Source of the DNA: Silvibacterium dinghuense | Lineage (GTDB): Bacteria; Acidobacteriota; Terriglobia; Terriglobales; Acidobacteriaceae | Assembly: GCF_004123295.1 (NCBI RefSeq) | Contig: NZ_SDMK01000005.1 | Location: 1-64,000 of the forward strand | Length of the DNA stretch: 64,000 bases | Direction: 5' to 3' | Shown here: positions 1 through 64,000 of the stretch, in pieces | Numbering within the stretch: the stretch's first letter is position 1 | Layout: every line of letters starts with the position of its first letter | The notes under the pieces: generated by a model | What the model saw: the letters and a program-made list of their open reading frames with translations, nothing else | Database searches by the model: none | Told to the model about the DNA's origin: nothing | Program-made: the position numbers and the translations under genes

Positions 1-136
1 GGAACTTGATGTTCGGGTTGTGCTTCGACAGCACCTTCGTGATCGCCGCTGTCAGCGTCGTCTTGCCGTGGTCAATGTGCCCAATCGTTCCCACATTCAC
101 GTGCGGCTTCGACCGGTCAAATTTCTCCTTCGCCAT
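1..136 (-). CDS. tuf: Elongation factor Tu, N-terminal fragment (cut by window edge)
   Basis: The minus-strand reading from an ATG at 136 gives about 45 residues that match the EF-Tu N-terminus: [12 protein letters not shown], then the G1 P-loop [11 protein letters not shown]-Tu is the GTPase that delivers aminoacyl-tRNA to the ribosome. The rest of the gene lies beyond base 1. It follows fusA by 86 bases on the same strand, the classical str-operon order rpsL-rpsG-fusA-tuf. An AGGAT-like element precedes the ATG. Confidence 0.95.
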
Positions 137-222
137 TTCCCTTATCCTCTTCTCGAGCTTCCGTTATTCATTCCGGGCCTGCCCTCATCGGGCAGACCCG
201 CGATCTTAAAACCTATCCAGGC

Positions 223-2304
223 TTACTTGCCCTGGTTGCGGGCGATGATCTCTTCCGAGATCATGCGCGGCGCTTCTTCGTAGCGGGCGAACTGCATCGA
301 GTACGAAGCGCGGCCCTGCGTCGACGAGCGGATATCGTTCACGTATCCGAACATCTCCTTGAGCGGCACGATCGCCTTGATAACCTGCGAACCGCCCACG
401 TGCTCCATGCCTTCGATACGGCCACGGCGGGAGTTGATGTCGCCGATGATTGTGCCCATGTGCTCTTCGGGCACGGTCACTTCGACCGCCATCACCGGCT
501 CGAGCAGAACCGGGCTTGCCTTCTTGGCTGCTTCCTTGAACGCCATGGAACCGGCGATCTTGAAGGCCATTTCGTTCGAGTCGACGTCATGGTAGCTGCC
601 GTCGAAGAGCGTCGCCTTGAAGTCGACCAGCTCGTAGCCGGCCAGCACGCCGTTCAGGAGAGCCTCGCGGATACCCTGCTCGGTCGGCTTGATGTATTCC
701 TTCGGCACCACGCCGCCCTTGATCGCGTCGATGAACTCAAAGCCCTTGCCAGGCTCATTCGGCTCGAGGCGGATCTTGACGTGGCCGTAGTTACCCGAAC
801 CACCCGTCTGGCGGATGTACTTGCCTTCGGCTTCCGAAGCCTTGCGGATGGTCTCGCGGAAGGCCACGCGGGGCTCGCCCACGTTCGCCTCGACCTTGTG
901 CTCGCGCTTCATACGGTCGACAAGAATTTCGAGGTGAAGCTCACCCATGCCGCTGATGATGGTCTGGCCCGATTCCTGATCCGTGCGAACCTTGAAGGTC
1001 GGATCCTCGTCAGAGAGCTTGGCCAGAGCCATGCCCATCTTTTCCTGGTCGCCCTTGGTCTTCGGCTCGATGGCAACCGAGATGACCGGCTCGGGGAAGG
1101 TGATGGCCGAGAGCGCCACCGGAGCGGAAGGCACGCAGAGCGTGTCGCCCGTCTTGATATCCTTCAGGCCCACCACCGCGCAGATGTCGCCGGCCATGAT
1201 CTCGGTGATGTCTTCACGCTTGTTGGCGTGCATCTTCACCAGGCGGCCTACGCGCTCCGTCTTGTTGGTGCGTGGGTTCAGGATGGTGTCGCCGGTCTTG
1301 AGCACGCCCGAGTACACACGGATGAAGCTCAGCTTGCCGAACGGATCGTTGATCAGCTTAAACGCCAGAGCCGACATCGGAGCATCGTCCGAGGTCTCAC
1401 GGGTCAGAATCGTCGTCTCGTCGGAGGGATCGATACCCTGAACCGCAGGCAGATCGAGCGGGCTGGGCAGATAGTCAACCACCGCGTCGAGCAGCGTCTG
1501 GACGCCCTTATTCTTGAAGGCCGTACCGCACATGACCGGGAAGACGTGCATGCCGATGGTCGCCTTGCGCAAAGCGCTCTTCAGCTCTTCGACCGTCGGG
1601 GTCTCACCCTCAAGGAACTTGTGCAGCATGTCGTCGTCATTCTCGGCGACGGTTTCGATCAGCTGCATACGGAAGGCTTCCGCCTTCTTGAGCAGGTCGG
1701 CCGGAATCTCTTCGACCGAGTATTCCGCACCCATCGTTTCGTCGTGCCATACGATGGCGCGCATCTCGATGAGGTCGATTACACCCTTGAACTTGGCTTC
1801 GGCACCGATCGGAATCTGGATGGCCACCGCACGGGCGCCGAGGCGCTTGCGGATGGTCTCGATCACATGCTCAAAGTCCGCGCCGGCCTTGTCCATCTTG
1901 TTCACAAAGCAGATGCGGGGAACCTTGTACTTATCACCCTGGCGCCACACGGTCTCGGTCTGGGGCTGCACGCCGGAAACCGAGTCGAACAGCGCAACCG
2001 CGCCGTCGAGCACGCGGAGCGAGCGCTCCACCTCGGCCGTGAAATCCACGTGGCCGGGGGTGTCGATGATGTTGATGCGGATGCCCTTCCAGTTGCAGGT
2101 CGTGGCAGCCGAGGTAATCGTGATGCCGCGCTCCTGCTCCTGCTCCATGTAATCCATGGTCGCAGTGCCTTCGTGCACTTCACCGATACGGTGCGTGATG
2201 CCCGTATAGAAAAGGATGCGCTCGGTGGTCGTCGTCTTTCCGGCGTCGATGTGCGCCATGATTCCGATATTCCGGCAACGAGTAAGAGGTACTTGGCGAG
2301 CCAC
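223..2304 (-). CDS. fusA: Elongation factor G
   Basis: 693-residue translocation GTPase of normal family length. The G domain shows the P-loop [14 protein letters not shown] near residues 17-30, the switch II DTPGH motif and NKMD. Later come the domain II barrel, the domain IV region with the usual GSGNYGHV stretch, and the C-terminal [14 protein letters not shown] segment typical of EF-G. It catalyses GTP-dependent tRNA/mRNA translocation and, with RRF, ribosome recycling. It sits between rpsG and tuf on the minus strand in the conserved str operon. There is no sign of truncation. Confidence 0.98.
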
Positions 2305-2410
2305 GGTATTCTTCTCTCTCTACTTCTCTCGGACCGCAGGCCCGAGGTTGAAATCCAGTTGCTATGCAGGCAGGGCGCGCGATGCGCGCCTTATGCCTGG
2401 ACGGCCAGTC

Positions 2411-2881
2411 TTACCAGCGATAGTGCGCGAAGGCCTTGTTTGCCTCGGCCATGCGATGAACGTCTTCCTTCTTCTTCATCGCCGCGCCGCGGCCATTCGC
2501 CGCGTCCAGCAGCTCAGCCGAAAGCTTGTCGATCATGCCCTTTTCACCGCGGGCGCGGCCGTAGCCGACCAGCCAGCGGATCGCGAGCGAGGTGCGGCGC
2601 TCGGGGTTCACTTCGATCGGCACCTGATAGTTCGCGCCGCCCACACGCCGCGTCTTGACCTCGAGCAGCGGCTTGCAGTTTTCGACGGCCTTCTTGAAGA
2701 GCGTCAGCGCATCCGCGCCGCCCTTGGCTTCCAGGTTCGTCATCGCGGTATAGAAGATCGTCTGCGCGGTCGACTTCTTGCCGCCCCACATCATCGAGTT
2801 GACAAACTTCGTCACGAGCGTCGAGTTGTAAACCGGGTCGGCAGCGACCTCACGCTTGGCGATATGACCTTTTCTAGGCAT
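2411..2881 (-). CDS. rpsG: 30S ribosomal protein S7
   Basis: 156 residues, standard for bacterial S7. It begins [11 protein letters not shown] and contains the conserved [13 protein letters not shown] and [10 protein letters not shown] segments. The C-terminal end carries [14 protein letters not shown]7 nucleates assembly of the 3' domain of 16S rRNA and lines the E site. It lies between rpsL and fusA with gaps of about 105 bases on each side. In other bacteria S7 autoregulates its operon; no leader structure could be confirmed here. Confidence 0.98.
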
Positions 2882-2986
2882 AAATCTTCAATCTCTCTCT
2901 GAAACTAAGCTTCGTTTCTTTGGCCAACCCGCTGGCTTGCGACCAACGGGAGCGCCGCGCGCAGCTTATCGCCGCGCGCGCAGCGC

Positions 2987-3391
2987 CTACTTCTTCTTGC
3001 CGCCTGCGGCCGGAGCACCGGCCTTGGCGCGCTTGGCGCCATACTTCGAGCGGCTCTGCGTACGCTTGACCACGCCGACCGAGTCGAGCGTGCCGCGAAC
3101 AATGTGATAACGAACACCCGGCAGATCCTTCACACGGCCACCGCGGATGAGCACGATCGAGTGCTCCTGCAGGTTATGGCCTTCGCCGGGGATGTACGAC
3201 GTCACTTCGATGCCGTTCGTCAGGCGCACACGGGCAACCTTACGGAGCGCCGAGTTCGGCTTCTTGGGCGTCTGGGTGTAAACGCGCGTGCACACGCCAC
3301 GACGCTGCGGCGAACCCTGCAGCGCAGGCGATGCCGTCTTGTACCGCGGGGCCGTACGGCCCTTTCTTACCAGCTGACTGAATGTAGGCAA
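2987..3391 (-). CDS. rpsL: 30S ribosomal protein S12, TTG start
   Basis: First gene of the str operon, 134 residues. The conserved family start [11 protein letters not shown] is preceded in frame by TTG at 3391-3389. AAGGAG lies six bases upstream of it, so TTG is chosen over the longer frame, which runs to 3736 without family similarity. The decoding-centre stretches [15 protein letters not shown] and [10 protein letters not shown] are intact, including the Lys that is mutated in streptomycin resistance elsewhere. A Lys/Ala-rich tail ([12 protein letters not shown]) ends the protein. S12 sits at the decoding site of the 30S subunit. Confidence 0.95.
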
Positions 3392-4037
3392 TCCAGACTC
3401 CTTGCAAATCCAAACCGATGTAATACTTCCAAAATCAAATTCCAGGCACCATCGAGCAGCCCGACCGACTCCCGCCGCGCAGGATCTCTCGCATATCCGG
3501 CCCACAATCCATGCCCGGAAACATCCGAAACATGGGGGAGCCGCCCACTGCGCCCGCCTATCCCTATCCCAGCCTTCAATCCCTGACAAGAATCCCGACG
3601 GTGGCCGAGCGCAGCCTCGGAACCCTGAAAAAACGGGCTCATCCAGCTGGCCAACTCCGTTTCGCTGATTCCGGCCCCCATAGCCCGCCAAGGTGACGGG
3701 TGTCGAAGGCATCCATGCGATCCGTGCTGCGATCAACCCCTGCCCTACGTTCGTACCCCGGCAGGGGCTTCACAGAAATTCCGCGCCGGAGATCCACTTG
3801 CTGCCGGCTGCTTCTGTGACGGTTACTACCTGAGAGTCTCACTCGCCGCCATACATAGACGGAAAATAAGCACACTCGTGGAACCTTTTAAGAATAGCAA
3901 TGGGAATCCGGGGCGTCAATAAAATCGCGGTACCGGCAGATAAAAATTCATGCTTTCCCACATCTTTTCCACGCAAAGGAACACTGCCCGGCACAAAATG
4001 ACCCTTCCGGCCAGCCATAAAGCCATAAAGATGTCCA
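3392..4037. other. Intergenic region upstream of rpsL (646 bases)
   Basis: This gap separates rpsL from the epoxide hydrolase gene; both run on the minus strand. It must hold the str operon promoter and leader, but no convincing -35/-10 pair was found. An 8-bp hairpin (CCCCTGCC / GGCAGGGG, 3737-3767) is present. ORFs in this stretch lack family resemblance and look random. Confidence 0.5.
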
Positions 4038-5195
4038 TCAACCCCGGAGAGGACGAAAGAATGCGCGCAGATCCTCGGCCAGCAGCTCCGGCTGCTCTGC
4101 CGCTGCGAAGTGACCGCCCCGCGGCATCTCCGTCCAGCGCTGCACGTTGTAGCCCCGCTCCACCCACGCTCTCGGCGGAAACAGAATCTCTTTCGGGAAG
4201 CATGCGATCCCACAAGGAGCCCGCACAAAGTCCTCCGCGCCAAAGCGCAGCGGTGTCCGCCGCCCCTCCTGGTACATGCCGAAAGACGAGCCGATGCTCT
4301 CCGTCATCCAGTACAGCGTGATATTCGCAAGCAGCCGATCACGCGTAAAGGAGCGGAGAACATCGCCTCCGCAATCCGACCAGGCACGAAACTTTTCGAC
4401 AATCCAGGCCGCGAGGCCGGCCGGTGAGTCATGCAACCCATAGGACAGAGTCTGCGGGCGCGTTCCCTGGATATGCGCATACGCCCCGTTTTCGTCGTAC
4501 CAGGCCGCGGCGTCGCGCAGAAAGCGCTGTTCCGCTTCGCTCAGCGCCGCGCCTTCCGGCAGGTGCGGGCGGTAGGAACCAGAAATGAAATTGAGATGGA
4601 TGCCAATCAGGCATTCGGCATGACGAAGTCCCAGTGCCGTGGTCACCCCCGCGCCCAGATCTCCACCCTGGGCGGCAAAACGCTCGTAGCCCAGCTCGCG
4701 CATCAAGCCGGCCCACATCTCCGCCACGCGGAAGAAGTTCACCCCAGCCGGCCGTGGTTTATCCGAGTAGCCAAAACCGGGCAGCGACGGCACCACCACA
4801 TCGAAGGCGTCTCTCTCATCTCCACCGAAAGCCGCCGGATCGGTGAGGCGAGGGATCAGCTCCAGCATTTCCAGAAAAGAGCCAGGCCAGCCGTGAGTCA
4901 GGATCAGCGGCATCGGCGACGGCCCGTTACCCCTGGCATGCAGGAAGTGAACCCGCCCCTCCTTTGCCAAGTAGAGGCCGTGATTCCACGCCCGGAGCCG
5001 CTCGATCTCCTGCTCCCAATCGAACTCCGTAGCCCAGTAGCGGCAAAGGTCTTTGAGAAAGCCGGCGTCGGTACCGGATGACCATCCGGCCTCCTCCAGC
5101 GTCTCCGGCCAGCGCGTACGTGCAAGCCGCTCCCTGAGATCCGCCACTGCGGCAGCAGAATACGGCGGAATCCATGCTTCCAGACGAGATTCCAT
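4038..5195 (-). CDS. Epoxide hydrolase-like alpha/beta hydrolase
   Basis: 385 residues. The N-terminal ~110 residues match the epoxide hydrolase N-terminal (EHN) domain (RLARTRWPET, WNHGLYL). The alpha/beta-hydrolase core follows, with oxyanion-hole motif HGWPGS, the FGYSDKP segment, nucleophile elbow GGDLGAG with a catalytic Asp, and a C-terminal RGGHFAAAE carrying the catalytic His. This is the architecture of juvenile-hormone/microsomal-type epoxide hydrolases, which open epoxides to diols through an Asp-ester intermediate. The natural substrate cannot be inferred. AGGA lies seven bases before the ATG. It is apparently monocistronic. Confidence 0.88.
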   Translation of the reverse strand: MESRLEAWIPPYSAAAVADLRERLARTRWPETLEEAGWSSGTDAGFLKDLCRYWATEFDWEQEIERLRAWNHGLYLAKEGRVHFLHARGNGPSPMPLILTHGWPGSFLEMLELIPRLTDPAAFGGDERDAFDVVVPSLPGFGYSDKPRPAGVNFFRVAEMWAGLMRELGYERFAAQGGDLGAGVTTALGLRHAECLIGIHLNFISGSYRPHLPEGAALSEAEQRFLRDAAAWYDENGAYAHIQGTRPQTLSYGLHDSPAGLAAWIVEKFRAWSDCGGDVLRSFTRDRLLANITLYWMTESIGSSFGMYQEGRRTPLRFGAEDFVRAPCGIACFPKEILFPPRAWVERGYNVQRWTEMPRGGHFAAAEQPELLAEDLRAFFRPLRG

Positions 5196-5238
5196 AGTGC
5201 GATCCTATCTCGCCCTGTGCGCAACCGGCCGATAGAAC

Positions 5239-5436
5239 GTATCCACATAGAACCACGAGAAAGGGTTGTCATTTCGACCGGAGCAGGACAGCTTTATCGT
5301 CCTGCGTAGCGGAGAAACCTGCGGTTCTCCCGGTACCGGCAAAAACGCAGGTCCCTCCACTGCGCTGCGCTCCGGTCGGGATGACAACGATATGGGTAAG
5401 TTCTTTACTTTCAGACCATCTCTATGCGGATACAAC
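5239..5436 (+). repeat. Dispersed ~200-bp palindromic repeat, copy 1
   Basis: An imperfect inverted repeat. Outer arms are GTATCCACATAG (5239) and CTATGCGGATACAA (5422). Inner arms are GTCATTTCGACCGGAGC (5268) and GCTCCGGTCGGGATGAC (about 5368-5386). Between them lie GTCCTGCGTAGCGGAGAAAC and GGTCCCTCCACTGCG. Three further copies occur at 7532, 16042 and 37163. It carries no gene and resembles a MITE or REP/BIME-like mobile palindrome. It lies just downstream of the encapsulin terminator. Confidence 0.85.
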
Positions 5437-5483
5437 CTAGGCCTTCCTGCGGTCCGCCTTCTACAAGTGGATACATCCTAAAA

Positions 5484-5526
5484 GCGACAAGGGCCGGATG
5501 CGCTTCACGCATCCGGCCCTTGTCGC
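5484..5526 (-). terminator. Strong terminator after encapsulin gene
   Basis: Perfect 19-bp stem (GCGACAAGGGCCGGATGCG and its complement) around a 5-base loop. On the minus strand it is followed by CTTTTAGG, 12 bases after the encapsulin stop codon. Confidence 0.85.
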
Positions 5527-5537
5527 ACACAGACGAA

Positions 5538-6350
5538 TCAGGCTTTCTTCTGCGGCCGTGACAGCGCCACTGCCGCTTCGCTGGTAAACATCCGGAAAAC
5601 GAAGGTCTCCTGCAGATAGAGCTGCACCGTCTTCTCGTTGTGGCTCGAATACCCGATCGAAACATCCTGCCCGATATTGAGTTCGAAGTCCCCGCCGCGC
5701 GTCGTCAGCACAAAGGCGCCCTCGATCGCCGGAGCCCAGATCAGGTTGCCGTCCACGATGCGCTTCACGTGCTCGAGCACCGGGTAGCCGTGATCGCGGG
5801 TCTCGGCCAGCGCCGTGTACTCCTCGGCGCCCAGCACCACGGAGTAAGGACCATTGACGCCGACCAGCCGCAGCTGGCTCAGCGCATGCGCCACCGCGTC
5901 AGGATAATCGCGCACATCGGCAGGCAGCTTCTCGATGGGATTGCTGGTCACCTCCCGAATGCCTTGGATATTCGCGTCCTTATATCCGTTGAAGATCGCC
6001 CGATCTTCGGCAAAGGCCAGCTTCTTCGCCGCATCCTTGGCCGGCTGCCAGTCGGAATCCTCCGAACCGCGCTCCACGTCGTCGATAGTCTCGCGCGAGA
6101 GCTCGAAGGGCACACGCAGCTCCACCAGCGGCTTTACCTCGCGCTGCCGCGCCACGATGCCTTCGGCCGGAGCCGAAATGGCCTTCAGGTGACCAGTCCC
6201 CACCCCCGGCAGGGCAACGCCGCCCGGCGCAGGCACATCCACCACGCGACGTCCGGCCAGGTAGCGCTTCAGCGTCCGCCGCGTCTCTTCTTCGATCTGC
6301 TCCCATGCGGCGTCAGAAATCGGCGCCAGCTCCCGATGGAGGTTATTCAT
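5538..6350 (-). CDS. Encapsulin nanocompartment shell protein (family 1, linocin M18/CFP29 type)
   Basis: 270 residues, the usual length for HK97-fold family 1 encapsulins. It begins MNNLHRELAPISDAAWEQIEEE and continues with the family pattern LAGRRVVDV, GTGHL, a central ERGSEDSDW segment, the DAAKKLAFAEDRAIFNG helix, and a late GGDFELNIGQDVSIGY strand. Many copies assemble into an icosahedral cage that packages proteins bearing a C-terminal loading peptide. The ATG overlaps the end of the upstream peroxidase gene by eight bases (ATGAATAA), so the two are probably translationally coupled. The peroxidase carries the matching loading peptide, so this is a complete cargo-plus-shell operon. Confidence 0.95.
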   Translation of the reverse strand: MNNLHRELAPISDAAWEQIEEETRRTLKRYLAGRRVVDVPAPGGVALPGVGTGHLKAISAPAEGIVARQREVKPLVELRVPFELSRETIDDVERGSEDSDWQPAKDAAKKLAFAEDRAIFNGYKDANIQGIREVTSNPIEKLPADVRDYPDAVAHALSQLRLVGVNGPYSVVLGAEEYTALAETRDHGYPVLEHVKRIVDGNLIWAPAIEGAFVLTTRGGDFELNIGQDVSIGYSSHNEKTVQLYLQETFVFRMFTSEAAVALSRPQKKA

Positions 6351-7413
6351 TGCTCTCTCCCTTCAGTGATCCTATCCCGAGCGAGCCTGCAGGCCCGGCA
6401 TCCTTCTCCGGCGCGGTCGATGCCACCGCCGAAGCCTCGGTCTCTGCCGTTTCCGGCGCTTCCGGTTGTACGGCGTCAAGGAACGAGGCCGCGGGCACAA
6501 AGAACAGGTTGCCGGTCACCGCCGTGCTGAAGTCGAGCAGCCGGTCGTAGGTTCCCGGAGGGTTGCCGACGAACATGTTCTCGAGCATCTTCTCGGTCAC
6601 ACGCGGCGTACGGCAGTAGCCGATAAAGTAGGTGCCGAACTCGCCGTATCCCGGACGCCCAAAGGGCATGTTGTCGCGCAGGATCTGCTGCTGCACGCCG
6701 TTTGCGTCGTTGATGTTGGCCAGCACGTTGTGCGCATAGGGAGGCTTCTCGGAATCGAGCAGCTCCACGTCGGAGAGCTTGTGCCGGCCGATGATCTTCT
6801 CCTGCATCTCGGTCGGAAGCGCGTTCCAGCCCTTCATGTCATGCAGATACTTCTGCACGATCACGTAGCTGCCGCCCGTGAATGCCGGATCCTCGTCGCC
6901 GATGAATGCCGCTTCTTTGATCGCGATGCCGCGAGGGTTCTCCGTACCGTCGACGAAGCCCAGCAGATCGCGGGCATCGAAGTAGCGGAAGCCATGCACC
7001 TCGTCGACCACCGTCACCGCATCGCCCAGCCGGCCCATCAGCTCGATGGCCAGCGCGATGCACAGGTCCATGCGCTTGGCGCGGATGTGGAAGAGGATGT
7101 CGCCCGGCGTCGCCACGGCATGGCGGTTGCCGGCATGAAACTCCCGGAAGGGATGCAGCTCGGCCGGACGCGGCGCGCCGAAGAGCCGGTCCCACACCTC
7201 GGAACCGAAACCCGCCACGCAGGTCAACCCTGCCTCCATGTCTCGAAATTCAATGGCGCGGATCAGGCTGGAAAGATCGGCGCAGAATTCGCGCAGCTGC
7301 GCATACGCCTCATCGTCCGGACGAATGGAAAGCACCAGGAAAATCGCCGCCCGCGTCAGCGGCGAATCCACGGCCTGGGGAACCACGGGGTCATTTGCAG
7401 GGGACGTACCCAT
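6343..7413 (-). CDS. DyP-type heme peroxidase, encapsulin cargo
   Basis: About 356 residues from the ATG at 7413. A GTG at 7452 would add 13 residues, and neither start has an ideally spaced ribosome site. The DyP signature GFVDGTENP (catalytic Asp) is clear, as are the GGSYVIVQKYLHDM segment and the distal region ending in the heme-ligand neighbourhood. DyP enzymes use H2O2 to oxidise dyes and phenolics. The extreme C-terminus GSLGIGSLKGE matches the known encapsulin loading peptide, separated from the catalytic domain by an Ala/Glu/Thr-rich linker. The last eight bases overlap the encapsulin start. The peroxidase is therefore very likely packed inside the shell and may serve oxidative-stress defence. 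Confidence 0.93.
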   Translation of the reverse strand: MGTSPANDPVVPQAVDSPLTRAAIFLVLSIRPDDEAYAQLREFCADLSSLIRAIEFRDMEAGLTCVAGFGSEVWDRLFGAPRPAELHPFREFHAGNRHAVATPGDILFHIRAKRMDLCIALAIELMGRLGDAVTVVDEVHGFRYFDARDLLGFVDGTENPRGIAIKEAAFIGDEDPAFTGGSYVIVQKYLHDMKGWNALPTEMQEKIIGRHKLSDVELLDSEKPPYAHNVLANINDANGVQQQILRDNMPFGRPGYGEFGTYFIGYCRTPRVTEKMLENMFVGNPPGTYDRLLDFSTAVTGNLFFVPAASFLDAVQPEAPETAETEASAVASTAPEKDAGPAGSLGIGSLKGESNE

Positions 7414-7531
7414 ATCCTTGTTTGTCACTCCACACCGAGTATCGCATCTCACTTTGACGATAGCCGTTACGTGCTCTTCAAGATTGCCTCAATCTATGAT
7501 CCCCAATCATCGAAGGATGCTGTTCTAGGCT

Positions 7532-7729
7532 GTATCCACCTATAGCGAACGTAAAAGGCTGTCATTTCGACCGGAGCAGGACAGTTTCATCGTCCTGCGG
7601 AGTGGAGAAACCTGCAGTTTTCTCCGGTACCGGCAAAAACGCAGGTCCCTCCACTCCGCTGCGCTCCGGTCGGGATGACAACCATATGGGTACGTTCTTT
7701 AGTTTCAGAACAGCTCTATGGGGATACAA
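7532..7729 (+). repeat. Dispersed palindromic repeat, copy 2
   Basis: Same family and orientation as the copy at 5239. Outer arms are GTATCCACCTATAG and CTATGGGGATACA; inner arms are GTCATTTCGACCGGAGC and GCTCCGGTCGGGATGAC. It lies upstream of the peroxidase gene, so copies 1 and 2 bracket the encapsulin operon as direct repeats about 2.3 kb apart. Confidence 0.85.
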
Positions 7730-7747
7730 ACTAGTCTGAGAAACGCT

Positions 7748-9706
7748 ATGAAAGAAAAAAGCCTCCCCCGGCTCCTTTTCGAGCTCGCCCTGCTCTGCCT
7801 GCAGATCGCCATTCCTCTGTTCTTTGCCTTTGTCGTGCCGCCGCGGATCGCGCCTGCCTACCTGCTCCTCGCGCTGGCGGGCGAATGGATCGAGTACCGC
7901 ATCCGGCACAAGGTCTCGGTGCTGGATATGTGGGTGCTCGGCGGCAATGTCGCGCTGACGCGCTGCGCCGTGCTTTTGATCCACGGAAGACCTCCCGGGG
8001 AAAAAATCCTCCAGGTCCTCACCGGCACCGCCGTATTCATTCTGCTGCTCCTCCTGCATGAGTGGTGGAAGAAGGCCTGCGGCATCCGGAACCCGGAGCG
8101 CAAGCCTAAACCCGCGCCCGCGAGCCCGGCAGAGACCGCGTCCATTCCGCGGCGGCGCGAGCCCGTGCCCGACCCGGAGATCACCGGGCCCAGCGCCTGG
8201 GGCGCGGAGTTTCCGGTCACGCCCGAGGGCGAGACCCTGCGCGTCCTCTACGAGTCGGAGATCGCCATGGGAGGTCCGGTGACCGGCGACTACCTTTTCC
8301 CCGACGGCAGCCTGCTGACCGGCTGCGGCTCCTCGACCGGCTTTACGCCCGATGGCCGCTATTTCGTTGCGCCCCTCCCCTCGCGCGGCGAGTGGAGCCT
8401 GCTCCTCTTCGACCGGCAGGAGCATGTGCTCCATGTCTACAGGGACGAGGACAGGAATATCCCCTGGGAGATCGACCAGGTCGACAACGAGTCGGTGACC
8501 GGGAGAATCAGCCCGATCGTGAACAACGCCAACATCACCCTTCGCATCGACGACATCCTCGCCTATGCGGCCGCCCACGCCACTGCCGATCCCCTGGTGA
8601 ACGTTGTGGACCTGAAGCTAGCACGGAAGCACCTGGAACATCTCGAGCGCTATCCCGGGACGTGGACACTACCAGACGCGCCGGCAGGCGCTCCGCTGGT
8701 CTCTCTGCACCCCTGGATGCCGGCGAGCCTGCGTGCGCTCAAAAACCCTCTTGCGCCGCTGTCCTCGCCGAAGAAGGAGCTGATCGTGAACGGCCAGCCC
8801 AGCGGCATGCTGGTCTGGCCCCACCAGCTCACCTCGTGGTTTGTCTGGCGCACGGACGGGCTGGCCTTCGCCTGCGAGGCCTCAACCGCCGAAGAAGGCG
8901 TGGAAGCGGCTTACCGCGTGTGGAGCGAGGCCGAGGGCTGGCGCGAGCTTTCGAAGCGCAGCCCGCTCCACTCCACCCGGACGAGCGTGAAGCGGGAGAA
9001 GATGGCCGCGCTCTATGCCGAAGCGCTCATCCTCGCGGGCAAACTCGAGCGGCTCTCCCTGAGCAGCGGCAGCTTCGGGCGGCTCAGCTCCTGGTGGCCG
9101 GACAGCTCGCGAAGCGGAGGGGTAAAGCCCTTTCCTCCCACCGCGATCGACGAGAAGATTTCGCTCACCGGAGCGTCCGTCCGCTATGAGAGCGAGCCAC
9201 TGCGGCACGGCCGGCGGCTGACCTGGGAGTTTCTCCGCAAGGATCGCGAGGAGTGGGGAGGGTATGCGATCTTCCTCTGCTCGTTGGTGGGTCAGGGGGT
9301 GGGCCAGGGCGGCGCCCAGGCGCTCGACGGCGAGTGGCTGCTCGACCATGCCATCTCCCTGGACACCATTTCCCGGGACCGGCGCCACGTGGCCATGATT
9401 GCCTACGCGCCCGCCCCGGCGGTGCCCCACCGCGTGGCGGTGCTCGACAGTGAGACCGGCGCGCTCACCTGGCTCGCGGAAAGCTTCCCGGACCCGCATT
9501 TCGCAGGCTTCAGCCGCAGCGCCATCCATATCCTCTCTCTGGCCGGCCGCTCCTCCGAGAAAAAACGGGACATCTACGACTCGGCCAAGCAGCCGCCGGA
9601 GAGATACGACGAACTTCCGCCGCCTCCCGATCAGGCGTATGCGTTTCTGCAGTCCCGCCCGGATTCCGATCTCTACTACCGCCTCACCGAAGTAAAGCCG
9701 GACTGA
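7748..9706 (+). CDS. Membrane-anchored protein of unknown function
   Basis: About 652 residues from the ATG at 7748; an in-frame ATG at 7718 lies inside the repeat and is rejected. The N-terminus has three or four hydrophobic helices (LLFELALLCLQIAIPLFFAF, a second around ALAGEWIEY, a third ending FILLLLLHEWW). A Pro/Ala/Lys-rich linker follows, then about 500 soluble residues. The soluble part has repeated short segments such as FPDGSLLTGCGSSTGFTPDGRYF and HRVAVLDSETGALTW that resemble beta-propeller or WD-like blades. I do not recognise a named family. The base composition is ordinary for this genome. It stands alone, with the encapsulin operon diverging to its left. Confidence 0.75.
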   Translation: MKEKSLPRLLFELALLCLQIAIPLFFAFVVPPRIAPAYLLLALAGEWIEYRIRHKVSVLDMWVLGGNVALTRCAVLLIHGRPPGEKILQVLTGTAVFILLLLLHEWWKKACGIRNPERKPKPAPASPAETASIPRRREPVPDPEITGPSAWGAEFPVTPEGETLRVLYESEIAMGGPVTGDYLFPDGSLLTGCGSSTGFTPDGRYFVAPLPSRGEWSLLLFDRQEHVLHVYRDEDRNIPWEIDQVDNESVTGRISPIVNNANITLRIDDILAYAAAHATADPLVNVVDLKLARKHLEHLERYPGTWTLPDAPAGAPLVSLHPWMPASLRALKNPLAPLSSPKKELIVNGQPSGMLVWPHQLTSWFVWRTDGLAFACEASTAEEGVEAAYRVWSEAEGWRELSKRSPLHSTRTSVKREKMAALYAEALILAGKLERLSLSSGSFGRLSSWWPDSSRSGGVKPFPPTAIDEKISLTGASVRYESEPLRHGRRLTWEFLRKDREEWGGYAIFLCSLVGQGVGQGGAQALDGEWLLDHAISLDTISRDRRHVAMIAYAPAPAVPHRVAVLDSETGALTWLAESFPDPHFAGFSRSAIHILSLAGRSSEKKRDIYDSAKQPPERYDELPPPPDQAYAFLQSRPDSDLYYRLTEVKPD

Positions 9707-10118
9707 CCATGGCCCGGACCGGCCATGGCATGGAACGGCTATGGCATGGAACAGCCGCCTTCGGCCTTCGGCTCCCGCTGGTCGCGATCTGGGATGCATG
9801 GAGTGGAAGAGAAAAGGGTGCCCCACCCAAGCTCCGCCTGGGTGGGAAGGCACGGACCCCGCGCCAGCATCCTGCGAACCCGCACCTCGAACAGCGTGAG
9901 TTGCGTGGAGCACCCGGTTCAAACTCTGTCCCCCACTCAAGCAACAGAAGCTTGCGTAGGTCACCGCCGAGCGCCCATCAATTAAACTAAGTCCAGTGGA
10001 CTAAGTTCACCTCTAAAACCCCTGCACCCGTCTCGCGACCATCGGGAGCGGGTGCCGAAGGCGAAAGGCCTGGACGGCCAGTCCTGCACGCAGCAGCCTT
10101 TCTGCTACATTCCCATCC
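9707..10118. other. Intergenic region with tandem CATGG motifs and a promoter-proximal repeat
   Basis: No gene is supported here. 9709-9750 holds several closely spaced CCATGGC/GGCATGGAAC copies. 9986-10006 carries ACTAAGT twice, 14 bases apart, inside a near-palindrome (listed separately). Confidence 0.5.
9986..10006. promoter_or_regulatory. Candidate operator upstream of S9 peptidase
   Basis: ACTAAGT-CCAGTGG-ACTAAGT is a direct repeat with 14-bp period. It also forms a near-palindrome (CTAAGTCCA g TGGACTAAG). It lies about 115 bases before the peptidase ATG, in an AT-rich patch. A binding site for a dimeric regulator is inferred; no regulator gene is adjacent. Confidence 0.4.
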
Positions 10119-12143
10119 ATGAACGTTTGCCGTATGCTCCCGCTCGGCCTGATGGCCGCGGCGCTGCTCTCCGCCTCGCCTTTTCCCGCTCTTGCCCAGA
10201 CTCAGAAACCGGCCGAAGCCGCTCCGGCTCACGATCCGCGTATCCCCGCGCTGCTCCATGATCTTGCCCAGGTTCACAGCATCCGTGAGACCGCGCTCTC
10301 GCCGGATGGCCAGTGGATCGCCTGGAACGACGGCCGCATCGAGCTCGCTCCTCTGACCGACACCCGGCATCCACGCATGGTCACAGCCTGCCAGCCAGGC
10401 GCGCGCGGCGCCGAGTCCGGACTCGCCTGGTCGCCCGACTCGAAGTCTCTCGCTTTCTTTTCCGAGTGCACGCCTGACCATAAGACGGCCATCTTTCTCG
10501 ACGACGCAGCCTCCAGCACTGCACCGCGCCAGCTCACCGCCTTGAACGGCTATGCCAAGGAGCTTGAGTTCACTCCTGACGGAAAATCGCTCTCCTTCCT
10601 TTATGTCGAAGGCGCGACCCGGCCCTCCGGCGCTCTTGCCGCCATGAAGCCTTTCTCCGGTGTCATCGGTGTCGAGGGTCTCGAAGTGCAGCGCGTGGCC
10701 GCAGTTGACGCCGCCACCGGCGCCCTCACCCATCTCACGCCGGAAAATCTCCATGTCTATGAGTTCAGCTGGTCCCACGATGCGAAGCAGCTCACCTACG
10801 TCGCAGCACCTCCGCCGGGCGAGAACAACTGGTGGGTAGCGAAGCTGTTTACGCAGGCTCCGGGTAGCCAGCCCAAGGTCGTCTTCGACCCCAGCACGAC
10901 GACCGGCGCGCTCCACGGTCTGCAGATCGCCGTACCTCGCTTCTCACCCGACGGAACGCAGATCGCTTTTATCGGCGGCCTCATGTCCGACCAGGGCTCG
11001 ACCGGCGGCGATATCTACAGCATCCCGTCCACGGGCGGCGACGCCACCGACCTGACACCGAATCGCGAGGCCAGCCCGGCCTGGTTCCAGTGGATCGACG
11101 ATTCCAGGCTCGGTATTGCCGAAACAAAGAATGCGGCCTCTCACCTCTTCGTCTGGGATCTCCATACCCGGCAGGAATCCTCCGCATACAACCTCACCCT
11201 CCCTGCTTCCGTGGGCGCAGGCGGCCTGTCGATGCAGATCTCCGTCGCCAGCAACAACACCATCGCCTTCATCGAATCTTCCTTCGCGCATCCGCCCGAG
11301 GTCTGGGCCGGCGAGATCAACGACCTTCACCAGATCACCCACCTCAACGACGGCCTCCAGCCCTCGTGGGGTAAATCCGAGGCGGTTTCCTGGACCAACG
11401 AAGGCTTCCACGTCGATGGCTGGCTGCTTTATCCGGCCAACTATGACCCGGCAAAAAAGTACGGCCTCATCGTCTATGTCCATGGCGGGCCTTCGGCGGC
11501 GAACATGCCCCGCTGGCCCGGAGCCGGCTTCGGCGCAGCGCCCTTTTCGGCGCTTGGCTACTTTGTCCTCCTGCCCAACCCGCGCGGCAGCTTCGGCGAG
11601 GGCGAGAAGTTCACCCAGGCCAACCGCAAGGACTTCGGCTACGGCGACCTGCGCGACATCGTTGCCGGCGTCGATGCCATCACCGCCTCCCACCCCATCG
11701 ATCCGCAGCGGGTCGGCATCACCGGCTGGAGTTATGGCGGATTCATGACCATGTTCGCCGTCACCCAGACCGGCCGCTTCCATGCTGCCGTCGCCGGAGC
11801 CGGTCTCTCCAACTGGCAGAGCTACTACGGAGAGAACTCCATCGACCAGTGGATGATCCCCTTCTTCGGCGCCTCGGTCTATGACGACCCGGCGGTCTAC
11901 GCGAAGAGCTCGGCGATCAACTTCATCAAAAACGTAAAAACTCCCACGCTGGTGGTCGTCGGGGACCGCGACGGGGAATGCCCGGCTCCGCAGTCCTTCG
12001 AATTCTGGCACGCCCTCCGCGATCAGCATGTCCCCACCCAGCTGGTCGTTTATCCTGATGAAGGCCACGGTTTCGTCAACCCCGAGCATCGCGTCGACGT
12101 TCTTGAGCGCGCACTCACCTGGTTCGACCAATACCTCCAGTAA
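10119..12143 (+). CDS. Secreted S9-family prolyl oligopeptidase-like peptidase
   Basis: 674 residues. A signal peptide (LLPLGLMAAALLSASPFPALAQ-type, cleavage near residue 27) is followed by a WD40-like beta-propeller of about 370 residues. Repeated blade starts such as LSPDGQWIAW, WSPDSKSLAFF and FSPDGTQIAF are visible. The C-terminal alpha/beta-hydrolase domain has the nucleophile motif GWSYGG, Asp in VVGDRDGECP and His in DEGHGF. Family members are dipeptidyl or oligopeptidases acting on short peptides; location is periplasm or outside. It is probably monocistronic, followed by a GC-rich hairpin. Confidence 0.92.
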   Translation: MNVCRMLPLGLMAAALLSASPFPALAQTQKPAEAAPAHDPRIPALLHDLAQVHSIRETALSPDGQWIAWNDGRIELAPLTDTRHPRMVTACQPGARGAESGLAWSPDSKSLAFFSECTPDHKTAIFLDDAASSTAPRQLTALNGYAKELEFTPDGKSLSFLYVEGATRPSGALAAMKPFSGVIGVEGLEVQRVAAVDAATGALTHLTPENLHVYEFSWSHDAKQLTYVAAPPPGENNWWVAKLFTQAPGSQPKVVFDPSTTTGALHGLQIAVPRFSPDGTQIAFIGGLMSDQGSTGGDIYSIPSTGGDATDLTPNREASPAWFQWIDDSRLGIAETKNAASHLFVWDLHTRQESSAYNLTLPASVGAGGLSMQISVASNNTIAFIESSFAHPPEVWAGEINDLHQITHLNDGLQPSWGKSEAVSWTNEGFHVDGWLLYPANYDPAKKYGLIVYVHGGPSAANMPRWPGAGFGAAPFSALGYFVLLPNPRGSFGEGEKFTQANRKDFGYGDLRDIVAGVDAITASHPIDPQRVGITGWSYGGFMTMFAVTQTGRFHAAVAGAGLSNWQSYYGENSIDQWMIPFFGASVYDDPAVYAKSSAINFIKNVKTPTLVVVGDRDGECPAPQSFEFWHALRDQHVPTQLVVYPDEGHGFVNPEHRVDVLERALTWFDQYLQ

Positions 12144-12147
12144 TCCT

Positions 12148-12182
12148 GCCGCGCCGCTCGTAGCATCCCAGGAGCGGCGCGG
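12148..12182 (+). terminator. GC-rich hairpin after S9 peptidase
   Basis: 11-bp perfect stem CCGCGCCGCTC / GAGCGGCGCGG begins within eight bases of the stop codon. Only a weak T run (TTCCCTTG) follows, so termination is likely but not certain. Confidence 0.6.
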
Positions 12183-12239
12183 TTCCCTTGTCGATCCTGT
12201 TACCCAAAATCAACTAATACCCAGCTACGGCTGAACTCT

Positions 12240-12473
12240 GTGCTGAAAGGCTCCCCCGTGCTCGACGCACCTTTCCACAAGCTCGACCTGATCCGCCGCT
12301 CCCTGTCTCTTCACGAACCGACTATTTACCAGGCTTTCCTCGATATCGAAGACGAGTTTTACGCCATGCAGCGCCGTCTGCTCAAGCTGCAGGAGGAGAT
12401 CCACCATCTGCGCAGCACGATCGCGGGAAATCTTCCTCAGGCACCGGAAAGCGGTCCCATGTCACAGACTTGA
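12240..12473 (+). CDS. Small coiled-coil protein of unknown function
   Basis: 77 residues starting at GTG (12240). An in-frame GTG further in, before CTCGACGCACC, would give a slightly shorter product starting at LDAPFHKL. The central region (IYQAFLDIEDEFYAMQRRLLKLQEEIHHL, given here only as a composition cue) is a predicted amphipathic heptad helix. The tail is Pro/Ser-rich. There is no recognisable family; SlyX-like length but no SlyX motif. The reading frame has normal codon use, which supports it being real. Confidence 0.5.
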   Translation: MLKGSPVLDAPFHKLDLIRRSLSLHEPTIYQAFLDIEDEFYAMQRRLLKLQEEIHHLRSTIAGNLPQAPESGPMSQT

Positions 12474-12635
12474 CCCATTCCCGCTCCGGCCCGCTGATGC
12501 CGCTGCATTACGCCTCCAGATTCCATCCATTTGCTTTGGTACACTTCTGTGGAACCCTCAGTCTAATAAGGACGGTTCGACACTTTCGGCTGGTATAGAC
12601 CGTCCGCGCCGCCAGCGCCCGGACGGGGAGGTTGC

Positions 12636-15029
12636 ATGCAGCGGTTTCTCGCCTTTTTAGCACTGTTCATCTTTGCTCTTCCCGTAGGACTTTCGATCTC
12701 AGGTTGCCAGACTCAGACCGGCGACTATTGCAACGGCCTCGGCTATGGTCCAAAGACCACGGCTGTCTATGCAATCGACCTTGAGCCGAAGACCACCGGC
12801 ATCTCTCTCTCCTGGGGCCAGACCGGCCAGATCACCTCGCCGACCGCGACCACCTGCAAAGGCGCCAGCGCCTCCGTCTCCAGCTATACCTACGGCAGCA
12901 GCAATCTTGACCTGGCGGACATCTCCCCGACCGGCGCCATCTGCGGCGGCACCTGGAATCGCCACAGCGCCGGCGGCATCGCCGACTACACCATCTGCAC
13001 CCCGCCCTCCGGCTACACCAGCGAGACCTGCTCTTCCTCCACCTGCGGCGTCGTAGAGATCACGGCCACTGCGGCGGGCGTCACCAGTAATACCGTCCCG
13101 GTTTACATTCACCCGCCCATTTCATCGATCAGTATCAATGAGTCAGACTCCAGCTCGTCCGGCTCTACCCTGCCGACCTCCTGCGTCTCTCAGAACAACG
13201 CCGGGCCCACATTTACGGCGACGGGCAGCGATCCCAACGTCTTTGTCTATGGTCCGAATGGCACGGTGATTCCGTCCGCCGACATCGGCACCATCACCTA
13301 TACGCCGGTCACCAGCTCGGTCGTCACCATCAATAACCTGAGCTCCACCGGAACCGGCACCAACGGCGCGACCACCGCCGAGCTCCCCGGCTCGACCGTC
13401 GTCAACGCCTCGGTGGCCAGCGTTTCGGCCGCGGCCGGCTACTTCTTCACCTGCGCGCCGACCAGCATCGACCTCTCGCTCAGCTCCACGACCATCAATC
13501 CGAGCACACCGCTGACCATCTCGGCGGCCATCGCGGATGCCAATGGCACCTCGCTTACCGGTCTGACGCTCGATTACACCTCGACCCGGCCGGAAGAGCT
13601 CGCCGTCAGCTCCGCAGGCGTCGTTACGGCAACCTATGCCTCGGAGGCCGCCGTCAACGCGATCTGCCAGCCGACCACCTGCAATCCCTCGCCTATCGAC
13701 CAGATCGGCTATCTCGGCAACGGCATGCCTGTGGTCTCGAATACCCTGGACCTCACCTCGACCGGCCAGTCCAGCACCCTGCTCTGGATGGCCTCCACCG
13801 AGTCTCAATACTTCTCCGAGGTCGACCTCACCAACGGCACTCCCTCTTCGCCGGTCAAGCTGCCCTATATTCCGAACTCGATGAAGACCGATGCCTCGGG
13901 CACCAACCTCTTCTTCGGCAGCTATCGCGAGCTGATGGAGTACTCGGCCTCGACCAACTCACTGAGCCAGGAAAATACCAACGTTCCGGGTGTGGTGCTG
14001 GCTGTCTCTCCCGACTCGACCACGGTGGTCATCAACGACCAGCTCCGCGACGTGATCTACCTGTACACGGTCTCGAGCGAGTCCTACACGAGCATCGCCG
14101 GTGTAGCCACCAGCGCTCAGTTCTCACCCGACGGCAAGAATGTCTACATCGTCGGCTGCGTGCCCAGCGGCAGCACCACCGCCGGCCAGGGCTGCAGCGC
14201 GTCCAACAGCGGCGGCTCCGGCGCGCTCTTCGTCCACAACGCCAACAGCGGCTGGAGCACCTACAGCGGAACCTTCACGCTGAGCAGCGCCGCACAGGCC
14301 TGCACGCTGAATAACAACAGCTCGCTGGTGACCGGCAACTACGATCCCTTCTGCGGAACAGGCGTGGCCGTGACCATCCCGGCGGTCGGCCCCTTCATCT
14401 CCGGCGGCAGCGCCACCACCGCGCATAGCTTCTGCCCCAATACCAACGCAAGCCCGGTCTATTACCCGGCGGCTTCGATCGGCACTGCGGCCAACGCGGT
14501 GACCGATAAGGTCGGCGCCAGCAACGATGGCGCGCACATCTATGGCGCCAGCGCTTCGGACAATACCTTCTCCGACATCGGCGTCACCGTGCCGACCGGC
14601 GCATGCCCCTCCTACTCGGGCGATGCGTTGAGCTTCACCACAACGCTCAACCAGACGACGATGTCGCAGATCTCTCCGACCGAGATCACCGATATCGAGT
14701 CCTCGCCTTACTCCACCTCGGCCTTCGTCACGTATACCGCCAGCTCGGCCTCAGGCCTGCTGCCCTACTACGTGCCGTCCACCACCTCGGGCGCAGCCGG
14801 AACCCTCAGCTACCTCCAGCTCTCCGGCTCGGCTGAGGCGCCGGTCGCCGGTATCTACTCGCCTGACGCGTCGCTCTTCTTTGTCAGCACCACCGGCGAT
14901 AACCTGGTCCACTTCGTCAACACCTCGACCTTCACCGACACCAAGACCATCAACCCTGGCCTGGTCAATCCTTCCGGGACCGCGGTTCCGGTGCAGATGA
15001 TGGTCGTCAAGCCGCGCTCTACCACCTAG
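12636..15029 (+). CDS. Large secreted lipoprotein with Ig-like repeats and beta-propeller
   Basis: 797 residues. The N-terminus is a lipoprotein signal peptide with ISGC at residues 21-24. The first ~350 residues are Ser/Thr/Gly-rich with bacterial Ig-like character (for example SSTTINPSTPLTISAAIADANG followed by GVVTATY). The second half has propeller-like blades: FSPDGKNVYIVG, YSPDASLFFVSTTGDN and similar. Such proteins are common and poorly described in Acidobacteriota; a surface or adhesion role is only inferred. GGGGAGG precedes the ATG. The gene ends at a very strong terminator. Confidence 0.8.
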   Translation: MQRFLAFLALFIFALPVGLSISGCQTQTGDYCNGLGYGPKTTAVYAIDLEPKTTGISLSWGQTGQITSPTATTCKGASASVSSYTYGSSNLDLADISPTGAICGGTWNRHSAGGIADYTICTPPSGYTSETCSSSTCGVVEITATAAGVTSNTVPVYIHPPISSISINESDSSSSGSTLPTSCVSQNNAGPTFTATGSDPNVFVYGPNGTVIPSADIGTITYTPVTSSVVTINNLSSTGTGTNGATTAELPGSTVVNASVASVSAAAGYFFTCAPTSIDLSLSSTTINPSTPLTISAAIADANGTSLTGLTLDYTSTRPEELAVSSAGVVTATYASEAAVNAICQPTTCNPSPIDQIGYLGNGMPVVSNTLDLTSTGQSSTLLWMASTESQYFSEVDLTNGTPSSPVKLPYIPNSMKTDASGTNLFFGSYRELMEYSASTNSLSQENTNVPGVVLAVSPDSTTVVINDQLRDVIYLYTVSSESYTSIAGVATSAQFSPDGKNVYIVGCVPSGSTTAGQGCSASNSGGSGALFVHNANSGWSTYSGTFTLSSAAQACTLNNNSSLVTGNYDPFCGTGVAVTIPAVGPFISGGSATTAHSFCPNTNASPVYYPAASIGTAANAVTDKVGASNDGAHIYGASASDNTFSDIGVTVPTGACPSYSGDALSFTTTLNQTTMSQISPTEITDIESSPYSTSAFVTYTASSASGLLPYYVPSTTSGAAGTLSYLQLSGSAEAPVAGIYSPDASLFFVSTTGDNLVHFVNTSTFTDTKTINPGLVNPSGTAVPVQMMVVKPRSTT

Positions 15030-15043
15030 TCCGTGGCTCACCG

Positions 15044-15091
15044 CTCCAACTGAAAAAGCCTGCCTTCACCGGCAGGCTTTTTCAGTTGGAG
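15044..15091. terminator. Bidirectional terminator
   Basis: Perfect 21-bp inverted repeat around a 6-base loop (TTCACC), with A5 and T5 tracts inside the arms. It lies between the convergent lipoprotein and beta-lactamase genes and can serve both. Confidence 0.9.
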
Positions 15092-15103
15092 CGGCCGAAC
15101 TGG

Positions 15104-16018
15104 TCAGGCCCCAGGCTGTACCAAACCTGCGGCGGCCTGTGCCACGGCAGCAATCGCTGCCTCCTGGTCGGGAAACTTCACCTGCGCCTCTGTCAGATAA
15201 ACGCATAGAAATACCGGGCTCCGTCCCTCGGGCCAGAGAACAGCGATGTCGTTCGCGGTCGCATGATCTCCAGTGCCGGTCTTGTCGCCTATCCGCCAAC
15301 TCCCGGCGCGGCCCGAAGCAGCAAGGCCTGCACGGATGCGCGCTTTCCCTGTCGTATTTGCTTCCATCCACGCAACCAGCTGCGCCCGCGAAGCCGCCGA
15401 CAGCACATTCCCCGTCACCACTTTGCGTAAATCGGAGACCATCTCTCCCGGAGCCGTCGTATCCCTCGGATCACCCGGCACCGCCTCGTTCAGCGAAGTC
15501 TCTGTCCGGTCCAGGCGTGTCACCTCATCGCCCAGGCTCCGCGCGAATGCCGTCACGCCGGCAGGCCCGCCGATCGATGCCAGGATCAGATTGGCGGCCG
15601 TGTTATCGCTGAGGGTCATGGCCGCCCGGCAGATATCGCTCACCGTCATGCCCGTATCCACGTGCCGGCTGCTCTCCGGCGAATAGGAGACGACATCCGC
15701 CTTCCCATACCGGATGAGCCGGTCCAGATGCTCCTCGCCACGATCTGCGCGTGACAACAGCGCCGAAACCGCGAGCACCTTGAACGTGCTGCACATGGGA
15801 AAGCGCTCGTCCTGCTTCCATCCGGCTCTGATACCGTTTGCCGGATCGAGAAAGCCCACACCGAGCCGGCCGCCTGTCCCTGCTTCGATGACCTTTAACC
15901 GCTGTTCGAATGCCGCAACGGCATCCGGCTTCTGCGCCCACAACCGACCGCTTCGCGCGATCAGCGCTTCTCCCGTCAGCAGCAGAGAAGCCCGCACCAC
16001 ATCCCGCCTCGAGATCAC
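15104..16018 (-). CDS. Class A beta-lactamase, Tat-type signal
   Basis: 304 residues. The N-terminus SRRDVVRASLLL with A-Q near residue 29 looks like a twin-arginine signal, so export is probably folded. Serine-lactamase motifs are complete: S-T-F-K (nucleophile Ser near residue 77), S-D-N on the 130 loop, ETSLNEA (E166/N170 equivalents) and K-T-G. Cys precedes the nucleophile (MCSTFK) as in some class A carbapenemases, but the partner Cys after KTG is absent (KTGTGD). It hydrolyses beta-lactams in the periplasm. No regulator lies next to it. Activity spectrum cannot be read from sequence. Confidence 0.93.
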   Translation of the reverse strand: MISRRDVVRASLLLTGEALIARSGRLWAQKPDAVAAFEQRLKVIEAGTGGRLGVGFLDPANGIRAGWKQDERFPMCSTFKVLAVSALLSRADRGEEHLDRLIRYGKADVVSYSPESSRHVDTGMTVSDICRAAMTLSDNTAANLILASIGGPAGVTAFARSLGDEVTRLDRTETSLNEAVPGDPRDTTAPGEMVSDLRKVVTGNVLSAASRAQLVAWMEANTTGKARIRAGLAASGRAGSWRIGDKTGTGDHATANDIAVLWPEGRSPVFLCVYLTEAQVKFPDQEAAIAAVAQAAAGLVQPGA

Positions 16019-16041
16019 TTCCTATCCTCCATTCCCCTAGG

Positions 16042-16254
16042 GTGTATCGACCTATAGCGATAGTAAGAGGCTGTCATTTCGACCGGAGCAGGACCGTTTT
16101 GTGGTCCTGCGGAGTGGAGAAACCTGCGGTTCTCCCTGTACCGGCAAACCGCAGGTCCCTCCACTGCGCTTCTCCACCCCAGTGCGCTCCGGTCGGGATG
16201 ACAACGATAAGGGTTAGTTCTTATTTTCAGACCATCTATGAGGTCGATACACCC
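16042..16254 (+). repeat. Dispersed palindromic repeat, copy 3
   Basis: Same family as the copies at 5239 and 7532, same orientation. Outer arms GTGTATCGACCTATAG and CTATGAGGTCGATACAC are well matched here. The interior includes a short extra CTTCTCCACCCCAGTG insertion. It fills the gap between the beta-lactamase start and the GGDEF-EAL stop. Confidence 0.85.
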
Positions 16255-16261
16255 GGGTGCC

Positions 16262-18307
16262 TTACTCTTCATCCGCCCATGCCAGGTGCGCGGTGACCTG
16301 CTCTGCGGTGAGAACGCCTCCCCACAAAAAGCCTTGTCCGATGCTGCATCCTGCGCGATACAGCATCGCCCGCTGGCGGCCGGTTTCAATCCCCTCCGCC
16401 TGCACCTCGAGCGACAGGTGCGGCCCCATCTGCAAAATGGCCTGCACGATCTTCAGAATCCCCGGCTCCTCCGCCATGCGCGCAATGAAACTCCGGTCGA
16501 TTTTCAGGCAGTCCACGGGATACTCGCTCAAGTGCTTGAACGAGGAATATCCCGTCCCGAAATCGTCCAGCGCGATCCGCACGCCGGCCTTCTTCAACAT
16601 GCGCAGCGCGCGCACCGCATAACCTGAGCCACGCTCCGCCAACACCTGCTCGGTGATTTCGATCTCGATCAGCGAAGGCTCTATCTGGAACTCATCCAGA
16701 CGCGCGAGAAGGCTTTCGGCGAAATCATCATAGAGAAATTCCATCGGAGAAACATTGATGGAGACCGGCATCACCTGCAGCCGCTGCTGCTTCCATTCCT
16801 GTATATCCCGCAAAACCTTTCCCAGCATCGACTGACCGATCCCGGTCGCCAGCTGGTAATCGCGGAAAGCTTCGGCGACCGTAGACGCCGGCTGGAACGA
16901 CTCGTCGCCACGACGCCAGCGGAGCAGCGCTTCAAAGCCGACCGTAACGCCATCCTTAAGCCGCACCTTCGGCTGATAGTGCGGCTCCACGAAGTCTTCG
17001 CGCACAATCTCACGCGCCACGGCGCGCTCCGTCGCGGCCTGCTCCATGGCCTGCTGCATGCTGCGGCTGTACATGAGCACGCCGCCACGCCTGCTGGTCT
17101 TCAGGTCATTCAGAGCCATATCCGCACAGCGCATCAAAAGCTGCGCGTCGCCCCCATCGGCAGGAAACATGGCGCAGCCTGCGCTCACACCCCAGTGGAT
17201 AGGACGCCCCCTGTATGTGACCGGACGACTCATCCGGCTCAGCAGATCTTCCGCCTTGCTCTGCACCGCTTCCGCGTCCGCAACATTGCCCAGCACTACG
17301 GCAAATTCATCTCCTCCCAGGCGAACCGCAATGTCGCCACCGGTGAGCGCAGAGGCCAGCCTTCGAGAGAGCTCGCGCAGCAGATGATCTCCGGCGATAT
17401 GCCCCATCGTGTCGTTGACATGCTTGAAGTAATCGAGATCGAACAGCATCAGCCCAAAGACCTGCCCGCTCTGCCGCGACTTATCGATCATGCGGTTCAA
17501 CCGCGCGCGGAAGATACGCCGGTTGGGCAGACCGGTCAGGGCATCCACCTCGCTCGCCATCCGCAGGCGCTTCTCTGCTTCCCGTTCGAGCGTCACTTCA
17601 CGGGAAACGCAAAGGATTCCTGTGATCTCGTTGTCTTCGCCACGCATCGGAGTCAGAACGTTGTCCCACTCCCTGGGCTTCTCCCCGGAAATCACGCTGC
17701 GGCCGGTGAATCGCGCGCTGCGACCGCGCCTTGCGGAGGCCAACGCTCTGCTACCGCGCTTGCGGACCTCTGCAGGCAACAGTTCCAGCCATTTCATGCC
17801 GAAGCCACTCTCGCCCTCTGCCACACCCAGTGCGAGGCATCCGGAACGATTCATGTGGCGCAGTGTGCCGTCGCGATTGATGATCTTGATGCAGTCGATG
17901 CTGGCATCCAGCATCTCCGTCTGTACCTCCAGCTGGCGCGCCTGAGCCTCTCCCCGCAATCTTTTTTCATGGATATCGACGCAGGAGCCGCACCAGACGG
18001 TGCCCTCTTCCGAATCCCCCGGCTGAATATGAAATAAGAACCAGCGATATTCCCCGGAAACAGATCGAAGACGGCACTCCACATCAAAAGTGAGTCCGCT
18101 CTCCTGGGCCTGCTTCCAAAGCTGCGATGCGCGCGCGCGATCTTCCGCATGCACCCATGCCAGCCATCCGGCGCGTCCAGTCTCGGTTGCTTCCGAACCT
18201 GTATACATCCGCCAGGAACGATTGAAGCAAACTTCTTCTTGACCAGTTCGTATCAGCCACATCATTTGCGGCAACCAGTCCAGGTTTCCGCAAAGCGTTT
18301 CCCCCAT
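16262..18307 (-). CDS. PAS-PAS-GGDEF-EAL cyclic-di-GMP signalling protein
   Basis: 681 residues with no membrane segment. Two PAS-like sensor regions come first (about 1-115 with FNRSWRMYTG and the PAC-like tail; about 120-250 with IKIINRDGTLRHMN). The GGDEF domain follows (LTGLPNRR, LGGDEFAVVLGN) with an intact catalytic signature. The EAL domain has FEALLRW, the DDFGTGYSS metal-site segment and DCLKIDRSF, all consistent with active phosphodiesterase. The protein can make or degrade c-di-GMP, with balance set by the PAS ligands. GGGGGCT precedes the ATG. No dedicated partner lies beside it. Confidence 0.92.
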   Translation of the reverse strand: MGETLCGNLDWLPQMMWLIRTGQEEVCFNRSWRMYTGSEATETGRAGWLAWVHAEDRARASQLWKQAQESGLTFDVECRLRSVSGEYRWFLFHIQPGDSEEGTVWCGSCVDIHEKRLRGEAQARQLEVQTEMLDASIDCIKIINRDGTLRHMNRSGCLALGVAEGESGFGMKWLELLPAEVRKRGSRALASARRGRSARFTGRSVISGEKPREWDNVLTPMRGEDNEITGILCVSREVTLEREAEKRLRMASEVDALTGLPNRRIFRARLNRMIDKSRQSGQVFGLMLFDLDYFKHVNDTMGHIAGDHLLRELSRRLASALTGGDIAVRLGGDEFAVVLGNVADAEAVQSKAEDLLSRMSRPVTYRGRPIHWGVSAGCAMFPADGGDAQLLMRCADMALNDLKTSRRGGVLMYSRSMQQAMEQAATERAVAREIVREDFVEPHYQPKVRLKDGVTVGFEALLRWRRGDESFQPASTVAEAFRDYQLATGIGQSMLGKVLRDIQEWKQQRLQVMPVSINVSPMEFLYDDFAESLLARLDEFQIEPSLIEIEITEQVLAERGSGYAVRALRMLKKAGVRIALDDFGTGYSSFKHLSEYPVDCLKIDRSFIARMAEEPGILKIVQAILQMGPHLSLEVQAEGIETGRQRAMLYRAGCSIGQGFLWGGVLTAEQVTAHLAWADEE

Positions 18308-18576
18308 AGCCCCCAGTTCCCGAATACCTCTTCATCCTTTCCTCGGCCGCCGCTTACGCTGGAGTTGCCTGAGAATCGGGCCCCCTCGCATCACGCGAGC
18401 ATGGCTCGCCGTCAGGACATTCCCTGTATCCCGCCGGCGCATGCCGCAATTGACACGAGTGATGCGTTGGATGCGCGCAATCCCGCAGCGCTGCCCGGCG
18501 GTCAAATTTTGGTCGTGAACATGTTCAGAGCCATGGGCTCTTCTAACCAATACTTCATCAGCAGACAAACTTTGAT

Positions 18577-21429
18577 TCAGAAATTCAGTGCCACATGTAA
18601 ATACATAATCCGATTCGCCTGGTTACTCGAGTACACCGTCGTCACCAATGCGGTCGAGTGCCCGAACTCCGGCGCGCTGAGCACTCCCTCCGGAGGACCG
18701 CCATTCACGATATTCAGAATGTTTTGTCCCTCGAAGCCCAGATTCATCTGGTATTTCCGTGCTCCCGGAGCTCCGCCCTCACCAGGCGTCACGGGGCCAA
18801 AGGCAAAGTCCCGCGAAGCACTGAAATTCAGCATCACCACCGCGGGCCCGGTGCCGTAATTGATGGGGATGACGTTCTGGCCCGGCAGCGGATCGGCATC
18901 GAAGTTCCCCCACTTCGTGCGATAGACACTCGGCCGCGAAAGATCGGTCGCAAAGGCCGGGCGGTCGTTGTACTGGGAATCGCCGTTCAGGTCCGTTCCA
19001 GTTGTGATGTTAAACGGCATGCTCGATTCGAAGACCAGGAAAGGATTGAGCTCGAACTTGCCCGGCGTGTTTGCCAGCGCCCCGACATACAACCGGTGCC
19101 GGATGTCGTTCGCTGCGCGGCCCCAGTCCTGGCGCAGATCGTACTGGTTCGAAGGAAAGCTGCCCGGTCCTGCTGTATCCGCTCTGGCATGCCCATAGCT
19201 GTAATTGCCGTAGAGCGTAGCCCATGAGGTCCGGTAATGCACGTTCACAAAGAGACGGTTGCGCGTTGAGTTCGCCTCGCTCTCGTATTCGTAAATGTTC
19301 TCGTTGCCGCCCATCGGCCGCGTACCGCTGGTTGGGTCGTCAGGGTTATACGTGCCGGGCAGCGGCGCGTTCACATTGCGCGTCAGCAGCTGGTCGAAGC
19401 CTTTAAACCAGCTCCAGTCCGCAGAGACCGTCCAGCGCTTGTCGAAGGTCTTGTCCACGCTCACGCCGCGCTGCACCACATAGGGAGCATGCAAGCGACT
19501 GCTGATGCGATAGATCGTCGGCTGCGCTCCAGGACCAAAATCCGCAGGAGCGGGAACGGATGGGTAGAAGTCCGGATCATTCACCACCCACCGCTGCTGC
19601 CGGATGCCGTTTTCACGCCCTGCAATGAGGATGTACTTCGGATCGAAGCGGCCATAGAAGATGCCCGCGCCAAGCCGCAGTACTGCCCACGCAGGCTTAT
19701 CGTGATCGGGGCCGCGATTCGCTCCTATCCCCCATGACCAGCTCCCGCGCGGCGCCCAGTCCGCATGGTCGGGGATGCCTGACTGCATCTCATACCGCAG
19801 CCCGAGATCGAGGGTCTGGTTGGAGCGTATCCGCCATTCATCTTCGGCATAAAGTCCGAGGTCGGCCACATTCACGCGCAGCCGCGGCGTTCCCAGCGCA
19901 TAGCTGAACTGGCTGGCTCCGCCGCCCAGGGTGCGGATCTCCGCCATCGTCAGCCCTGCTGCAAGCCCCTGCTCGGTAATCTCGTAGGCCTCGATCGAAT
20001 CGAAGAGGAACTGTCCGTTGTAGCCTGCCGTCGAGGTGCTGTCGTCATCGACATCGCGCAGCCGTCCCCCCAGCCGCAGCAGATGGCGGCCCAGTTCGTG
20101 CGAAGCATAATCCTGCAGCTCGTAGCGGTTCTGCCCCTCATGCAGCTGCCCATTGCTATTGCCGCCTCCATTGAAGGCGCCCTCGACCACCACCTCGCTC
20201 GCCGCGCTCACCGGCACCGTGCTGTCATTGGTCCGCTGGAACTGGAAGCGCGTCTCGTTCACCGTGTGCGGTCCCCAGGTCTGCATATCGGCCAGTTGCA
20301 GAGCCTGCTCGGTATGGCGCGTGCTGAAGGCCATCGACGGCAGCGACAGCTGACTATCCAGCAGGTTGTCCTGCGCCTGCCGTCCAAACTGGTAGCGCAT
20401 CGTGATCTGCTGGTGCTTTCCTATCTGAAAATCGATCCGCGGCCCGGCGTCCGTCGAGGTAAACGGGCTGCTCAACGCCGTCTGATACACCGGCCCGGTG
20501 CTCGACGTCGTCGCATACACATAAGACTGCGCGCCCACATCCTGCCGGTCGGCAGCCAGAAACCACGAACTGGACCTGGTCAGCGGTCCACTCAGATCGC
20601 CGCTCGCATAAAACGCCGCATACTCCGGCTGCTCCACGACAAACGGATTCTTGGTATCGAACGCCGAATCTTCACCCAGCAGGTCCAGGTCACCGTGCAG
20701 CTTGTCCCCGCCGGCCTGCGTGAAGACCTCCACATGGTTTTCGCCGGTCGAGTCGTACTGTGCCGAATAGGGGTTCTGGTTCAGCCGGATCTCGCGGATC
20801 GCTGCCTTGGGAGGCAGGCGGCTCATCGTGAAACCATCCACCTGCATGTTCATCGGCGATCCGCTGCCAGACATCGCCTGCAGCAGCGTCTTCAGATCGC
20901 CCGGGTTTGTCGGCAGCGATGCCAGATCGCGCCTGGTCAGCACCAGGGCCTGCTGCGAGCGCTCCGGCGTCGCATCCAGCTCTTCCCCGCTCACGGCTAT
21001 ATCCTGCCGCTGTATTTCTATCTTCAGAGAGAGCCTCAGCCGCAGTGAAACTCCGTCCTCAACCTGCAGCCCAGTGCGGTCCTCGGCCTGAAAACCCTTT
21101 GTCACGATGTGCAGAGAATAGGCTCCGGAAGCCAGAGCCTCGAAGCGAAAGGTGCCTTCCGCATCGGAGCGGCCCAGCAGCGAGGCTCCATCCGGCCCAG
21201 TCAGCACCACCTGCGCTCCAGCCACCAGCGCCCCGGTCGGATCGACAATCACTCCGGAAACGCTTCCTTCTGCTGCCCGTACCTGGCTGTGTCCTTCGGT
21301 GAGCACCTGCGCCCGCACCATTCCAGCCCCGGCGATCAACAGGAGAGCCAGAATCAACCAGGCTTGCGGAGTTCTTCGCCTCTCAGGCTTCCCCAACTGT
21401 CGATACGCCGCTACAGACCACCAGCCCAT
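18577..21429 (-). CDS. TonB-dependent receptor, Oar-like with carboxypeptidase regulatory domain
   Basis: About 950 residues from the ATG at 21429, which has GGGAG five bases upstream; the longer frame to 21543 lacks this. After a signal anchor ending MVRAQ, residues ~55-140 form a CarboxypepD_reg-like fold (VSGVIVDPTGALVAGAQVVLTG, LASGAYSLHI). A plug region (LPTNPGDLKTLLQAM, IREIRLNQNPYSAQYD) and a long outer-membrane barrel follow, ending in an aromatic residue (VALNF). Such receptors import large ligands or, in Oar relatives, handle adhesion and protein export. The substrate is unknown; no TonB/ExbB genes are nearby. Confidence 0.88.
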   Translation of the reverse strand: MGWWSVAAYRQLGKPERRRTPQAWLILALLLIAGAGMVRAQVLTEGHSQVRAAEGSVSGVIVDPTGALVAGAQVVLTGPDGASLLGRSDAEGTFRFEALASGAYSLHIVTKGFQAEDRTGLQVEDGVSLRLRLSLKIEIQRQDIAVSGEELDATPERSQQALVLTRRDLASLPTNPGDLKTLLQAMSGSGSPMNMQVDGFTMSRLPPKAAIREIRLNQNPYSAQYDSTGENHVEVFTQAGGDKLHGDLDLLGEDSAFDTKNPFVVEQPEYAAFYASGDLSGPLTRSSSWFLAADRQDVGAQSYVYATTSSTGPVYQTALSSPFTSTDAGPRIDFQIGKHQQITMRYQFGRQAQDNLLDSQLSLPSMAFSTRHTEQALQLADMQTWGPHTVNETRFQFQRTNDSTVPVSAASEVVVEGAFNGGGNSNGQLHEGQNRYELQDYASHELGRHLLRLGGRLRDVDDDSTSTAGYNGQFLFDSIEAYEITEQGLAAGLTMAEIRTLGGGASQFSYALGTPRLRVNVADLGLYAEDEWRIRSNQTLDLGLRYEMQSGIPDHADWAPRGSWSWGIGANRGPDHDKPAWAVLRLGAGIFYGRFDPKYILIAGRENGIRQQRWVVNDPDFYPSVPAPADFGPGAQPTIYRISSRLHAPYVVQRGVSVDKTFDKRWTVSADWSWFKGFDQLLTRNVNAPLPGTYNPDDPTSGTRPMGGNENIYEYESEANSTRNRLFVNVHYRTSWATLYGNYSYGHARADTAGPGSFPSNQYDLRQDWGRAANDIRHRLYVGALANTPGKFELNPFLVFESSMPFNITTGTDLNGDSQYNDRPAFATDLSRPSVYRTKWGNFDADPLPGQNVIPINYGTGPAVVMLNFSASRDFAFGPVTPGEGGAPGARKYQMNLGFEGQNILNIVNGGPPEGVLSAPEFGHSTALVTTVYSSNQANRIMYLHVALNF

Positions 21430-21675
21430 GGATCTCCCACACTGCGCATGGAGCAGAAAACAAGGCTCCTGTCGCGTCTTCACATCTACCTGGCAGACAC
21501 CTCCAGCGGCACGCCGCCCGTACTTCTGCGCCGTCGCCCGCAAAGCTTTCTATGCGCGTTCCGGGTGACCTCAAGATAAATGAAAAATCTGCAATCGAGA
21601 CAGCCAGCACGCGCTGGCCCATGCCGTCCGGTTGGGGGGAAAGACGGCTTTATTAACTAAACCGTAAATCCGCAC

Positions 21676-21845
21676 GAAATCCCTTTTTCCCCACTCCCAC
21701 TCTCGTGTTACTTCGTTGCTCGCGAAGTGGGATTTCCCATCCGGTGCTCTCGCAGGAGACTGATCCTGTCACGAGGGTTGCGGTTTGGGGGAACAACAGC
21801 TCTCAAGACGCGCAAGGCCCGCCATCCGGCGGGCCTTGCGTCTTT
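21676..21845 (+). ncRNA. Small-RNA-like element, copy A
   Basis: First of three related elements. Order: a 5' hairpin region (GAAATCCC / GGGATTTC), a short hairpin CAGGA-loop-TCCTG (21754-21769), a conserved unpaired block (TCACGAGGGTTGCGGTTTGG then GGGAA, about 21769-21793), and a terminator hairpin of 13 bp (CGCAAGGCCCGCC, 21811-21840) with TCTTTTG. The block is shared with 23679 and 23889 while hairpin sequences differ but still pair, which argues for an RNA rather than a peptide. Orientation is set by the terminator tail. The Rfam Acido-1 or Acido-Lenti-1 families are possible identities that I could not check. Confidence 0.65.
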
Positions 21846-21951
21846 TGTATAGAGCCAATACGGTATTGTTCCGACGTGATTGCAGCGCTCATCGGAATCG
21901 GCATCGAAGCAGCTTCTACGCGCCGCAGCTTCTACACACCATGGTGCTGAC

Positions 21952-22119
21952 TCAGCGTCCCGCCTGCTTCTTGAAAAACATACCCGCCGCCAGAAACAGC
22001 GCCGACACCACGGCCGCAAGCACGCCCCGGCTCAGAGCATGGTGATGCAGTGCGAGCACGGCATCGAAAAACCATGCCGCCGCACCCAGAAACCATATCC
22101 GATAGGAATTCCGGCTCAC
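21952..22119 (-). CDS. Tiny two-helix membrane protein
   Basis: 55 residues from GTG at 22119, too short for ordinary ORF cut-offs. It reads M-S-R-N-S-Y-R-I-W-F-L then two hydrophobic helices (WFLGAAAWFFDAVLAL and VLAAVVSALFLAAGMFF) and ends KKQAGR. The basic ends and His-rich turn (LHHHALSRG) suggest a helical hairpin. It follows the methyltransferase stop by 37 bases on the same strand, so co-transcription is likely. Function unknown. The start is uncertain because no good ribosome site is visible. Confidence 0.55.
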   Translation of the reverse strand: MSRNSYRIWFLGAAAWFFDAVLALHHHALSRGVLAAVVSALFLAAGMFFKKQAGR

Positions 22120-22156
22120 TCTATTTATGGGATGCAGCAGTCCATGGCAACGGTCC

Positions 22157-23557
22157 CTACTCCACCTTCAATACCAGGCACTTCAGGTACTCGGTCTCGG
22201 GGATGGTCAGCACCACCGGATGATCGGCAGCCGCGCCGCGCCGCTCGAGCAGCCGCACCCGCCGTCCGACATCACCTGCCGCAGCGGCCACGACGGCCTG
22301 GAACTCTGCTCCGGAAACATGATGCGAGCAGGAGTTCGTGACCAGTACGCCACCCGGACGCAGCATCTTCATCGCGCGCAGATTCATTTCCTTATAGCCG
22401 CGCAATGCCCCCTCCACCGCACGCTTCGACTTGGCAAAGGCCGGAGGGTCGAGCACGATGGTGTCGAACTTCGTTCCTGCCTCGCTCCAGTCCTTGAGCA
22501 GATCGAAGGCATTCGCCTCCATCCAGTCGACCTGCGCCTTCAGGTGCGGGTTCAGACCGAGATTGCTTTCGGCCACTTCGAGAGAGGCGTGGGAGACGTC
22601 GACGCCGGTGACCCGGCTGCAGGTCTGCGCCAGGTGCAGCGCGAAACCGCCCTGATAGGTGCAGACATCGAGCGCCTCGCCGTGCGCATAGCGCGCTGCG
22701 GCGGAGTAGTTCTCACGCTGATCGAGGAAGGCCCCGGTCTTCTGCCCGGCCGCCGCGTCGTAGTGGAAGGCAAGCCCATTCAAGCGAAAAACAGTCTTCA
22801 GCAGCGGCTCTTCTTCCGCCGACCACAGCGGCGCAGAGCCAGCATCGGCGCTCAGCTTCTCCAGCTCGCGAATCCGCGGGTCGGGCCGTTCCACGATGAC
22901 CGACACCTCCGGACCGAGTGCCGCACGCAGCGTCTCTGTGACCACAATCCGTACCGCTACCGAGTCCAGAGCCTTCGAAAGCAGCTGCACCACGACCAGG
23001 CGGCCGTACTTGTCCACAATCAGACCCGGCAAACCATCTGCCTCGCTGAAGACCAGCCGGCTGGCGTCCGTGTCCGTGCCGGTAAAAATCGGCTGCCGCT
23101 GCTCGATAGCCGCCTTCAGCCGTGAGGCCAGCAATCCGAGCCACGCTGCCTCGCTCTCCAGCACCTCCGTCGAGATCAGCCGCAGGGCGATCTCCGAGTA
23201 GGGACTGTAAAGCGCCGTCCCCAAGGCCACGCCGCGCGTATCGTTCACCGTGAGCAGGCGCGGAGCATCGGCTTCCGCCCCGGCCTCGACGATCGCGTCG
23301 GCCGGCAGCGCCGCAATATCCGACCGGTAGACCCACACATGCCCACGCCGCAGCCGCTCGGCGCCGCGCCGCGAGACTACCGCTACGCCCGCCTCGCCCA
23401 TCTCCAGCGCCGGAGCCGGCCGCACGCTCTTCTGCGCCGGCCGGCGAGCGCCATCGCGCTTCTCCTGCCGGTTTGCGAGGCTCTTCCCCTTGCTCTTTGC
23501 CTGGGCCGGACGTTCTGCGCGCGGCCCTTTCCCTGTAGCCTGTTTATCTGTCTTCAT
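22157..23557 (-). CDS. Class I SAM-dependent rRNA large-subunit methyltransferase (RlmI-like)
   Basis: 466 residues. A Lys/Arg/Ala-rich N-terminal extension of ~50 residues comes first. A PUA-like domain follows (RRGAERLRRGHVWVYRSDIA, ALGTALYSPYSEIALR). The Rossmann methyltransferase domain has the SAM loop LDVCTYQGGFALHLAQ and catalytic-site motif LDPPAFAKSK (D-P-P-A). RlmI methylates C1962 of E. coli 23S rRNA at C5; the same target here is an inference. The basic extension, likely an RNA-binding tail, is unusual relative to E. coli. It diverges from rsh, with two RNA-like elements between. Confidence 0.88.
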   Translation of the reverse strand: MKTDKQATGKGPRAERPAQAKSKGKSLANRQEKRDGARRPAQKSVRPAPALEMGEAGVAVVSRRGAERLRRGHVWVYRSDIAALPADAIVEAGAEADAPRLLTVNDTRGVALGTALYSPYSEIALRLISTEVLESEAAWLGLLASRLKAAIEQRQPIFTGTDTDASRLVFSEADGLPGLIVDKYGRLVVVQLLSKALDSVAVRIVVTETLRAALGPEVSVIVERPDPRIRELEKLSADAGSAPLWSAEEEPLLKTVFRLNGLAFHYDAAAGQKTGAFLDQRENYSAAARYAHGEALDVCTYQGGFALHLAQTCSRVTGVDVSHASLEVAESNLGLNPHLKAQVDWMEANAFDLLKDWSEAGTKFDTIVLDPPAFAKSKRAVEGALRGYKEMNLRAMKMLRPGGVLVTNSCSHHVSGAEFQAVVAAAAGDVGRRVRLLERRGAAADHPVVLTIPETEYLKCLVLKVE

Positions 23558-23617
23558 GCCAAACAGTCATCTTCGCACAGTGAGCCTGCGCTCTCCCATG
23601 GGGCGTTCTCCCACTAC

Positions 23618-23760
23618 CGTGGTATCCCACCTCCCGACTCGTGGGATACCACTCCTGTTGGACCTGCGGGAGACTGATCCTGTCACGAGGTTGCGGTTTG
23701 GGGGAATCTCACTCTCGGGACACAAAAGGTCTGCCTCGCCGGCAGGCCTTTCGTTTTGTG
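23618..23760 (+). ncRNA. Small-RNA-like element, copy B
   Basis: 5' hairpin with a perfect 12-bp stem (GTGGTATCCCAC 23619-23630 / GTGGGATACCAC 23641-23652). Then hairpin GGGA-gactga-TCCT, the conserved block from CCTGTCACGAGG (23679) through GGTTTGGGGGAATCTC, and a terminator (AAAGGTCTGCC / GGCAGGCCTTT) ending TTTTGTG near 23760. Each stem differs in sequence from copy A but keeps pairing. It sits in the gap between the divergent rlmI-like and rsh genes. Confidence 0.65.
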
Positions 23761-23837
23761 GGGATTGCCTCATCCCACCTCGGGCACCAGTCCTCCTGCC
23801 CCTCCGTAACCGATACCGCACTACCTCTGTGCTACCC

Positions 23838-23972
23838 AGCCGCACCACTTGTGGGATACCCAACAGGAGCAGGCTGCGAGACACTAAGCCTGTCAAGAGG
23901 GTTGCGGTTTGGGGGAATCTCAGCTCTCAGGGCACGAACGGCCTGCCATACGGCAGGCCGTTCGTATTTGCC
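23838..23972 (+). ncRNA. Small-RNA-like element, copy C
   Basis: Third copy. The central hairpin is CAGGCT / AGCCTG (a compensated change from CAGGA / TCCTG). The block reads CCTGTCAAGAGGGTTGCGG then TTTGGGGGAATCTCAGCTCTC. The terminator is a 14-bp perfect stem ACGAACGGCCTGCC (23934) with ATAC loop, followed by ATTTG. It ends about 75 bases before the rsh ATG, so it could also act as an rsh leader element. Confidence 0.65.
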
Positions 23973-24048
23973 GCCCAAAGAGCCTCCCAGATCACCGGTC
24001 TCAGCCTTCCGTTCATGCATCTGTCGCCCGGCCCGTATAAAATAAGAC

Positions 24049-26319
24049 ATGGCAACCGCCCCGACCGAATCGAAGACCGGGACCCAGACCGGCTCGCCCG
24101 CCGAGCAGAACGCCACGCTCTTCGCCGAGAAGTTCCAGCAACTTGTCGACACGGTCCATGCCAATCGCCCCTCCGACGATACCGAGATCATCCGCCGCGC
24201 CTGGCAGTTCTGCCTGGAACACCACGACGGGCAGCTCCGCGCCTCGGGCGAGCCCTACGTCTTGCATCCGCTCGAGGTCGCCATCGTCCTCGCCAGCATG
24301 AAGCTCGACTCGACGGCCATCGCCGCCGGTCTGCTCCACGACGCAGTGGAAGATACGCCCGTCACCACCGCCGACATCACCACCCGCTTCGGCGAACAGG
24401 TCGCCCACATCGTCGAGGGCGTCACCAAGATCGACAAGATCGAATTTGCCAACAAGGAAGACCGCCAGGCGGAGAACGTCCGCAAGATGCTTCTCGCCAT
24501 GGTCTCCGACGTGCGCGTCGTCCTCATCAAGCTCGCCGACCGCCTGCACAACATGCGCACGCTCCAGCATCTGAAGCCGGAGAAACAGCAGGCCATCGCA
24601 CGTGAAACTCTCGACATCTATGCGCCGCTCGCCCACCGCCTGGGCATGGGTAAGGTCCGCGGCGAGCTCGAAGACCTGGCCTTCCGTTACGTCGATCCCA
24701 TCCAGTACGAGCAGGTACAGGAAGCCGTCGACGAGCGCCGCAGCGAAGGCGAACAGTTTCTCTCCGGCGTCGAGGCCCTGCTCAATGAGAAGCTCCGCGA
24801 GGCCAACATCAAGGCCCGCGTGCAGTGGCGTATCAAGCGTCTCTACTCCATCAACCAGAAGCTGCAGAAGTCGCAGATCTCGGTGGACCAGGTCTACGAC
24901 CTTCTCGCCCTGCGCGTCATTACCGCCAGCGTTCCCGACTGCTACGCGGTCTTCGGCATCATTCACAGCATCTGGCGTCCTATCCCTGGCCGCATCAAGG
25001 ACTTCATCGCCATGCCGCGGCCGAATCTGTATCAGTCCCTGCACACAACCGTGATGGGCGAAGCCGGCCACCAGTTCGAGGTCCAGATTCGCACCGAGGA
25101 GATGCACCGCATCGCCGAAGAAGGCATCGCCGCGCATTGGAAGTACAAGGCAGGCGGCTCACCGATCTCGGCGCGAGATGAGCAACGCCTCACCTGGGTC
25201 CGCCAACTCGTCGAGTGGCAGCGCGAGATGAGCGATCCGAACGAATTCCTTTCGACGCTCAAGATCGATCTCTACCCGGAAGAGGTTTACACCTTTACGC
25301 CGAAGGGCAAGGTCGTCGTGCTTCCCAAGGACGCGAGTCCTCTCGACTTTGCCTATTCGATTCATACGGAAGTCGGCCATACCTGTACCGGCGCAAAGGT
25401 GAACGGGCGCATCGTGCCGCTGCGCTATAAGCTGCGCAACGGCGACATTGTCGAGGTCATCACCCAGACCGGCCACACGCCGAGCCGCGACTGGCTCTCG
25501 ATCGTCAAGAGCTCGCGCGCTCGCAACAAGATCAAGCACTGGCTCAATGAGCACCAGCGCGAGCGGGCCATCGAGATTGGCCGCAAGCTGCTGGAGCGCG
25601 AAGCCCGCAAGTACAAGATCTCGCTCTCGAAGTACGACGAGTCCGACTACGAGCGCATCGCTATCGACTACAGCCTGACCACGCCGAACGACCTCATGTC
25701 GGCCATCGGCTTCGGCAAGTATTCGGCGCGGCAGGTGCTCAACCGTCTTGCTCCGGGCGTCATCAGCCAGCCCACGCCGCAGCCCGGCATCGAAACCGAC
25801 TCCGGCAATGGGCCCTCCGATACCGTCAAGCGCGTCGCCATCACCAGCAATGCCGACTCTCTCCAGGTGGAAGGCCAGGACGAGTTCCTCGTCTACCGCG
25901 CGCGATGTTGCAATCCGATCCGCGGCGAAGAGATTATCGGCTACGTCACGCGCGGCAAGGGTGTCGCCGTCCACGCCCGCAGCTGCCCCAACGTGCAGAA
26001 CCTTCTTTATGAGTCGGATCGCCGCATCGCCGTGGAATGGGCGCGCGCAGGCGACGATATCGCGGGCCGCAAACTTACTTACCCTGTGAAGCTAACTGTC
26101 TTCTGCGATGACCGCACCGGCATGCTCAAGGAGCTCACTGCCGTCATCAGCGACGAGAACACCAACATCCGCACCGTCGACTCCAAGCCGGGAGAGAACG
26201 ACGACGCCATCGTCGAATTCGTCGTCGAAGCCGAAGACCTCCGCCACCTGAACCGGCTGGTCATGGGCCTGCGCCGCGTTCCCGGCGTACGTGACGTGCA
26301 GCGGTCGCAAAAGCTGTAA
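24049..26319 (+). CDS. rsh: Bifunctional (p)ppGpp synthetase/hydrolase (RelA/SpoT homologue)
   Basis: 756 residues, the long RSH layout. Residues ~30-190 are an HD hydrolase domain with intact HP..E and LLHDAVEDT motifs. The synthetase domain (~240-360) carries RIKDFIAMPRPN-YQSLHT and the EEGIAAHWKYK segment. A TGS domain follows (VYTFTPKGKVVVLPKDASPLDFAY), then a Zn-finger/helical region with conserved CCNPIRGEEIIGY. A C-terminal ACT domain ends the protein. It makes and degrades the stringent-response alarmone. Both catalytic domains look intact. The RNA-like elements upstream make its regulation worth testing. Confidence 0.96.
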   Translation: MATAPTESKTGTQTGSPAEQNATLFAEKFQQLVDTVHANRPSDDTEIIRRAWQFCLEHHDGQLRASGEPYVLHPLEVAIVLASMKLDSTAIAAGLLHDAVEDTPVTTADITTRFGEQVAHIVEGVTKIDKIEFANKEDRQAENVRKMLLAMVSDVRVVLIKLADRLHNMRTLQHLKPEKQQAIARETLDIYAPLAHRLGMGKVRGELEDLAFRYVDPIQYEQVQEAVDERRSEGEQFLSGVEALLNEKLREANIKARVQWRIKRLYSINQKLQKSQISVDQVYDLLALRVITASVPDCYAVFGIIHSIWRPIPGRIKDFIAMPRPNLYQSLHTTVMGEAGHQFEVQIRTEEMHRIAEEGIAAHWKYKAGGSPISARDEQRLTWVRQLVEWQREMSDPNEFLSTLKIDLYPEEVYTFTPKGKVVVLPKDASPLDFAYSIHTEVGHTCTGAKVNGRIVPLRYKLRNGDIVEVITQTGHTPSRDWLSIVKSSRARNKIKHWLNEHQRERAIEIGRKLLEREARKYKISLSKYDESDYERIAIDYSLTTPNDLMSAIGFGKYSARQVLNRLAPGVISQPTPQPGIETDSGNGPSDTVKRVAITSNADSLQVEGQDEFLVYRARCCNPIRGEEIIGYVTRGKGVAVHARSCPNVQNLLYESDRRIAVEWARAGDDIAGRKLTYPVKLTVFCDDRTGMLKELTAVISDENTNIRTVDSKPGENDDAIVEFVVEAEDLRHLNRLVMGLRRVPGVRDVQRSQKL

Positions 26320-26356
26320 GCTTCCAGGCAGGCTGCTCTCGACACTGGTTTACGGA

Positions 26357-26848
26357 TTACTGATCCGCCAGGCATGCGCCGCAGTTGTTGTGCAGCAGGA
26401 TGTTGTAGATCTTGTCCAGATCCCGCAGGTGGCTTCGAATCAGGCCGATCTCTGTCGCGGCTGCGGAGCTCGATTTGTCTTCGGGATTGTCGACCATATC
26501 GGCGGTCACCTGTGTCTGCGTGGCGCTGTATCGATCCCAGGCTTGCTCGGATGCTTCGAAGTCTTTGAGCATCAGTGGCGGGAACAGGCGCTCCCTGGCT
26601 TGGATACTCATCCGGATCGCCGAGCGAAATGCGTTCAGGTTGGACCTGGATTGCAGCAGCGCAGTTTTGTAACAGGCATCGATTTCCGCGGATGTTACCT
26701 GGTTCGGGCAATCCCCTTTGGCCGCGCGATCCATCTCTGCCGTAAACGCCATCTTTGCTTCCGCCCGGATGGGGGCAAGAGAAAGCTGCACAGCCTGCTG
26801 GCCAAGCAGGGGCAGCGACAGCACGAAGACAAAAAACAGGGACTTCAT
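26357..26848 (-). CDS. Secreted DUF1311/LprI-like protein
   Basis: 163 residues from the ATG at 26848, which opens a clear signal peptide (MKSLFFVFVLSLPLLGQQ); the longer frame to 26926 adds a non-signal stretch and is rejected. The mature region has the DUF1311-like pattern: Asp-Cys-Pro followed by a Thr-rich turn, a helix with Cys (IDACYKTALLQ), Leu-Asn-x-Phe, then Arg-Leu-Phe-Pro. LprI-type proteins in other bacteria inhibit lysozyme. Assignment is by pattern only. The gene converges on rsh. Confidence 0.55.
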   Translation of the reverse strand: MKSLFFVFVLSLPLLGQQAVQLSLAPIRAEAKMAFTAEMDRAAKGDCPNQVTSAEIDACYKTALLQSRSNLNAFRSAIRMSIQARERLFPPLMLKDFEASEQAWDRYSATQTQVTADMVDNPEDKSSSAAATEIGLIRSHLRDLDKIYNILLHNNCGACLADQ

Positions 26849-26988
26849 CACGTCGCACGCAGTATCGCAAAGCCTGCCAGCCCTGTTCAATCCCCATTCC
26901 ATTCCAGCCGATAGGGAACAGGACAAGTGCGCACAGGGGCCATGCTGTCGATGACGGCCCGATGCTCTCCGGAAGCTATAAATCCGTT

Positions 26989-27018
26989 GTTGTATACAAC
27001 GTAGCCGTACTGTATAAC
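26989..27018 (+). promoter_or_regulatory. Promoter with palindromic operator over -35
   Basis: A perfect 12-bp palindrome GTTGTATACAAC (26989-27000) contains a -35-like TTGTAT (26990). A -10 TATAAC lies at 27013-27018, 17 bp away. The TTGTATACAA core resembles GntR/HutC-type operators. The DUF885 gene starts 59 bases further on. Confidence 0.55.
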
Positions 27019-27076
27019 ACGCGATAAGCGCAAGTCGCGCCTGTTCCCCTTCATTTCTTTCCCGGAGCCTCTGCTC

Positions 27077-28840
27077 ATGCCGCGTCTTCGCTGTGCTTCT
27101 GTTTCTGCCAGACTTTCCTTCGTTCTTCTGGCCTGTAGCTCGCTGCCCGCACTCGCCGCGCCGGTTGCGCCCGCAGCCATCAACCGCCGCATGCCGGACT
27201 TCATCCAGAACTACTCGGCCGACCTGCGCTCACTGGAGATGACCTACACCATCCCTTTCGAACCCTCGACCTTCGACCGGATGGAAAAGTTCTACAACGA
27301 CGAGCTCACGGCACTCCATGCCATCTCCTTCGATTCGCTCACCTCGCAGGAAGACCGCGTCGACTATGTGCTCATCAAGACGCACATCACCGGCGAACTG
27401 CACCAGCTGGCCATCCAGAAGCATGAAGCGGAGGAGACGCATCCGCTGTTGCCCTATGCGACGACCATCGAGGGCTTCATCGACGGCAAGCGCAAGATGC
27501 AGCGCCCCAATGCCGAGCAGACCGCCAAGGCGCTCAGTGAGATGGTGAAAGCGATCCACGCCGCCGAGCACGATCTCGCGCCGAAGCCTGATTCCGCGAA
27601 AAAGGTAAGCCCCATCGTCGCCAACCGCACCGTCGAGGCCAGCGAGCTGCTGCAGGAGCAGCTCCACCAGTGGTACGGACAGTACACGGGCTACGATCCC
27701 GACTTTACCTGGTGGGTTGACCAGCCATACAAAGACGCGGACAAGGCCATCACCGAGTACATCAGCTTTCTCAAGTCGAAGCTGGTCGGCATCGCGCCCG
27801 ACGACAAGACCACGATCATTGGCGATCCCGTGGGCCGCGATGCCCTGCTGGCTGAGCTGAAGGACAACGACATCCCTTACACACCGGAAGAGCTGATCGC
27901 CATCGCCCAGACCGAGTACGACTGGTGCATGAAGCAGATGCTCGAAGCCTCGCGCGAGATGGGCTACGGCGATAACTGGCACGCCGCCGTCGAGAAGGTA
28001 AAGGAAATGCACGTGGCGCCGGGCGAGCAGCCCGAGGTAATCCGCGACCTGGTCGACTCCGGCGCCGACTTCGCCACGCAGCATGATCTGGTCACCGTGC
28101 CGCCGCTCGCCAAAGAGACGCTGCGCATGATCATGATGACGCCCGAGCGCCAGCTGGTGAATCCGTTCTTCACCGGCGGCAACGAGATCAGCGTCTCCTA
28201 CCCGACCGACACCATGACCTACGAGCAACGCGAGATGAGCATGCGCGGCAACGCGACGCCGCTTTCGCACGCGACTGCCTTCCACGAGATGATCCCCGGG
28301 CACTTCCTGCAGTTCTACATGTCGGCCCGCTACAACCCGTACCGCCGTGTCTTCGAGACACCCTTCTGGCACGAGGGCAACTCGCTCTGGTGGGAGATGC
28401 TCTACTGGGACCTGGGTTACGACAAGACGCCGGAAGAGCGCGTGGGCGCGCTGGCGTGGCGTATGCACCGCTCGGCGCGCGTGATCTTTACGATGAACTT
28501 CCACCTGGGCAAGTGGACGCCGCAGCAGTGCGTGCAGTTCCTTATCGACAATGTGGGCTTTGAGCCGGACAACGCGACCGGTGAGGTGCGCCGCTCGTTC
28601 AATGGCTCAGTCGGCCCGCTCTATCAGTGCGCGTACCTGATGGGAGGCCTGCAGTTCCGCGCGCTGCATCATGAACTGGTGGACTCGGGCAAGATGACCA
28701 ACCGCGAGTTCCACGACGCTATCCTGCACGAGAACTCGATGCCGATCGAGCTGCTGCGCGCCGACCTCGAGAACCAGAAGCTCACACCGGACTTCACGAC
28801 CAGCTGGAAGTTCTATGGCGAGCATCCGGTGCATCCATAG
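27077..28840 (+). CDS. DUF885 family secreted hydrolase
   Basis: 587 residues. A signal peptide (ARLSFVLLACSSLPALAAP) is followed by a mostly helical domain. The zinc-peptidase-like motif H-E-M-I-P-G-H sits at about residues 404-410, in FHEMIPGHFLQFYM, with a downstream E-G-N-S-L-W-W-E-M helix, as in DUF885 proteins related to M32/M3-like peptidases. Activity is inferred only. A GGAG element lies about ten bases before the ATG. It is transcribed from the promoter at 26990 and ends in a long perfect hairpin. Confidence 0.85.
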   Translation: MPRLRCASVSARLSFVLLACSSLPALAAPVAPAAINRRMPDFIQNYSADLRSLEMTYTIPFEPSTFDRMEKFYNDELTALHAISFDSLTSQEDRVDYVLIKTHITGELHQLAIQKHEAEETHPLLPYATTIEGFIDGKRKMQRPNAEQTAKALSEMVKAIHAAEHDLAPKPDSAKKVSPIVANRTVEASELLQEQLHQWYGQYTGYDPDFTWWVDQPYKDADKAITEYISFLKSKLVGIAPDDKTTIIGDPVGRDALLAELKDNDIPYTPEELIAIAQTEYDWCMKQMLEASREMGYGDNWHAAVEKVKEMHVAPGEQPEVIRDLVDSGADFATQHDLVTVPPLAKETLRMIMMTPERQLVNPFFTGGNEISVSYPTDTMTYEQREMSMRGNATPLSHATAFHEMIPGHFLQFYMSARYNPYRRVFETPFWHEGNSLWWEMLYWDLGYDKTPEERVGALAWRMHRSARVIFTMNFHLGKWTPQQCVQFLIDNVGFEPDNATGEVRRSFNGSVGPLYQCAYLMGGLQFRALHHELVDSGKMTNREFHDAILHENSMPIELLRADLENQKLTPDFTTSWKFYGEHPVHP

Positions 28841-28841
28841 G

Positions 28842-28887
28842 CAAGCTTCCATCCCCAGGCCGAATCCGGTCTGGGGATGGAAGCTTG
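28842..28887. terminator. 17-bp perfect hairpin after DUF885 gene
   Basis: CAAGCTTCCATCCCCAG (28842) pairs perfectly with its complement at 28871-28887 around a 12-base loop. No T tract follows, so it may be a transcript-stabilising or Rho-related structure rather than an intrinsic terminator. Confidence 0.6.
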
Positions 28888-28927
28888 AAGATGCCTCGTC
28901 ACCACTTCTTGCGCATACGGAGAAAAA

Positions 28928-28955
28928 TCACCGCCGAAAAGCCGACATATGAGGA
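28928..28955 (+). repeat. Module-boundary motif, copy 1
   Basis: Reads TCACCGCCGAAAAGCCGACATATGAGGA in pieces: TCACCGCCGAAAAGCC then GACATATGAGGA. 24 of 28 bases match the copy at 30589. It lies at the left edge of the low-GC accessory block, ~75 bases before the DUF5343 gene. Confidence 0.65.
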
Positions 28956-29030
28956 CTGGCTAGGCGCAAGATAGTGTGACTGGCGATAGTATTATTGGCG
29001 CCATCCCTAAAACATCCTGTGAGGACGTTG

Positions 29031-29645
29031 ATGCCCCTGAGCAATGCATACGTGCTGGCGACAAACCGTATCCCAGATATTTTCAGCAAAATCCGAGATG
29101 GACAAGCGCCTGAAAGATTCACGCGTCAACTCTTAAGAGACTGGGGGTTTACCTCTTCCAACGATCACGCTTTCATACCACTTCTGAAGGCGCTAGGTTT
29201 TCTATCTTCGGAGGGCAAGCCGACACAGCGCTATAACGATTATCGAGATCATTCCCGCTCAAAACTGATAATGGCAGAAGCGCTGCGCGATGCCTATGGC
29301 GATATTTTTCTCATTAAAGAGCACCCGACGCAATCCGACAAAGATGCGATCGAAGGAAAGTTCAAAAGCTTCCACAACGCGAGCGAGAACGTGGCCGGCT
29401 TGATGGCAAAGACTTTCATGGGGCTTCTCAGTCTAGCTGACCTTTCGAAGAAACCGGGGAATACATCCCCGGCTAAAGAGCCCGAGAAGAAAGCAGAATT
29501 AGATATTCAGCCCCCTCCACACATGCATGGTCAAGGTGTTTCGGGTCTGCACTACAACATCCAGATACACCTTCCAGCAACAAAAGACGTCGAGGTCTAC
29601 AACGCTATATTTAAATCGCTCAAGGAGCACCTTTTTGAAAAATAG
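29031..29645 (+). CDS. DUF5343 domain protein
   Basis: 204 residues from the ATG at 29031, with GAGGA six bases upstream; the frame to 28995 lacks a good site. The N-terminal ~150 residues match DUF5343: YVLATNRIPDIF, RFTRQLLRDWGF, FIPLLKALGFL, YRDHSRSKLIMAEALRDAY. A short Pro/Lys linker follows, then a C-terminal segment LHYNIQIHLPATKDVEVYNAIF that resembles a conserved tail seen in such proteins. The domain is winged-helix-like in character and its role is unknown. The stop codon overlaps the start of the next gene, so the pair is coupled. GC content is clearly below the neighbours. Confidence 0.75.
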   Translation: MPLSNAYVLATNRIPDIFSKIRDGQAPERFTRQLLRDWGFTSSNDHAFIPLLKALGFLSSEGKPTQRYNDYRDHSRSKLIMAEALRDAYGDIFLIKEHPTQSDKDAIEGKFKSFHNASENVAGLMAKTFMGLLSLADLSKKPGNTSPAKEPEKKAELDIQPPPHMHGQGVSGLHYNIQIHLPATKDVEVYNAIFKSLKEHLFEK

Positions 29646-30216
29646 CGAGGTCCGAGATTTCTTATTCCGTGGCCTCATGTTCGAAGCCGAGTCTGAAAAG
29701 TTCCGTTTGGCGGGTATTCAGATAGGAGCGGATTCAACTGAGGCCGAAGAGAATCTCCTAAAGGAAGCGCTCGCCCCTTTCGGAATAGCGAGGCGGAATA
29801 ACGCGCTGGAGATGGCTCGCCTTTTTGCCGTATTGTTTTGTTTCGAAAATGAAATCCGCGACTTCATTCGCGAGGCGCTTGCAGAGAAAGAAGGGCTGGA
29901 TTGGGTCGAAAAATTACCGCCAAAGATAAAGGAGCACGCCGAGTCAAGGCGGGAGTCGGCGTTGAAGGATTCTTGGCTCGAAGGTGAGAAATCTGATTTG
30001 TTAGGATTTGTCGACTTTGGCCAACTCGCACAGATCATCGTTGCGAAATGGGAGATATTCAAAGACGTGATCCCAACGCAGCATTGGTTAAAACAGCGCA
30101 TGGATGAGCTTGAGAAATGCCGAAACTTTATTGCTCATAACAGAATGCTCTTGCCGAGCGAATTTCAACGAATCTATATGTACATCGCGGATTGGAACCG
30201 CGTGATTGGGCTTTAG
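29635..30216 (+). CDS. Swt1-like HEPN domain protein, probable RNase partner of DUF5343
   Basis: 193 residues. The start is TTG at 29635 with AAGGAG seven bases upstream, both inside the end of the DUF5343 gene, which it overlaps by 11 bases. The body is all-helical: AEENLLKEALAPFGI, LFAVLFCFENEIRDFIREAL, a charged middle, and a C-terminal RNFIAH motif (R163, H168) matching the HEPN R-x4-6-H RNase signature. HEPN proteins act in toxin-antitoxin, abortive infection and RNA cleavage. Swt1-type HEPN assignment is by pattern. The pairing suggests a two-gene defence or toxin module; target and partner role are not shown. Confidence 0.72.
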   Translation: MKNSEVRDFLFRGLMFEAESEKFRLAGIQIGADSTEAEENLLKEALAPFGIARRNNALEMARLFAVLFCFENEIRDFIREALAEKEGLDWVEKLPPKIKEHAESRRESALKDSWLEGEKSDLLGFVDFGQLAQIIVAKWEIFKDVIPTQHWLKQRMDELEKCRNFIAHNRMLLPSEFQRIYMYIADWNRVIGL

Positions 30217-30294
30217 CGTATCAGGTAAATCTTCTAGATGTTCCTTCGCCTTCTTCGCTCCGTATGGGCGGTTTTCCCAGTAGGCTCGTTAGTT

Positions 30295-30573
30295 ATGGCA
30301 GACAAATCGAGTTTCAAGCATGGGCGTCGTCCATCTGTCACAGGGTCGCCAGGCCCTCTTCCCCGCCGATACTTTTGTGCTCACCAGTGCTATGCAGGCA
30401 ACCCCGAGTCAGGAAAAGATTGCAATTGCAGAGGTTGTCGAGGCAAAGCTCATGGGCGTGGAAAAGCCTATGCGTTCAACAATGGCTTTCTCAAGAATTC
30501 GCCTCCAACTTCGCGAAAACCACCCGAGGACCAAGAGGAGCTTTTTCCGAGCGAACTTGGAATGGACTCCTGA
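30295..30573 (+). CDS. Small Cys-rich protein, possible zinc-binding
   Basis: 92 residues from the ATG at 30295. Cys positions are YFCAHQCY and CNCRGCRGKAHGRGKAYAF, giving C-x3-C and C-x-C-x2-C followed by H. The tail SPPTSRKPPEDQEELF looks like an ordered linker rather than random translation. Family not recognised. The ribosome site is weak and no neighbour depends on it, so it may be chance, but the clustered Cys/Gly/His pattern argues for a real gene. Confidence 0.4.
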   Translation: MADKSSFKHGRRPSVTGSPGPLPRRYFCAHQCYAGNPESGKDCNCRGCRGKAHGRGKAYAFNNGFLKNSPPTSRKPPEDQEELFPSELGMDS

Positions 30574-30588
30574 TAAACGCCGTTATCG

Positions 30589-30616
30589 TCACTGCCGACA
30601 AGCCGACATATCGGGA
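30589..30616 (+). repeat. Module-boundary motif, copy 2
   Basis: TCACTGCCGACAAGCC then GACATATCGGGA; 24 of 28 bases identical to the copy at 28928, same orientation, 1661 bases away. It separates the DUF5343/HEPN module from the TetR/oxidoreductase module. Confidence 0.65.
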
Positions 30617-30655
30617 GTAGTTCTTCAAATTTTGTTTGGCATCTGGCCAGTGAAG

Positions 30656-31249
30656 CTACTCGCGAGCTGCGTGAACCAACGCATCGCCAGTGCGCAGTAG
30701 TAGAGAGATTCCCTCACCAGGTTTGAAGATCGCAGAGCTGACAAAGGCGCCATTGATGAGCAGGGACAACTGACCGGCGAGCTGATCCGGACGGGCCACT
30801 CCTAAGCGCTCGGCGATGCTCTTTAATCGTTTCCGCATTTCGCGCTTGTGTGCCGCTGCAACCTTCCGTGCCGGGTGGTCGGCCTCTGGAAACTCCGCCG
30901 CCACATTGATCTGCGGACAGCCACGGTAATTGGAGCGTCCGACGCGCTCGCCAATCCATTTCAATTGAGCTTTCAACTCGGCGGCTGGCTGGTCCATGTG
31001 TTGCCTCGCAACCCGCTCCCAGGTACCCCAGAAGTCCTCGTCCTCGCGTCTCAGAAAGGCAGCCACAAGTTCATCCTTCGTCCCGAAGAATCGGTACAGA
31101 CTGGTTTTTGCGACACCAGCCTTCTCCACGATCAAATCGACACCCACCGCTCGCACCCCCTGCTCGTAAAACAGCGCACACGCTGTATCAAGGATTGCCT
31201 CTTTGACACCGCGAACGGGCGTTGCTGCTGGAACTACCTTGCTTTTCAT
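30656..31249 (-). CDS. TetR/AcrR family transcriptional regulator
   Basis: 197 residues from the ATG at 31249, with GGAGG three bases away; the in-frame start at 31279 is less likely. The N-terminal HTH is clear (ILDTACALFYEQG, VDLIVEKAGVAKTSLYRFFGTKDELVAAFL). The rest is the all-helical ligand domain, with the LmrA/YxaF-like CPQINVAAEFPEADHP motif. It diverges from the oxidoreductase gene, with two palindromes between. It is very likely the repressor of that gene and itself. Confidence 0.9.
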   Translation of the reverse strand: MKSKVVPAATPVRGVKEAILDTACALFYEQGVRAVGVDLIVEKAGVAKTSLYRFFGTKDELVAAFLRREDEDFWGTWERVARQHMDQPAAELKAQLKWIGERVGRSNYRGCPQINVAAEFPEADHPARKVAAAHKREMRKRLKSIAERLGVARPDQLAGQLSLLINGAFVSSAIFKPGEGISLLLRTGDALVHAARE

Positions 31250-31272
31250 GGGTCCTCCGAAGAACCGCCTTA

Positions 31273-31322
31273 TTGACATGATACAGACTTGTACGTAGCG
31301 TATAAAACATACAGGTCTGTAT
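31273..31322. promoter_or_regulatory. Divergent promoter region with two TetR-like operators
   Basis: ATACAGGTCTGTAT (31309-31322) has perfect 6-bp arms. ATACAGACTTGTAC (31281-31294) is a weaker copy. Their centres are 28 bp apart. A TTGACA (31273-31278) and a TATAAA (31301) lie in the same interval. The layout fits binding by two TetR dimers. Confidence 0.65.
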
Positions 31323-31340
31323 CATCCAGGAGGAGATCCT

Positions 31341-32420
31341 TTGAGACCATTCGCACCACATCACGTTCAGAAAACCGTAGCGGTCTTCGGAGCTGCGGGC
31401 CATACGGGGCGCTTCGTGGTACACGAGTTGCTGCGTCACGGCATCACGCCCATCGCCGTCGCTCGTGATCTTGCAACGCTCGCCGCTGCTGGTTTTCCAG
31501 AGCATACTGTTTTGTTGCGCCAAGCGTCAGTCCAAGACCTACCGTCTCTTCTCAAAGGATTTGAGGGGGCCGCAGCCGTCATCAATTGTGCCGGGCCATT
31601 TCTTGAGACAGCCGACGCTGTAGCGAATGCCGCTTTGCGTTCCGGGATGCACTACCTCGACGTCACGGCCGAACAGCCCAGTGCACGAGAGATTCTGGAT
31701 AAATACGACAAAGACGCGCGGACAGCAGGCATCTCTGTCGTTCCTTCGATGAGCTTCTACGGCGGTTTCGTTGACCTGCTGGCCACCGAAGCGATGGGCG
31801 ACTGGAACCATGCCGATACCATCGACGTAATGATCGGTCTCGATAGCTGGCATCCTACGCGTGGTACGCGCCTCACAGGAGAGAAGAATATCTCGGAGAG
31901 ATTGGTGGTCTCTTCCGGCAGACCTGTTCCCATATCTTCGCCGCGCCAACAGCGAAACTGGCAATTCGCCCCTCCGCTCGGTCAACAGCCAATGGTAGAG
32001 GTTCCCTTTGCAGAGATGGTGCTATTCCCCAGGCACGTGCAGGTGTCCGAACTCCACACATGGCTCAATCGCCTGGCGCTCGATGACCTTCACGACTCTT
32101 CGACCCCGCCCCCGCGGTCTGCTGACGACAGCGGGCGTTCTCCGCAACGCTTCCTCGTTGAGGTCGTCATAGCGCGTAAGGCCGAAGTGCGCCGCATCGT
32201 CGCACAAGGGCGCGATATCTATGCCTTTTCGGCAACGCTGGTCTGCAAGGCGGTGGAGCGATTACTCAACGGCAACATCAGCGGTGCGGGGGCCCAGCCA
32301 CCGGGGGTCGTATTCAACGCACGAGAACTTCTCTCAGCCCTGTCGCCGGAATACCTCACTTTCGAGAGCAGTGTAGGCAATCGCAGCCCGGATCAGTGGA
32401 CTTCCCGTAAATCCCTGTAA
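31341..32420 (+). CDS. Saccharopine dehydrogenase-like NAD(P)-binding protein
   Basis: 359 residues starting at TTG (31341) with GGAGGAGATCC before it. The N-terminus has a Rossmann fold, VAVFGAAGHTGRFVVHELL (G-x-x-G-x-x-G). The AVINCAGPF and HYLDVTAEQ segments match the saccharopine dehydrogenase-like family, often called trans-acting enoyl reductase-like. Substrate unknown. It is divergent from and probably controlled by the TetR gene. It ends about 100 bases before the third boundary motif. Confidence 0.8.
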   Translation: MRPFAPHHVQKTVAVFGAAGHTGRFVVHELLRHGITPIAVARDLATLAAAGFPEHTVLLRQASVQDLPSLLKGFEGAAAVINCAGPFLETADAVANAALRSGMHYLDVTAEQPSAREILDKYDKDARTAGISVVPSMSFYGGFVDLLATEAMGDWNHADTIDVMIGLDSWHPTRGTRLTGEKNISERLVVSSGRPVPISSPRQQRNWQFAPPLGQQPMVEVPFAEMVLFPRHVQVSELHTWLNRLALDDLHDSSTPPPRSADDSGRSPQRFLVEVVIARKAEVRRIVAQGRDIYAFSATLVCKAVERLLNGNISGAGAQPPGVVFNARELLSALSPEYLTFESSVGNRSPDQWTSRKSL

Positions 32421-32521
32421 ACGCGCCTGTGTTGAGTTGAGCACCGCAGGCAGTCCAGGGGAAGGTGCAGGAAGTGGGAACGAGCCTGTTACGAGACTCA
32501 CCGAACGTTATTTTGCGGGAC

Positions 32522-32544
32522 TGATTGCTGACGAAAAGCCGACT
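32522..32544 (+). repeat. Module-boundary motif, copy 3, left half (split by IS)
   Basis: TGATTGCTGACGAAAAGCC then GACTA. It matches the left part of copies 1 and 2, in the same orientation. The right half, GAGGACC, resumes at 34020 after the insertion sequence. Confidence 0.5.
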
Positions 32545-32620
32545 AATGAGATGGTCCGCCGCTGTAACCCTCTGCTGAGGCGGAGGATGGTATCAGCGGT
32601 TTCAGAGGAGGATCATCGAC

Positions 32621-33655
32621 ATGCAGATTCGTTCGGTAGGCATCGATTTGGGCAAGACGACATTTCACCTTGTTGCGCTGGGAGCATCGGGCAAGGTGAT
32701 GGTGAAGAAGAAGTTTACGCAGAAGCAGTTGCTAACCTTTACGGCGAACATGCAGACTTCGCTGATCGGCCTGGAAGCCTGTTCTGGCGCGCATTTTCTT
32801 GGACGAGCACTGAAGCAACAAGGCCATGATGTACGGCTCATCGCTGCGCAGTTCGTGAAGCCCTTCGTGAAGTCCAACAAGAACGACTTCGTCGATGCAG
32901 AGGCTATTGCCGAGGCCGTCGAGCGCAAGAACATGCGTTTCGTTCCGATCAAGACGGATGACCAGCTCGACCTGCAGGCGATGCACCGGATTCGTGACCG
33001 GCTCATTTCACGGCGCACGGCAGTCATCAACCAGATACGAGCGTTTCTCCTGGAGCGCGGCATGGTCTTCGCTCAGAAGCCAGCGAAGCTGAGGGCCGCG
33101 ATGGCCGATGTGCTCGAGAACGCGGACAACGCGCTGACACTGATGATGCGCAACCTGATCGGCATCCTGTGGGACGAGTGGAAAAGCGTTGAGCAGCAGA
33201 TCGATGAGCTGACCGACAGCCTAGAACAGATCGCAGAGAGCGATGCCGGTTGTTGTCGCATCCGTCAGATCCCGGGCATCGGTCCTATCGTTGCAACCGC
33301 GATCGTCGCCGCCATCGGTAACGGCGCGGCGTTCCGCAAGGGCCGAGACTTCGCTGCATGGCTCGGCCTCGTGCCACGGCAGTACTCGACCGGTGGCAAG
33401 ACTAAGCTGCTAGGCATCAGCAAGCGAGGCAACATCTATCTACGCAAGGTGCTCATCCACGGAGCACGCGCAGCCGCGATGCGCATAAAACGAGACCGCT
33501 TCCCGATTGGTGCATGGATGAACGGTCTCGAAGCTCGTGCGCCACGCAACGTGCTGGTCGTAGCTATGGCCAACAAGCTCGCACGTATCGCATGGGCTGT
33601 GCTCTCAACTGGGGAAGACTATCGCCCCGCCGTCAGCGCGGCAGCAGCGGTATGA
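32621..33655 (+). CDS. IS110-family transposase (DEDD)
   Basis: 344 residues from the ATG at 32621; GAGGAGGATC precedes it. The N-terminal RuvC-like domain has GIDLGKTTFH (Asp), LIGLEACSGAH (Glu) and NKNDFVDAEAIAEA (Asp pair). A coiled-coil linker follows, then the Transposase_20 domain with IRQIPGIGPIVATAI and FAAWLGLVPRQYSTGGK and the conserved catalytic Ser region. IS110 enzymes are guided by a bridge RNA from the element's own noncoding end. The frame is complete, so the element may be active. Confidence 0.95.
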   Translation: MQIRSVGIDLGKTTFHLVALGASGKVMVKKKFTQKQLLTFTANMQTSLIGLEACSGAHFLGRALKQQGHDVRLIAAQFVKPFVKSNKNDFVDAEAIAEAVERKNMRFVPIKTDDQLDLQAMHRIRDRLISRRTAVINQIRAFLLERGMVFAQKPAKLRAAMADVLENADNALTLMMRNLIGILWDEWKSVEQQIDELTDSLEQIAESDAGCCRIRQIPGIGPIVATAIVAAIGNGAAFRKGRDFAAWLGLVPRQYSTGGKTKLLGISKRGNIYLRKVLIHGARAAAMRIKRDRFPIGAWMNGLEARAPRNVLVVAMANKLARIAWAVLSTGEDYRPAVSAAAAV

Positions 33656-33666
33656 GCTAGCAGCAC

Positions 33667-33777
33667 AGCGAAGGGGAAGGACCGCATCCACAAGGATGCC
33701 AGAGGGTAATGCTGACCGCGCCCAGGGGCTTGGGCACCGTCTGCGAGCAACGGTCGAGCGCAGACCACGCCTTCGCT
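33667..33777 (+). ncRNA. Structured 3' region, candidate bridge RNA core
   Basis: Outer stem AGCGAAGG (33667) / CCTTCGCT (33770) encloses three hairpins: GCATCC / GGATGC (33684-33699), GCCCA / TGGGC (33720-33735) and GTCTGCG / CGCAGAC (33739-33765). It lies between the transposase stop and the right IR, where IS1111-group bridge RNAs occur. True RNA ends are not determined and further loops may follow to about 33990. Confidence 0.55.
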
Positions 33778-34109
33778 GTAATCAAGCTTCCACAAAGTCT
33801 GCAATGGAACAGTAAGGACGAAAGAACAGTCACAACGGCGTATCTGAAACCTGCTCCTGATAAGGGTCTTCAACGACTGACCGACTTGTAAGGACAGATG
33901 CGCAGCGGAACTCATCCTGGCCAGGAGCGCGCGGCTCCATCAAAGGCCGAACACATTGCCGCAGACGTGTCTTCCCGCTCGAACTAATCCTTGCAGTCAC
34001 GCGGCGGACCATACATTACGAGGACCAATTTGTTTGTAAAAGGTTTTCATCGTTTGCAGATTTTGACCGCCGCAGATGCATGACGTAGATATCTAGAGAG
34101 GTCTATTCA

Positions 34110-34662
34110 TTGGATGATCGAAGCGTCAAGTCCGGCCTTCCTGAGATGGAGACAGAAAGCCTAAGACTGAGATGTGCCCTGTCTATCGACGCCAAAGCTC
34201 TTTGCGCGCTTGTGACGCCAAGGAATCAGTCGTTGGCTCGCCTCATGGAACTGCCCAATACCTATCGAGTCGGTTACCAGGCGGATTGAAATGCTCCAGG
34301 ATCGTGCGATGCTTCAGGAAGCGCTCCTCTACGTCATCGTGGACCGATCTACAGAGCAGACGATGGGTTCGATTTGCATCCAACGAGGCGATCTTCCGGG
34401 CCGAGGCGAACTCAGCTACTGGCTCGGCGAAAGATATCAAGGTAGAGGGTACGCGCGCGAGGCTGTCTCTACGATGCTTCCTTTGGCGACCAAACATCTA
34501 AACCTTCCATTGATCGAGGCAGGTGCGCAGATTGAAAATGCGAACTCCTTCGCCGTCATGGTTCGATGCGGCATGGTCCCAGGTGGCGAGAGGCTTGTTT
34601 ACGCACCGACACGTGCACGCAACGAACTCTGCCGATTTTATGAATGGGTACCCTCGACCTAG
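34110..34662 (+). pseudogene. GNAT acetyltransferase, frameshifted
   Basis: The N-terminal part reads from TTG 34110 (GAGAGG upstream) or ATG 34146: METESLRLRCALSIDAKAL and on to LMELPNTY. It then runs into TGA at about 34288. The rest of the fold continues in another frame as PIPIESVTRRIEMLQD, with the acetyl-CoA loop LGERYQGRGYAREA and the IENANSFAVMVRCGM tail. The break is near 34255-34270. One small deletion explains it, so the gene is probably dead or a sequencing error. The GNAT fold is clear; the substrate is not. Confidence 0.7.
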
Positions 34663-34755
34663 CCCCGCATCCCATTCCACTGTTTAGGTCGAAAAAGCCG
34701 AAGCAGATCACTATTGAAGCTAAATAGAATGTTCTTAGAGGGAGTTGTTCCGGTT

Positions 34756-35091
34756 ATGCCAGAAGCACCATTGAAAATCGGGCTGCAAGCTGCTGCACAA
34801 AGGCTCGAAGAGATCGACAGCGCGTTCGTCATACTCTTTCAGCGCGGAGACTTTTCCGCCGAGCTCTACGCACCGAAGGAGGTCGATCTGCAGCAGCCAC
34901 ACGAGCAAGATGAGGTCTATATCGTGGCATCTGGCAGCGGGATTTTTCTGCGAGGAGAAGAGCGTGTTTCGTTCGAACGAGGAGACTTTCTGTTTGTCCC
35001 CGCTGGCGTCGTTCACCGATTCGAACAATTCACAAACGATTTCTCGACATGGGTGCTTTTCTTTGGACCAAAGATTGCACAGGAGCAGTAG
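34756..35091 (+). CDS. Cupin domain protein
   Basis: 111 residues from the ATG at 34756; GGGAG lies 11 bases upstream, and TTG 34714 or ATG 34729 would lengthen it. It has the cupin motif: HEQDEVYIVASGSGIFLRGEE then VPAGVVHRFEQF, giving the H-x-x-x-D/E metal-site pattern and a second His in VVHRF. A single small beta-barrel, so metal-binding enzyme or sensor; the substrate is not evident. Confidence 0.8.
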   Translation: MPEAPLKIGLQAAAQRLEEIDSAFVILFQRGDFSAELYAPKEVDLQQPHEQDEVYIVASGSGIFLRGEERVSFERGDFLFVPAGVVHRFEQFTNDFSTWVLFFGPKIAQEQ

Positions 35092-35255
35092 AGTTCGATA
35101 AGAACCCGGCACCCATAGTACAGAGCCTTCTTGTACAAACGCTGTCCCTTGTCAGCAGGAATTCTTGATGAATTGCTACTGAGAAACGCCCTTCCCAGAA
35201 GTTCTCCCGTCAAGCCCACTTCTGGCTTGCGGAGCCGACTCGCTACAATCACCAC

Positions 35256-35648
35256 ATGAGCGCAAAGACTGTCATCGCCACCTCCGGGGCGCCTACCGCC
35301 ATCGGACCTTATTGCCAGGCCATCAAGGTCGGAAACTTCCTCTTCACCTCGGGCCAGATCGCGCTCGACCCGGCTTCGGGCCAGGTCATCGCAGGCGGCA
35401 TTGCCGAGCAGACTACCCGCGTGCTCGAGAACCTGAAGGCTGTGCTCGAAGAGGCCGGGACCTCCTTCGCCGGCGTCATCAAGACCCTTGTTTTTCTCAA
35501 GGACATGAACGATTTCGCCGCCATGAACGAGGTCTATGCCCGCTATTTTGCGCCTGAAGGCGTCACCCCACCGGCGCGCTCCACTGTCGAGGTCGCCCGC
35601 CTGCCCAAGGACGTGCTGGTCGAGATTGAACTGGTCGCCGCCGTCTAG
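35256..35648 (+). CDS. ridA: RidA family reactive-intermediate deaminase
   Basis: 130 residues, the usual length. Conserved landmarks are [24 protein letters not shown], the substrate-clamp Arg in [21 protein letters not shown], and the final acidic strand. RidA hydrolyses 2-aminoacrylate and related imines from PLP enzymes and acts as a homotrimer in the cytosol. It precedes msrB by 60 bases on the same strand, possibly as a small stress operon. Confidence 0.95.
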
Positions 35649-35708
35649 CCACGGTGTAACCTACGCGACCGGATTTCATCCAATAGAGCGAAAGGAGCGC
35701 ATTCCGTC

Positions 35709-36116
35709 ATGTCTGACACAAAGCTCGAGAAAATTCAAAAGTCCGAAGAGGAGTGGCGCGACCAGCTCACACCCGAGCAGTACTACATTGCGCGGCAAAA
35801 GGGCACGGAGCCGCCTTTCACGGGCGCGTTCTATCGCCACAGCGAAAACGGCGTTTATCACTGCGTCGCCTGCGACGCGCCGCTGTTCACCTCGGAGACG
35901 AAATTTGACTCCGGCTGCGGCTGGCCGAGCTTCTACCAGCCAATTGCCGGCGCGCTCGACGAACACGAGGACCTGAGCCACGGCATGCACCGCATCGAGG
36001 TCACCTGCGCCCGCTGCGGCGCGCATCTGGGCCACGTCTTCCCCGACGGCCCCAAGCCGACCGGCGACCGGTACTGCATCAACTCCGTCTCGCTGAATTT
36101 CGAGAAGACGAAGTAA
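35709..36116 (+). CDS. msrB: Peptide-methionine (R)-S-oxide reductase
   Basis: 135 residues. Two Cys pairs that bind zinc (CVAC and CARC), the GCGWPSF active-site segment, GHVFPDGP, and the catalytic Cys in RYCINS are all present. The enzyme reduces methionine-R-sulfoxide in proteins. GAAAGGAG lies before the ATG. Length and motifs are normal and it is probably co-transcribed with ridA. Confidence 0.97.
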
Positions 36117-36130
36117 GGCAGAGAACAAGA

Positions 36131-36168
36131 GCGCGGGCGCGGCCTTCCTGGCTGCGCCCGCGCTTTTC
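36131..36168 (+). terminator. Terminator after msrB
   Basis: GCGCGGGCGC pairs with GCGCCCGCGC (36154-36163) with a GGCC/GGCT extension inside, followed by TTTTCTTT, about 15 bases after the stop codon. Confidence 0.85.
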
Positions 36169-36295
36169 TTTGCGGCTGAAGCAGCGAAGCATGCCGGGCG
36201 GCAGCAGCTCCGCATTTCTTCCGAACCCTTCTCGCCCTCCCGGGAATCATACATGCGAAAATGCTGTAATTTTTTGTTCGGCAGGGCGGTCAAGA

Positions 36296-37105
36296 ATGAC
36301 AGAAAAGACATGCTTTCTCTGGGCAGGGATACTTGCGGTCGGGCTCTCGGTTGCGCAGGCGCAGAGCCCACAGGAGCTCATCCAACAGGCCGTCAACGCC
36401 GAGCACGCTGCGGATGAGAACGACCACTCGCAGTGGGGTTATCTCGAAGAGGTACACAAACCCAAGGAGCAGGTGTTGCAGTGGGTGGCGGCCACGCCAA
36501 AGGGCGATGTCGAGCGCGTCCTTGAGAAGAATCAGCAGAAGCTCACCGCCGCACAGCAGGACGAGCTCATCCGGAGCTTTCTGCATGACGCGCATGCGCA
36601 GAGAAAGCAGCTCGCCGAGACCGACCACGACAACAAGCAGATCGACGACCTGATGCTGCTACTGCCTGTCGCCTTTATATGGACAGAGACCAGCGCCACG
36701 GCAACGGATACCTTTCTGCACTACGAGCCGAACCCACGCTTCCATCCGCCGACGCGCGAGGCGCACGTCTTCAGCAGCATGGCTGGCGACCTGGTTATCG
36801 ATAACCAGCAGCATCGTATCCGCAGCATGAGCGGCCACCTGATGCACGAGGTCAACTTCGGCGGCGGCCTGCTGGGCAAGCTGAAGGAGGGCAGCTCGTT
36901 TTCGCTCGAGCAGAAGCAGGTGGGCCCGATGCTCTGGCAACTGACCGCCTTCCATGTCGATCTCGAAGGCAATGCGCTGCTCTTCAAGAACATCTCGCTC
37001 AAGCAGGACGACAAGCGCTCGGCCTTCGAGCTGGAACCGCCTGCGATCACGCTCGACCAGGCGGCTGTGGCAGTGATGCAGCGTCCGGAAGGTGTGGTTT
37101 TCTAA
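36296..37105 (+). CDS. Secreted protein of unknown function
   Basis: 269 residues from the ATG at 36296, chosen because it opens a signal peptide (MTEKTCFLWAGILAVGLSVAQAQ) that the longer frame hides. The mature part has helical repeats rich in Lys, Glu and His (SPQELIQQAVNAEHAADENDHSQWGY and LTAAQQDELIRSFLHDAH) and then strands with MHEVNFGGGLLGKL. No family recognised. It is followed by a repeat and no operon partner is seen. Confidence 0.75.
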   Translation: MTEKTCFLWAGILAVGLSVAQAQSPQELIQQAVNAEHAADENDHSQWGYLEEVHKPKEQVLQWVAATPKGDVERVLEKNQQKLTAAQQDELIRSFLHDAHAQRKQLAETDHDNKQIDDLMLLLPVAFIWTETSATATDTFLHYEPNPRFHPPTREAHVFSSMAGDLVIDNQQHRIRSMSGHLMHEVNFGGGLLGKLKEGSSFSLEQKQVGPMLWQLTAFHVDLEGNALLFKNISLKQDDKRSAFELEPPAITLDQAAVAVMQRPEGVVF

Positions 37106-37162
37106 AGCACACTCAGGGTGTGCCTGATGCGCAGCGAGGGCAGATCCTGCTCCCACCCACGC

Positions 37163-37359
37163 ATTCATAGGTTTTGGAAAGAAACTTAAATTACTGATTG
37201 TCATCCCGACCGAAGTGAGCCGTCAGGCGAACGAAGTGGAGGGACCTGCAGTTCTGCCAGCGCAGGCAAACTGCAGGTTTCTCCGCTACGCAGGACGATG
37301 AAACCGTCCTGCTCCGGTCGAAATGACAACCTTTTCCAATTGTTCTATGGGGATACGAC
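37163..37359 (-). repeat. Dispersed palindromic repeat, copy 4 (inverted)
   Basis: Same family as at 5239, in opposite orientation: GTCATCCCGACCGAAG leads and CTGCTCCGGTCGAAATGAC closes. The leading inner arm is less conserved, with an extra CGTCAGGCGAACG. It ends a few bases from a broken carbonic anhydrase remnant. Confidence 0.8.
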
Positions 37360-37368
37360 CTGCCCCTT

Positions 37369-37515
37369 CGGCGCAGGCTGCACCACCACCTCCACCAGCC
37401 GCGTGTTCACGTCGTAGACAAGCCCGGAGAGCGTCTGCGAGAGTGAGGGCTGAGGCAGCGTCTACCCCTCGGCGATAGCCTTGTTACGCGCAAGCAGGGT
37501 GCCGAGATAGGTCAT
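37369..37515 (-). pseudogene. Remnant of a beta-carbonic anhydrase gene
   Basis: An ATG at 37515 with GGAG upstream gives MTYLGTLLARNKAIAEG, then a stop, then in the same frame SLSQTLSGLVYDVNTRLVEVVVQPAPKGQ. The first part resembles the N-terminus, and GLVYDVNTRLVEV the C-terminus, of beta-class carbonic anhydrases. The central catalytic body is missing. It is interpreted as an internal deletion next to the palindromic repeat at 37163. Identity rests on short segments only. Confidence 0.45.
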
Positions 37516-37688
37516 GGCGTTCTCCTTCGGGGAGGGCGATCGACCATCTGATGCTCGAAACGCGGGAGTAGGGGCAGGGAATCTTTTGCGGCTTCTTGAT
37601 CCGGGTAGTGACGGCGTGAGATGCCAGTGGCGATATGCCGACTGCTTAGGGATAATCCACTATCAAATACCTCTGCTAGAGTGTAGGC

Positions 37689-38246
37689 ATGCTCAGAAGG
37701 CTGGTTTGCGTTGCCCTTCTTTTAGCTTCCTCCACAATCCGTGCCCAAAGCGCCGCCGATGCGGCTACCAACGAGGGTATTTGGCAAGGCTACGATGGAG
37801 AATTACGGTATGCTTCGCGCCTTCTCATCTCACTTGCGGAGGCAATTCCCGCCGATAAGTATGATTGGCGGCCGGAGCCTGGGGTGCGCTCGGTGAGCGA
37901 AGTGCTCATGCATATCGTTCAGTCGAATTACTACCTGCTCAGCGTAACCGGGCCCCAAATGCCACCCGAACTCGCGTCAAACGATGTGGAGAAAAGGATT
38001 ACGTCCAAGCCAGAAGTCGTGGCGTACCTGCGGAGATCCCTTGAAGCGGTCAAGACAGCGCGAGCCAAGCTGAAGCCCGGTGATCTGCAGCACAAAGTAA
38101 AGATTTATGGCGAAACCGTAAACGTGGATGGAATGTACCTGCGAATCATCTGTCACGATAATGAGCACATGGGCCAACTCATTGCCTATGCTCGCATGAA
38201 CGGCATAGTGCCACCTTGGTCGGCAGGTGTAGTGCTCCCGAAGTAA
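37689..38246 (+). CDS. Secreted DinB-like four-helix protein
   Basis: 185 residues. A signal peptide (VCVALLLASSTIRAQ) is followed by the DinB-fold pattern: WRPEPGVRSVSEVLMHIVQSNYY, and a C-terminal HDNEHMGQLIAYARMNGIVPP helix with the metal-site His. Family members bind divalent metal and some are bacillithiol/mycothiol transferases. An exported version is common in Acidobacteriota; function unknown. It ends at a bidirectional terminator shared with rpmB. Confidence 0.85.
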   Translation: MLRRLVCVALLLASSTIRAQSAADAATNEGIWQGYDGELRYASRLLISLAEAIPADKYDWRPEPGVRSVSEVLMHIVQSNYYLLSVTGPQMPPELASNDVEKRITSKPEVVAYLRRSLEAVKTARAKLKPGDLQHKVKIYGETVNVDGMYLRIICHDNEHMGQLIAYARMNGIVPPWSAGVVLPK

Positions 38247-38336
38247 GCGACACGCTCAGCGCAAGAGCTTATTAGATATCTATCGGCAATCCGTTTTGAT
38301 AAGCGCCACTGGCTTCATCAAACTTTCTGAAACGCA

Positions 38337-38366
38337 CAAAAGCCCGGGCTTGCGCCCGGGCTTTTG
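38337..38366. terminator. Bidirectional terminator between dinB-like gene and rpmB
   Basis: 13-bp perfect stem CAAAAGCCCGGGC / GCCCGGGCTTTTG around TTGC, with A and T tracts in the arms; the two genes converge on it. Confidence 0.88.
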
Positions 38367-38392
38367 CTTTCAATCTGAAGTTGAGAGAAGGC

Positions 38393-38587
38393 TTAGGCCT
38401 TCACGACCTTGCCGCTCTTGATGCAGCTGGTGCAGACGCGCAGCTTCTTGGCGTTGCTGCTGCCTTCGACCTTGGCCTTGACCGGCTGCAGGTTGACGTT
38501 CCAGCGACGACGCGAAACATTGTGGGCGTGCGAGATGTTGTTACCGAATTGCGGCCCTTTGCCGCAGATTTCACAAACCTGTGCCAT
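38393..38587 (-). CDS. rpmB: 50S ribosomal protein L28
   Basis: 64 residues from the ATG at 38587 with GGAG six bases before it; four extra residues upstream in frame are rejected. It reads MAQVCEICGKGPQFGNN then ISHAHNVSRRRW and ends LRVCTSCIKSGKV. Two C-x2-C pairs mark the zinc-binding form (C+ paralogue type) of L28. It is a single gene, not joined to rpmG here. Confidence 0.96.
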   Translation of the reverse strand: MAQVCEICGKGPQFGNNISHAHNVSRRRWNVNLQPVKAKVEGSSNAKKLRVCTSCIKSGKVVKA

Positions 38588-38988
38588 GACAGACTCCAAG
38601 AACCTGAATTGTTCGCGCTGACCAGGTCCAACAAGTCTCCCGCGCCGTATACCGGCTGTACACTTCTAAGGGAGAGCGGGTGGATAGAGAAGATTCCCAC
38701 CCTGGCGCCGAAGCTTCAGTGTAGCCCAGACCGTGGCCTGCGGGCAACTCTCCCAGAGGAATTTCCCGCGCCAAGCATTGACCCAGCCCCTCTTCCTCGA
38801 TAGAATCAAGTGGTTTGGCGATTCTGCCTTTCGCTCTGTAAGGTCACTGGACGGGACAGGCTGTAGCGTTCCGGTCCGATGGCCGCGTCACTCCCGGAAC
38901 AGGTGGAGTTTGAGACCGGAGCGAGCACTATCCGCCCGAGCTACGAGATTGGTATCGCGCGCGGCTTGAGCCGCCCGCTGGAGGAACT
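38588..38988. other. Intergenic region between divergent rpmB and rplU
   Basis: About 400 bases that must hold promoters for both ribosomal genes and the rplU leader. No clear promoter pair or known ribosomal-leader motif was identified, and the ORFs here look random. Confidence 0.5.
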
Positions 38989-39315
38989 ATGTACGCGGTC
39001 ATCCGCACTGGTGGAAAGCAGTATCGCGTCGCCCCGGGCGATGTGGTGAAGATTGAAAAGACGGAAGCCGGCGAGAACGGCGCCGTTGAGTTTGCCGAAG
39101 TCCTGGCGTTTGCCGGCGAGAATGGCATCAGCAAGCCGGCCTCGGCCAAGGTGCGGGCCACCGTGCTCGGCGAAGGCCGCGGCGAGAAGATCCTGGTCTT
39201 CCACTACAAGCGCAAGAAGCAGTACAAGAAGCTGCAGGGCCACCGTCAGGATTACACCGAAGTCCGCATCGACGCGATCGAAGTGGATGGGAACAGCTAC
39301 AGCGCCGCCAAGTAA
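38989..39315 (+). CDS. rplU: 50S ribosomal protein L21
   Basis: 108 residues, standard length. It starts MYAVIRTGGKQYRVAPGDVVKIEK and shows the conserved KRKKQYKKLQGHRQDYTEVRI segment. GGAGGAAC precedes the ATG. It sits 25 bases before rpmA in the universal L21-L27 order. L21 binds 23S rRNA with L20. Confidence 0.98.
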   Translation: MYAVIRTGGKQYRVAPGDVVKIEKTEAGENGAVEFAEVLAFAGENGISKPASAKVRATVLGEGRGEKILVFHYKRKKQYKKLQGHRQDYTEVRIDAIEVDGNSYSAAK

Positions 39316-39340
39316 GCGCGCGAACTAAAGAGGATCAGCA

Positions 39341-39604
39341 ATGGCACATAAAAAAGGTCTTGGAAGTTCCAAAAACGGCCGCGACTCGAACGCGCAGCGG
39401 CTCGGCGTCAAAAAGTTCGGTGGGGAGATTGTCACCGGCGGCTCGATCATCGTCCGCCAGCGCGGCACCCGCCTCAAGCCCGGCCTCAACGTCGGCATCG
39501 GCAGCGATGACACGCTCTTCGCGAAGGTCGATGGCCGCGTGAAGTTCATCGACCGTGGCCGCACCGGCCGCTTCGTCGCGATCGAGCCTGTCGCTGCTGA
39601 GTAA
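39341..39604 (+). CDS. rpmA: 50S ribosomal protein L27
   Basis: 87 residues: [25 protein letters not shown], then [18 protein letters not shown]. The N-terminus MAHKKG is the mature-type tail reaching the peptidyl-transferase centre, without the Firmicutes cleaved extension. AGAGGAT precedes the ATG. Co-transcribed with rplU. Confidence 0.98.
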
Positions 39605-39650
39605 CAGCTGCGCCCTCGGCGCAATGGTCGGCAGCCAGTAGTCAGTCATA

Positions 39651-39689
39651 AAAACGGCCAGTGGGAGCCCCGCTCCTGCTGGCCGTTTT
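39651..39689 (+). terminator. Terminator after rpmA
   Basis: AAAACGGCCAG pairs with CTGGCCGTTTT (39679-39689), then TGCTG. It is about 45 bases after the rpmA stop. Confidence 0.85.
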
Positions 39690-39748
39690 GCTGTACCTAT
39701 AAAGTTATACGGCGGCCAGTGGCGCCCGCTGCGCGGGCCCAGCAGCCA

Positions 39749-39827
39749 GGCACAAAAACGGCCAGTCTTCCTTTCAGGCAGGCAAGAAAGCGGCCAGCAG
39801 GAGAACCCCGCTGGCCGCTTTTGTGCC
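39749..39827. terminator. Nested terminator-like hairpins upstream of 39841
   Basis: An inner 12-bp stem AAAGCGGCCAGC (39787-39798) / GCTGGCCGCTTT (39810-39821) and an outer pairing GGCACAAAA...TTTTGTGCC. The inner and outer arms reuse the AACGGCCAG core of the previous terminator, suggesting duplication. It probably stops transcripts of the gene at 39841-40725 on the minus strand. Confidence 0.65.
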
Positions 39828-39840
39828 TGACTGCTGGCGG

Positions 39841-40725
39841 CTATCCGGCCGAATTCTTCGTCATGACCCGCTCGACCACCTTCTCCACATCCTGCAGGAA
39901 GTAGGCCTGCGATTGCCCCATAGCGACATGCGGCGGATTGTGTCCGAGCGCCTTGGCAATCTCATTCCAGCGCATCAGCGGCGAAGTCTCGGGCAACTTG
40001 CCCTCCGCCTTGCCCTTCTCGGGGAAGAGGAAGTAGGTGCTCCACAGTGACACACTCAGCAGCGTTACGCTGGAGAGAATTGCCCCACCCAGCATGTAAC
40101 CCTCCGGGTGCGTACCGAGCCAGATCGCCACGCCCAGTTGCGTGAGCGCCTCAATGCTGAAACCGATTGCAATACCGAAAACACGACTGCGGATCGAACG
40201 GCCCAACGTATGAATGGTCAGGCCCAGGAAGAGCAGCAGGCAGAGCTCGAGGATGCTGGCGCACTTCATCAGCTGTGCGCCGATCGTCGCCATGCGGTGC
40301 GGCCCGGTATGCAGCGGAAAGACGGCAAAGACCGTCACCAGCAGCGAAACAACGGCAACCCAGCGGAAGACGATGCTTCCCAGCCGCCGCAGACCCGCCA
40401 GCGGCAGCATCAGTTCATTAAAGATTTCGCGTACGGCAAAGACGATGGTCACAGTCCCGGCCACGTAGAGCAGCCAGAAAAGCGAATCCCGCAGGATGAG
40501 CGATACCTGCCCGCCCTGGGAAAACCACGGCACATGCAAGAGACAGAGCAGCCCCAGTCCACTGGTCATACGCAGGCCCAGGTATCCAAGCACAGCCGGA
40601 TACCGGCGCTTCACCCCGGCACGCAGTGCCGCGACCAATGCAATTCCCGAGAGCACGGGCTCAAGAAAGGTCAGCGTCAGCAGAAGGTTGGAGAGCGAGG
40701 ACATGGGCTTTACCGGGTACAGCAT
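39841..40725 (-). CDS. Seven-helix membrane protein of unknown function
   Basis: 294 residues from the ATG at 40725; an ATG at 40704 (MSSLSNLL) is equally possible since neither has a good ribosome site. There are about seven hydrophobic helices (LTLTFLEPVLSGIALVAALR, LFWLLYVAGTVTIVFAVREI, WVAVVSLLVTVFAVFPL, a TM after CASILELC, and others) and a soluble C-terminal tail of about 60 residues with PHVAMGQSQAYFLQDVEKVVER. The fold looks like the small acidobacterial seven-TM proteins of unknown role. No partner gene is adjacent. Confidence 0.75.
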   Translation of the reverse strand: MLYPVKPMSSLSNLLLTLTFLEPVLSGIALVAALRAGVKRRYPAVLGYLGLRMTSGLGLLCLLHVPWFSQGGQVSLILRDSLFWLLYVAGTVTIVFAVREIFNELMLPLAGLRRLGSIVFRWVAVVSLLVTVFAVFPLHTGPHRMATIGAQLMKCASILELCLLLFLGLTIHTLGRSIRSRVFGIAIGFSIEALTQLGVAIWLGTHPEGYMLGGAILSSVTLLSVSLWSTYFLFPEKGKAEGKLPETSPLMRWNEIAKALGHNPPHVAMGQSQAYFLQDVEKVVERVMTKNSAG

Positions 40726-40889
40726 GACAAGAATATCTCGACATTGGTTGCCTACTCAATGACGGAAACGGGCAATCTGCTTATACGACTTTAGTGGGAT
40801 AAAAGGGATTCATTTTTCAGGCCTTTCCGCTCCCCTGCACGGCTTTCCCCTGTTGCGCCGCCCGAACCCGGCAACGGCCCCCGCTGTGC

Positions 40890-40895
40890 TAAAAT
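40890..40895 (+). promoter_or_regulatory. Possible extended -10 for gyrB
   Basis: TGC-TAAAAT lies 102 bases before the gyrB ATG in an AT-rich patch. No matching -35 is seen; weak evidence. Confidence 0.3.
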
Positions 40896-40975
40896 AAAGG
40901 CGTAGACTTATCGGCAAAAACCTTTCACTTTCAAGACTTTAATTCTAATTACGACCGCCCTGGTCCAGAGAGTGA

Positions 40976-43618
<2,643 letters not shown>

Positions 43619-43648
43619 CCTTCTGTACCGGGCGAAATGACTCGACCC

Positions 43649-43687
43649 CAAAGCAAAAAGGCACCCGACGGGTGCCTTTTTGCTTTG
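43649..43687 (+). terminator. Terminator after gyrB
   Basis: 18-bp perfect stem (CAAAGCAAAAAGGCACCC and its complement) around GAC, with T5 in the right arm, 30 bases after the stop. A-tract and T-tract allow both directions. Confidence 0.9.
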
Positions 43688-43826
43688 TATCGATCGCTTG
43701 AGCAAGCCTGCGGATACAAGGCTCTTCGCTCATAAGATCACAGAAAAGTAATAGCCATTTCACACTTTCAAAGGACAGTCTTCGGGCTGCTCTTTGGCGC
43801 TCATGGGAATGGTAGAGTTAAATCCC

Positions 43827-44648
43827 ATGAGGCTCGCAACGTCTTTCCTGGCAGCCCTGGCGATAGCTGGAAGCATGTCTCCTGGAGTCGCCCAGCCCCC
43901 ACAAGAAGGAAATCCCGCTGCGAGCGCGGCGCCGCAGACCAGCCAGACAGAGTTGCCGCCACCGGAGAGCGAGTTCAGCCTGGAGCATCGGGAGCCAGGA
44001 GCGATGCATCCTGAAGATCGGGCATTGTGGGCTGCACGAGCCGCCGAACTCTCGCATGCAGCTTCAGCAGGGGGCTATGCCCTGGAGAGTGTCGGGCCAG
44101 ATCACCTGCCGCAAGGCTGGCAGGTGGACCAATCTGTTTGTCCACTGATGAGCGATGTGCTCCTCCTGCACTATCGGCGCACATTCGAAGACGGACGCGA
44201 ATCTCTTTTTACCGCCATCCTCCCGCGAAACGGCGGACACGTGCGCGTGCTCGAGATTCTGCATCGCGGAGCCGCGACCTTTGTCCCCACCATCACGAGC
44301 CGTCAAACGCTGGAGCTTTTCAACCATCTCGTGGCAAAAGAAGAGCTGCGAAATGCGATGAAACCCTATGGCTCCTGGCTCGCCGCAGGTGTTTGTTATG
44401 CCGAGTTGAATGGGATGGAACCGAGAGTGCCTCGCCGGCCGGAAACGGACCCGGCAACAGCAGGCGCAATGCCTCCCAGCCTCTTGCTGGATGGCGAGAA
44501 CGGCGACCGCAGGATCATTTTCTCCGACCGCGCGTCCGAGCATGGCTATACCGTGTGGACGGTCGTAGTGGATGCACAAGGAGTTCTGCGGAGCGCCAGA
44601 GAAGAAGAAGAACACACGACATGGCAGAGAAAACCAGCCTCACATTAG
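43827..44648 (+). CDS. Secreted protein of unknown function
   Basis: 273 residues from the ATG at 43827, picked because it opens a signal peptide (MRLATSFLAALAIAGSMSPGVA); earlier in-frame starts (43794, 43803, 43809) hide it. A Pro/Ala/Glu linker precedes a domain with LPQGWQVDQSVCPLMSDVLLLHYRR and GGHVRVLEILHRGAATFVP, then a Cys near residue 190. Two Cys may bridge. No family recognised. Confidence 0.7.
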   Translation: MRLATSFLAALAIAGSMSPGVAQPPQEGNPAASAAPQTSQTELPPPESEFSLEHREPGAMHPEDRALWAARAAELSHAASAGGYALESVGPDHLPQGWQVDQSVCPLMSDVLLLHYRRTFEDGRESLFTAILPRNGGHVRVLEILHRGAATFVPTITSRQTLELFNHLVAKEELRNAMKPYGSWLAAGVCYAELNGMEPRVPRRPETDPATAGAMPPSLLLDGENGDRRIIFSDRASEHGYTVWTVVVDAQGVLRSAREEEEHTTWQRKPASH

Positions 44649-44813
44649 CTGCTGGATTGTGCTGACCGCAGCCCAAGGCTCTCCCTGCCTCCAACCCCAC
44701 GTGAGTCTGGCAAGCCAGAGACTTTTCGCACTGGAACGTTCTTCTCTCAGCGCGAGAAATGAGAAAGTCATGCTCCGGAGTGCATGCCTTTCTCTGCCTT
44801 CTGTAAGCTCCTC

Positions 44814-47099
44814 TCAAGGCCGAATCGCGAGCTCCTGATGCAGCCGGATATCCGCGGAAGAAGCTCCGATGCGCACGTCCACACGATCACGCTCGAGCGT
44901 CCACTGGTTCTTCTTTTCATTCCAGTAAGCAAGATCGTCGGCCTTCACGGTGAGCGGCACGGAGACAGTCTGGCCGGAAGGGATATGCACGCGCTGAAAC
45001 CCTTTGAGCTCCTCTTTGGCGCGAGCCACCAGGGAGCCCTGGTGCGATATATAAAGCTGCACGACCTCATCGCCGTCGCGTCCACCGGTATTTGTAACAT
45101 CCACGGTGGCAGTTACCTCCTCACCACCTCGCAGAAACGGTTTATCCAGGCGAAGGTTGCTATAGCGGAACGATGTATAGCTGAGGCCATAACCAAACGG
45201 ATAGAGCGGCTGGCCCTTGAAGTACATGTAGGTGCGACCGTCGCGGATGTTGTAATCCATCATCGGTGGTAGCTGGTCGAGTGAAGCTGGCCAGGTTGTC
45301 ACGAGACGTCCGGCGGGATTGTAATCACCGAAAAGAACTTTCGCGAGAGCCGTGCCTTCATCCTGCGAGGCGTGCGCCATGTGCAGGATCGCAGGAATAT
45401 ACTGCTGGCTCCAATTGACCGTATACGGAAAGCTGGAAATAAGAACCATCACGGTGCGCGGATTCACGGCATAGACCTGTTTGACGAGCTGCTCCTGCTC
45501 AAGCGTGAGACTCTCGCGGTCCCGGCCTTCGCGGCCATCTGAGGGAACGGCGCAGGGGAGCGTGCCGCCGCCATCGACCGTGTCATGCCAGTCATGAGCC
45601 ATGTCCGGTCCGCAGGTGGGGTCATTTCCAACCACAACGATAGCGACATCCGATGCACGCGCAGCGTTGATCGCAGCCTGGTTCAGCTCGCTGCCGGCAT
45701 AGTGGACACGAACGTACGGACCGAGCGCGGCCTTGATACCGTCGAGCGGTGTGACGGCATAAGGCGGATAGCCCCCATACCAATCCCAATGCACCGAATC
45801 GGCAAGCGGACCGATCACAGCGATCGATCGAATGGCGTGCTTGTCGAGTGGAAGCATATTGCCTTCATTCTTGAGGAGCACGACCGACTCGAGAGCCATC
45901 TTTTGCGAGATGGCGCGATGTTTATCGCTGTTCCAAGGCTCAGGACTATCTTTTTGCATGGCATCCTGATGCTGATCCGTAGATGCAGGAACAACTGCCG
46001 GAGGTTGATTGTCCACACCGGCATTGGCCGCGGGCGGCGGCGTGGACTCCTGGCCAGGATCGAGGAGGCCAAGCTTCAGAGAGATCACAAATTTACGCCG
46101 CAGCAGATCGTCGATCTCAGCCTCGGTCACAGAGCCCTCCTTCACCGCCGCGGCTGTCTCGTCTTTATAGGTGTCGAGAAACTGGTTGATGCCGGCATGC
46201 AAACAAGCGATCACCGCGGCCTTCTGATCGGGAAAGCGTTTATGGTCGGTCCAGAGCAGCCTGACCGCACCACCATCCGAAGAGAGAACATCGACGCCCC
46301 ACTTGTCTTCCACAATGGACTTAAGGACAGGATTGACGGCCATCGGGGTACCGTTCCATGCGTTATAGCTGGCCATGACACCACGCGCGCCACCATCCAA
46401 AAAGCCCATGCGAAAGGGCACGGAGTAATACTCCCAGAACAGGCGAGCATCAAAGACGGAGTTCGATTTTGTGCGCAGGTCTTCGTTGGAATTTGCAAGA
46501 AAGTGCTTGAGAAGCGCGGCTGCCTGCCAATGGTTGGGATCGTCGCCCTGAAGGCCTTTGACGAAGTTCACAACCATGGTGCCGTTAAAGAATGGATCCT
46601 CGCCGTAAACCTCTTCGCTGCGGCCCCAGCGCGGATCGCGGGCGAGATCGGCCTGCGGCCCCCAAAGCATATAGATCGAACGGTTGTAGCGCGGCTGTTC
46701 GGAGATATAGCGGGCCTCTGCACCCTCGACCGCCGCAGCCTGGCGCACCAGATCCGGATCCCAGGTTTCTCCCATGCCCGGCGGCTGCGGAAACTGCGTG
46801 GTGTAGATAGCCTCCCGGTGATGTTCTTCATTGCCACGCTGCACGACGCCGTGGATACCCTCGGAGCTTCCAAAGCTCCTCACCCCAAGACGCGGAACAG
46901 CAGTGTCGGTGCTAAGGCAGTCGATCTTCTCTTCCAGCGTCATGCGCGAGAGAAGATCGTGAATGCGTGCCTCCGGGGAAAGCGCGGTATTACGAAATCC
47001 TGGAGCCTGCTGTGCAACAGCCGCAGGCAAAATAAGAACTGAACCTAGAAAAGCCAATATGGACGAGCGCATCCATGCAGCACGGGGGAGCAGAGCCAT
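44814..47099 (-). CDS. Secreted glycoside hydrolase family 3 (beta-glucosidase/beta-xylosidase type)
   Basis: About 761 residues from the ATG at 47099; other ATGs (47072, 47168) are possible. A signal peptide (ILAFLGSVLILPAAVAQQ) precedes the GH3 N-terminal barrel (MTLEEKIDCLS, NRSIYMLWGPQADLARDPRWGRSEEVYGEDP, LLKHFLANSNEDLR). The nucleophile region VDVLSSDGGAV follows (Asp in SDGG). The C-terminal alpha/beta domain has VVLLKNEGNMLPLD and VIGPLADSVHWDWYGG. A fibronectin-III-like end (VTATVDVTNTGGRDGDEVVQLYISHQ) is present. It removes terminal sugars from beta-linked glycans; the exact sugar is not determined. It lies just downstream of the GH85 gene. Confidence 0.92.
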   Translation of the reverse strand: MALLPRAAWMRSSILAFLGSVLILPAAVAQQAPGFRNTALSPEARIHDLLSRMTLEEKIDCLSTDTAVPRLGVRSFGSSEGIHGVVQRGNEEHHREAIYTTQFPQPPGMGETWDPDLVRQAAAVEGAEARYISEQPRYNRSIYMLWGPQADLARDPRWGRSEEVYGEDPFFNGTMVVNFVKGLQGDDPNHWQAAALLKHFLANSNEDLRTKSNSVFDARLFWEYYSVPFRMGFLDGGARGVMASYNAWNGTPMAVNPVLKSIVEDKWGVDVLSSDGGAVRLLWTDHKRFPDQKAAVIACLHAGINQFLDTYKDETAAAVKEGSVTEAEIDDLLRRKFVISLKLGLLDPGQESTPPPAANAGVDNQPPAVVPASTDQHQDAMQKDSPEPWNSDKHRAISQKMALESVVLLKNEGNMLPLDKHAIRSIAVIGPLADSVHWDWYGGYPPYAVTPLDGIKAALGPYVRVHYAGSELNQAAINAARASDVAIVVVGNDPTCGPDMAHDWHDTVDGGGTLPCAVPSDGREGRDRESLTLEQEQLVKQVYAVNPRTVMVLISSFPYTVNWSQQYIPAILHMAHASQDEGTALAKVLFGDYNPAGRLVTTWPASLDQLPPMMDYNIRDGRTYMYFKGQPLYPFGYGLSYTSFRYSNLRLDKPFLRGGEEVTATVDVTNTGGRDGDEVVQLYISHQGSLVARAKEELKGFQRVHIPSGQTVSVPLTVKADDLAYWNEKKNQWTLERDRVDVRIGASSADIRLHQELAIRP

Positions 47100-47288
47100 C
47101 ACAGTCAGAAATAAACCTCCAAGGCAGGAGCCGTTCACAGGCTGATTGGAGGCGGCAGGTATTGTCAAGGTGAGAGCTGCTGCCGCTCCAATCGCGCAGT
47201 TATCGCGGCAATTCCAACCCTCGCAGCACGCCTTCTCTTTTCAGCAGTCAAAGAGAAGGCATGCTGCGTATGAATGCGGTGATAGCCC

Positions 47289-49598
47289 CTATGCGGCCTG
47301 CACTGTGGTGCGTGCCGGGAGGCTGCGGAGTAGCGGATTTTCACGGCTTGTTGCCACAAGCTCGAATGCTATCGCGCTTCCCTGCTCTGCCTGCACGCTC
47401 TCCACGTAATAACAGTCGGCGGTAACACGTCCGAGCCAGGTTCTGGCATTTGACGTCGCATTCATGGCATAGAGATCGTAATAAGCATCCTCATCCCGCA
47501 TCTGCCAGCGCAACCGCACCTGCATGGTTCCCTGAGCAGCCCCCGCAGCATGCGCTTCAACCGTAAACGAGGATGGCGCGGAATGGGTCTCACCTTTTAA
47601 GGGGAGTCCCGCATAGATCTCTCCGATATGAACGTCTACCGGCGTATCGGCATGCGCTGGCTTCTCATGATGAAAGCCAATCAGGAGCGCAGCCAGAGTT
47701 CTTCCTCGGTAGGGAGCAAGCGTCATGCGGGATCGCGTCCAGCCATGATCGAGCTGTTCATGGAGAATGGCGTCTGTTTGCGTGAAGCGAACCCATTCCG
47801 CCTGATCTGGAGCATCTTCAAAGATCAAACCAGCAAGCAGATACTCCTTTGTCTCAGCAAGACCTTGCCATACCAGATGCAGAGAAAGATCCCCTGCATT
47901 CTGAACAGGCAACTTCGTCTTATAGAGACGCAATGAGACGCCATCCCGGGCACGAAGTGAGCCGGAGATATGCAACGATGCACCGCCGTCAAAGGCCAGC
48001 GCCCGGTCATACTCCACACGAAGAGGCGCATACTTTGCAGCAGAGCGATCCAGAGAACCCTGCATCGGCTCCAACCACCATTGCCACGTCGGCAGAAGAT
48101 CCTGAATCCCCAGATTGAACCATGGACGATCTCCCTGCTTCGCGCCATCCACGAAGAAGGCATCGCCGGCACCCAGGTTGAAGTGAGTCAGAAACGGAAA
48201 AGCCCCGATCACGGAGTGCTCGACGGTAAAGTTTGCAACGCCATAAGTGATAGGCAGCTTCACCTGATCCGTAGGATGGTCTTCCGTGGGAGAGTAATCC
48301 GTATATCTCCGCGTTCTCCCTGCGACCTCGGCGTAAATATGAGCCTGCTCCGCATTAGGCGCATTGTCGAGCGCGGGGTTCTGAGACTGGCCGCTGAAGA
48401 AGCGGCGCTCGAGCGCATAGAACTCTTCCTCTCGCGAGAGAGCCGGCGCAGCATCGCCTTTGCCTTTATCCAGCGCCAATTGCATGGTGTGCAGGCCATC
48501 CTCAAAGCTATAAACCTGCAAACTGCCATAAGCGGTGGCACTGTCATTCGGATGAATCACAGAAGGAGCAGACAGGCCAAGATATCCCGGCCCCGGATAA
48601 AGCTGGTATCCGAAATAAGCCGAGCGATATGGGTCGAGACCGTTCTTCCTGCAATAGGCATAGACGGATGCAGCATCGGTCGGCCTTCCCGAACAGCAGC
48701 CGTGCGTCATGCTGTAGCCGCTCCATCCCTGGTCGAGCATCGTGCTATCCGCAAACGATGCGGCAGGAACATACGGTGTTCCGGGTGTCTCGATCGGCAT
48801 CAACTGATCCATATCTGCAGACCCGTCATAAAACTGGATATAGAAATCGGACTTACCTTGCCGATGGGCCTCTTCGCGCATCATGGCAAGCAGATCGAGT
48901 ATCTGAGCATGTCCCTCCGGAGTCCCGAGCTCGAAGTTCATGAAGTAGCCGTCAAAGCCGAAATACAGAGCCAGCTCCACAAACTTAGCGGCCACCTGCT
49001 TTGCAGGCACGGCACTCGAATCGAAGATGCGCTTGTCTGGCTGAAAGATCGTTCCCAGGCACAAGGCGCCATTGCGATGCGCCGCATCGATCAGAGCCGC
49101 ATTCGGAATCATGCCGGGACCGCTCCAGCTCACGACAATATCGTGATAGCCGATCATGCGGGAGACATACACTCCACCCTGCGGAGGTGCTCCATAGCGC
49201 GACCGTTTGTAGTGATCGTCCGCATGCTCGCCAAGCGTGCGATAACATCCGGTCAGCGTAGCCACCTGCGGTAAAGAGCTGAGCTTAGGATGTGCCTGAG
49301 TCGGCGCAAAGGCGGGAATCCTGGCTGCACGCGGTACGCGCGAACGAAAATAGGCAGCATCCGGATCGACGGATGGCACATAGTCCATCAAGGCAGCGAA
49401 GCTGTCGCGTGATTTTGCCGTCAAAGGAAAGATGGGGGCAAGTGTATCGAAGGAATTCGCACCTGCATCCTGCCCCTCTAAGGCGAAGGCCTGCTTCTGT
49501 CCCCAGAAACTGAACAAGGAAGCAGCGGCTAAAAAGGAAAACTGACGTCGCGTGAACGACACCCCGGCATTTGCACTGTCTTGAGCGGAAAAAGCCAT
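47289..49598 (-). CDS. Tat-exported GH85 endo-beta-N-acetylglucosaminidase
   Basis: 769 residues. The N-terminus has FTRRQFSFLAAASLFSF, a twin-arginine signal. The GH85 barrel is recognised by YVSRMIGYHDIVVSWSGPG, ALCLGTIFQPDKRIFD and the catalytic YFGFDGYFMNFE: N-F-E supplies the Asn/Glu pair of the oxazoline mechanism. The ~350-residue C-terminal part looks beta-sandwich (for example LHISGSLRARDGVSLRLYKTKL). GH85 enzymes cut the chitobiose core of N-glycans. This and the adjacent GH3 suggest degradation of glycoprotein or fungal glycans. The start has AGAGAAG before it. Confidence 0.9.
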   Translation of the reverse strand: MAFSAQDSANAGVSFTRRQFSFLAAASLFSFWGQKQAFALEGQDAGANSFDTLAPIFPLTAKSRDSFAALMDYVPSVDPDAAYFRSRVPRAARIPAFAPTQAHPKLSSLPQVATLTGCYRTLGEHADDHYKRSRYGAPPQGGVYVSRMIGYHDIVVSWSGPGMIPNAALIDAAHRNGALCLGTIFQPDKRIFDSSAVPAKQVAAKFVELALYFGFDGYFMNFELGTPEGHAQILDLLAMMREEAHRQGKSDFYIQFYDGSADMDQLMPIETPGTPYVPAASFADSTMLDQGWSGYSMTHGCCSGRPTDAASVYAYCRKNGLDPYRSAYFGYQLYPGPGYLGLSAPSVIHPNDSATAYGSLQVYSFEDGLHTMQLALDKGKGDAAPALSREEEFYALERRFFSGQSQNPALDNAPNAEQAHIYAEVAGRTRRYTDYSPTEDHPTDQVKLPITYGVANFTVEHSVIGAFPFLTHFNLGAGDAFFVDGAKQGDRPWFNLGIQDLLPTWQWWLEPMQGSLDRSAAKYAPLRVEYDRALAFDGGASLHISGSLRARDGVSLRLYKTKLPVQNAGDLSLHLVWQGLAETKEYLLAGLIFEDAPDQAEWVRFTQTDAILHEQLDHGWTRSRMTLAPYRGRTLAALLIGFHHEKPAHADTPVDVHIGEIYAGLPLKGETHSAPSSFTVEAHAAGAAQGTMQVRLRWQMRDEDAYYDLYAMNATSNARTWLGRVTADCYYVESVQAEQGSAIAFELVATSRENPLLRSLPARTTVQAA

Positions 49599-49687
49599 CT
49601 TCTCTCATTATTCGTATGCAGAGCGTACATGGCAAAGCGCACGATCGTGGAATGCCGGATGACCGCTTCAGCGACGCCAGAAAGTTA

Positions 49688-51103
49688 TCAAATCGATCCG
49701 ATTTCGTAATTGAGCGTGGCCAGAGACAGCCGGTACTGATACTGCGCATTCGAGTTTCCGATTGCCGCATCCGTCTGTTGATATTGCGCCTGGCTGAGCT
49801 CGACAATCGAGCTGAGCCCCATCTGGTATCGAGTCTGCGCCAGCTTGAGCGCAAGGTTGGCCTGGTTCAGCAAGTCCGTTGTTACGGCTACCTTTTGATA
49901 TGCGGTTTGCGCCGCAAGCCAGGAGGTGCGCACGTCGCGCACCACGCGATCACGCAGCGCGCGGGTCTGTTCGGCCGCAGCCTCAGCGCGGATGCTTGCC
50001 TCCTTCGCCTGCGACGTATAGAGGAAACCGTTGAAGATGGGGATATTCATATTCACCCCGACGGCGCCCCACCAGCTGCTGTTGTAATATTCGCCGGGTC
50101 GTACCGGCACCGCGCCCGCCGTGCCCAGCGCACTGATGCTGGGTAAAAGCTGGTCACGCTGCGCGTGGCTGAATTTGACCGCAGCTTGATGGCTCAGGTC
50201 GAGCGCCTGCAAATCAGGCCGCTGCTCGAGCGCAAGCTTCAGCAACTGATCGGCATCGGGTGGAGGCGGAGCAAGAGCACCGCCGTCAGCAACAAGCTGG
50301 TAGCTCGTCGCGGTATCGAGGCCAAGCACTTCGTCGAGCGCGGCCATCGTAGCGCTGGCATTATTCTGCGCATCGAGCAGCAGCAGCTTGGCCTGCGAGA
50401 GATTGACATCGGCAAAGCTCAGATCGAGCGTGGACTTGAGTTTGTTTTTCGTCATCACGCCGATCTGGTCGTCGGTGGTCTGGCGGGTTTTCACGTTCTG
50501 CTGCGCCACATTGAGCAAAGCCTGCGCCTCAAGCACGTTATAGAAAGCCTGATCTGTAGTGAGGACGATGTCCTGGGTAGTGGCAAGCGCCGAGGCATCC
50601 TGCGCTTTCTCCTCGAGGTTCGAGGAGAGAACAAGATTGCGCGTCCGGCCGAAGTCCGTGATGAGTTGCGAGGCACTGGCACCTGCGCCTGCGTGCTCGA
50701 AGAGGCGCGAGGCAGTGAGCGAACCAGCCGAGATGCGTGAAGCCTGGTTCGCATCCTCGGCTGTAACACCACCTGCCACCGAGGGAAGCTCGGCAGCACG
50801 GTTCTCACGCACGACCTGGTGCTGCGCCAGTGCGAGCAGGCGCTTTGCGCTAATGTGCGGATTGTTGCGGATCGCCATCTGCTCGGCATCGTGCAGCGTG
50901 AGCCGAGCGGCCGCACTCTCTGACGAATCAGAGAGTGCGGCCGTCTGACCTTGCGGCGCGCTGCTCTGGGCCAGCAACTGCAGCTTCGGCGCTTCAGGAA
51001 GAGGAGCGCTGCCATGGCTCTGAGCATGCAAATAACTCGCTCCTCCAAAAGCAAACAGCGCACAGAAAATCAGGCGAGAGGAGGTGAAGGTAAGTGTTTG
51101 CAT
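49688..51103 (-). CDS. TolC-family outer-membrane efflux protein
   Basis: 471 residues. A signal peptide (FCALFAFGGASYLHAQ) is followed by two coiled-coil repeats typical of OEP/TolC proteins (LTLHDAEQMAIRNNPHISAKRLLALAQHQ and LLKLALEQRPDLQALDLSHQAAV). The tail has QTRYQMGLSSIVELSQAQYQQ. It forms the outer-membrane duct. Its ATG overlaps the RND pump stop by one base (TGATG), so translation is coupled. Confidence 0.93.
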   Translation of the reverse strand: MQTLTFTSSRLIFCALFAFGGASYLHAQSHGSAPLPEAPKLQLLAQSSAPQGQTAALSDSSESAAARLTLHDAEQMAIRNNPHISAKRLLALAQHQVVRENRAAELPSVAGGVTAEDANQASRISAGSLTASRLFEHAGAGASASQLITDFGRTRNLVLSSNLEEKAQDASALATTQDIVLTTDQAFYNVLEAQALLNVAQQNVKTRQTTDDQIGVMTKNKLKSTLDLSFADVNLSQAKLLLLDAQNNASATMAALDEVLGLDTATSYQLVADGGALAPPPPDADQLLKLALEQRPDLQALDLSHQAAVKFSHAQRDQLLPSISALGTAGAVPVRPGEYYNSSWWGAVGVNMNIPIFNGFLYTSQAKEASIRAEAAAEQTRALRDRVVRDVRTSWLAAQTAYQKVAVTTDLLNQANLALKLAQTRYQMGLSSIVELSQAQYQQTDAAIGNSNAQYQYRLSLATLNYEIGSI

Positions 51104-54100
51104 CAGTGTGCCCTTCCTTCCGCGAGGAGCTTTTTCTCTTGCCGTCCATGAATGAGGAGATAGACCGCCGGGACCAGGAAGACAGTCACCACGACAGATA
51201 CGCCGAGGCCACCGATAATGGCTCGGGCCAGCGGCGCATACTGTTCGCTGCCGGCCTCGAGGCCAAGCGCCATCGGAATCATGCCGAGCAGCGTGGCCAG
51301 CGAGGTCATCAGGATGGGACGCAGACGCACACGGCAGGCGCGAATCACCGCTTCGAGCAGCGGCAATCCTTCGCTGTGCAGGATGCCGGCAAACTCGACG
51401 ATAAGGATGCTGTTCGAAACAACAATGCCAGTCATCATGATGACTCCCATCAGGGACATGATGTTCAGCGTGCTTCCGGTAACAAAGAGGATGAGCACTA
51501 CGCCAGCAAGTCCGGGAGGAATAGCCATAAGAATGATGAACGGATCGATGAATGAGGTGAACTGCGCCATAAGAATGAGATAGACGAGCAGGACGGAGAT
51601 GATCAGCCCCAGACCGAATTCGGCGAAGGAGCGGTTCATACTCACCACAGCCCCGCGCACTTTAAGCACGGTGTTGCGCTCGGTCTTGGTCTGCGCGAGA
51701 AGCTTTTGGATGTCTCCACCCACTCCCTGCAGTGCTTCCTTCTTCGTCGCAACATAAATGTCGATGACACGGCGAATCTGATAGTGGTCAACTTCAGTTG
51801 GGGTATTGATCAGCTTGATGTCAGCAACCGAACTGAGCGGGGTGTAGCCCGTGGAGTGATCCCCTGCCCAGATAACCGGATTCGCATCGCCGGCCTGACG
51901 TGCCTCTTCGCCCGGCGCATAGCCCGCGGGACGAGTGCCGCGCAGAGGAATGCTGCGGAAGTCTTCCATCGTCATGTGATTCAGAACATGGTTGGCGTAC
52001 TGCACCGTGACCATGTAATTGTTGCCGGTCTTCGGATCGATCCAATAGCTGGGCGCCACCTGGCCATCCGAGGTCATGGCGGTGATGACGTTGTCGACCA
52101 CATCTTTCGCAGAGAGGCCGATGAGGCTTGCGCGCTCGCGATCAATGTTGAGTTCTATGCCGGGATAGTCGAGATTCTGCGGAATATAAACGTCACTTAC
52201 ATTGGGCATAGCCTTGATCTTCTCTGCCATTTGTTTGGCGAGTGCATACGCGCTCTCCATATTGTTGGAGCTGATCTGCACATCGATCGGCGCAGGCAGC
52301 CCCTGATTGATGACGCCATCCACAAGACCGCCTGCCTGGAAGTACGTGCTGAGCTCCGGCATCTGCTGCGACAGTTTCTCGCGTACACGACGCATGTATT
52401 CGTAACTGCCAATCCTGTGATCTTCCTTGAGACTGGTCTGCACAAAGGCCGTGTCCATCGATGCATTCGTCGTAAAGATGGCTGAGAGATCCGGATAAAC
52501 ACCGATGTTAGAGACGATCATGCCGAGATCCGAGGGCTTGACGACACTGCGGATGACATTCTCGACCCTGGCGATATAGTCGTTGCTCACTTCAAGCCGC
52601 GTGCCACTGGGCATCTGCACGTCGATGACGAACTGGCCTGGATCAGTACGCGGAAAATAAGCTCTGCCCAGGAAAGGTAATAGACCAGCGAGGACCAGGA
52701 CCACGCCGCCAAGGATGATAGCAGTGGTGAATCCTGGCCGCCGCATCGCGCGCTTGGCCAGTCCTTCGTACCAGTCGAGCAGCTTCTGGAATTTGTTATT
52801 GAAGCCGCGCTCGAAGCGTGCGAAGAAGCTCTGCTTCTTTGCTTCGTCTTCTCCGTGATGGATGCGGATGAAATTCGCACAAAAAAGCGGGACAACCGTC
52901 ATCGCAAAGAAGTACGAGGCAAAGATGGAGAGCACCACCCCCAGAGCCAGCGGCGTAAAAATGTACTTGCTGATACCGGAGAGAAAGGTAACCGGAAAGA
53001 AGACGATCGAGGTAGTAGAGGTCGCGGCAAGCACTGCGAGCGAAACTTCCATGCCGCCTTTCTCCGCGGCTTCGCGCGGTTTACAACCCATTTCCATGAA
53101 GCGGAAGATATTCTCGAGCACGACCACCGAATCGTCGATAAGGCGAGAGAAAGCCAGAGCAAGACCACCGAGGATCATCGTGTTGATGGAACCGCCCATG
53201 GCCTTCGTCAGCAGCAGACACACGAGCGCGGACAGTGGAATCGACAACAGCACGGCGAAAGTCGCGCGCGGACTGCCGAGGAAGATGAAGATCATCAGGC
53301 CAGTGAGCACGAGGCCGATGCTGGCCTCCTTGATGAGGTTCTTCACTGCCATCTTCACGAAGATCGACTGATCGAAGACCACCGAGGTCTTCAGCGTCTC
53401 GGGGATATCCACCAGCTTCTTGATGGCATCTTTCATCCCGTTGACGATCGTGATGGTGTTACTGTCTCCGCCTTGCTTGAAGACAGGCACGTAGACCGAG
53501 CGCTGACCGTCAATGCGGACAATGTTGTACTGCAGCGTGCCCGCGTCTTCGGCCTTGCCAATATCCGCGACGAGCACCGAAGAGTTGCCCACGGACTTAA
53601 GCGGCATCTCGTTCATCGCCTTAGCATCTGGAAACTGGCTGTTGGCGTAAATGTTGAAGTCTTTCGAACCAATGCGAACATCGCCGGCGGGCAGGATGAG
53701 GTTTGAGCTGTTCACCGACTGTACGACATCGTTGAGACTTAGATTGCGGGCTTCCATCTTGAGCGGATCGACGTAGATCTGAATTTGCCGATATGTGCCG
53801 CCATACGGCTGCGGCACCGAGGCGCCCGGAACATTGGAGATCTGATTGCGAACCTGGAACTGCGCAAGATCCTTCAGTTGTGTCTCACCGAGCCCCTTGC
53901 CTTTGAGCGTGACAAGGCAGACAGGCTGCGTGGATGCGTCCATACCGAGCACGACAGGCGGAAGAGTTCCTGGTGGAAGTCTCCGCAGGTCAGCCATGGC
54001 GAGGTTCGCAATATTGCTTAGCGCAGCATCTGCATTCGTGCCGGGCTTGAAATAGATTTTGATGAGGCTGACGCCGGTCAGTGAGCGCGATTCGCTATGG

Positions 54101-54327
54101 TCGACATTTGCAGCCAGCGTAAAGAAGCGCTCGAAGGTGTTGGTGATATCGGCCTCGATCTGCTTAGGCGGCATGCCGTTATAAAACGTAGCGACAACGA
54201 CGACCGGCATGTCGATTTTCGGAAAAAGATCGACCGGCATGCTGGCAATGCCCACGAAACCCACGAGCATGACCATCAGGCAGAGCATGATGATGAAGAA
54301 CGGATATTTCAACGCAAACTTCGGCAT
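51103..54327 (-). CDS. RND efflux permease (AcrB/MexF type)
   Basis: 1074 residues with twelve expected TM helices. MPKFALKYPFFIIMLCLMVMLVG is the first; two large periplasmic loops follow; the D-D pair of TM4 is in SRLIDDSVVVLENIFRFME. The RND helix GLALAFSRLIDDS and a second-half equivalent MGVIMMTGIVVSNSILIVEF are intact. It exports hydrophobic compounds using the proton gradient. The start TAATG overlaps the adaptor stop by one base. It forms an operon with the adaptor before it and TolC after it. Confidence 0.95.
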   Translation of the reverse strand: MPKFALKYPFFIIMLCLMVMLVGFVGIASMPVDLFPKIDMPVVVVATFYNGMPPKQIEADITNTFERFFTLAANVDHSESRSLTGVSLIKIYFKPGTNADAALSNIANLAMADLRRLPPGTLPPVVLGMDASTQPVCLVTLKGKGLGETQLKDLAQFQVRNQISNVPGASVPQPYGGTYRQIQIYVDPLKMEARNLSLNDVVQSVNSSNLILPAGDVRIGSKDFNIYANSQFPDAKAMNEMPLKSVGNSSVLVADIGKAEDAGTLQYNIVRIDGQRSVYVPVFKQGGDSNTITIVNGMKDAIKKLVDIPETLKTSVVFDQSIFVKMAVKNLIKEASIGLVLTGLMIFIFLGSPRATFAVLLSIPLSALVCLLLTKAMGGSINTMILGGLALAFSRLIDDSVVVLENIFRFMEMGCKPREAAEKGGMEVSLAVLAATSTTSIVFFPVTFLSGISKYIFTPLALGVVLSIFASYFFAMTVVPLFCANFIRIHHGEDEAKKQSFFARFERGFNNKFQKLLDWYEGLAKRAMRRPGFTTAIILGGVVLVLAGLLPFLGRAYFPRTDPGQFVIDVQMPSGTRLEVSNDYIARVENVIRSVVKPSDLGMIVSNIGVYPDLSAIFTTNASMDTAFVQTSLKEDHRIGSYEYMRRVREKLSQQMPELSTYFQAGGLVDGVINQGLPAPIDVQISSNNMESAYALAKQMAEKIKAMPNVSDVYIPQNLDYPGIELNIDRERASLIGLSAKDVVDNVITAMTSDGQVAPSYWIDPKTGNNYMVTVQYANHVLNHMTMEDFRSIPLRGTRPAGYAPGEEARQAGDANPVIWAGDHSTGYTPLSSVADIKLINTPTEVDHYQIRRVIDIYVATKKEALQGVGGDIQKLLAQTKTERNTVLKVRGAVVSMNRSFAEFGLGLIISVLLVYLILMAQFTSFIDPFIILMAIPPGLAGVVLILFVTGSTLNIMSLMGVIMMTGIVVSNSILIVEFAGILHSEGLPLLEAVIRACRVRLRPILMTSLATLLGMIPMALGLEAGSEQYAPLARAIIGGLGVSVVVTVFLVPAVYLLIHGRQEKKLLAEGRAH

Positions 54328-55610
54328 TACTGCGCACCTCCGTTGCTGTCGTCCGCCTTCATATCGATTACGCCGCCAGATTCCTTCTGTTCCTCTGAGG
54401 CTTGCGACGGTACGAGAACAGAGGTGACCTGCTCGCCGTCGCTGTACTTATCCTGGCCTCCCACAATCACCCGATCGCCCTCCTCGAGACCGCTCTTGAC
54501 CTCTGCAAGTTTGCTCGCCTGCAGACCAACGACTACAGGCCGAATCCGGACGCGATTCTGCGCGTCGACCACATAGACCATCTGCTGGCTGCCGTGAATG
54601 ACCAGCGCTTCCACCGGAAGCGTGAGAACATCATGCACACTCGCCATCGCAAGGCGCGCGTTCGCATACATGCCGGGAGCGATGGAGAGATCGCGGTTGT
54701 CCACATCGACTTCGGTCTCCATGGTGCGGGTCTCAAAGTTGACATTGCGCGTGAAGCGAACGATTTTCCCCGTGATGGAGCGGCTCAAGGCATCGATGCG
54801 AATGCGGATGGTATCGCCCTCGTGGATATACTGCACGTCGTCCTCGGGAACAGGCATACGCAGGCGCAGCAGCGTGCTCTGCGCCAGGCGCACGATAGGC
54901 AGATCCTGCTGATTGGAATTGGTGCCGCTCTGAATGAGCGCACCCGTATCGGCATAGCGCCAGACCACTACGCCATCAATCGGCGCAACCACATGGGTAT
55001 AGTCCTGAATGGCCTGCTCACGCTCATTATTGGCATGTGCCGACTCGGCATGTTGCTGAGCAGCATCAGCCGCGGCCTTCGCTGCATCCACCTGCGAAGC
55101 GGAGGAGAGGTCCTTACTCTGCGCATCATCGAGCTCCTGCTGCGCGACCAGCCCCGGCTGCGCCTTTGACGTGTCGAGGAGGCGCTGATAATTAAGGTGC
55201 TCGGCAGCATGCACCGCTTCCGCCCGCCTGATCTCGTGCTGGGCACGGGTAATCTCTGCCCTGGCCTGCGCCATATCAAAGGCGCTGGCCTCGAGCTGCG
55301 CCTGCAGCTCCGGCACTTCAAGCACGGCGAGGACTTCGCCTTTCCGCACTTTGTCGCCAATATCCACATTGATCTTCTTCATGAAGCCACTGACCTTGGG
55401 GTGAACATCGACCACCTGGTACGGCTGAAACTGGCCGGCGAGGCTGAGCATGTGCGAGATATCGCCACGTTGCACACGAGCAACGCTGGCCGAGGGCACG
55501 GATGCCGATTCTTCCGCAGGATCTGCGGAGTGTGAGCTGCAGGAAATGACAGGAAGAAGGGCAGGCAGAGTAAGGCCCATCGCGAACAAAGACAGAGATC
55601 GCTTTCGCAT
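54327..55610 (-). CDS. RND efflux periplasmic adaptor (membrane fusion protein)
   Basis: 427 residues. A lipoprotein-type signal is visible (PALLPVISCSSHSAD; Cys 25). Halves of the lipoyl domain (GDKVRKGEVLAVLEVPELQAQLEAS and THVVAPIDGVVVWRYADTGALIQSG) flank a coiled-coil hairpin rich in Ala, Gln and Glu. A beta-barrel and membrane-proximal domain (GQDKYSDGEQVT) follow. It bridges the pump to TolC. It is the first gene of the three-gene operon; no regulator is beside it. Confidence 0.93.
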   Translation of the reverse strand: MRKRSLSLFAMGLTLPALLPVISCSSHSADPAEESASVPSASVARVQRGDISHMLSLAGQFQPYQVVDVHPKVSGFMKKINVDIGDKVRKGEVLAVLEVPELQAQLEASAFDMAQARAEITRAQHEIRRAEAVHAAEHLNYQRLLDTSKAQPGLVAQQELDDAQSKDLSSASQVDAAKAAADAAQQHAESAHANNEREQAIQDYTHVVAPIDGVVVWRYADTGALIQSGTNSNQQDLPIVRLAQSTLLRLRMPVPEDDVQYIHEGDTIRIRIDALSRSITGKIVRFTRNVNFETRTMETEVDVDNRDLSIAPGMYANARLAMASVHDVLTLPVEALVIHGSQQMVYVVDAQNRVRIRPVVVGLQASKLAEVKSGLEEGDRVIVGGQDKYSDGEQVTSVLVPSQASEEQKESGGVIDMKADDSNGGAQ

Positions 55611-55754
55611 GAAAGGTACATCCTTCTGAGCAGTAAGTTTTCAAACAGAGAAGGGAATGCCCTAGCGCACAGCGCACACTGCGCCGGACAAAGGAACGGT
55701 CCGCAGAGACACTGCCGCCCAAAGAGGGCGTCCCAACTTCAAAGAATGGGAAAG

Positions 55755-56177
55755 CTAGAGAACTGCGGGAGGAGGAAGGACGAAGAAGAAAGACATACCT
55801 GCACGCTGGTGTAAATGCCAGCTACGGCCGCTCTCGCGGTAAATTCGCGAAACGAGGGCACCACGAAGCTGCTGAACAAGAAAAGTCAGCAGCAGAGACA
55901 GCAGGCCAAGCATAAACGCCGCAAGGGAGACAGGAGCCGGCCGCGGAGGCTGAACGTCTGCGTCCTGCTCGCGGGTCGCCTGCTGCTCATCACGTGAAAG
56001 CAGTTTTGCGCACGGAATAAGGCGCACAGACGATTGCGGCGGATAGTAGAGGGAAACCTTGTACCCTGTTCCCCAGCAGAGAACAGTGAGCCCTAAGGCG
56101 ATGAACGCCAGATGCATCCACGAGAGCAGCAGATGTTTTGTCATAGCGGCATTCACAGGCTTTGCATCTTTCGTCAT
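55755..56177 (-). CDS. Two-helix membrane protein of unknown function
   Basis: 140 residues. Helix 1 (MHLAFIALGLTVLCWGTGYKVSLYY) and helix 2 (LAAFMLGLLSLLLTFLVQQL) flank a Pro/Gln/Asp-rich loop (RDEQQATREQDADVQPPRP). The tail ends FFFVLPPPAVL. It precedes the RND operon by about 145 bases on the same strand. No family recognised. Confidence 0.6.
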   Translation of the reverse strand: MTKDAKPVNAAMTKHLLLSWMHLAFIALGLTVLCWGTGYKVSLYYPPQSSVRLIPCAKLLSRDEQQATREQDADVQPPRPAPVSLAAFMLGLLSLLLTFLVQQLRGALVSRIYRESGRSWHLHQRAGMSFFFVLPPPAVL

Positions 56178-56467
56178 TGTTTGGATGCGTGGACTTGGTT
56201 CGCCGGTTGGCGCTCGAGAAGGCTACCACTCTTCGAGCTACCCATTCGGCCTCTCTCTACTGTAAGTCATAGCACATACGAAGTGGAAAATCTCGTTCGT
56301 TCCTGACCGTTCGTTCATCGAACGACCAGATTTGCTCTGCTTCTATACAGTGACGCTTATTCTTCCCCGAGCAAAGCTTTTCCCTTCCAGTTCCAGAACC
56401 GGCCTCGCACGGAGAGCTGCATCCTCTCTCAATCCGAGTCCTCAGAGCCCCTATGGCTCTGAAACAC

Positions 56468-58585
56468 TCACGGCTCGATTCTCACCGGCGCGCGCCAGAA
56501 TGAAGTCTTTCCAGTTGCAGGGTCGAGAATCGTGACCTGGCAGATGTAGTCACCCGTCTCCAGGCTTTGGATGTCGAGATCGAAATGCAGAGGAACCTGC
56601 TTGAGCCGGGGCGATGCCTCGGGACTCACAGCCGATGCCTGGGACTGAAGTTTCACCGCGTTGTCGCGATAAAGGCTGACGTAGGCAACCATCGGCTTCG
56701 GCTGATCGGGACCAGCCTCATAGGCCTGCAGATAAACATAGAACGGCTGATCACGATGGAAGACACGCGTCACGCTGGGAATCAGCTTCATTCCGTCACT
56801 TACAAGCGGATTGACCGCAGCTTCTTTTGTCTCATCCTTGCTCTTCATCGCATTGTAAAGTGCGTCAGCGAGTGACACACGCTGGCCGCTCAGCACAACG
56901 GAGCTGATAGGAACGTGCTGCTCCTCGCGATTGAGATTCGGAATGGTGAATGAGGTCTCATACGTTCCAATACGCCCCGTTTCGTCATCGCGGGCGAGAA
57001 GCTTGAAGCGATACGTGCCAGGCAGTAACGTAATCCCCGCACCATATTCAATGGGCATACGGGCGAGTTCCTGCTCTGTTTCGCCCGTAAGTTTTATATC
57101 CACGTGATCGCGAACATTGGTGATGGTTGTACCGCCATATATATCTTTCACTTCACCGATGAAGTCGATCAGCGTGTGGTCCGCGCCACGACGCTTTGCT
57201 AATGCCAGCTCGTGACCAGGAATCTTCACCACATACGGCACAAAGTATTCCGCGCGGTTGAGTTGGAAGTAATTCAACTCCATGGCGACAGTAAGATCCG
57301 TTACCGGATCTTCGAGCATCAGCGCGTCTTCCAGCTGGCGCTCCTTGTCCGCCTCCGTAAACTTCGCAAACTCCTTGCCTGCGTAGTATCCCTGTCGGTA
57401 TTCAAGCTTCGCGTCGGCAGGATGATTGACCGTGATTTTGATACGGCGGAAGCGTCCATCCAGCGCAGTATTCGTCGTGTAGTAACTCAGCACGTAGTAA
57501 TCGGAAATAGAGCGCTGCGCCTGCGTGATCCCGCGCGTGAGGTCGTTCGTGTCGAGCAGCGCCTTACCGCCTGTATCTGCTGCAAGCCCATAGAGCGTAT
57601 CCTGCGACTGCTGAAAATCGGCTTGTACAGCCTGCGCCGCAAGCCCCGAGTAGACGCCGATATTACCTGGCGAACCCTGCGTGGCATTGCCGAGAGGCGC
57701 TTCAGCAACCAGCCCCCGCGCATCGATCGGCCAGAAGGACACACCTGCACGAATCGCAGCATCGACTGTCGCGTGGAGTTGCGCCTGGTTGTCAATTCCG
57801 TTCAGCTTAAGCCCACTCGCAAAATAGACGAGCACCTTTTTCTCATTCAGATGCCCGAGCATATTCGAAGCAGTTTGCAGTGCGGAGAGCTGGCGATCGG
57901 TGTTGAAGATATTGAATTCGCTGTCATCCTGCCCGAAGGCCGCGCCCTGGTCGGATGCACTCGCATCGCTGGCTTCCGTAGCCCATTCCTGGTGCTCTCC
58001 CACTTCAAGCGTGGTCAGAATGCTCAGCAGGCGATCCCGGTCCGCAGTAAAGTCCTGCAATACATCCACCGATCCCTGACTAAAACGGAGAATAGAGACA
58101 AGATCGACAGGCGTCATCTCCGTGCGGATAAACTTTGTCGCAGCTTCCAGCGCACGTCTCTGATCGGCTGGCCCCATCGCCGACATATCGAAGTAAAGGG
58201 CCATCAACCGGCGATCCTTATAGTGCAGAGTATCTGTGGCCTCCGGCGTAATCTGCGATCGATTCAGCTCCTTATAAACCGTCACCTTCTCGTCGTCACG
58301 GGCGCGAACAGGCAATGGTGCGGCAGTAATCGGCAGAGTCTGGTGCTCGCAGAAGCGAATCTTTTGCGGAACTCCGTCCTCGGTTAACGTGAAATCCGCG
58401 GCCGTAAGGCCGTCTACCGGCTTGCCGTCTTTCCCCTTTACTGTCACAGTCTCGGTTACGATTTGAGAGCGGACACTGATCGTAGCCACAGCCTCACTGC
58501 CGGGATCGCCATTCTGGCCAATCACCTGCGCTCCCGCGGCCGCGGAGCAGGAAGCAAGAAGAAGCAGGGAAAGAGCGTGGCGCAT
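56468..58585 (-). CDS. VWA-domain protein, TIGR03436 (acidobacterial) type
   Basis: 705 residues. A signal peptide (LLLASCSAAAGAQ) is followed by the N-terminal segment VTVKGKDGKPVDGLTAADFTLTEDG, the TIGR03436 signature. A von Willebrand A domain has LMALYFDMSAMG (DxSxS-like), then SILRFSQGSV and VYFASGLKLNG. The C-terminal ~280 residues are beta-rich (LEYRQGYYAGKEF). These acidobacterial proteins have no proven role; a surface or periplasmic binding function is inferred. It starts four bases after the TonB receptor stop, so the two are probably translated together. Confidence 0.88.
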   Translation of the reverse strand: MRHALSLLLLASCSAAAGAQVIGQNGDPGSEAVATISVRSQIVTETVTVKGKDGKPVDGLTAADFTLTEDGVPQKIRFCEHQTLPITAAPLPVRARDDEKVTVYKELNRSQITPEATDTLHYKDRRLMALYFDMSAMGPADQRRALEAATKFIRTEMTPVDLVSILRFSQGSVDVLQDFTADRDRLLSILTTLEVGEHQEWATEASDASASDQGAAFGQDDSEFNIFNTDRQLSALQTASNMLGHLNEKKVLVYFASGLKLNGIDNQAQLHATVDAAIRAGVSFWPIDARGLVAEAPLGNATQGSPGNIGVYSGLAAQAVQADFQQSQDTLYGLAADTGGKALLDTNDLTRGITQAQRSISDYYVLSYYTTNTALDGRFRRIKITVNHPADAKLEYRQGYYAGKEFAKFTEADKERQLEDALMLEDPVTDLTVAMELNYFQLNRAEYFVPYVVKIPGHELALAKRRGADHTLIDFIGEVKDIYGGTTITNVRDHVDIKLTGETEQELARMPIEYGAGITLLPGTYRFKLLARDDETGRIGTYETSFTIPNLNREEQHVPISSVVLSGQRVSLADALYNAMKSKDETKEAAVNPLVSDGMKLIPSVTRVFHRDQPFYVYLQAYEAGPDQPKPMVAYVSLYRDNAVKLQSQASAVSPEASPRLKQVPLHFDLDIQSLETGDYICQVTILDPATGKTSFWRAPVRIEP

Positions 58586-58589
58586 CGCT

Positions 58590-61532
58590 TTAGAACCTCA
58601 ACCTTGCTGTAATCTGCAGACTGCGCATGGCGTTTACAGATGCAGGAACTCCAAAAAGCGAATTGGTCGTCGTAGGATCGACGGTGACGTTATAGCTTGC
58701 GTAGACAGCGTGATTCAGCACATTGGTCGCGTCCGCACGAATATCGAGATAGGTGCGCTGCGAAGGGCGAAAGGTGCGCGAAAGCGACGTATTGAAGGTG
58801 AACTGGTCAGGACCAGTGATGGAATCACGGCCAGCACTCCCCCACTGTCCGGATTGCGGTGCAGCAAAGGCAGCCGGGTTCAGAAAACGTCCGGCAGGTG
58901 CGGTGTAAAGTGGCGCAGAGGTACGGTCCGGACGGATGCTCCCGGAGAAACCCGTGCCGGGAACAGTTGCCAGATAGACCGGGGTCTCCGGCAGACCGGA
59001 GCCCGCGGCGATGGTGTTGAGGATTGTCCACTCTTTGTAAACACGCCCCATCCATCCCCCCATCAACGTCCCGCCTCGTATCCCCATGCCTGTGGTGTAT
59101 TGCAGCGTCGCATTGAGCAAGTGGCGCTGATCGAACGTAGAGAGTGCGCGTTCGGCATAGAGGTTGCGCCAGTTCTGTGCAGTAGCCATGCTGGTCGCTG
59201 CGGCGCTGGTCGCACCACCGGCAAGCGGTCCCTGGCCGCCGAGTACCGCATCGTCATCGATCGACTTCGAATAGGTGTACTGCACCGATGCTGTGAGTCC
59301 GCTGCGCAACCTGCGGCGCAGCTGTATGGTTCCGGCTTCACGCGAGGAGCTTCCCGAAGAGGTGCGATAAAGGAACCCTGACGGACAGGAGGGACAGGGA
59401 TCAGTCGCGCCAATGGGATAGCTGTTAGGGAGAAACTGCTGCACACCATTCGATCCCTTGACGCCAAGGTAAGTCACCACCATCTGCAGCGCAGCCGGAA
59501 GATCCCGCTGCGCGCTTGCCTGCCATACCTGCGCATAGCCCACACGGAAATTCGGATCGATAGCAAAAGTATCCGCGGTGGTCGTACTGCAGGCATTCGG
59601 CCCCGTCTTCAGCGACTGGGGGCAGATCGTATTGCTGGCGCTGATGCTGGCAGCAAAGGGCGCCTGCTGTGCCAGTTCCAACGCAATGTTCTGGTAGATC
59701 GAAGTATCGGCATAGATGCCGTAGCCCGCACGCAGAATCAGCGAAGAGGCAGGCAAGGGGCGCCAGGATAGAGCGAGGCGCGGCTCAATCATGCGGCGAT
59801 CGGGACGCATCAGTGAACTGGGATAGTGCTGCCCGGTGAGCGATCCCGTCGGATTGCTGGCAATGACCGTCGCCACATCTGTAAACCCTGGCGCAATGTC
59901 CAGATTCGCAAGACGATTCTTTAACTCGGTGATCGGTGCGCCATACTCCCAGCGCACGCCAATGTTCATCGTAAGATCGGGAGCCAGATGCCAGTCATCT
60001 ACCGCATAGAGGTCATAAACAGACTGGCGCAGGTACTTGTCCGGATTCCCCGAAACGAGCGAGGCGGTATCTGGAATCCCGCTGAAGAAGTCCGACAGAT
60101 CCGATCCCGTAGCATTGCCCGTGAAGGTGAAGGTGCCGCGTGGATCCTGCTGCGCATAGTCATTGAACTCTTCCCGGCGAAAATCTCCACCGGCGGTAAG
60201 GTCGTGCCTGTGGATGTACCACTCCATCGAACCGCCGATGGCATTCGTCTCATTGCGATTGAAGGAGCTCTGCGCATCAGTCAGCGAAGCGATACCGCTC
60301 GAGAAGACCAGCGTAGGCGGTCCCCAGTTCGCAGGCTCCTGATTATTGCCGGTCATACCCGCATTTCCCGAAACATTGATCCTGTCTTCGAAGAAAGGCG
60401 TAACCTGCGCGCGTAGACGGCTGAAGCGGTACTGCAGATTCGAGAAGAGATTTCCGGAAAATCGATGCCGGTAGCCGATCTCCGTATTCAGCCCCAGCGT
60501 AGAGGTCGCATCGCGAAAGCCGAAGAGGCTTGTCGTATCTTCCCGCGTGCTCTGCAGGGCGAAAGTCCCAGTCACCGAATCGCGGCCTCCGATACCGCGC
60601 TCAACGCGCGTCTGCAAAGCATCCTTATGAGTCCCATTCAGCACGGGAAGCTGATAGTTATAGGCTGCGTCGCCAGTAACATTCGGCAGCGGATAAAGAT
60701 TCAGCAGCGCCTGCGCGACAGGATCCATGCTGCTGACGGTAGTAGTCCGCTGAAGAAGCGTGGGAACAAGGCCCGTGTTATTCGCAGCGTTGTTATCCCG
60801 CGTCCATTGATAATTGACCGCAAGATTCGGACCGTGCCGGAAGAGATGCGGAATCTGCAACGGCCCGCCGAACGAGGCTATCGCGGTGAACTGACTGTAC
60901 CCAGGCTTCGCAGCTTCAGCACCGGAGAGCGCATACGGGCGGGCATCGAGCGCCGAGTCGCCGAAGATAATCCCGAGCCCTCCGTTATAAAGGCCACGCC
61001 AATGATTGCGTGTATTGCCAAAGGCCTGGTCGAGCGAGAACTTCGAAGTCGCCGCATTATTCACACTGCCGTTGACCACCAGGCCGTCACGGCGAGCTGG
61101 CACCTGTGGTGCCGCGGATTTACCCGCGGAAGCCTCTGCCGTCTGCGGCGAAGCAGCCTCAGGGGCATGCGCCTCCGATACCTTCAGATTGGATAGCATC
61201 TGCCCGGCCGGAAGCATCTTCAGCTCAAAGCTGGCCGCCGGTGCACCGGCATGCACGGCAATCTCCTGCTCTACGGGCGAGAAGAGCGGCATGGTAACGG
61301 TAATCTTCCAGTTGCCGTCAGAAAGATCGGAAAAGGAATAGTTGCCATGTTCATCCGATGTGGTGACAAACTTTTTCCCGTCCTGCGTGGCCACTACTGT
61401 AGCTCCCGGAACCGGAAAATGATTCGACTCAATATGACCATGCTGCTCGGAAGCCTGTAACAGCAGCGGACAGAGCAAGCATGCGGCGATGCTCCACTGC
61501 CTCCATCGCCAGCCGAGTGTCTTCTGCATCAT
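58590..61532 (-). CDS. TonB-dependent receptor, Oar-like
   Basis: 980 residues. A signal peptide (WSIAACLLCPLLLQAS) is followed by a carboxypeptidase-regulatory-like fold (VPGATVVATQDGKKFVTTSDEHGNYSFSDLSDG). The plug is short; the barrel is long and ends in an aromatic-rich strand ITARLRF. The segment RRDGLVVNGSVNNAATSKFSL and several large loops are typical of acidobacterial Oar-type receptors. No siderophore-type TonB box is evident. It is the first gene of the pair with the VWA protein. Its ligand is unknown. Confidence 0.88.
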   Translation of the reverse strand: MMQKTLGWRWRQWSIAACLLCPLLLQASEQHGHIESNHFPVPGATVVATQDGKKFVTTSDEHGNYSFSDLSDGNWKITVTMPLFSPVEQEIAVHAGAPAASFELKMLPAGQMLSNLKVSEAHAPEAASPQTAEASAGKSAAPQVPARRDGLVVNGSVNNAATSKFSLDQAFGNTRNHWRGLYNGGLGIIFGDSALDARPYALSGAEAAKPGYSQFTAIASFGGPLQIPHLFRHGPNLAVNYQWTRDNNAANNTGLVPTLLQRTTTVSSMDPVAQALLNLYPLPNVTGDAAYNYQLPVLNGTHKDALQTRVERGIGGRDSVTGTFALQSTREDTTSLFGFRDATSTLGLNTEIGYRHRFSGNLFSNLQYRFSRLRAQVTPFFEDRINVSGNAGMTGNNQEPANWGPPTLVFSSGIASLTDAQSSFNRNETNAIGGSMEWYIHRHDLTAGGDFRREEFNDYAQQDPRGTFTFTGNATGSDLSDFFSGIPDTASLVSGNPDKYLRQSVYDLYAVDDWHLAPDLTMNIGVRWEYGAPITELKNRLANLDIAPGFTDVATVIASNPTGSLTGQHYPSSLMRPDRRMIEPRLALSWRPLPASSLILRAGYGIYADTSIYQNIALELAQQAPFAASISASNTICPQSLKTGPNACSTTTADTFAIDPNFRVGYAQVWQASAQRDLPAALQMVVTYLGVKGSNGVQQFLPNSYPIGATDPCPSCPSGFLYRTSSGSSSREAGTIQLRRRLRSGLTASVQYTYSKSIDDDAVLGGQGPLAGGATSAAATSMATAQNWRNLYAERALSTFDQRHLLNATLQYTTGMGIRGGTLMGGWMGRVYKEWTILNTIAAGSGLPETPVYLATVPGTGFSGSIRPDRTSAPLYTAPAGRFLNPAAFAAPQSGQWGSAGRDSITGPDQFTFNTSLSRTFRPSQRTYLDIRADATNVLNHAVYASYNVTVDPTTTNSLFGVPASVNAMRSLQITARLRF

Positions 61533-61710
61533 CCTGATTCAGCTCTCCGAAGGCTACAGGGTTTTGCTTGCGTATATTCAGGGACTGCGGTGTCGAACAG
61601 GATTGTCAGGCGGCTATTGGATGTATCAACACCGCATTCGTAAGCAGGAATAGCTGTAAAAATAATCCCCGACAGACAATTTTCTTATCGCTGTCTTTCG
61701 AGATATACGC

Positions 61711-63549
61711 TCAATTCTCACTTGGAGGCTGAATTTCGTCGATGACCAGTACCGGCAACGGGGCCTTCCCTGGTTTCAGCTCCAGCCCCATATCCGCGAC
61801 CGCAGTAAAGAGCGTTGCCGAAGAGGATGGATCTGCCTCGGCAGCCTGTTCGGCAGAAACCATACGTTCATTCGCGTCACCGACAAGAATGCTGCCATCC
61901 GGTCCTCGCTTCGAGCCCGGAAATTGCACAGAGAAGTCGTAGGAGCCATTCAGTCCTGTCCGGTCGATAATCTTGTGTTCGGTATAAGCATTAAGTATCT
62001 GCACAATCATGCTCAGCGGCACAGACTGTCCAATCGTCTGACCATCGATCCCTTGTATGACACTGCCTGGTCCGCCAATCGCGTCGCCGAGCTTTGGCCG
62101 ATGCAACGCATCGTCCGGAGATGGAAGCTTTAGCTTCGATCCGCCTTTCGCAACGGTAAGGAGATAGACCGGCAGCATCCGGGTCTCCCAGTGCGCCCTG
62201 AGATGAAAGCGATCCAGTAAGACAGGCTGGAGCATATGAAGACGCTGTTTGTAGTGGAGCTTTTCTATGACCGGAATATCCGGGCCATCGACCTTTGCCT
62301 CGATGGCATAATGGGTTGAGTTCGTCCAGGCTGGCAGATGATCGATCTGGTAGCTCTTATCGATGCCATAGGCAGACTCGATCAAGGCTTTGAGCGATTC
62401 GGTTTCACAGTGATAGCCCTCTTTTGACAAGCCGCAGTTGCCGCGATCGTCATGCGTCGGATGTATCGATACAACCGCAAAACGCGGCAGACCTGCGGTG
62501 TCCACATCCTGCATGGCAGCAACAGCATCACCGAAGAGCCCTGGCGCCACGGCAAAGCCGACAACCAGAATCGAGGTAATAGCCACAGCGGCTTTTGCGC
62601 GACCGCTCATGCGGTCCGCAATAGCGCCTGTCATGATGCGCACAACCCGCCGCTTAAGATCGGCTCCGGTGACTCCGGCCATAGGCGTCACAGGAGATTC
62701 GAGATACCAGCGGCAGACGCCGAGAATACTCTCGGCATAGACTTCTGGCCGGCTCCCGGCACACAGTACGGCCTCATCGCAGGCCTGCTCACGCTCTTCG
62801 AGCAGCCGCGCGCGGATCATCCAGACCGCGGGATGAAACCAGAAAACGGCAGTAATGCACATGTGCAGGAATGCGGTCAGATTGTCGCGCCTGCGGATAT
62901 GGCAGAGCTCATGCGCAAGAATGGCATCGACCTGCGCCGGCGAAAAATCCTGGAGCAGGCTGCTCGGAATCAGGATGCGCGGGCGCACAATGCCGACCAC
63001 ACCAGGCTCCACGCTGCCTTCATGCGCGAGGATCGAAACACCGGAAACCCGGCCCAGCGGCAGCGTAACGCGCAGCAAAGTGCGGATGCGATTCCATTCG
63101 TGAACATATAGAAACACAACGATGCCTGCGCCACACAGCCACATTGTGGCCAGGAGCGAGAGTGCAAGACCAATCGACGCGTGAGAGCCTGCAGCCGCGT
63201 TAGAGAGATTCACCGGGTATGCGGATTGCTGCGGAAACGGCATTGAAAACCGCACCACACCTGCAGTCAGTGCCGCATCATGCGGCTTTGCGATGAAGCG
63301 CCATGAGGCATACCGCATCCCCACCCACCTGCCGAGCGAGAGAAACAGTCCAAAAGGCAGGCAGAACTTCACAGAGGCCATCATCCACAAGCGATAGCGC
63401 ACACGCGCCTGCGCACGATGCAGCATCGCAACCAACAACCATATAGCAAGAAAAACAGCGGTGGACTGCCAGAGATGATTCAACACTGCAGCCGGCCATG
63501 GAGAATCTGCAGAAACGATCGCACCGTGGACTGCAAACATAGCTCGCAC
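61711..63549 (-). CDS. M56 (BlaR1-like) membrane metallopeptidase fused to TIGR03435 domain
   Basis: 612 residues starting at GTG 63549 (AGGAGG five bases before); ATG 63540 is an alternative. The N-terminal part has several TM helices (ALSLLATMWLCGAGIVVFLYV is one) and the gluzincin motif HELCH in ILAHELCHIRRRDN, as in BlaR1/MecR1. The C-terminal ~260 residues are TIGR03435 (FAVVSIHPTHDDRG, LKALIESAYGI, LRAHWETRMLPVYLLTVAKGGSKL, ending VLVIDEIQPPSEN). BlaR1's penicillin-binding sensor is replaced by this soil-type domain, so the signal is probably not a beta-lactam. It lies nine bases after another TIGR03435 gene. Confidence 0.9.
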   Translation of the reverse strand: MRAMFAVHGAIVSADSPWPAAVLNHLWQSTAVFLAIWLLVAMLHRAQARVRYRLWMMASVKFCLPFGLFLSLGRWVGMRYASWRFIAKPHDAALTAGVVRFSMPFPQQSAYPVNLSNAAAGSHASIGLALSLLATMWLCGAGIVVFLYVHEWNRIRTLLRVTLPLGRVSGVSILAHEGSVEPGVVGIVRPRILIPSSLLQDFSPAQVDAILAHELCHIRRRDNLTAFLHMCITAVFWFHPAVWMIRARLLEEREQACDEAVLCAGSRPEVYAESILGVCRWYLESPVTPMAGVTGADLKRRVVRIMTGAIADRMSGRAKAAVAITSILVVGFAVAPGLFGDAVAAMQDVDTAGLPRFAVVSIHPTHDDRGNCGLSKEGYHCETESLKALIESAYGIDKSYQIDHLPAWTNSTHYAIEAKVDGPDIPVIEKLHYKQRLHMLQPVLLDRFHLRAHWETRMLPVYLLTVAKGGSKLKLPSPDDALHRPKLGDAIGGPGSVIQGIDGQTIGQSVPLSMIVQILNAYTEHKIIDRTGLNGSYDFSVQFPGSKRGPDGSILVGDANERMVSAEQAAEADPSSSATLFTAVADMGLELKPGKAPLPVLVIDEIQPPSEN

Positions 63550-63558
63550 CGCCTCCTC

Positions 63559-64000
63559 CTAATTCTCCGTCGGCATTTCGACATGGTCGATGACCAATAC
63601 CTTCACCGGCCCTTTTGAGGGAACCAGTTTCAGCCCTAACTGCTCCTGCAAGGCTGTGAAGATCGAGGGTCCAGCGTCGCCTGCACCGGAGTCGCTCGAA
63701 TCTGGCGGTGCATCCTGCGGCGTGAACTTCAGCACAAAACTGTATTTTCCGGTGAGGCCTGTCTGATCGATGATGTCGCGATTGAGATCGCTGGCGAGAC
63801 TGAATACCAGCGACTTCATGGGGGCTCCATTGAATTTGATCTTGTGCTCCGTGGGAGACCAGTTCGAAGACATGCCGCCGGAGGGAATGGACTTCACATC
63901 GGCTGCATTCTGCGCCGCATTCTCCGAGAACTTAGGACCGTTCTTTTCGAGCACAAGGTCATAGGTCGGAAGCTCTCTCGTCTCCCAGTGCGCCTTCGCA
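63559..64000 (-). CDS. TIGR03435 family protein, partial (runs off the window)
   Basis: About 146 residues of the C-terminal part are visible. In-frame reading to the edge gives AHWETRELPTYDLVLEKNGPKF, paralogous to AHWETRMLPVYLLTVAKGG of the next gene. It ends VLVIDHVEMPTEN. The frame is open to base 64000, so the start lies outside. Function unknown; the shared domain suggests the two proteins work together. Confidence 0.85.
   Translation of the reverse strand, partial: AKAHWETRELPTYDLVLEKNGPKFSENAAQNAADVKSIPSGGMSSNWSPTEHKIKFNGAPMKSLVFSLASDLNRDIIDQTGLTGKYSFVLKFTPQDAPPDSSDSGAGDAGPSIFTALQEQLGLKLVPSKGPVKVLVIDHVEMPTEN

Follow-up and report, generated by a model that had tools for sequence, protein, structure and literature searches.

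A putative small RNA with a G-rich hairpin loop, in three copies near an outer-membrane beta-barrel gene of Silvibacterium dinghuense

The window analyzed here spans the first 64,000 bases of a contig of 374,838 bases from the 5.1 Mb genome of a soil acidobacterium and contains three similar elements, hereafter copies A, B and C. We consider it reasonably probable that a single small noncoding RNA (sRNA) gene is present here as three sibling copies, and that its product would act in trans through pairing of a G-rich loop and would be tied to outer-membrane control. The RNA is probably a regulator of a common type, with an unusual hairpin tip made only of G. Judging from the genomes searched, the family is apparently restricted to the genus and undescribed, with a local expansion.

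Copies in the window and in the genus

A 221-base query over copy A recovered three places in the 5.1 Mb genome, namely itself and copies C and B (79-80% identity, E values of 2.6e-14 and 1.8e-16). All three copies are on the + strand and within 2.3 kb (Table 1), confirming the original prediction of three homologous elements. Pairwise identity between the copies was 0.65-0.73. Two motifs had been proposed for the shared block: GGTTTGGGGGAA is exact in all three copies (at 21782, 23695 and 23906), but TCACGAGGGTTGCGG has an exact match in copy A only. The terminator scan listed copies A and B, but not copy C, which has a weaker T tail. A promoter scan of 21300-24100 found no sigma-70-like promoter. 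Copies B and C clustered on the sRNA tree (support 82/88), suggesting a local duplication, with copy A perhaps occupying the ancestral-type site. The fourth-best match to the core model in the window was a long near-perfect hairpin at 16114-16165 (-), with TGCGGTTTG/GAACCGCA (13.4 bits, E 0.1), which is probably unrelated to the sRNA.

Table 1. Positions of the sRNA copies, their parts and the neighbouring beta-barrel gene in the window
Feature	Position	Strand	Basis or remark
Outer-membrane beta-barrel protein with carboxypeptidase-regulatory-like domain, head-to-head with copy A	18577..21543	-	Pfam PF25183, PF13620
Candidate contact site TTCCCCCCAACC, complementing 11/12 bases of GGTTTGGGGGAA	21630..21641	-	In the leader of the beta-barrel gene
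Copy A, sRNA unit (5' conserved box to terminator tail)	21693..21846	+	Alignment A3; R1 151.7 bits
Copy A, box E1 CACTCTCGTGTTA (consensus CACTCTCGTGCTA); RNA hairpin or DNA element	21698..21710	+	Alignment A3, mean pairwise identity 0.79
Copy A, box E2 GTGGGATT, 16 nt past E1 in every copy	21727..21734	+	Identity 0.90; variable gap-free spacer
Copy A, core hairpin, GGGG loop	21767..21809	+	R2 66.3 bits
Copy A, intrinsic terminator and T tail	21810..21846	+	Terminator scan (stem 21810-21841)
Copy B, sRNA unit	23609..23758	+	Alignment A3; R1 120.9 bits
Copy B only, 12-bp perfect stem	23619..23652	+	Inverted pair I7; not conserved
Copy B, core hairpin, each arm one base shorter	23681..23721	+	R2 49.1 bits
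Copy B, intrinsic terminator and tail	23725..23758	+	Terminator scan (stem 23725-23751)
Copy C, sRNA unit	23816..23969	+	Alignment A3; R1 146.4 bits
Copy C, core hairpin, GGGG loop	23891..23933	+	R2 66.6 bits
Copy C, terminator-like stem-loop, 14-bp arms, weak T tail	23934..23969	+	Inverted pair I4; absent from terminator scan list

The sRNA unit was found with model R1 in 5 of the 9 Silvibacterium genomes, with three copies in the species of the window and one in each of four others: Silvibacterium bohemicum S15 (G006), Acidobacteriaceae bacterium ZG23-2 (G001) and two metagenome-assembled genomes (G002 and G008). All four genomes of the genus that are at least 90% complete carry the unit, and the non-carriers are drafts of 74-89% completeness. 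R1 was built from these seven sequences (three from the window, four from the other species) and scores those same copies at 121-159 bits. Window copies and the copies of the other species share an identity of 0.59-0.71, and we regard DNA similarity and pattern matches in the other species as the independent evidence beyond chance. Copy B, used as a DNA query against 61 genomes, matched its own genome and two congeners, and the 15-base core with at most 1 mismatch matched 21 of the 61 genomes, gaining two further congeners. Reading of the flanks, which left out five core matches without a locus (one each in G000 (C2), G006 and G021, two in G053), showed the unit to continue only in the Silvibacterium matches of G000, G001, G002, G006 (one of three) and G008 (one of two). 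There were also 14 weak R1 matches within the genus, of which six overlap, in antisense, copies already identified; the eight examined were terminators beside genes, or unconvincing.

Outside the genus, R1 was run on 398 genomes of the family, with 7 candidates scored per genome, and matched 10 genomes at E ≤ 1e-6, five of them from other genera. These five were rejected as homologues, the match being confined to the terminator. Because of the limit of 7 candidates per genome, the scan was repeated with a 43-nt core model, R2, which gave weak matches outside the genus in 3 of the 398 family genomes and 4 of 396 phylum genomes, one genome being in both (E from 1.3e-4 to 5.2e-3 per genome). The six genomes were rejected as well, since these values are at chance level for the number of genomes and the surroundings lacked the unit in each. 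A look for the block in other Acidobacteriota had been proposed as a check: four further Silvibacterium carriers were found, but neither the 398 genomes of the family nor the 396 of the phylum yielded a convincing homologue beyond the five carriers, and the stricter filters and few candidates scored per genome in these large scans mean that distant homologues could be missed. A scan of named contigs gave 5 matches, one of them in Oligoflexia, which was rejected on flanks that do not fit the unit. In the phylum genome G707 (L122), a hairpin at 1490-1570, CGGGGTCACGGTTCGGGGGAACGGTGGCCCCG, is close to the sRNA apex and enclosed by a long perfect outer stem; it had no Rfam match up to E=0.1.

Conserved structure

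We compared the blocks of the unit over the seven sequences. Identity was 0.79 for E1, 0.34 for the spacer up to E2, 0.90 for E2, 0.32 for the second spacer, 0.69 for a TGCGAGA-like stretch, 0.31 for six columns, 0.91 for the core, 0.66 for the 3' arm and 0.80 for the terminator, and both spacers are gap-free. A strong stem-loop closes each window copy, as had been claimed, but the terminators are homologous in the alignment and not unrelated as first thought. RNAalifold predicted a 15-pair core hairpin with the apex GUUU-GGGG-GAAC, a 14-pair terminator and 3 pairs within E1, the core hairpin and the terminator being consecutive and not mutually exclusive. The conserved block, initially read as an unpaired seed, forms the 5' arm and the GGGG loop of this core hairpin.

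The structure came from the very sequences on which it was assessed, which favours the pairing statistics: 98.2% of 221 cells pair, compared to 94.9% in shuffled alignments and at most 48.9% in slid ones; five pairs are changed on both sides (four in the terminator and one in the core hairpin), compared to 2.0 in shuffles, a number equalled by 2 of 500 shuffles; and the covariation score was matched by none of 500. Further pair types were unexceptional, with 117 of 500 shuffles equal or better. In copy B, both core arms have lost one base, as expected if the arms pair, and the predicted fold of the core is more stable than that of composition shuffles in 7/7 sequences (z from -2.0 to -5.2). 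Six-frame translation found no frame open throughout all seven sequences. Together with covariation of hairpin and terminator above shuffles and slides on most measures, though not for further pair types, this upholds the view of a noncoding, separately terminated, sRNA-like element.

The predicted stability of the core hairpin depended on where the RNA was taken to begin. With the full 5' region included, the mean core pair probability was 0.99 in the four other species and 0.0, 0.17 and 0.05 in copies A, B and C, which are predicted to favour alternative folds. It was 0.98 for copy C when the RNA begins at E2, 0.85 for copy A only if the RNA starts close to where the second spacer ends, and 0.20-0.71 for copy B from E2 on; the pairs scored were those of the shared alignment, to which copy B fits more poorly. 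The 12-bp 5' stem is indeed perfect in copy B, but it lacks conservation (pairing in 59.5% of cells, with 0 pairs changed on both sides). A central hairpin CAGGA/TCCTG found little support (pairing in 71.4% of cells, with 88 of 500 shuffles as good), copy C pairing in another register. Two-state pairing of E1 with a hairpin arm was rejected, being strong in copy A and G006 only and showing no covariation (means of -9.9 kcal/mol on the diagonal and -9.3 kcal/mol off it).

Gene neighbourhood and proposed mode of action

The start codon of the beta-barrel gene facing copy A is uncertain (an ATG lies at 21429), and we take proteins like its product to be TonB-dependent or Oar-like. The sRNA is head-to-head with the orthologous beta-barrel gene in 5/5 carriers, with copy A in this place in the window, and the five proteins are 54-74% identical. 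In G001, G002, G006 and G008, the sRNA is directed away from a gene of 934-1013 aa whose start is a few hundred bases distant, and in these four other carriers the downstream gene is convergent with it. The convergent protein may be lipoprotein-like, as its N terminus suggests, and that of G002 had no Pfam match; the window homologue of the convergent gene is elsewhere, at 12576-15026. From this gene order, we regard the beta-barrel gene as the conserved association of the sRNA.

Among the non-carriers, the beta-barrel orthologues of G004 and G007 have a readable upstream region without the sRNA; the match in G005 starts 360 bases from the contig end, so that its upstream region could not be judged, and the best match in G003 is 40% identical. 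A search for hidden copies near the beta-barrel or lipoprotein-like genes of the non-carrier genomes gave nothing convincing. G004 and G007 form one clade in the protein tree, without a resolved place among the carriers, so that the pattern could reflect either a single loss or a single gain. At 21952-22119 (-) there is a small frame that resembles a membrane protein, about 55 residues long (VSRNSYRIWFLGAAAWFFDA...); its look-alikes in G004 and G007 adjoin the beta-barrel gene, with the orientation relative to that gene reversed.

The original prediction had instead hinted at translation or the stringent response, from the neighbouring genes for an rRNA methyltransferase (rlmI) and the (p)ppGpp enzyme (rsh). 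Both rlmI and rsh are found in S. bohemicum some 2-4 kb past the 3' end of the beta-barrel gene, with the sRNA on the far side of the latter; in the window, the 5' side of the beta-barrel gene, with copy A, faces rlmI. The beta-barrel/sRNA module is thus in reverse orientation relative to rlmI-rsh, the sRNA staying with the beta-barrel gene. In S. bohemicum, about 200 bases separate the alignable portions of rlmI and rsh, with no sRNA copy between them, and its single strong copy is beside the beta-barrel gene. The stringent-response or translation link was therefore rejected, the sRNA of S. bohemicum keeping to the beta-barrel gene, away from rlmI-rsh.

We infer transcription, the 5' end, the use of Hfq, the targets and the direction of regulation from the sequences. 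Each copy would be transcribed from the + strand and would stop at its own intrinsic terminator. The RNA would display the GGGG loop on the core hairpin, with the terminator next to it, and the loop may contact C-rich single-stranded stretches of mRNAs by antisense pairing in trans, perhaps with the assistance of Hfq. A role in the control of outer-membrane proteins is suggested by the conserved neighbour. Three Pfam matches to Hfq above the cut-off were found in the genome (L074, L075 and L076), the best at 100.4 bits and the other two weak, at 37.2 and 30.9 bits. A Csr/Rsm-titrating sRNA was rejected: CsrA had 0 matches at E ≤ 0.001 in the genome, which excludes its titration as far as searched.

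The beta-barrel mRNA itself was considered as a target. Pairing of the core with the beta-barrel leader reached -32.8 kcal/mol in the window species, with 14 of 300 shuffles as good, and was not notable in the four other species (99 to 224 of 300 shuffles as good). The loop-region complement TTCCCCCAAACC has 4 window sites at ≤1 mismatch, compared to 0.20 expected; three are the sRNA copies and the fourth, the only one besides them, has the same strand as the beta-barrel mRNA and is the candidate contact site. With two mismatches, 6 sites were found compared to 3.7 expected, which is not exceptional. The site forms the entire loop of a predicted 7-bp hairpin, whose fold is not unusual (z -1.1), and is absent from the beta-barrel leaders of the other four species. 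A kissing control of the beta-barrel gene, in which the core GGUUUGGGGGAA would pair loop to loop with the exposed leader-hairpin loop UUCCCCCCAACC, thus seems unlikely to us, the site having been noticed post hoc and not being conserved. If it were true, two head-to-head, non-overlapping RNAs would make the sRNA a locally encoded, trans-acting riboregulator, later multiplied towards rlmI-rsh in the window species. On the + strand, 21625-21650 reads CCGTC-CGGTTGGGGGGAAA-GACGG followed by CTTTATTA, a further G-rich hairpin resembling the sRNA loop, and the candidate contact site is its - strand.

Instead of acting on mRNAs, the G-rich hairpin could trap C-rich sRNAs and thereby free outer-membrane receptor mRNAs of repression, a sponge activity that we find rather unlikely. 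In the available part of the report on CrfA of Caulobacter, an analogous G/A-rich stem loop pairs with the UUUCCUCCCU core of the sibling sRNAs SisA-D and so raises TonB-dependent receptors (PMC12559287). By analogy with this partial account, a G-rich stem loop and an outer-membrane link are common to CrfA and the Silvibacterium sRNA, but the loop sequence of the latter differs from the complement of the CrfA partner.

The conserved parts might also act at the DNA level or bind a protein, the hairpin or E1-16 nt-E2 being recognized by a protein that regulates the divergent promoter and any RNA made being incidental. The divergent gene arrangement, the palindromic E1 of several copies and the fixed spacing of 16 nt over a gap-free, near-random spacer would fit this. 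However, the hairpin and the terminator are the best conserved parts and are kept by copies B and C away from the beta-barrel gene, and a search of 9 genomes for E1-N16-E2 with ≤3 mismatches, as a shared promoter type, gave 5 matches, all at sRNA loci. We hold this explanation to be improbable.

Copy C, which ends about 80 bases ahead of rsh on the same strand with a hairpin-plus-terminator layout, could be read as a cis-acting leader (riboswitch or attenuator), but neither copy A nor the copies of the four other species have a same-strand gene directly downstream, and the consecutive arrangement of core hairpin and terminator gives no mutually exclusive pair; such a leader is very improbable. 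A small protein gene (long open frames do cross the block in this GC-rich genome) or a mobile repeat (three copies inside 2.3 kb) is equally far-fetched, given that one-base indels in copy B and G001 shift the frame within the core and the stops differ, that the other carriers have one strong copy each at the orthologous site, and that searches of plasmids, phages and viral contigs gave no match to the unit.

Relation to known RNA regulators

The suggestion that the elements might equal a known Rfam family was not borne out, nothing reaching gathering scores over the window. Acido-1 (RF01686) and Acido-Lenti-1 (RF01687) are likewise candidate noncoding RNAs of Acidobacteria, as far as the available part of their description goes (PMC2864571); neither model matched the window at gathering scores or was among the 5 Rfam matches up to E=5 in 21500-24100. 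No paper listed in searches of the literature on sRNAs of Acidobacteria and on Silvibacterium described the family, judged by titles and abstract openings, and a 2022 review tallies, in its available part, 4 distinct annotated sRNAs for Acidobacteria (PMC9029176). A conserved family with defined borders and a single copy in the cultured S. bohemicum S15 could thus offer an entry point to RNA regulation in the phylum, and the constant outer-membrane neighbour would allow specific target tests.

Among described regulators, sX13 of Xanthomonas is, in the part of its report available, also a strongly structured sRNA with a homopolymer-like loop, but its loops are C-rich and act on G-rich mRNA motifs (PMC3771888); the GGGG loop of Silvibacterium is the mirror image of such C-rich loops. 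Sibling sRNAs such as PrrF1/2, OmrA/B, AbcR1/2 and the csRNAs occur, according to the accessible portion of a review, as several related, nearby and separately terminated copies (PMC4211561), as found here with three similar copies in one genome, each with its own terminator (the T tail of copy C being weak) and without a reading frame. No sequence relation is known between those siblings and the putative Silvibacterium sRNA. The tandem AbcR1/2 of Agrobacterium share over 65% identity in that same portion (PMC4211561), a value alike to that between the window copies.
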